Shown: piece by piece, positions 1-13,279 of the stretch
Layout of the letters: each line of letters opens with the position of its first letter
Numbering within the stretch: the stretch's first letter is position 1
The notes under the pieces: generated by a model
Seen by the model: only the letters and a program-made list of their open reading frames with translations
Told to the model about the DNA's origin: nothing
Databases searched by the model: none
DNA from: Desulfocapsaceae bacterium
GTDB lineage: Bacteria > Desulfobacterota > Desulfobulbia > Desulfobulbales > Desulfocapsaceae
Direction: 5' to 3'
Length of the DNA: 13,279 nt
Assembly (NCBI GenBank): GCA_029934775.1
Contig: JAOZLO010000034.1
Coordinates: 1-13,279 of the forward strand
Position numbers and translations under genes: made by a program

Positions 1-985
1 AAATTGTTTCATTAAGATTTCTTTTTCCAAAAAAACGACCGGTATTTACATCAATAACTGAAAGCGCCTCTGTACTCTCTATAATGATGTATCCACCCGA
101 TCTCAGCCACACTTTTTTTTCAGTGGCTCTGGAGATTTCAGCTTCAATATTGTGGGCTTCAAAAAGCGGTATATCTTCCTGGTAAAGTGAAATTTTATCA
201 CCTAATTGAGGTGCAAATATTTCAACAAATTCCAGAAGCTTTTTGTGGCCTGCGGGATCGTCAATAAGGAGTGAATCCACATCTGTCGTAAAAAAATCTC
301 TAACAGAACGTAAGGTTATGTCAAGATCAGTATAGAGCAGGGCCGGTGCAGTCTTATCGTCAACTCTGTAAATTATATCCGCCCAGAGTGCCATAAGAAA
401 TTCAATATCTGCTTCAAGTTCTTCACGTGTTGCATGCTCAGCAACAGTTCTGACTATAAAGCCGGTTCCCTGAGGTCGAATTTCTTCAATTTGATTCTTT
501 AACTGAGCCCGGATTTCTTCGTCCTCTATTTTTCTCGATATTCCGATGTGATCTGTAAGAGGAATAAGAACAAGGTTGCGACATGGAAGTGTGATATGGC
601 ACGTCAATCTTGCTCCTTTGGTACCGATGGGGTCCTTACTGACTTGAACTATAATTTCCTGTCCTTCTGTTAATAAATTTTCTATCGGCAGATTATGGGG
701 AGTTGTGTGGATATTGGAGGAATCAGCGATGGAAGGAAATGTTTCCAGTGAATCCGATGTGATTTGAATATCAGCAACATAGAGAAATCCAGTCCGCTCT
801 AACCCAATGTCCACAAATGCGGCTTGCATGCCGGGGAGAACACGAACTATTTTTCCCTTGTAAATATTGCCCATGAGCCCTTTTTCACTATGCCTCTGCA
901 TGTGAAATTCGCTCAAAGTGCCATCTTCCACAAGAGCCAGGCGCACCTCATGTCTTGTAGAATTAATAAGTATATCAGTGGACAT
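1..985 (-). CDS. rng: Ribonuclease G/E family protein, N-terminal 328 codons (cut by window edge)
   Basis: Endoribonuclease of the RNase E/G family, which cleaves AU-rich single-stranded RNA during rRNA maturation and mRNA decay in the cytoplasm. The minus-strand frame is open from ATG at 985-983 to the window edge. The N-terminus reads MSTDILINSTRHEVRLALVE, followed by an S1-type RNA-binding stretch (GNIYKGKIVRVLPGMQAAFVDIG, residues about 39-61), the usual RNase G opening. Near the left edge comes IESTEALSVIDVNTGRF, which contains the first metal-binding aspartate of the DVN motif; the second catalytic aspartate and the zinc-link lie outside the window. The protein starts almost directly with the S1 module, as RNase G does; whether a long RNase E-type tail follows cannot be seen. 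No clear Shine-Dalgarno precedes the start. It is divergent from the glycosyltransferase gene and has a 16-bp dyad in its presumed leader. Confidence 0.93.
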   Translation of the reverse strand, partial: MSTDILINSTRHEVRLALVEDGTLSEFHMQRHSEKGLMGNIYKGKIVRVLPGMQAAFVDIGLERTGFLYVADIQITSDSLETFPSIADSSNIHTTPHNLPIENLLTEGQEIIVQVSKDPIGTKGARLTCHITLPCRNLVLIPLTDHIGISRKIEDEEIRAQLKNQIEEIRPQGTGFIVRTVAEHATREELEADIEFLMALWADIIYRVDDKTAPALLYTDLDITLRSVRDFFTTDVDSLLIDDPAGHKKLLEFVEIFAPQLGDKISLYQEDIPLFEAHNIEAEISRATEKKVWLRSGGYIIIESTEALSVIDVNTGRFFGKRNLNETI

Positions 986-1014
986 TTTAAAACCGTAATA
1001 ATCTAATATTTAGA

Positions 1015-1030
1015 CTTCCCGACCGGGAAG
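1015..1030 (-). promoter_or_regulatory. Perfect dyad/hairpin in the presumed RNase G leader
   Basis: CTTCCC (1015-1020) and GGGAAG (1025-1030) form a perfect 6-bp GC-rich stem around the tetraloop GACC, the only GC-rich patch in an AT-rich intergenic region. It lies 30 bp upstream of the RNase G start and upstream of the -35 box of the divergent promoter. It could be a protein-binding operator or a leader hairpin. E. coli RNase E is known to control its own mRNA through 5' UTR hairpins, so autoregulation is a reasonable but untested idea. Confidence 0.4.
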
Positions 1031-1063
1031 GAGTATGTTATTTGAATTTTGCAGTATACAGTA

Positions 1064-1092
1064 TTGTCAGTGAACAATGCCATATTTATAAT
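1064..1092 (+). promoter_or_regulatory. Sigma70-type promoter for the glycosyltransferase/radical SAM unit
   Basis: TTGTCA at 1064-1069 and a perfect TATAAT at 1087-1092 are separated by exactly 17 bp. Transcription would start near 1099, giving a leader of about 27 nt before the ATG at 1127. The leader has no strong Shine-Dalgarno. Confidence 0.65.
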
Positions 1093-1126
1093 ATTTTTAT
1101 ATTATTGAAAAATACGAAGTCTGCCC

Positions 1127-1975
1127 ATGAAATTCTCTCCTGTATCGGTGATTATTCCGACCTATAATCGTCAAGAGTTGCTCAAACGGGCACTCATTTC
1201 CGTGAAAAGGCAGACCTTGAAATGTTCTGAAATTATAGTAATTGATGACGGATCAACTGATAATACTGTCGATTTTTTAAATGAATTTTCACGAACCACA
1301 GAAATAGATTTCAAGATGGTACGTCAGAGTAATCAAGGCCCTGCTGTGGCTCGCAATCACGGCATTAAGTGTGCAAAAAATGAATACATAGCCTTTCTAG
1401 ACTCAGACGATCATTGGCATAAGAGAAAAATTGAGAGGCAATATGAGATTTTTATAGAAAACCCGGAGTATATGATTAGTCACACAAAGGAAAAATGGCT
1501 GCGAAGGGGAGTTCATCTCAATCAAAAGAAAAAACATATCCCACGACATGGTGATATCTTTGACCACTGTCTCCAGCTCTGTGGGGTCGGTATGTCGACA
1601 GTGATGCTTAAAAAAAATCTTTTCAAAAAAATTGGCCTGTTTGACGAAACACTTCATTGCTGTGAAGATTATGATTTCTGGTTGCGCGTCAGCAGTAGAT
1701 TCCCTTTTTATCTTGTCAATGAACCTCTTACCGTAAAGGAAGGAGGCAGAGATGACCAGATTTCTTCTCTGCATAGAATGGGCATGGATCGTCTGCGAAT
1801 TTATGCCCTAAAAAAAATAATCGATTCCAAGACACTCAACGACAAGCAATGTCTTCTTGCACTGGATGAATTTGAAAGAAAATGTACTATTTTCGGTAAT
1901 GGTTGTCTTAAACATGGCAGGCAAGCTACAGGGAAATATTATCTTGCGCTTGCTGAATCATATAAACAGACATGA
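1127..1975 (+). CDS. Family 2 glycosyltransferase (GT-A fold), cytoplasmic
   Basis: Inverting glycosyltransferase that would move a sugar from a nucleotide-sugar donor to an acceptor in surface-polysaccharide or glycolipid synthesis; donor and acceptor cannot be read from sequence. The 282-aa protein opens with VSVIIPTYNRQELLKRAL and has the GT2 landmarks in order: IDDGSTD (39-45, nucleotide binding), GPAVARNHGI (71-80), the metal-binding DSDD (92-95) and CEDYDFWLR (179-187) carrying the acidic general-base region. There is no signal peptide or membrane helix, so it is a soluble GT-A domain with a roughly 90-residue helical C-terminal part. That tail (EGGRDDQISSLHRMGMDRLR) is polar and not typical of chain synthases. 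The start is the first ATG after a good promoter, although the ribosome site is weak. The radical SAM gene follows after 29 bp, so the two are probably co-transcribed, with no obvious functional link. Confidence 0.88.
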   Translation: MKFSPVSVIIPTYNRQELLKRALISVKRQTLKCSEIIVIDDGSTDNTVDFLNEFSRTTEIDFKMVRQSNQGPAVARNHGIKCAKNEYIAFLDSDDHWHKRKIERQYEIFIENPEYMISHTKEKWLRRGVHLNQKKKHIPRHGDIFDHCLQLCGVGMSTVMLKKNLFKKIGLFDETLHCCEDYDFWLRVSSRFPFYLVNEPLTVKEGGRDDQISSLHRMGMDRLRIYALKKIIDSKTLNDKQCLLALDEFERKCTIFGNGCLKHGRQATGKYYLALAESYKQT

Positions 1976-1992
1976 CTTAAAGCACTGGTGAA

Positions 1993-2000
1993 AAGGAGGA
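1993..2000 (+). promoter_or_regulatory. Strong Shine-Dalgarno fixing a GTG start
   Basis: AAGGAGGA ends 4 nt before the GTG at 2005. The next in-frame methionine is only at residue 97 of the protein, next to the iron-sulfur motif, so this site settles the GTG start of the radical SAM gene. Confidence 0.7.
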
Positions 2001-2004
2001 AAGA

Positions 2005-3123
2005 GTGGGGGGAAAATCATGGAAAGACCCGTCGGATTTTATTGACAGGATTTATGTTGAAGAATCTTGTATCGATTTATCTTACACCAGAGAAATTCTA
2101 AATAGAGCCAATTTACCGTATACCCTGATCCCTGATAGAGGAAAACCCAACGATCTTGACCAGGATTATGTAAACAATCTTTCCGCTGGTAAGAAACAAC
2201 TTTTTCTCTGTGAAAACAGGGGGCATTTTTTCAAACCATGTCCTGGTACCAGAGAATATCAGTGCTGCGATTACCAGGTATTAAACACCGGGATGAATTG
2301 CCCAATGGATTGTGTATATTGTATTTTACAGGCATATCTCAATGCTCCCTGGTTGACTTTTTATGTTAATACAGAAAAGCTTTTCAAAGAACTCGATGAA
2401 AGTCTGCATAACAATTCTACCCGGTTTTTTCGTATAGGAACTGGGGAATTCACCGATTCTCTGGCCATTGACAGATTGACACAGCTAAGCTGTTTACTGG
2501 TGAACTATATTGGTAAACAAAAAAATGCTGTTCTTGAATTGAAAACCAAAAGTGGAGTAGTTGAAAACCTGGAAGGCCTTGAACACAATGGCAGGACGAT
2601 TGTCGCCTGGTCATTGAACAGCCCGGTTATAATGAAAAAGGAGGAAATCCGCTCAGCCAGTCTCGATGAACGTCTTACTGCCGCAAAATATTGTGTGAGT
2701 CTGGGATATAAAGTAGCATTTCATTTTGATCCGATAATTGATCATCATGACTGGCAGGATGGATATGCCGAAACCATTAGGCGGCTTTATGAAGAGATTC
2801 CCGCAGAATCTATTGTCTGGATATCCCTGGGCGCTTTACGTTTTATTCCCAGTTTAAAAGAAATTGGAATACGGAGATTTCCTCGTTCAGAGATTTATTA
2901 CCAGGAATTTATTGAAGGACTGGACGGTAAAGCACGATATTTCAGGCCAAATAGAGTTAAACTGTACCAATTTATCTATAATTGTTTAAAAATGAAAGCC
3001 TCTGAAAAAACGTGTGTCTATTTTTGCATGGAGAGTGATGAAATATGGAAGGAAGTTATGGGATTTGTTCCGGCTGATAAAGGCGGTATCCCGTTTATGC
3101 TTGATAAGGCCGGCAGGGCATGA
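2005..3123 (+). CDS. Radical SAM protein of the spore photoproduct lyase (SPL) family, atypical
   Basis: Radical SAM enzyme of 372 aa starting at GTG. The 4Fe-4S cluster motif is C99-x3-C103-x2-C106 (NCPMDCVYC), the CX3CX2C spacing of radical SAM proteins, followed by LQAYLN as in SPL (CxYCYLQ). Further SPL-like blocks are YVNTEKL (120-126), LELKTKS (177-183), WSLNSP near 202-207, DERLTAAKYCVSLGYKVAFHFDPII (221-245) and a C-terminal RFPRSEIYYQEF block. True SPL repairs the thymine dimer found in UV-treated endospores. Compared with Bacillus SPL (recalled, not aligned by software), the tyrosine between the last two cluster cysteines is kept, the tyrosine after the last one is isoleucine (I107), and the hydrogen-donor cysteine (C141 in B. 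subtilis) has no counterpart in FFRIGTGEFTDSLAID (141-156). A different substrate or hydrogen-transfer route is therefore likely. It probably shares a transcript with the upstream glycosyltransferase gene. Confidence 0.85.
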   Translation: MGGKSWKDPSDFIDRIYVEESCIDLSYTREILNRANLPYTLIPDRGKPNDLDQDYVNNLSAGKKQLFLCENRGHFFKPCPGTREYQCCDYQVLNTGMNCPMDCVYCILQAYLNAPWLTFYVNTEKLFKELDESLHNNSTRFFRIGTGEFTDSLAIDRLTQLSCLLVNYIGKQKNAVLELKTKSGVVENLEGLEHNGRTIVAWSLNSPVIMKKEEIRSASLDERLTAAKYCVSLGYKVAFHFDPIIDHHDWQDGYAETIRRLYEEIPAESIVWISLGALRFIPSLKEIGIRRFPRSEIYYQEFIEGLDGKARYFRPNRVKLYQFIYNCLKMKASEKTCVYFCMESDEIWKEVMGFVPADKGGIPFMLDKAGRA

Positions 3124-3173
3124 ATGCTGACACCCATAAAATAATTTAAACATAGAGGAATTTTCATTTTTTA

Positions 3174-3219
3174 GACAGGATGCTCAGGATAAAAACATAA
3201 AAATCCTGTTAATCCTGTC
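3174..3219. repeat. Imperfect inverted repeat of the GACAGGAT/ATCCTGTC type
   Basis: Arms of 17 nt at 3174-3190 and 3203-3219 match at 14 of 17 positions and enclose a 12-nt A-rich loop. Each arm holds two copies of an AGGAT/ATCCT unit. It begins 50 bp after the stop of the radical SAM gene and could act as a transcript end or stabiliser, although no T-run follows on the plus strand. From memory, repeats of the form ACAGGATTAACAGGAT are scattered in many environmental bacterial genomes; that has not been checked here. Confidence 0.6.
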
Positions 3220-3292
3220 AAATTAGTTCAACCGCAGGTGGGATAGCAGAAATTTTATGGTTTGTTCTTTATTGCATCTATCGTATAGTTAC

Positions 3293-3434
3293 TAACACCC
3301 CACAAGGGGGTATAAGTGCCATGGCGATTAATGTAACCACATAATTTCAAAACACATTACTCGATTACTTGTTTTTATACCCCTCAAGGGGGGTACTGTA
3401 CTGAGTTACAGCTTTTATGGAGTAGGGCACTAAA
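3293..3434 (+). repeat. Structured interspersed repeat, copy 1 (142 bp), upstream of ssb
   Basis: Shares a perfect 32-bp block at its left end (3293-3324) and a 29-bp block with one mismatch at its right end (3406-3434) with the copy at 12452-12608, same orientation; the middle is only partly similar. Inside are two hairpins with C-rich/G-rich arms: 3297-3301 with 3307-3311, and 3378-3383 with 3390-3395. In competition with both, GGGGTATAA (3307-3315) can pair with TTATACCCC (3375-3383), nine consecutive pairs. AGTGCC (3315-3320) and GGCACT (3426-3431) are inverted and could close the structure. No target-site duplication is visible. It is either a MITE-like element or a repeated cis-acting RNA. 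The stretch from 3220 to 3292 holds nothing recognisable. Confidence 0.75.
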
Positions 3435-3478
3435 TGAAAGATCCTATTTTTTCTACTATTGAGGAGATTTGTACATGA
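3434..3478 (+). CDS. Possible 14-codon leader ORF overlapping the ssb start
   Basis: ATG at 3434 opens a reading frame [14 protein letters not shown] whose TGA (3476-3478) overlaps the ssb ATG (3475-3477) in an ATGA junction. An AGGG at 3424-3427, inside the right end of the repeat, sits 6 nt before the ATG. ATGA junctions commonly couple translation of two genes, so this could be a short coupled leader. At 14 codons it may equally be chance, and the ssb ribosome site inside it is good enough on its own. Confidence 0.25.
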
Positions 3479-3912
3479 TTAATAAGGTAATACTTGTTGG
3501 AAATTTGGGTGCTGATCCCGAAATTCGTTACACACAAGAGGGAACTTCTGTTGCAACTTTTAATATTGCAACGACGGAACGCTGGACAAACAAAAGTGGT
3601 GAAAAACAAGAATCTACTGAGTGGCACCGCATCGTTGCCTGGCGTAGGCTTGCCGAGATTTGTGGAGAATTTTTACATAAAGGGTCCAAAGTATATATTG
3701 AAGGAAAACTTCAGACTCGTAAATGGCAGGATCAGAGCGGCAACGACAGATACACAACTGAAATCGTAGCTCGTGAAATGAAGATGCTGGATTCCAGAGG
3801 TGACGGTGGAGGAGGGGGTACTGGTTTTAGCGAACCTCCAATGCCATCTGAGTCGAATTCATTTGGCTCTATGGATGGTGGTGGCAGTACAGGAGAAGAA
3901 GTGCCTTTTTAG
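3475..3912 (+). CDS. ssb: Single-stranded DNA-binding protein
   Basis: Homotetrameric SSB that coats single-stranded DNA in replication, recombination and repair and recruits partner proteins by its C-terminal tip. The 145-aa protein has the whole OB fold ([20 protein letters not shown] at the start, then [25 protein letters not shown] and the [13 protein letters not shown] block, to about residue 105), a short glycine-rich linker, and the acidic tip EEVPF, a variant of the usual DDDIPF. I chose ATG at 3475: GAGGAG at 3461-3466 lies 8 nt upstream, and the protein then begins exactly as other SSBs do. A TTG six bases earlier (3469) is in frame but only 2 nt from the Shine-Dalgarno. It stands alone, between a structured repeat and a strong terminator. 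No convincing promoter was seen between repeat and gene, so transcription may start within or before the repeat. Confidence 0.97.
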
Positions 3913-3964
3913 ACCACCTTGAAAAATCGCCTTTTTTCCCAATATCAGCATTGTACTTAAAAAT

Positions 3965-3993
3965 TTAACCTCTTAATATTTTAACCCTATAAT
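3965..3993 (+). promoter_or_regulatory. Candidate promoter in the ssb-J-protein intergenic region
   Basis: TTAACC (3965-3970) and a perfect TATAAT (3988-3993) are 17 bp apart. There is no plausible coding frame downstream, only about 165 bp running into the terminator at 4103-4162. Confidence 0.4.
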
Positions 3994-3999
3994 TGTGGT

Positions 4000-4165
4000 A
4001 ATTTTTTTCGAACGCCTTGATTTTAGACGGGAATGTTAATTTTACAAGGCATCCTTTAGATAACCAGGAAAACATCGTGTAATTCTATTTGCATAAAGGA
4101 ATAAAAAAGGATTCTAAAGAGTTATTCAAACGAATTGAATAACTTTAAAGAATCCTTTTTTTATT
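4000..4165 (+). ncRNA. Candidate small RNA (about 165 nt) between promoter and terminator
   Basis: A consensus -10 box at 3988-3993 predicts a start near 4000, and a strong terminator closes at about 4162. Between them no credible open frame exists; the only ATG frame with a nearby GGGA (4033) has 8 codons. A 6-bp stem GCCTTG/CAAGGC (4014-4019 with 4045-4050) could form a 5' domain with a 25-nt loop. It matches no RNA family I recognise (not tmRNA, 4.5S, RNase P RNA or a clear 6S RNA). It could simply be the distal 3' UTR of ssb. Confidence 0.3.
4103..4162 (+). terminator. Strong, probably bidirectional rho-independent terminator
   Basis: AGTTATTCAA (4120-4129) pairs perfectly with TTGAATAACT (4135-4144) around the loop ACGAA. 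Outside a small internal loop, AGGATTCT (4108-4115) pairs with AGAATCCT (4149-4156), flanked by A- and T-runs. T-rich tails follow on both strands, so it can stop transcripts from either side and insulate ssb from the J-protein gene. It lies 190 bp after the ssb stop codon. Confidence 0.85.
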
Positions 4166-4214
4166 TTTATACTGACATATTTTCATCTGCTCCAGCCGGA
4201 CAGGCAATTGTCAC

Positions 4215-4391
4215 TGTAAAAGGTAACTATTCATGGGGGTAAGCATCTAAACTTCGCTAACCTCCGTGCTTGTAACTGATTACAGGGTGCTGTAGATTTT
4301 TGCAGGCAGGCAGACCGGCGTCGCCTAAGTCATACGTAAGCCGACGTGATCGCGGAAAGATGCGGTGGCCTGTGAGCAGTTACTGTAAAAG
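4215..4391. mobile_element. 161-bp MITE (4223-4383) with 8-bp target-site duplication, IS66-like ends
   Basis: TGTAAAAG occurs at 4215-4222 and again at 4384-4391, exactly abutting the inverted ends GTAACT (4223-4228) and AGTTAC (4378-4383). The inverted ends match at 11 of the first 15 positions. GTAA-type termini and 8-bp duplications are the known pattern of the IS66 family, so this is best read as a non-autonomous element; it has no coding capacity. It is heavily structured: GGGGGTAAGC (4235-4244) pairs with GCTAACCTCC (4256-4265) with one mismatch, and GTAACTG (4272-4278) plus ACAGG (4282-4286) pair perfectly with CAGTTAC (4377-4383) and CCTGT (4369-4373). The inner 4272-4383 segment thus has its own perfect inverted ends, as if nested or rearranged. 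Confidence 0.75.
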
Positions 4392-4395
4392 AAAG

Positions 4396-4424
4396 TTGAC
4401 GTGGCACTCAAGTGTTCATATTGT
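4396..4424 (+). promoter_or_regulatory. Candidate sigma70 promoter for the J-protein gene
   Basis: TTGACG (4396-4401) and TATTGT (4419-4424) are 17 bp apart, beginning 5 bp after the right-hand target duplication of the MITE. Transcription would start near 4431, about 75 nt before the ATG at 4505. No good Shine-Dalgarno lies directly before that ATG. Confidence 0.45.
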
Positions 4425-4504
4425 TGGTACAGAAAAAACGATAGAAAAATAGCTCACATAACCTGTGTTGGAAAGATTTAATCGACTTTAATTGATATTG
4501 CATT

Positions 4505-5440
4505 ATGGACTACTACAATGTGCTAGGAGTAACTAAAGAAACAACTCCTGCAGAAATTAAAAAATCGTATAGGAAGCTTGCGCTGAAATATCACCCGGAT
4601 AAAAATAAGGGAGATAAAGCATCTGAAGCTAAATTCAAAGAGATCAGTGAAGCTTACGCGGTACTGTCAGACCCGGAGAAAAAACAGCAGTATGATCGTT
4701 TTGGCTCAACTCAGTTTCGTCAGCAATATTCCCAGGAAGATATATTCAGAAACTTTGACCTCAATGATATCTTCAGTCAATTTAATTTTGGTTCAAGAGG
4801 AAGGTCTGCTTCCTTCAGTTCTGAAAAGGCTGGTAACGGAGGATCCAATCCATTCAGTTCTTTTTTCAATCAGGGTCAGACAGGAGGTTGCGGTGGTGGC
4901 TGTCAGCCCAACCCCACAAAGGGCCAGGACATGACTTATCAAATTTCTGTCACCCTTGATGAAGTGCTCAATGGAGCAGAGCGTACAATTACTCTGCGAA
5001 GAAACGGGGATTCTCATAATGTATCAGTGAAAATACCAAAAGGCATTGAAGAAGGAAAAAAACTACGATTACAGGGGAAAGGGGGAGGATCACCGGATGG
5101 AGGGCCGGCGGGAGATCTTTATTTGAAAGTTGAGATAGCTCCTGACAGTAAATTTCTTCGAGAAACTGATGATCTTGTAGTCGAAAAACTCATCACTTTC
5201 AGTGAGGCGTGTCTCGGAACAAAGGTGGAAATTGAAACCCTTGAAGGGAAAAGATTTATGGTGAAAGTTGACCCCGGAACTGTACATGACTCACGTTTGA
5301 GAATCAAAGGATACGGGCTACCGGCTGGTCCTATGGGAAATCGTGGGAACCTGTATGTCAAACTGGGTGTAAAGGTTCCAAAAATATTAACTGACGAACA
5401 AAAAAAAGTTGTTGAACAGTTGAAAGACTGCAACCTTTAG
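4505..5440 (+). CDS. cbpA: CbpA-type J-domain co-chaperone (DnaJ class B, no zinc finger)
   Basis: Hsp40 co-chaperone that delivers unfolded clients to DnaK and stimulates its ATPase. Order of parts in 311 aa: J-domain 1-67 starting [15 protein letters not shown] with HPD at 30-32 and the [18 protein letters not shown] end; a G/F- and S-rich linker from about 67 to 138; then two beta-barrel client domains ([20 protein letters not shown] onward) to the end. The four CxxCxGxG zinc repeats of DnaJ itself are absent, which places it with CbpA/DjlB-type proteins; only an isolated cysteine pair, C129 and C133, lies in the linker. CbpA of E. coli also binds curved DNA; whether this one does is unknown. 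No CbpM modulator gene follows; the next gene is convergent leuD, whose stop is 21 bp away with no clear terminator between. The start fits the family exactly despite a poor ribosome site. Confidence 0.92.
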
Positions 5441-5461
5441 GTCACCTGCGATCAACTCTTT

Positions 5462-5998
5462 TCAATAATTCGAATCAGCGTAAGCCAGCCATCCACCTTC
5501 AGAAACGAGTTTTTTGTCAAACTCATTCAATTCGAACTGAAATGCAGCACTATCCTGTGAATTCAAATCTGAGTGAGCGTTGAGTGTACATTTTTCAAGA
5601 TCTATAGAGAGTATTATATTTCCCTTCATTGCAAACAAGGCCTCAATGCTATCTTTTTTGAGTTCTAAAGCCAATATTCCGCAATTAAACATGTTTTGCC
5701 TGAAAATTCTGGCAAAACTCTCCGCTATAACGACATTAATATCATTGACTTCAAAGACCCACACAGCATGCTCTCTTGATGACCCGCAGCCGAAATTTGC
5801 CCGTGAAATAACGACTCCTGCACTTTGTATCTTTTCGGATCGATAATCAATTCGTTTGCCAGACAGCAAAAGATCTTCCAGCAGATGTGACTTCAAGGCA
5901 CTCTTTGAAATCTCTGTCAGGTACTTTGCAGGTATTATTTCATCGGTGTTTATATTGTCTCTGTCCAGGAAAAGAGCAGGACCTCCAAATTGTTTCAT
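5462..5998 (-). CDS. leuD: 3-isopropylmalate dehydratase-type small subunit
   Basis: Small (swivelling) subunit of an isopropylmalate isomerase-type hydro-lyase, which pairs with LeuC to convert 2- to 3-isopropylmalate in leucine synthesis. The 178-aa protein carries DRDNINTDEIIPAKYL (12-27), GVVISRANFGCGSSREHA (61-78) and the VVIAESFARIFRQNMFNCG block (89-107), all standard for the family. The substrate-selecting loop after the conserved tyrosine reads YLTE where characterised isopropylmalate enzymes usually have YLRT and homoaconitase relatives YLV-; specificity is therefore not settled by sequence. The length is that of the archaeal-type two-subunit enzymes. GAGG lies about 7 nt upstream of the ATG. 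It follows leuC by 19 bp and is certainly co-transcribed with it; the 3' end faces the J-protein gene. Confidence 0.9.
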   Translation of the reverse strand: MKQFGGPALFLDRDNINTDEIIPAKYLTEISKSALKSHLLEDLLLSGKRIDYRSEKIQSAGVVISRANFGCGSSREHAVWVFEVNDINVVIAESFARIFRQNMFNCGILALELKKDSIEALFAMKGNIILSIDLEKCTLNAHSDLNSQDSAAFQFELNEFDKKLVSEGGWLAYADSNY

Positions 5999-6017
5999 TC
6001 TATAACCTCGTGTTCGT

Positions 6018-7307
6018 TTATTTCAAAAGTTCTCTGGGATCGGTGATTACTCCAGTAAGGGCGGCGGCGGCAGCTGAGTAGGGACTCATTAAGTGAACCA
6101 TACCGCCTTTTCCCATCCTGCCATTAAAATTCCGGTTTGTAGTTGATGCACAAACTTCACCTTCAGCAAGTACTCCAGAACTCATTCCCAGACAAGCCCC
6201 GCAGGTTGGGTTTAAAACACAAAAACCGGCGTCCATGAAAGTTTTAATGATTCCTTCTTCAAGAGCCATATTGTAGATTAGCGGGGTCGCCGGGGTTACT
6301 ACACCTCTGACATCTTCGGCTATTTTTTTTCCTTCAAGTATAGACGCAGCAGCCCTTAAATCTTCTATCCTGCCGTTGGTACAGGAACCAATATAAACCT
6401 GGTCAACAACAGTACCCGCCATTTCCTTAATATCTTTTACTTGATCCGGTCTGTAGCCATGGGTCACCTGAGGTTCCAAATCGGAAAAATCGAAATTAAT
6501 GATATCGGAATAGGTTGCATCAGGATCTGAATGCCACTTTTTATAATCTTCAACAGCACTATCAACTGACGAGTAATCAGATTTAATAAATGGCCATAAA
6601 TATTCAGCTGTTATACGATCAGGAAAGCAGATTCCGCACGTGGCACCAGCCTCTACCGCCATGTTGCAGAGGGTCATGCGGGCTGACATATTAAAAGAGG
6701 TAACTAAAGGTCCTGAAAATTCAATTACTTTGTCTGTTGCACCGTTGACAGATATATTTTTTATAATTGCCAGAATGACATCTTTTGCAGTAGTACCAGG
6801 TTTAAGGACACCTGAAAGATTAATTTTAAGTGTCTCAGGTGCTCTGAAAGAACACACCCCTTTGTATATACCAACTTCAAGGTCGGTTGTGCCAACTCCC
6901 GCTGCAAATGCTCCAAATGCACCATGGGTGCAGGTGTGTGAGTCCCCCATAATAACAGTATATCCAGGACGAATAAAGCCTTTTTCGGGGAAAAGCGCGT
7001 GACAGACGCCATTCGCACCAATATCAAAAAAATCCTTGATGCCATGACGTTTTGCCCACTCTCGCATAATTTTACCCTGAGTAGCAGTTTTGGAATCTTT
7101 AGCAGGTGAAACATGATCTATGACAGCTTTTATTTTTGTGCTGTCAAAAACCTTGTCCATACCTTTTTCAACCAGATCTAAAATTGCGATTGGGGTAGTA
7201 ATCTCATGGCATAGTACAACATCGAGATTAAGAACCATATTTTCCAGCGATGGTTTATCTCGTAAATGTGACTCGAAGATTTTTTCAGCTATTGTTTTCC
7301 CCATCAT
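6018..7307 (-). CDS. leuC: 3-isopropylmalate dehydratase-type large subunit (aconitase family)
   Basis: Catalytic subunit of the LeuCD hydro-lyase, holding a 4Fe-4S cluster with one open iron site. Cluster ligands are visible as C309 (IGSCTNGR) and C369/C372 (NPTCGACLG). Other aconitase-superfamily signatures are DHVSPAKDSKTATQG (64-78), VIMGDSHTCTHGAFGAFAAGVGTTD (118-142) and STTNRNFNGRMG (388-399). The 429-aa length fits the short archaeal-type LeuC/HacA group rather than the roughly 465-aa enterobacterial LeuC. Two consecutive ATGs open the gene; GGAG sits 5 and 8 nt before them, so either can serve. No leuA or leuB lies in this window, so a role in leucine synthesis rests on family membership; related enzymes act on homocitrate or other malate derivatives. 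Confidence 0.92.
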   Translation of the reverse strand: MMGKTIAEKIFESHLRDKPSLENMVLNLDVVLCHEITTPIAILDLVEKGMDKVFDSTKIKAVIDHVSPAKDSKTATQGKIMREWAKRHGIKDFFDIGANGVCHALFPEKGFIRPGYTVIMGDSHTCTHGAFGAFAAGVGTTDLEVGIYKGVCSFRAPETLKINLSGVLKPGTTAKDVILAIIKNISVNGATDKVIEFSGPLVTSFNMSARMTLCNMAVEAGATCGICFPDRITAEYLWPFIKSDYSSVDSAVEDYKKWHSDPDATYSDIINFDFSDLEPQVTHGYRPDQVKDIKEMAGTVVDQVYIGSCTNGRIEDLRAAASILEGKKIAEDVRGVVTPATPLIYNMALEEGIIKTFMDAGFCVLNPTCGACLGMSSGVLAEGEVCASTTNRNFNGRMGKGGMVHLMSPYSAAAAALTGVITDPRELLK

Positions 7308-7574
7308 ATAAACTCCGGTGTCTGTAAGTGTGAGATTGTCATTATTATTTTATCTGTGAAAAGTCAAAAGAAGGAAGGTAGATGCATTTTATATTAAAAA
7401 AAATCATCAAAAATGATGCACGATACAACAAAATTGACAACCTCGCTATTGTATTATGGAATCAATGAAACTGGTGCTCTGGAAAAGATGAGACAACAAC
7501 CGATAAAGTCGGTATAAACATTCGAGCATAAACGATACCTTCAACAGGAAAAAAGATCAGGGAGTTCATTTTAC
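7308..7574. other. Divergent intergenic region between leuC and the binding-protein gene
   Basis: Very AT-rich. It holds a 5-bp hairpin CATCA/TGATG (7405-7418) that reads into a T-run on the minus strand, and could be a weak attenuator in the leuC leader. On the other side ACCGA (7499-7503) pairs with TCGGT (7509-7513), overlapped by an alternative pairing GGTAT (7511-7515) with ATACC (7535-7539), in the likely leader of the binding-protein gene. A perfect -35 box TTGACA stands at 7434-7439 but no good -10 is at the right distance. GGAG (7561-7564) is the ribosome site for the gene at 7575, 10 nt from its ATG. Confidence 0.4.
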
Positions 7575-9365
7575 ATGGAATTTAAAAAGATCATTTTTGT
7601 AGTTCTTATTCTCATATACTCACCTACTTTACTTTTTGCTGCTCATGGAATATCCATTGACGGTTCTTTAAAGTATCCGCCTGATTTTAAGCAGTTTGAT
7701 TACACTTCTCCCGACTCTGTTAAAGGAGGAAAACTGATCCTCCATCAGATAGGCAGTTTTGACAAAATGAATCCTTTCACCCGTAAAGGTGAAGCACCTT
7801 ATGGTCTTGAAATGCTTGTTTTTGAGCCACTGGCTGTTGCAAGTCTAGATGAACCTTTTTCAGAATATGGTCTGATTGCTGAAAACATAGAACTCGCTGA
7901 AGATAAAATGTCTGTTACATATATACTTAACAAAAATGCCATATTTTCTGACGGTAGCCCCATAACAGCTGATGATGTTGCTTTTACCCTGGATATATTC
8001 AAAGGTGAGAAAGTCCATCCATTCTATCCTTTCTACTATAAAGATATCTCAGGATCTGAGATATTGGGCAACAGGAAGATTAAATTTAATTTTGCACGAA
8101 AAAATAGAGAGTTGCATCTTATTGCCAGTCAGATGCGTATTTTATCAAAAAGATTTTATGCGCAAACAGGTTTCGGGGATGAACAGGGGAGGAATATCCT
8201 GCAATCACCTCTAGCTTCAGGTCCCTATGTCGTCTCTCATATAAATCCCGGAAAAACAGTTACATACGAGAGAAATATGAAGTATTGGGCCAAAAATATT
8301 CCAGCCAGGAAGGGTATGTTTAATTTTGATGAGATAGTCGTTAAGTATTACAAGGATCAGACAGTTGCTCTTGAAGCTTTTAAAGCCGGCGAATTTGATC
8401 TCATCTCGATTAATATTGCCAAACAATGGGCCAGGGACATGAAGGGGCCAAAATTCACTTCCGGAATAATCAAAAAAAATAATTTCATTCATTCAAATAA
8501 CGCTGGAATCCAAGGTTTTTTGATGAATAGCAGGCGAAGTCTCTTTAAAGATCCCAAGGTACGGCAAGCCCTGGGGTTGGCTCTTGATTTCGAATGGGTA
8601 AACAAGGCACTTTTTCATGGACAGTATACCAGAACAAATTCATTTTTCAGTAATTCCCATCTTGCAGCAACCGGTTTGCCGGAAGGTCTCGAACTTGAGT
8701 ATTTAGAGCAGTACCGAGACAGTTTACCCGAAGAGGTATTTACGCAACCCCTTTCAGCACCGACAACTGATAAAAAAAATAACCTGAGAAGTCATCTTAA
8801 AAAGGCCAGGCAACTCCTCAGAGATTCAGGCTGGGAAATCGAAAAAGGGGTGCTGAAAAATAGAGATGGAAAGGCCTTTGAGTTTGATATACTGCTTGTA
8901 TCCCAGGCATTCGAAAGGGTAATGGCTTCGTATGTTAGAAATTTACAAAAACTTGGTATAAAAACACGTTACAGGACAATTGACCCGACATTGTACACAG
9001 AACGATTGAAAACATTTGATTTTGATATGATTGTCACTACATATGGCCAATCCCAGTCCCCCGGCAATGAGCAGCGTAATTACTGGCATTCCTCTGTTGC
9101 AGCAGTGAAAGGTTCTAAAAATTATGCCGGGATTGAATCCGCCATAGTAGATAACTTCGTTGAGAGGGTAATCTATGCTGAAAACAGAACACAATTAATC
9201 GCTGCCTGTAAGGCTCTTGACCGGGTACTCTGGTATGGATACTATCTGGTTCCGAACTGGTACCTGGGAAGTCATAGAATAAGCTACTATAACAAAATAA
9301 ATTTTCCGGCTCGGCTACCTCTCTATTACAGTCCTTTTGAACTCCTTATGACAACGTGGGAATAG
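7575..9365 (+). CDS. Periplasmic substrate-binding protein, SBP family 5, YejA-like
   Basis: Extracytoplasmic solute-binding protein of an ABC importer for peptides or peptide-like compounds. The 596-aa precursor starts with a signal peptide (MEFKKIIFVVLILIYSPTLLFAA, cleavage likely after FAA at 23; no lipobox cysteine, so a soluble periplasmic protein). The mature part opens HGISIDGSLKYPPDFKQFDYTSPDSVKGGKL, then GSFDKMNPFTRKGEAP, which is the YejA subgroup pattern. Family-5 landmarks are the FSDGSPITADDVAFTLD block (128-144), SGPYVV near 215-220, the D-P-KVRQALGLALD block and a C-terminal YEASP-like region that ends SPFELLMTTW. YejA works with YejBEF permease/ATPase subunits and in enterobacteria takes up antimicrobial peptides and microcin C; none of those genes is next to this one (tsaE follows after 105 bp), so its transporter must be elsewhere or it is shared. 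Confidence 0.88.
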   Translation: MEFKKIIFVVLILIYSPTLLFAAHGISIDGSLKYPPDFKQFDYTSPDSVKGGKLILHQIGSFDKMNPFTRKGEAPYGLEMLVFEPLAVASLDEPFSEYGLIAENIELAEDKMSVTYILNKNAIFSDGSPITADDVAFTLDIFKGEKVHPFYPFYYKDISGSEILGNRKIKFNFARKNRELHLIASQMRILSKRFYAQTGFGDEQGRNILQSPLASGPYVVSHINPGKTVTYERNMKYWAKNIPARKGMFNFDEIVVKYYKDQTVALEAFKAGEFDLISINIAKQWARDMKGPKFTSGIIKKNNFIHSNNAGIQGFLMNSRRSLFKDPKVRQALGLALDFEWVNKALFHGQYTRTNSFFSNSHLAATGLPEGLELEYLEQYRDSLPEEVFTQPLSAPTTDKKNNLRSHLKKARQLLRDSGWEIEKGVLKNRDGKAFEFDILLVSQAFERVMASYVRNLQKLGIKTRYRTIDPTLYTERLKTFDFDMIVTTYGQSQSPGNEQRNYWHSSVAAVKGSKNYAGIESAIVDNFVERVIYAENRTQLIAACKALDRVLWYGYYLVPNWYLGSHRISYYNKINFPARLPLYYSPFELLMTTWE

Positions 9366-9420
9366 TCATGCTCTTAGAACCAGTGGCTCATGTTTTCACG
9401 CCGGATTGCTGTTTATTAAT

Positions 9421-9435
9421 TGATAAAACTTATCA
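9421..9435. other. Small AT-rich hairpin in the 105-bp gap before tsaE
   Basis: TGATAA (9421-9426) and TTATCA (9430-9435) form a perfect 6-bp stem with a 3-nt loop. It has no T-run, so it is a poor terminator. tsaE has its own ribosome site GAGGG at 9461-9465, 5 nt before its ATG. Confidence 0.3.
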
Positions 9436-9470
9436 TTGGCTGCGATGACAGGTAGACCTAGAGGGTATTC

Positions 9471-9959
9471 ATGCTTGAGGATTTTTTGATAATACTTAAT
9501 AATCTTTATGATACTGAAAGACTAGGTGTTGCAATTGGTAAAATTAGCCAGGTAGGGGATTGCATCTGTCTCAATGGCAATCTCGGAGCCGGCAAAACAA
9601 CCCTGGCCCAGGCCATTGCTCTAGGATTAGAAGTTCCTCCGCACTGTTATGTTACGAGTCCAAGTTTTGTCATGATGCATGAGTATAGCGGAAGGATTCC
9701 TCTCTACCATATGGATTTTTATCGCCTGTATGACTCCGGTGATATTATTGATCTGGGTTTTGAAGAATACTTTTATCTTGATGGATTAACAGTTATTGAG
9801 TGGTCAGAAAGAGCGACAGACATTCTTCCCGAAGGTCGGCTTGCAATTGAAATTAAGCAAAAGGGTGAGGAGCAAAGAAGTGTTCATTTTTTTACTGAAA
9901 ATGAGGCTCTGGCAAGACGATATCGAAAAATGTTGTTCAATTTTAGAAAGACAATATAA
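9471..9959 (+). CDS. tsaE: tRNA threonylcarbamoyladenosine biosynthesis ATPase TsaE
   Basis: P-loop ATPase needed with TsaB and TsaD to transfer the threonylcarbamoyl group to A37 of ANN-decoding tRNAs. The 162-aa protein has the Walker A motif GNLGAGKTT (36-44), the TsaE-typical TSPSF segment (62-66), HMDFYRL (80-86) with the metal-binding aspartate, LGFEEY (95-100) and VIEWSER (108-114), all in the expected order. The N-terminal LYDTERLGVAIGKIS stretch is the usual helix before the P-loop. GAGGG lies 5 nt upstream. TsaB and TsaD genes are not in the window. The YcaO-TPR gene begins 27 bp after its stop, so the two are likely one transcript; in many genomes tsaE neighbours unrelated genes, so the link may be only positional. 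Confidence 0.94.
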   Translation: MLEDFLIILNNLYDTERLGVAIGKISQVGDCICLNGNLGAGKTTLAQAIALGLEVPPHCYVTSPSFVMMHEYSGRIPLYHMDFYRLYDSGDIIDLGFEEYFYLDGLTVIEWSERATDILPEGRLAIEIKQKGEEQRSVHFFTENEALARRYRKMLFNFRKTI

Positions 9960-9986
9960 ATAAAAAATGAGTGGATAATTAATAAA

Positions 9987-11735
9987 ATGAAAAAAAAATC
10001 TATTAAACTTCAGGATTGTTTCAAAACTTACACAACAGACCAGGATAAAGCAGTTACACCCGAAGAAACACTGCAATATTTTTATAAAAAGGTGAAACAA
10101 CTTGATCTTAACATTCTCAATGAGGTAAAGCGGATTGATAATGGTCGACTTGATATACCTGTGTATTTCAGTGTGTGCGGCGAGGATGCTTTATCCATGA
10201 CTGGAACAAAAAAACAGATGGGAAAAGGAGCGTCTGCAGTGCAGGCTGAAGCTTCCGCCTGTATGGAACTGGCGGAGAGGTTTTCATTTTTCTCGTTTAA
10301 GCACAATCCTGAAAATTTCCTCTCTGGAGATTATACAACAATGATTGGTGCGGGATACCCTGTTCTGGATATGAAATACCTCCTTGATTCGGTTCACGAT
10401 GCCCATACAGATGTAAAGGTCTTGCAGCAATTACTTGAAGAAATCCCGATGCAGTGGATCTGGGCAACCAATATAAGCCTGAATAAAGACGTCCTCATAC
10501 CTTTCTCGTGGTTCTATGCAATAAATGAATTTAATGGGCCATCCGCTGGAAATACCTATGAAGAATCGGCACTCCAGGGGATATGTGAAATAATCGAAAG
10601 GCACGTCTGTTCACTTGTTAACAATGAAAAAATTGAGACACCGAAAATTGATAAAGATTCAGTGTCAGATGAGGTAGCAAGAGCAGTATTGAAAAAATTT
10701 GAAGACAATGACATTGAACTTTATCTTAATGACTTCACTCTTGACACCGGGATCTGTACTGTAGGTGCCCTGGCAATTGACCGGACAACATTCCCAGGTA
10801 AAAGTGAGATAGTTTATACAGCTGGAACAACTCCTGATCCTGAAAAGGCAATAATTAGAGCTATAACTGAAGTTGCCCAGCTTGCAGGAGATTTCAACAC
10901 CAAATCCAATTATGTTGCCTCTGGGTTACCAAAACCTCTCTCCATGAATGAAGTAACGTATATGACTGAAACTCAGTCCACTACTTCAATTGAGAAAATG
11001 AGTAATCTATCGCATAATAATATGAGGATTGAAATTGATAATTGTATAGATGCATTAAAGAAGATCAATATGGAGATATTCATGATTGATGTTACTCATG
11101 ATGATTTGAAAATCCCTGCTCTGTATACAATTATTCCCGGTGCGCACTTCAGGGAGAGATCGAGAATAAATGATGCTGGACTTTTTGCAGCAAAATTACT
11201 GATGGATCTTGTGACGGATTCCAAGTTACTTGAGAAGAAATTTCGTGAAATGGAAAAACTCCTGCCACAGGCGTATTACCTCCAATTTTACAGGGGAAGA
11301 AATTTTTTAAATATGGATCTTCCAGAGGCAGCTATTGAACATTTTGACAAAGCCCTGGCACTTCAACCGGAACAGGAAGATTTACCCTATATATACTCAT
11401 TTAAGGGGAGTTGTTTAAAGGATCTTGGAAGAGTTGACGAGGCAATCGAAGTAGCAAAACAGGGACTGAGAGAAGATGAAGAAAGACCCGATTTACATAA
11501 CACTTTAGGGGTCTGCTATTTTAAAAAACAAGAATACAAAAATGCCATAAAACATTTCAAGCGGGCAGTTGATCTCAATCCCGCTTCAGGCATTGATTAT
11601 GCGAATCTTGGTGTCAATTATCATAAAATTGGCAAGAAAGAACTGGCAATTGAATTTTTGACGTTGGCTTTGACGCTTGATTCAACTCTTGACTTTGCCC
11701 ATGACCTGTTAACCCAGCTTACGGGGAAGGAGTGA
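9987..11735 (+). CDS. YcaO-domain protein fused to C-terminal TPR repeats
   Basis: YcaO enzymes use ATP to phosphorylate a peptide amide oxygen, leading to azolines, thioamides or amidines in peptides and proteins. The 582-aa protein has a YcaO core at about 50-410 with the ATP-binding pattern: GKG (79-81), EASACMELAER (88-98, with E94 and E97), YEESALQGICEIIERH (191-206, E201 and E204) and RAITEVAQ (291-298, E295). From about 428 to the end come roughly four TPR helical hairpins, for example AAIEHFDKALALQPEQ, HNTLGVCYFKKQEYKNAIKHF and YANLGVNYHKIGKKELAIEFL, probably for partner or substrate binding. It ends in TPR, not in the proline-rich PxPxP tail of azoline-forming YcaOs, and no TfuA, dehydrogenase or precursor-peptide gene adjoins. 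E. coli YcaO influences RimO-dependent S12 methylthiolation, so a housekeeping protein target is a fair guess. The ribosome site (GAGTGG) is weak; the start follows tsaE by 27 bp. Confidence 0.9.
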   Translation: MKKKSIKLQDCFKTYTTDQDKAVTPEETLQYFYKKVKQLDLNILNEVKRIDNGRLDIPVYFSVCGEDALSMTGTKKQMGKGASAVQAEASACMELAERFSFFSFKHNPENFLSGDYTTMIGAGYPVLDMKYLLDSVHDAHTDVKVLQQLLEEIPMQWIWATNISLNKDVLIPFSWFYAINEFNGPSAGNTYEESALQGICEIIERHVCSLVNNEKIETPKIDKDSVSDEVARAVLKKFEDNDIELYLNDFTLDTGICTVGALAIDRTTFPGKSEIVYTAGTTPDPEKAIIRAITEVAQLAGDFNTKSNYVASGLPKPLSMNEVTYMTETQSTTSIEKMSNLSHNNMRIEIDNCIDALKKINMEIFMIDVTHDDLKIPALYTIIPGAHFRERSRINDAGLFAAKLLMDLVTDSKLLEKKFREMEKLLPQAYYLQFYRGRNFLNMDLPEAAIEHFDKALALQPEQEDLPYIYSFKGSCLKDLGRVDEAIEVAKQGLREDEERPDLHNTLGVCYFKKQEYKNAIKHFKRAVDLNPASGIDYANLGVNYHKIGKKELAIEFLTLALTLDSTLDFAHDLLTQLTGKE

Positions 11736-11775
11736 TGACCTCAGTTTCTCGTTTTTTATGACAGAAAATAAGGAA

Positions 11776-11800
11776 TACGGTACTAAACCGTACCATTTCT
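11776..11800 (+). terminator. Probable weak terminator after the YcaO-TPR gene
   Basis: TACGGT (11776-11781) pairs with ACCGTA (11787-11792) around a 5-nt loop, followed by a T/C-rich run to about 11809. It lies about 40 bp after the stop codon. The tail is interrupted by C and A, so efficiency is uncertain. Confidence 0.45.
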
Positions 11801-11809
11801 TTCTATTTT

Positions 11810-11855
11810 AGTGTAGGTTCTCCTGGCCCAAAGGGCAGTATAACCAAACCACACT
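11810..11855 (+). promoter_or_regulatory. Stem-loop leader upstream of cobC
   Basis: AGTGT-A-GGTT (11810-11819) pairs with AACCACACT (11847-11855), nine pairs with one bulged A, enclosing a second stem GCCC/GGGC (11826-11829 with 11833-11836) extended by CT/AG. It ends 22 nt before the cobC ATG, a region with no Shine-Dalgarno. It lacks the conserved boxes and length of a cobalamin riboswitch. It may be a leader structure or part of another repeat. Confidence 0.4.
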
Positions 11856-11877
11856 CATTGAACAACCATATATAATA

Positions 11878-12474
11878 ATGAGCAAACTGTTGTATTTAAT
11901 GCGTCACGGAACCACAACTTTACATGGTCTGTATGTTGGCTCAACTGATGTTTCACTTAACCGGGAAGGAAGAGCGAAAGTTATACGAACAGGGGAAATT
12001 CTTGCCGGAGAACATATTGAACAGGTTTTCTGCAGTCCAATGAAACGATGCCGGGAAACTTTAGACCTCCTTCGTCTTGATGTTTCCTCAGAAATAGAAA
12101 AAGACCTCAGGGAAATTAATTTCGGGCGGTGGGAAGGACGCAGTTTCAAGGAGATTTCGAAAACTGATAGTGATCTCATAGAAGATTGGCGAGTGAACAG
12201 TGAATCTTTCTGCTTTCCTGAAGGTGAATGCGTAAAGGCATTTAACAGAAGGGTTGGTGCTTTTGCCCAAAAAGTAGCGACAGCATCTGGAAATCGGATA
12301 CTCATCGTTGCTCATGGCGGAACTATCCGACATCTGCTTTGCACTTTTTTGGGACTTGCTCCGGAAAAGAGGATGATATTTGACATACAGGCTGGAGCAT
12401 TCAGTATCGTCACACTTTATGATAATATTGGTGCCCTTACCGGTCTGAATGTAACACCCCACAAGGGGGTATAA
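11878..12474 (+). CDS. cobC: Histidine phosphatase, likely alpha-ribazole-5'-phosphate phosphatase CobC
   Basis: Branch-1 histidine phosphatase. Next to cobU the best assignment is CobC, which removes phosphate from alpha-ribazole phosphate (or the cobalamin phosphate) in the lower-ligand branch of B12 synthesis. In 198 aa the catalytic RHG is at 9-11 (phospho-acceptor H10), with a CSPMKRCRET block (52-61), EINFGRWEG (79-87) with the acid/base glutamates, PEGE (114-117) and the second histidine in VAHGGTIRHLL (144-154). That matches CobC more than general phosphoglycerate mutases, but substrate is inferred from context. The ATG is preceded by TATATAATA and no Shine-Dalgarno; the next methionine (residue 8) directly abuts RHG and is too late. 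The last six residues (TPHKGV) and the stop codon come from the interspersed repeat copy 2, so the original C-terminus may have been replaced. Confidence 0.85.
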   Translation: MSKLLYLMRHGTTTLHGLYVGSTDVSLNREGRAKVIRTGEILAGEHIEQVFCSPMKRCRETLDLLRLDVSSEIEKDLREINFGRWEGRSFKEISKTDSDLIEDWRVNSESFCFPEGECVKAFNRRVGAFAQKVATASGNRILIVAHGGTIRHLLCTFLGLAPEKRMIFDIQAGAFSIVTLYDNIGALTGLNVTPHKGV

Positions 12475-12608
12475 GTGCCATGGTGGTATATGTAAGTGCA
12501 TAATTTCAAATCACATTACTTGATTCGAAGTCGGAGTTTATGCCCTGGCTTCATAAGGGTGCTTATTTCTTGTTTTTCATTACAGCTTTTATGGAGTAAG
12601 GCACTAAA
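12452..12608 (+). repeat. Structured interspersed repeat, copy 2 (157 bp), between cobC and cobU
   Basis: Left 32 bp (12452-12483) are identical to 3293-3324 and the right block (12580-12608) matches 3406-3434 with one mismatch. The middle differs and is longer. The C-rich/G-rich hairpin (12456-12470) is kept; the second hairpin is degenerate. The long-range pairing of copy 1 survives as GGGTATAA (12467-12474) with TTATGCCC (12538-12545), one A-U/G-C position having become a G-U wobble. AGTGCC (12474-12479) and GGCACT (12600-12605) are the inverted closing arms. The left end overlaps the cobC coding end; the right end stops 12 bp before the cobU ATG. Confidence 0.75.
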
Positions 12609-12620
12609 AGGGTAAAGAAA

Positions 12621-13157
12621 ATGGCCAGATTGATCCTGATAACTGGAGGCGCCAGAAGTGGTAAGAGTTCCTATGCTTTAGGTGTTGCTGAGAAGATCTC
12701 AAAGAAAAAAATTTTTATTGCAACCTGCCCCCATCTGGATTCTGAAATGTCTGAGAGAGTTAGACGTCATACAGAAGAGAGAAAAGGAAGAGGCTGGCAG
12801 ACGATAGAAGAAGAAACTGAACTTGCAAATCTGTTCCCGGAAAAAGTTCAAGATGCTGATGTAGTTCTCATAGACTGTATAACCTTGTGGGTAAATAATA
12901 TTCTCTACAAGTCAGGAGAAGATAATATCGATGACTATGCAATATCCAAGCTTTGCAGCCTGTGGCTAGAAAAAACTGCTGAATATTCCGGTACTGTAAT
13001 ATGTGTTACCAATGAAGTCGGGATGGGAGTTGTTCCAGAGAATAGACTTGCCAGAAAGTATAGAGATCTTGTAGGCACCTGCAACCAGTTGATTGGAAAA
13101 ATCGCTGATGAGGTGGCCCTTGTATCTTGTGGTATACCGCTAGCAATTAAAAAATAA
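12621..13157 (+). CDS. cobU: Adenosylcobinamide kinase / adenosylcobinamide-phosphate guanylyltransferase
   Basis: Bifunctional enzyme of cobalamin nucleotide-loop assembly: it phosphorylates adenosylcobinamide and then transfers GMP to give AdoCbi-GDP, the partner of alpha-ribazole. The 178-aa protein has the P-loop GGARSGKSS (9-17), the guanylylated histidine at H50 in SERVRRHTEERKGRGW (H46 in Salmonella CobU), LIDCITLWVNN (83-93) as second nucleotide-binding motif, and TNEVGMGVVPENRLARKYRDLVG (130-152), the strongest family signature. Full length, ending GIPLAIKK. AAAAGGG at 12607-12613 lies 7 nt before the ATG and immediately follows the repeat. With cobC upstream it forms a lower-ligand salvage or assembly pair; cobS and cobT are not in the window. 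Confidence 0.95.
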   Translation: MARLILITGGARSGKSSYALGVAEKISKKKIFIATCPHLDSEMSERVRRHTEERKGRGWQTIEEETELANLFPEKVQDADVVLIDCITLWVNNILYKSGEDNIDDYAISKLCSLWLEKTAEYSGTVICVTNEVGMGVVPENRLARKYRDLVGTCNQLIGKIADEVALVSCGIPLAIKK

Positions 13158-13167
13158 TATCTATTAT

Positions 13168-13279
13168 CAGCAGTGTTCGGTTAGAAAACCAGTATAAATT
13201 TAATTCCAGATTAATGAGTTATTTTCAGCAATGTCCGGTTAGGAAATTGCAACACGCATCGTACGGATTTATGAGTTGA
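13168..13279. repeat. Tandem 21-nt motifs, probably the end of a mobile element cut by the window
   Basis: CAGCAGTGTTCGGTTAG (from 13168) recurs as CAGCAATGTCCGGTTAG (from 13226), 18 of 21 positions equal over the full motif, 58 bp apart in direct orientation. It begins 11 bp after cobU. Such doubled TGTYCGGTTA motifs resemble the subterminal binding sites of an insertion sequence, with any transposase gene lying beyond 13279. No open frame of use is seen before the edge. Confidence 0.4.

Follow-up and report, generated by a model that had tools for sequence, protein, structure and literature searches.

A small two-hairpin DNA repeat, present in more than 100 copies, precedes ssb and cobU in a Desulfocapsaceae genome

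Two similar stretches stand shortly before the start codons of ssb and cobU in the 13,279 nucleotides of Desulfocapsaceae DNA analysed here (the window). A preliminary description had read them as either a MITE or a family of 5' UTR RNA elements, with a long-range pairing that could act as a switch. Is this a regulatory RNA that the two genes have in common, or DNA that has moved? We find that both belong to a mobile DNA repeat, small and without genes, that folds into two hairpins and has more than 100 copies in the genome; their features do not suggest a switch inherited by ssb and cobU.

Copies in the window and in related genomes

As described, the copies at 3293-3434 and 12452-12608 have the left 32-mer in common and the right 29-mer nearly so, and both have the same orientation relative to ssb and cobU; the spacing is 41 bp to the ssb ATG at 3475 and 13 bp to the cobU ATG at 12621, rather than the 40 and 12 bp given before (Table 1). 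The preliminary description had asked for further copies in the genome, and a covariance model (E <= 0.01) found 142 matches in the genome under study (G000), the scores of the window copies being far beyond chance. The repeat is short, non-coding and dispersed in many copies, as MITEs are.

Table 1. Features of the two repeat copies and their surroundings (positions in the window)
Feature	Position	Strand	Evidence
Promoter-like block TTGTTC-N16-TATAGT, just 5' of copy 1	3262..3289	+	Conserved upstream of ssb in congeners
Copy 1 (long type, 141 nt, left and right TAA included)	3293..3433	+	Covariance model R1, 119.5 bits; ssb loci of four congeners without it
Left TAA of (C)TAA insertion site, copy 1	3293..3295	+	CTAA preference (160 copies; other genera, 60 copies)
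Hairpin H1, ACCCC-ACAAG-GGGGT, copy 1	3297..3311	+	Helix 98% paired in 20 copies
Outer H2 stem 5' arm AGTGCC, copy 1	3315..3320	+	Pairs with 3426-3431; covaries
Optional internal module ACCCC..GAGT (reverse complement of alternative left end)	3379..3406	+	Missing in short copies; 14/123 G000 copies
Outer H2 stem 3' arm GGCACT, then AA, copy 1	3426..3431	+	Pairing, covariation
ssb (single-strand DNA-binding protein), downstream of copy 1	3475..3912	+	Pfam SSB, 4e-42
Histidine phosphatase gene, 3' end altered by copy 2	11878..12474	+	Pfam His_Phos_1; joined flanks compared with G004 ortholog
Copy 2 (156 nt, left and right TAA included)	12452..12607	+	Covariance model R1, 97.8 bits; orthologous G004 and G006 sites empty
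Hairpin H1, copy 2	12456..12470	+	Sequence identical to copy 1
Outer H2 stem 5' arm AGTGCC, copy 2	12474..12479	+	Pair probability ~0.7 with 12600-12605
Internal module CGAAGTCGGAGTTTATGCCC..GCTTAT, copy 2, unrelated to copy 1 insert	12526..12566	+	13/123 G000 copies
Outer H2 stem 3' arm GGCACT, copy 2	12600..12605	+	Pair probability with 12474-12479
cobU, downstream of copy 2	12621..13157	+	Pfam CobU, 1.4e-56

The same model matched 40 places in G006, a complete genome from this genus, and BLAST matches were present in 7 of 7 genomes of the genus. Across the order, the commonest left end was found in 29 of 257 genomes and 12 of 69 genera (control, 0) by a pattern that is blind to alternative left ends and returned none in G002, G003 and G005, where BLAST matches are present. 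Besides G000 and G006, the genomes G059, G071, G078 and G252 count as high-copy hosts. Neither the window at the Rfam gathering threshold nor six loci at E up to 1 gave an Rfam match; distant blastn with a typed 114-nt query returned no copies from plasmids, and the exact left end was absent from phage contigs. Judged by their listings, none of the papers returned by literature searches describes the repeat, and this high-copy family is apparently undescribed so far. For the analyses below, 160 of 182 covariance-model matches were used (123 of 142 in G000 and 37 of 40 in G006), the weakest matches and those at contig ends being excluded. From other genera 60 copies were kept (58 distinct, two being counted twice), after 8 of 68 left ends that had no recognisable right end were dropped.

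Copy 1 is missing from the ssb loci of congeners G003 to G006. When the sequences on either side of copy 2 are joined, the phosphatase ends in ...LNVKG*, as in the G004 ortholog; with the insertion, this C-terminus became ..LNVTPHKGV*. This one empty site fixes the boundary only to within the shared TAA. Viewed as a test for a cis-regulatory leader, the comparison covered six other genomes of the genus, two of which had no match at each gene: the element was missing in every genome that did match, four at ssb and four at cobU, the phosphatase being the neighbour of cobU only in G004 and G006. Judged from these sequence comparisons, each of the two copies appears to be an insertion specific to this lineage.

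The promoter-like block upstream of ssb occurs in G003, G004 and G005 (with TATATT there) and stops where the element starts; G006 is without it. It was not among the matches of a consensus promoter scan, and its sequence suggests a possible promoter function. Because copy 1 begins at about the transcription start expected from this block, it would supply the ssb leader.

Pairing and architecture of the repeat

The unit consists of CTAA, the H1 hairpin (ACCCC-NCAA-GGGGT), TATA, a long H2 stem closed by AGTRCC:GGYACT, and a final CTAA. In its simplest form it measures ~65-84 nt, in this genus ~114 nt, and with inserted modules up to 170-190 nt; 154 of the 160 analysed copies are 100-170 nt long. 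The left end is mostly constant, and the right end too is mostly CTAA-terminated. Head-to-tail adjacency was seen in 17 of the 160 copies, some of them joined at the CTAA. An integron attC site was also considered, but this joint does not appear to fit the attC core motif.

The proposed switch depends on a 9-bp complementarity between 3307-3315 and 3375-3383, which is present (GGGGTATAA / TTATACCCC). In copy 1 the fold forced into this pairing reaches -36.1, only 0.4 kcal/mol above the minimum free energy of -36.5, and competing folds are therefore possible there (pair probability ~0.11), whereas in copy 2 the probability of the helix is <=0.001. Conservation of the pairing did not hold up: the distant arms sit in two unrelated inserts, one of 27 nt in copy 1 (the reverse complement of an alternative left end) and one of ~42 nt in copy 2. 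In copy 1 the arm is made up of the start of the module at 3379..3406 together with the bases just 5' of it. Among all copies, the TTAT[AG]CCC arm lies inside 22 of 123 in G000, 0 of 37 in G006 and 4 of 60 (58 distinct) in other genera. With no Rfam match, no element at ssb or cobU of the matched congeners and no arm in most copies, the RNA switch is not borne out. The covarying pair common to most copies is another one, unnamed in the preliminary description: AGTRCC (3315-3320) with GGYACT (3426-3431).

Both hairpins can change sequence. H1 is swapped for other hairpin sequences in some copies, and in other genera the H2 sequence is unrelated yet self-complementary, and the stems fold. In 96 of 136 copies the terminal pentamers complement each other exactly, compared with 58.7 when shuffled within a genome (maximum 73 in 2000), in shuffles that ignore relatedness between copies and with two subfamilies supplying 94 of the 96 exact pairs. 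The mean fold z was -5.2 for other genera (53/60 below -2), -2.27 for the own genus (23/40, a random draw of 40 copies from those of 105-145 nt) and -0.4 for flanks (3/38).

Target site and search for an enzyme

Counted unfiltered, the bases of the left site are C 79, T 93, A 102, A 102 in the 123 G000 copies and C 26, T 34, A 36, A 35 in the 37 G006 copies. An earlier target logo had kept only copies of these two genomes with AA, AG or GA as second and third bases, thereby favouring A at those two positions. CTAA flanks the repeat on both sides, and left and right vary independently. At one of four cut-offs, which takes the 60 best G000 copies, the left TAA varies more than the right (20 vs 4, Fisher 4e-4); when all 123 are counted, the difference is not significant (47 vs 34, Fisher 0.10). 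Such an asymmetry fits a target at one end and an element-encoded end at the other. The repeat has subterminal hairpins and, at its left end, a short fixed target, as do elements of the IS200/IS605 type.

In a strict MITE, a DDE transposase would act on inverted ends (AGTRCCTT..AAGGYACT) and duplicate a (C)TAA target of 3-4 bp. The CTAA at both flanks, the inverted repeat at the start and end of H2 and the small size, high copy number and non-coding character all suit this reading, which we nevertheless consider doubtful. The left end includes H1, which is not part of the inverted repeat and to which nothing at the right end corresponds; the termini themselves (TAACACCCC.. on the left, ..GGYACTAA on the right) do not form an inverted repeat, and only H2, in the interior, does so. 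Moreover, a symmetric TAA/TTA duplication predicts both orientations, yet the left triple was TTA in 0 of the 160 copies from G000 and G006 and in 0 of 60 from other genera. A plain target-site duplication, though conceivable, is not supported by the left/right comparison: where the left triple differs from TAA (52 copies), the right one matches it in 2, which later mutation on one side could also explain. Of the two possibilities first offered, the mobile side is supported (dispersed copies, lineage-specific insertion, CTAA site) and the RNA switch is not; with outermost ends that are not inverted, the repeat is no classical MITE.

The search for a parent IS covered the Y1 (PF01797) and Y2 (PF04986) families only, and no mobilising enzyme was found among these genes. 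None of 53 Y1 loci (2 + 30 + 21, extending up to ~1.5 kb to each side, only part of the Y1 matches having a locus) and 16 Y2 loci had the left and right ends of the element around the gene. G000 shows only two RAYT-like genes, and the only strong Y1 matches in G006 are two, both of IS200 length. The high-copy genomes do not evidently have any Y1 type in common, and a shared Y1 driver is therefore absent, lost or missed.

Three candidate carriers were inspected and rejected. At L269 a left-end match stands beside an IS200-type gene. At L337 a right-end-like sequence on both sides of a RAYT gene is part of a duplicated stretch. In G078 (L412/L416, one place) a copy adjoins broken pieces of Y2_Tnp, and because both of its ends are on one side we regard it as a neighbour of these pieces.

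A true REP/REPIN family, mobilised by a genome-encoded RAYT, would agree with the CTAA tetranucleotide 1-2 nt 5' of the hairpin foot and with the many intergenic copies and tandem clusters, and G000 does have two RAYT-like genes. We judge it improbable, as the GT[AG]G tag is absent and CTAA takes its place, the G000 RAYT-like genes have a different repeat (GGTC.GGTCTTGAA) at their flanks instead of the present one, and G006, with 40 copies, has just the two IS200-length Y1 matches.

Placement, probable mode of movement and likeness to known systems

The placement before start codons noted earlier is not random and holds as a statistical bias. Among the 87 single copies analysed, out of 110 usable ones, the right end lay <=40 bp from a start in 27, compared with 17.2 expected from random YTAA sites (4 of 2000 simulations), and the left end in 8, compared with 13.7 (39 of 2000 as low). 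Convergent gaps hold 7 of 128 repeats, a depletion relative to the 20.0 expected from YTAA sites. Of the 148 intergenic copies for which a downstream gene was called, 107 have that gene in the same orientation (77/111 in G000, 30/37 in G006). Because 11 of 110 reconstructed empty sites fall within a predicted gene, intergenic placement is not strict. A regulatory 5' UTR RNA family (riboswitch- or thermometer-like), selected at its downstream genes, would agree with this co-orientation, with the right ends near starts and with the stable, covarying structure, but is very improbable given its absence from ssb and cobU in matched congeners and from Rfam, a switch arm that most copies lack, a copy 2 inserted in the last codons of a gene and, to our knowledge, no common regulation of ssb and cobU.

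We favour, with a probability of roughly 0.6, the reading that these mobile repeats form a non-coding, non-autonomous family moved in trans, most likely as single-stranded DNA by an HUH-type enzyme. A trans-acting enzyme, most likely an HUH (Y1-type) single-strand transposase, would recognise the folded top strand (H1 and H2) and cut after CTAA at both ends; gene-adjacent copies would then become structured 5' leaders or 3' tails. It is conceivable, though unlikely, that these repeats belong to a new lineage of single-strand mobile DNA with a two-hairpin left end, CTAA cuts at both ends, a stem replaceable while it keeps pairing, a not yet recognised enzyme, and preferential capture in transcription-exposed DNA near promoters and ribosome-binding sites; if so, 5' leaders would have been rewritten across an order of sulfate-reducer relatives. 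The family offers clear ends, empty sites and a covarying structure.

Elements of the IS200/IS605 family such as IS608 and ISDra2 have subterminal hairpins, asymmetric ends and a strand-specific short left target, and so does the repeat. It differs in having no TnpA gene and in that H1 is ~1-2 nt from the presumed cut site. The lagging-strand preference reported for IS608 and ISDra2 (PMC6006769, available portion) has no parallel in G006, where 17 copies lie with the fork and 20 against it, origin and terminus being set by eye from 20 GC-skew samples.

REPINs and REPs with their RAYT (TnpA-REP) are similarly short, intergenic and non-coding, with spacers that change while pairing is kept, and REPs have a tetranucleotide 0-2 nt 5' of the hairpin and form tandem clusters, according to the accessible parts of PMC3116915 and PMC6006769. 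Unlike a REPIN, the repeat has CTAA instead of GT[AG]G, consists of two non-equivalent hairpins rather than two inverted REPs, has interior modules and bounds no RAYT in the loci read. The MITEs BOX, RUP and ERIC also are high in copy number, mostly <200 bp and highly base-paired, and BOX has modular variants (PMC3049150 and PMC3733652, as far as the sections available extend); the outermost ends of the repeat are not inverted, and the Y1 and Y2 loci gave no parent IS. Convergent gaps, where BOX, RUP and SPRITE are over-represented according to part of PMC3049150, are depleted of the repeat. Its start-codon bias is also unlike the published pneumococcal repeat pattern and suggests insertion or selection favouring 5' leaders.

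Copy number, spread and anatomy

The preliminary description had reported two copies of a repeat, alike in orientation to the downstream genes ssb and cobU, and both were confirmed. The search of the whole genome and of relatives that it proposed recovered many further copies. With copy 1 as BLAST query, we obtained 62 matching pieces within its own genome (G000), and matches in all 7 genomes of the genus and in 18 of 38 genomes overall, G000 counted. A covariance model built on 20 short copies gave at least 142 matches in G000 at E ≤ 0.01, a count based on the scoring of 150 out of 1812 first-look candidates, which leaves room for further copies; it gave 40 matches in G006, a complete genome of the same genus. 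Among 257 genomes of the order, 29 (in 12 of 69 genera) carried the commonest left end, a 25-mer allowed at most one mismatch, and none carried the reversed pattern that served as control. The nearest named ssb matches relate the host to Desulfobulbaceae. The repeat is a real and widespread mobile family, and apparently an undescribed one: no paper on it turned up in literature listings, which are not searchable by sequence.

Features located in the window
Feature	Position	Remarks
Repeat copy 1	3293-3433	orientation relative to ssb as that of copy 2 to cobU
Repeat copy 2	12452-12607	orientation relative to cobU as that of copy 1 to ssb
Inverted repeat GACAGGAT..ATCCTGTTAATCCTGTC	3170-3225	just upstream of copy 1
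Long hairpin, T run, non-coding stretch	4075-4400	by eye; after ssb
YcaO domain fused to TPR repeats	9987-11735	
Two direct copies of TAACCGRACAYTGCTG motif	13165-13279	minus strand; contig end

A 17-mer of the inverted repeat upstream of copy 1 occurs in 5 of 440 loci, which represent two distinct places. The TAACCGRACAYTGCTG motif, which recurs elsewhere in G000 at L215 and L267, may represent a further repeat family or the end of an IS. The region at 4075-4400, where 200 bp of non-coding DNA lie between the T run and a dnaJ-like gene, had no Rfam match.

Short copies (111-114 nt) share one layout: (C)TAA, the left hairpin H1 (ACCCC-NCAA-GGGGT), TATA, the long region H2, bounded by AGTRCC at its start and GGYACT at its end, and a terminal CTAA. 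Both window copies are long variants. By eye, the 27 extra nt of copy 1 match, as reverse complement, an alternative left end known from three loci (L043, L046 and L047); the module in copy 2, of ~42 nt, is unrelated. These two types occur in 14 and 13, respectively, of the 123 G000 copies analysed. Five modules were counted in all; 88 of the 123 lack every one of them, as do all 37 G006 copies. Of 160 copies, 148 have an H1 of the CACCCC type, 7 have a different hairpin in its position, and 5 are unclear. In a named Desulfobulbaceae record (L054), where an element lies directly after ssb in opposite orientation, another hairpin type, by eye, takes the place of H1. In some G000 copies, L019 and L012 among them, small modules (GAAGTCTACGCTTATC and kin), sometimes in tandem, lie inside the element and look as if repeats insert into repeats.

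Insertion, target site and placement

Matches to ssb and to cobU were each present in 4 of the 6 other genomes of the genus. The covariance model, which recovered both window copies, found no element at any of these eight loci. DNA just upstream of ssb is conserved in G003, G004 and G005, and not in G006. It includes a promoter-like block, TTGTTC-N16-TATATT in these three genomes, which ends at the point where the element starts in G000; its function as a promoter is inferred, since a consensus scan did not list it. At cobU, the phosphatase neighbour is shared only by G004 and G006; the other neighbours in G003 and G005 make these two loci weaker evidence. Joining the flanks of copy 2 over one TAA changes the phosphatase C-terminus from LNVTPHKGV* to LNVKG*, identical to the G004 ortholog; the limits of the insert are thereby defined except for the TAA that both sides share.

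The four bases at the left, unfiltered, were C 79, T 93, A 102 and A 102 of 123 in G000, C 26, T 34, A 36 and A 35 of 37 in G006, and C 78%, T 82%, A 88% and A 92% of 60 copies from other genera; a left TTA was seen in none of 160 own-genus and none of the 60 other-genera copies. Exact CTAA, whose background frequency in the flanks is 0.0015, stood at the left in 53/122, 22/37 and 32/60 copies (G000, G006 and other genera) and at the right in 86/122, 33/37 and 53/60. Among the 60 best-scoring G000 copies, non-TAA triples numbered 20 at the left and 4 at the right (Fisher 4e-4), an asymmetry that was also significant for the top 20 and top 30 copies and not over all 123 (47 vs 34, p 0.10). Direct head-to-tail contact with another end was observed in 17 of 160 copies.

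Genes were predicted with a simple codon-usage caller, whose output for the window was a plausible set of 12. Gene overlap exceeded 30 bp for 3 of 123 G000 copies and 0 of 37 G006 copies; after removal of the element in silico, 11 of 110 sites lay inside a predicted gene. The 128 insertion gaps comprised 82 co-directional, 39 divergent and 7 convergent gaps. The YTAA sites of neighbouring gaps predict 78.6, 29.4 and 20.0, respectively, and intergenic length predicts 16.3 convergent gaps (p 0.005). Placement before start codons, as first proposed, held as a bias only. For 87 copies compared with random YTAA sites within the same gaps (2000 simulations), the right end lay 40 bp or less from a start codon in 27 cases versus 17.2 expected (4/2000), and the left end in 8 versus 13.7 (39/2000 as low). 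Same-orientation copies made up 37 of 58 in co-directional gaps, versus a mean of 29.6 (33/2000). These data do not distinguish selection from insertion preference.

Folding and the proposed switch

In the 20-copy alignment, both-sided changes occurred at 2 of 6 outer-stem pairs, and the covariation score was matched by 1 of 500 shuffles; counts of double-change pairs (reached by 303/500) and of further pair types (500/500) were not above shuffles. Of 160 copies (G000 and G006), 136 had a recognisable left pentamer, and left and right pentamers were exact complements in 96 of these, versus a mean of 58.7 and a maximum of 73 in 2000 shuffles of partners within each genome. Because the GTGCC and GTACC subfamilies supply 94 of the 96, common descent adds to this pairing. 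In other genera, H2 is often one long hairpin, wholly different in sequence between elements yet self-pairing, which is stronger structural evidence than the covariation within the genus. Mean fold z was -5.2 in other genera (53/60 below -2), -2.27 for own-genus copies (23/40) and -0.4 for flanking DNA (3/38); singly, the window copies are of moderate stability only (-1.44 and -1.82).

An RNA switch, in which a G-rich arm pairs with a distant arm in competition with local hairpins, had also been suggested. In copy 1, the 9-bp long-range pairing does exist, at almost the same energy as the minimum free energy fold (-36.1 vs -36.5 kcal/mol; probability ~0.11). In copy 2, where it had been suggested to be kept, its probability is ≤ 0.001; nor is the distant arm conserved, being present in 22/123 G000, 0/37 G006 and 4/60 other-genera copies. 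With the helix negligible in copy 2 and the arm in a minority of copies, we rejected this reading; the distant arm is a by-product of inserted modules, with no conserved switch.

Mobility and known repeat families

We put the probability that the repeat is mobile at about 0.9. By analogy, it would move by HUH single-strand transposition, which its features resemble: the target is short and strand-specific, the structured ends are non-equivalent, and head-to-tail joints fall at the element's own CTAA. To this mechanism we give about even odds. HUH-type transposase genes were sought as drivers: Y1 (PF01797) in 38 genomes (relatives and G000) and six more of the family, and Y2 (PF04986) in six genomes. 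Of the loci read, 53 for Y1 and 16 for Y2, none had its gene enclosed by a left and a right end, and no driver was found among these families. G000 has two Y1 genes, RAYT-like by eye, and G006 only two strong Y1 matches, both of IS200 length. A shared Y1 driver is therefore unproven.

The two RAYT-like genes of G000 (L129 and L130, on contigs C393 and C330) sit between repeats of the GGTC.GGTCTTGAA type, which apparently form a family of their own. In another genome (G056), a RAYT-like gene (locus L337, 889-1869) lies between direct duplications of roughly 170 bp that take in the right half of a sequence resembling the element.

Among known families, REPINs are described as having conserved ends and a spacer that changes yet pairs, with trans-mobilisation by RAYTs proposed (PMC3116915). 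REPs are reported to carry a tetranucleotide 0-2 nt before the hairpin foot, and some Y1 classes to have non-GTAG feet (PMC6006769, PMC3733652). BOX, RUP and similar MITEs are described as modular or structured, with inverted ends; an excess between converging genes is reported for BOX, RUP and SPRITE (PMC3049150), whereas the element described here is depleted in convergent gaps.
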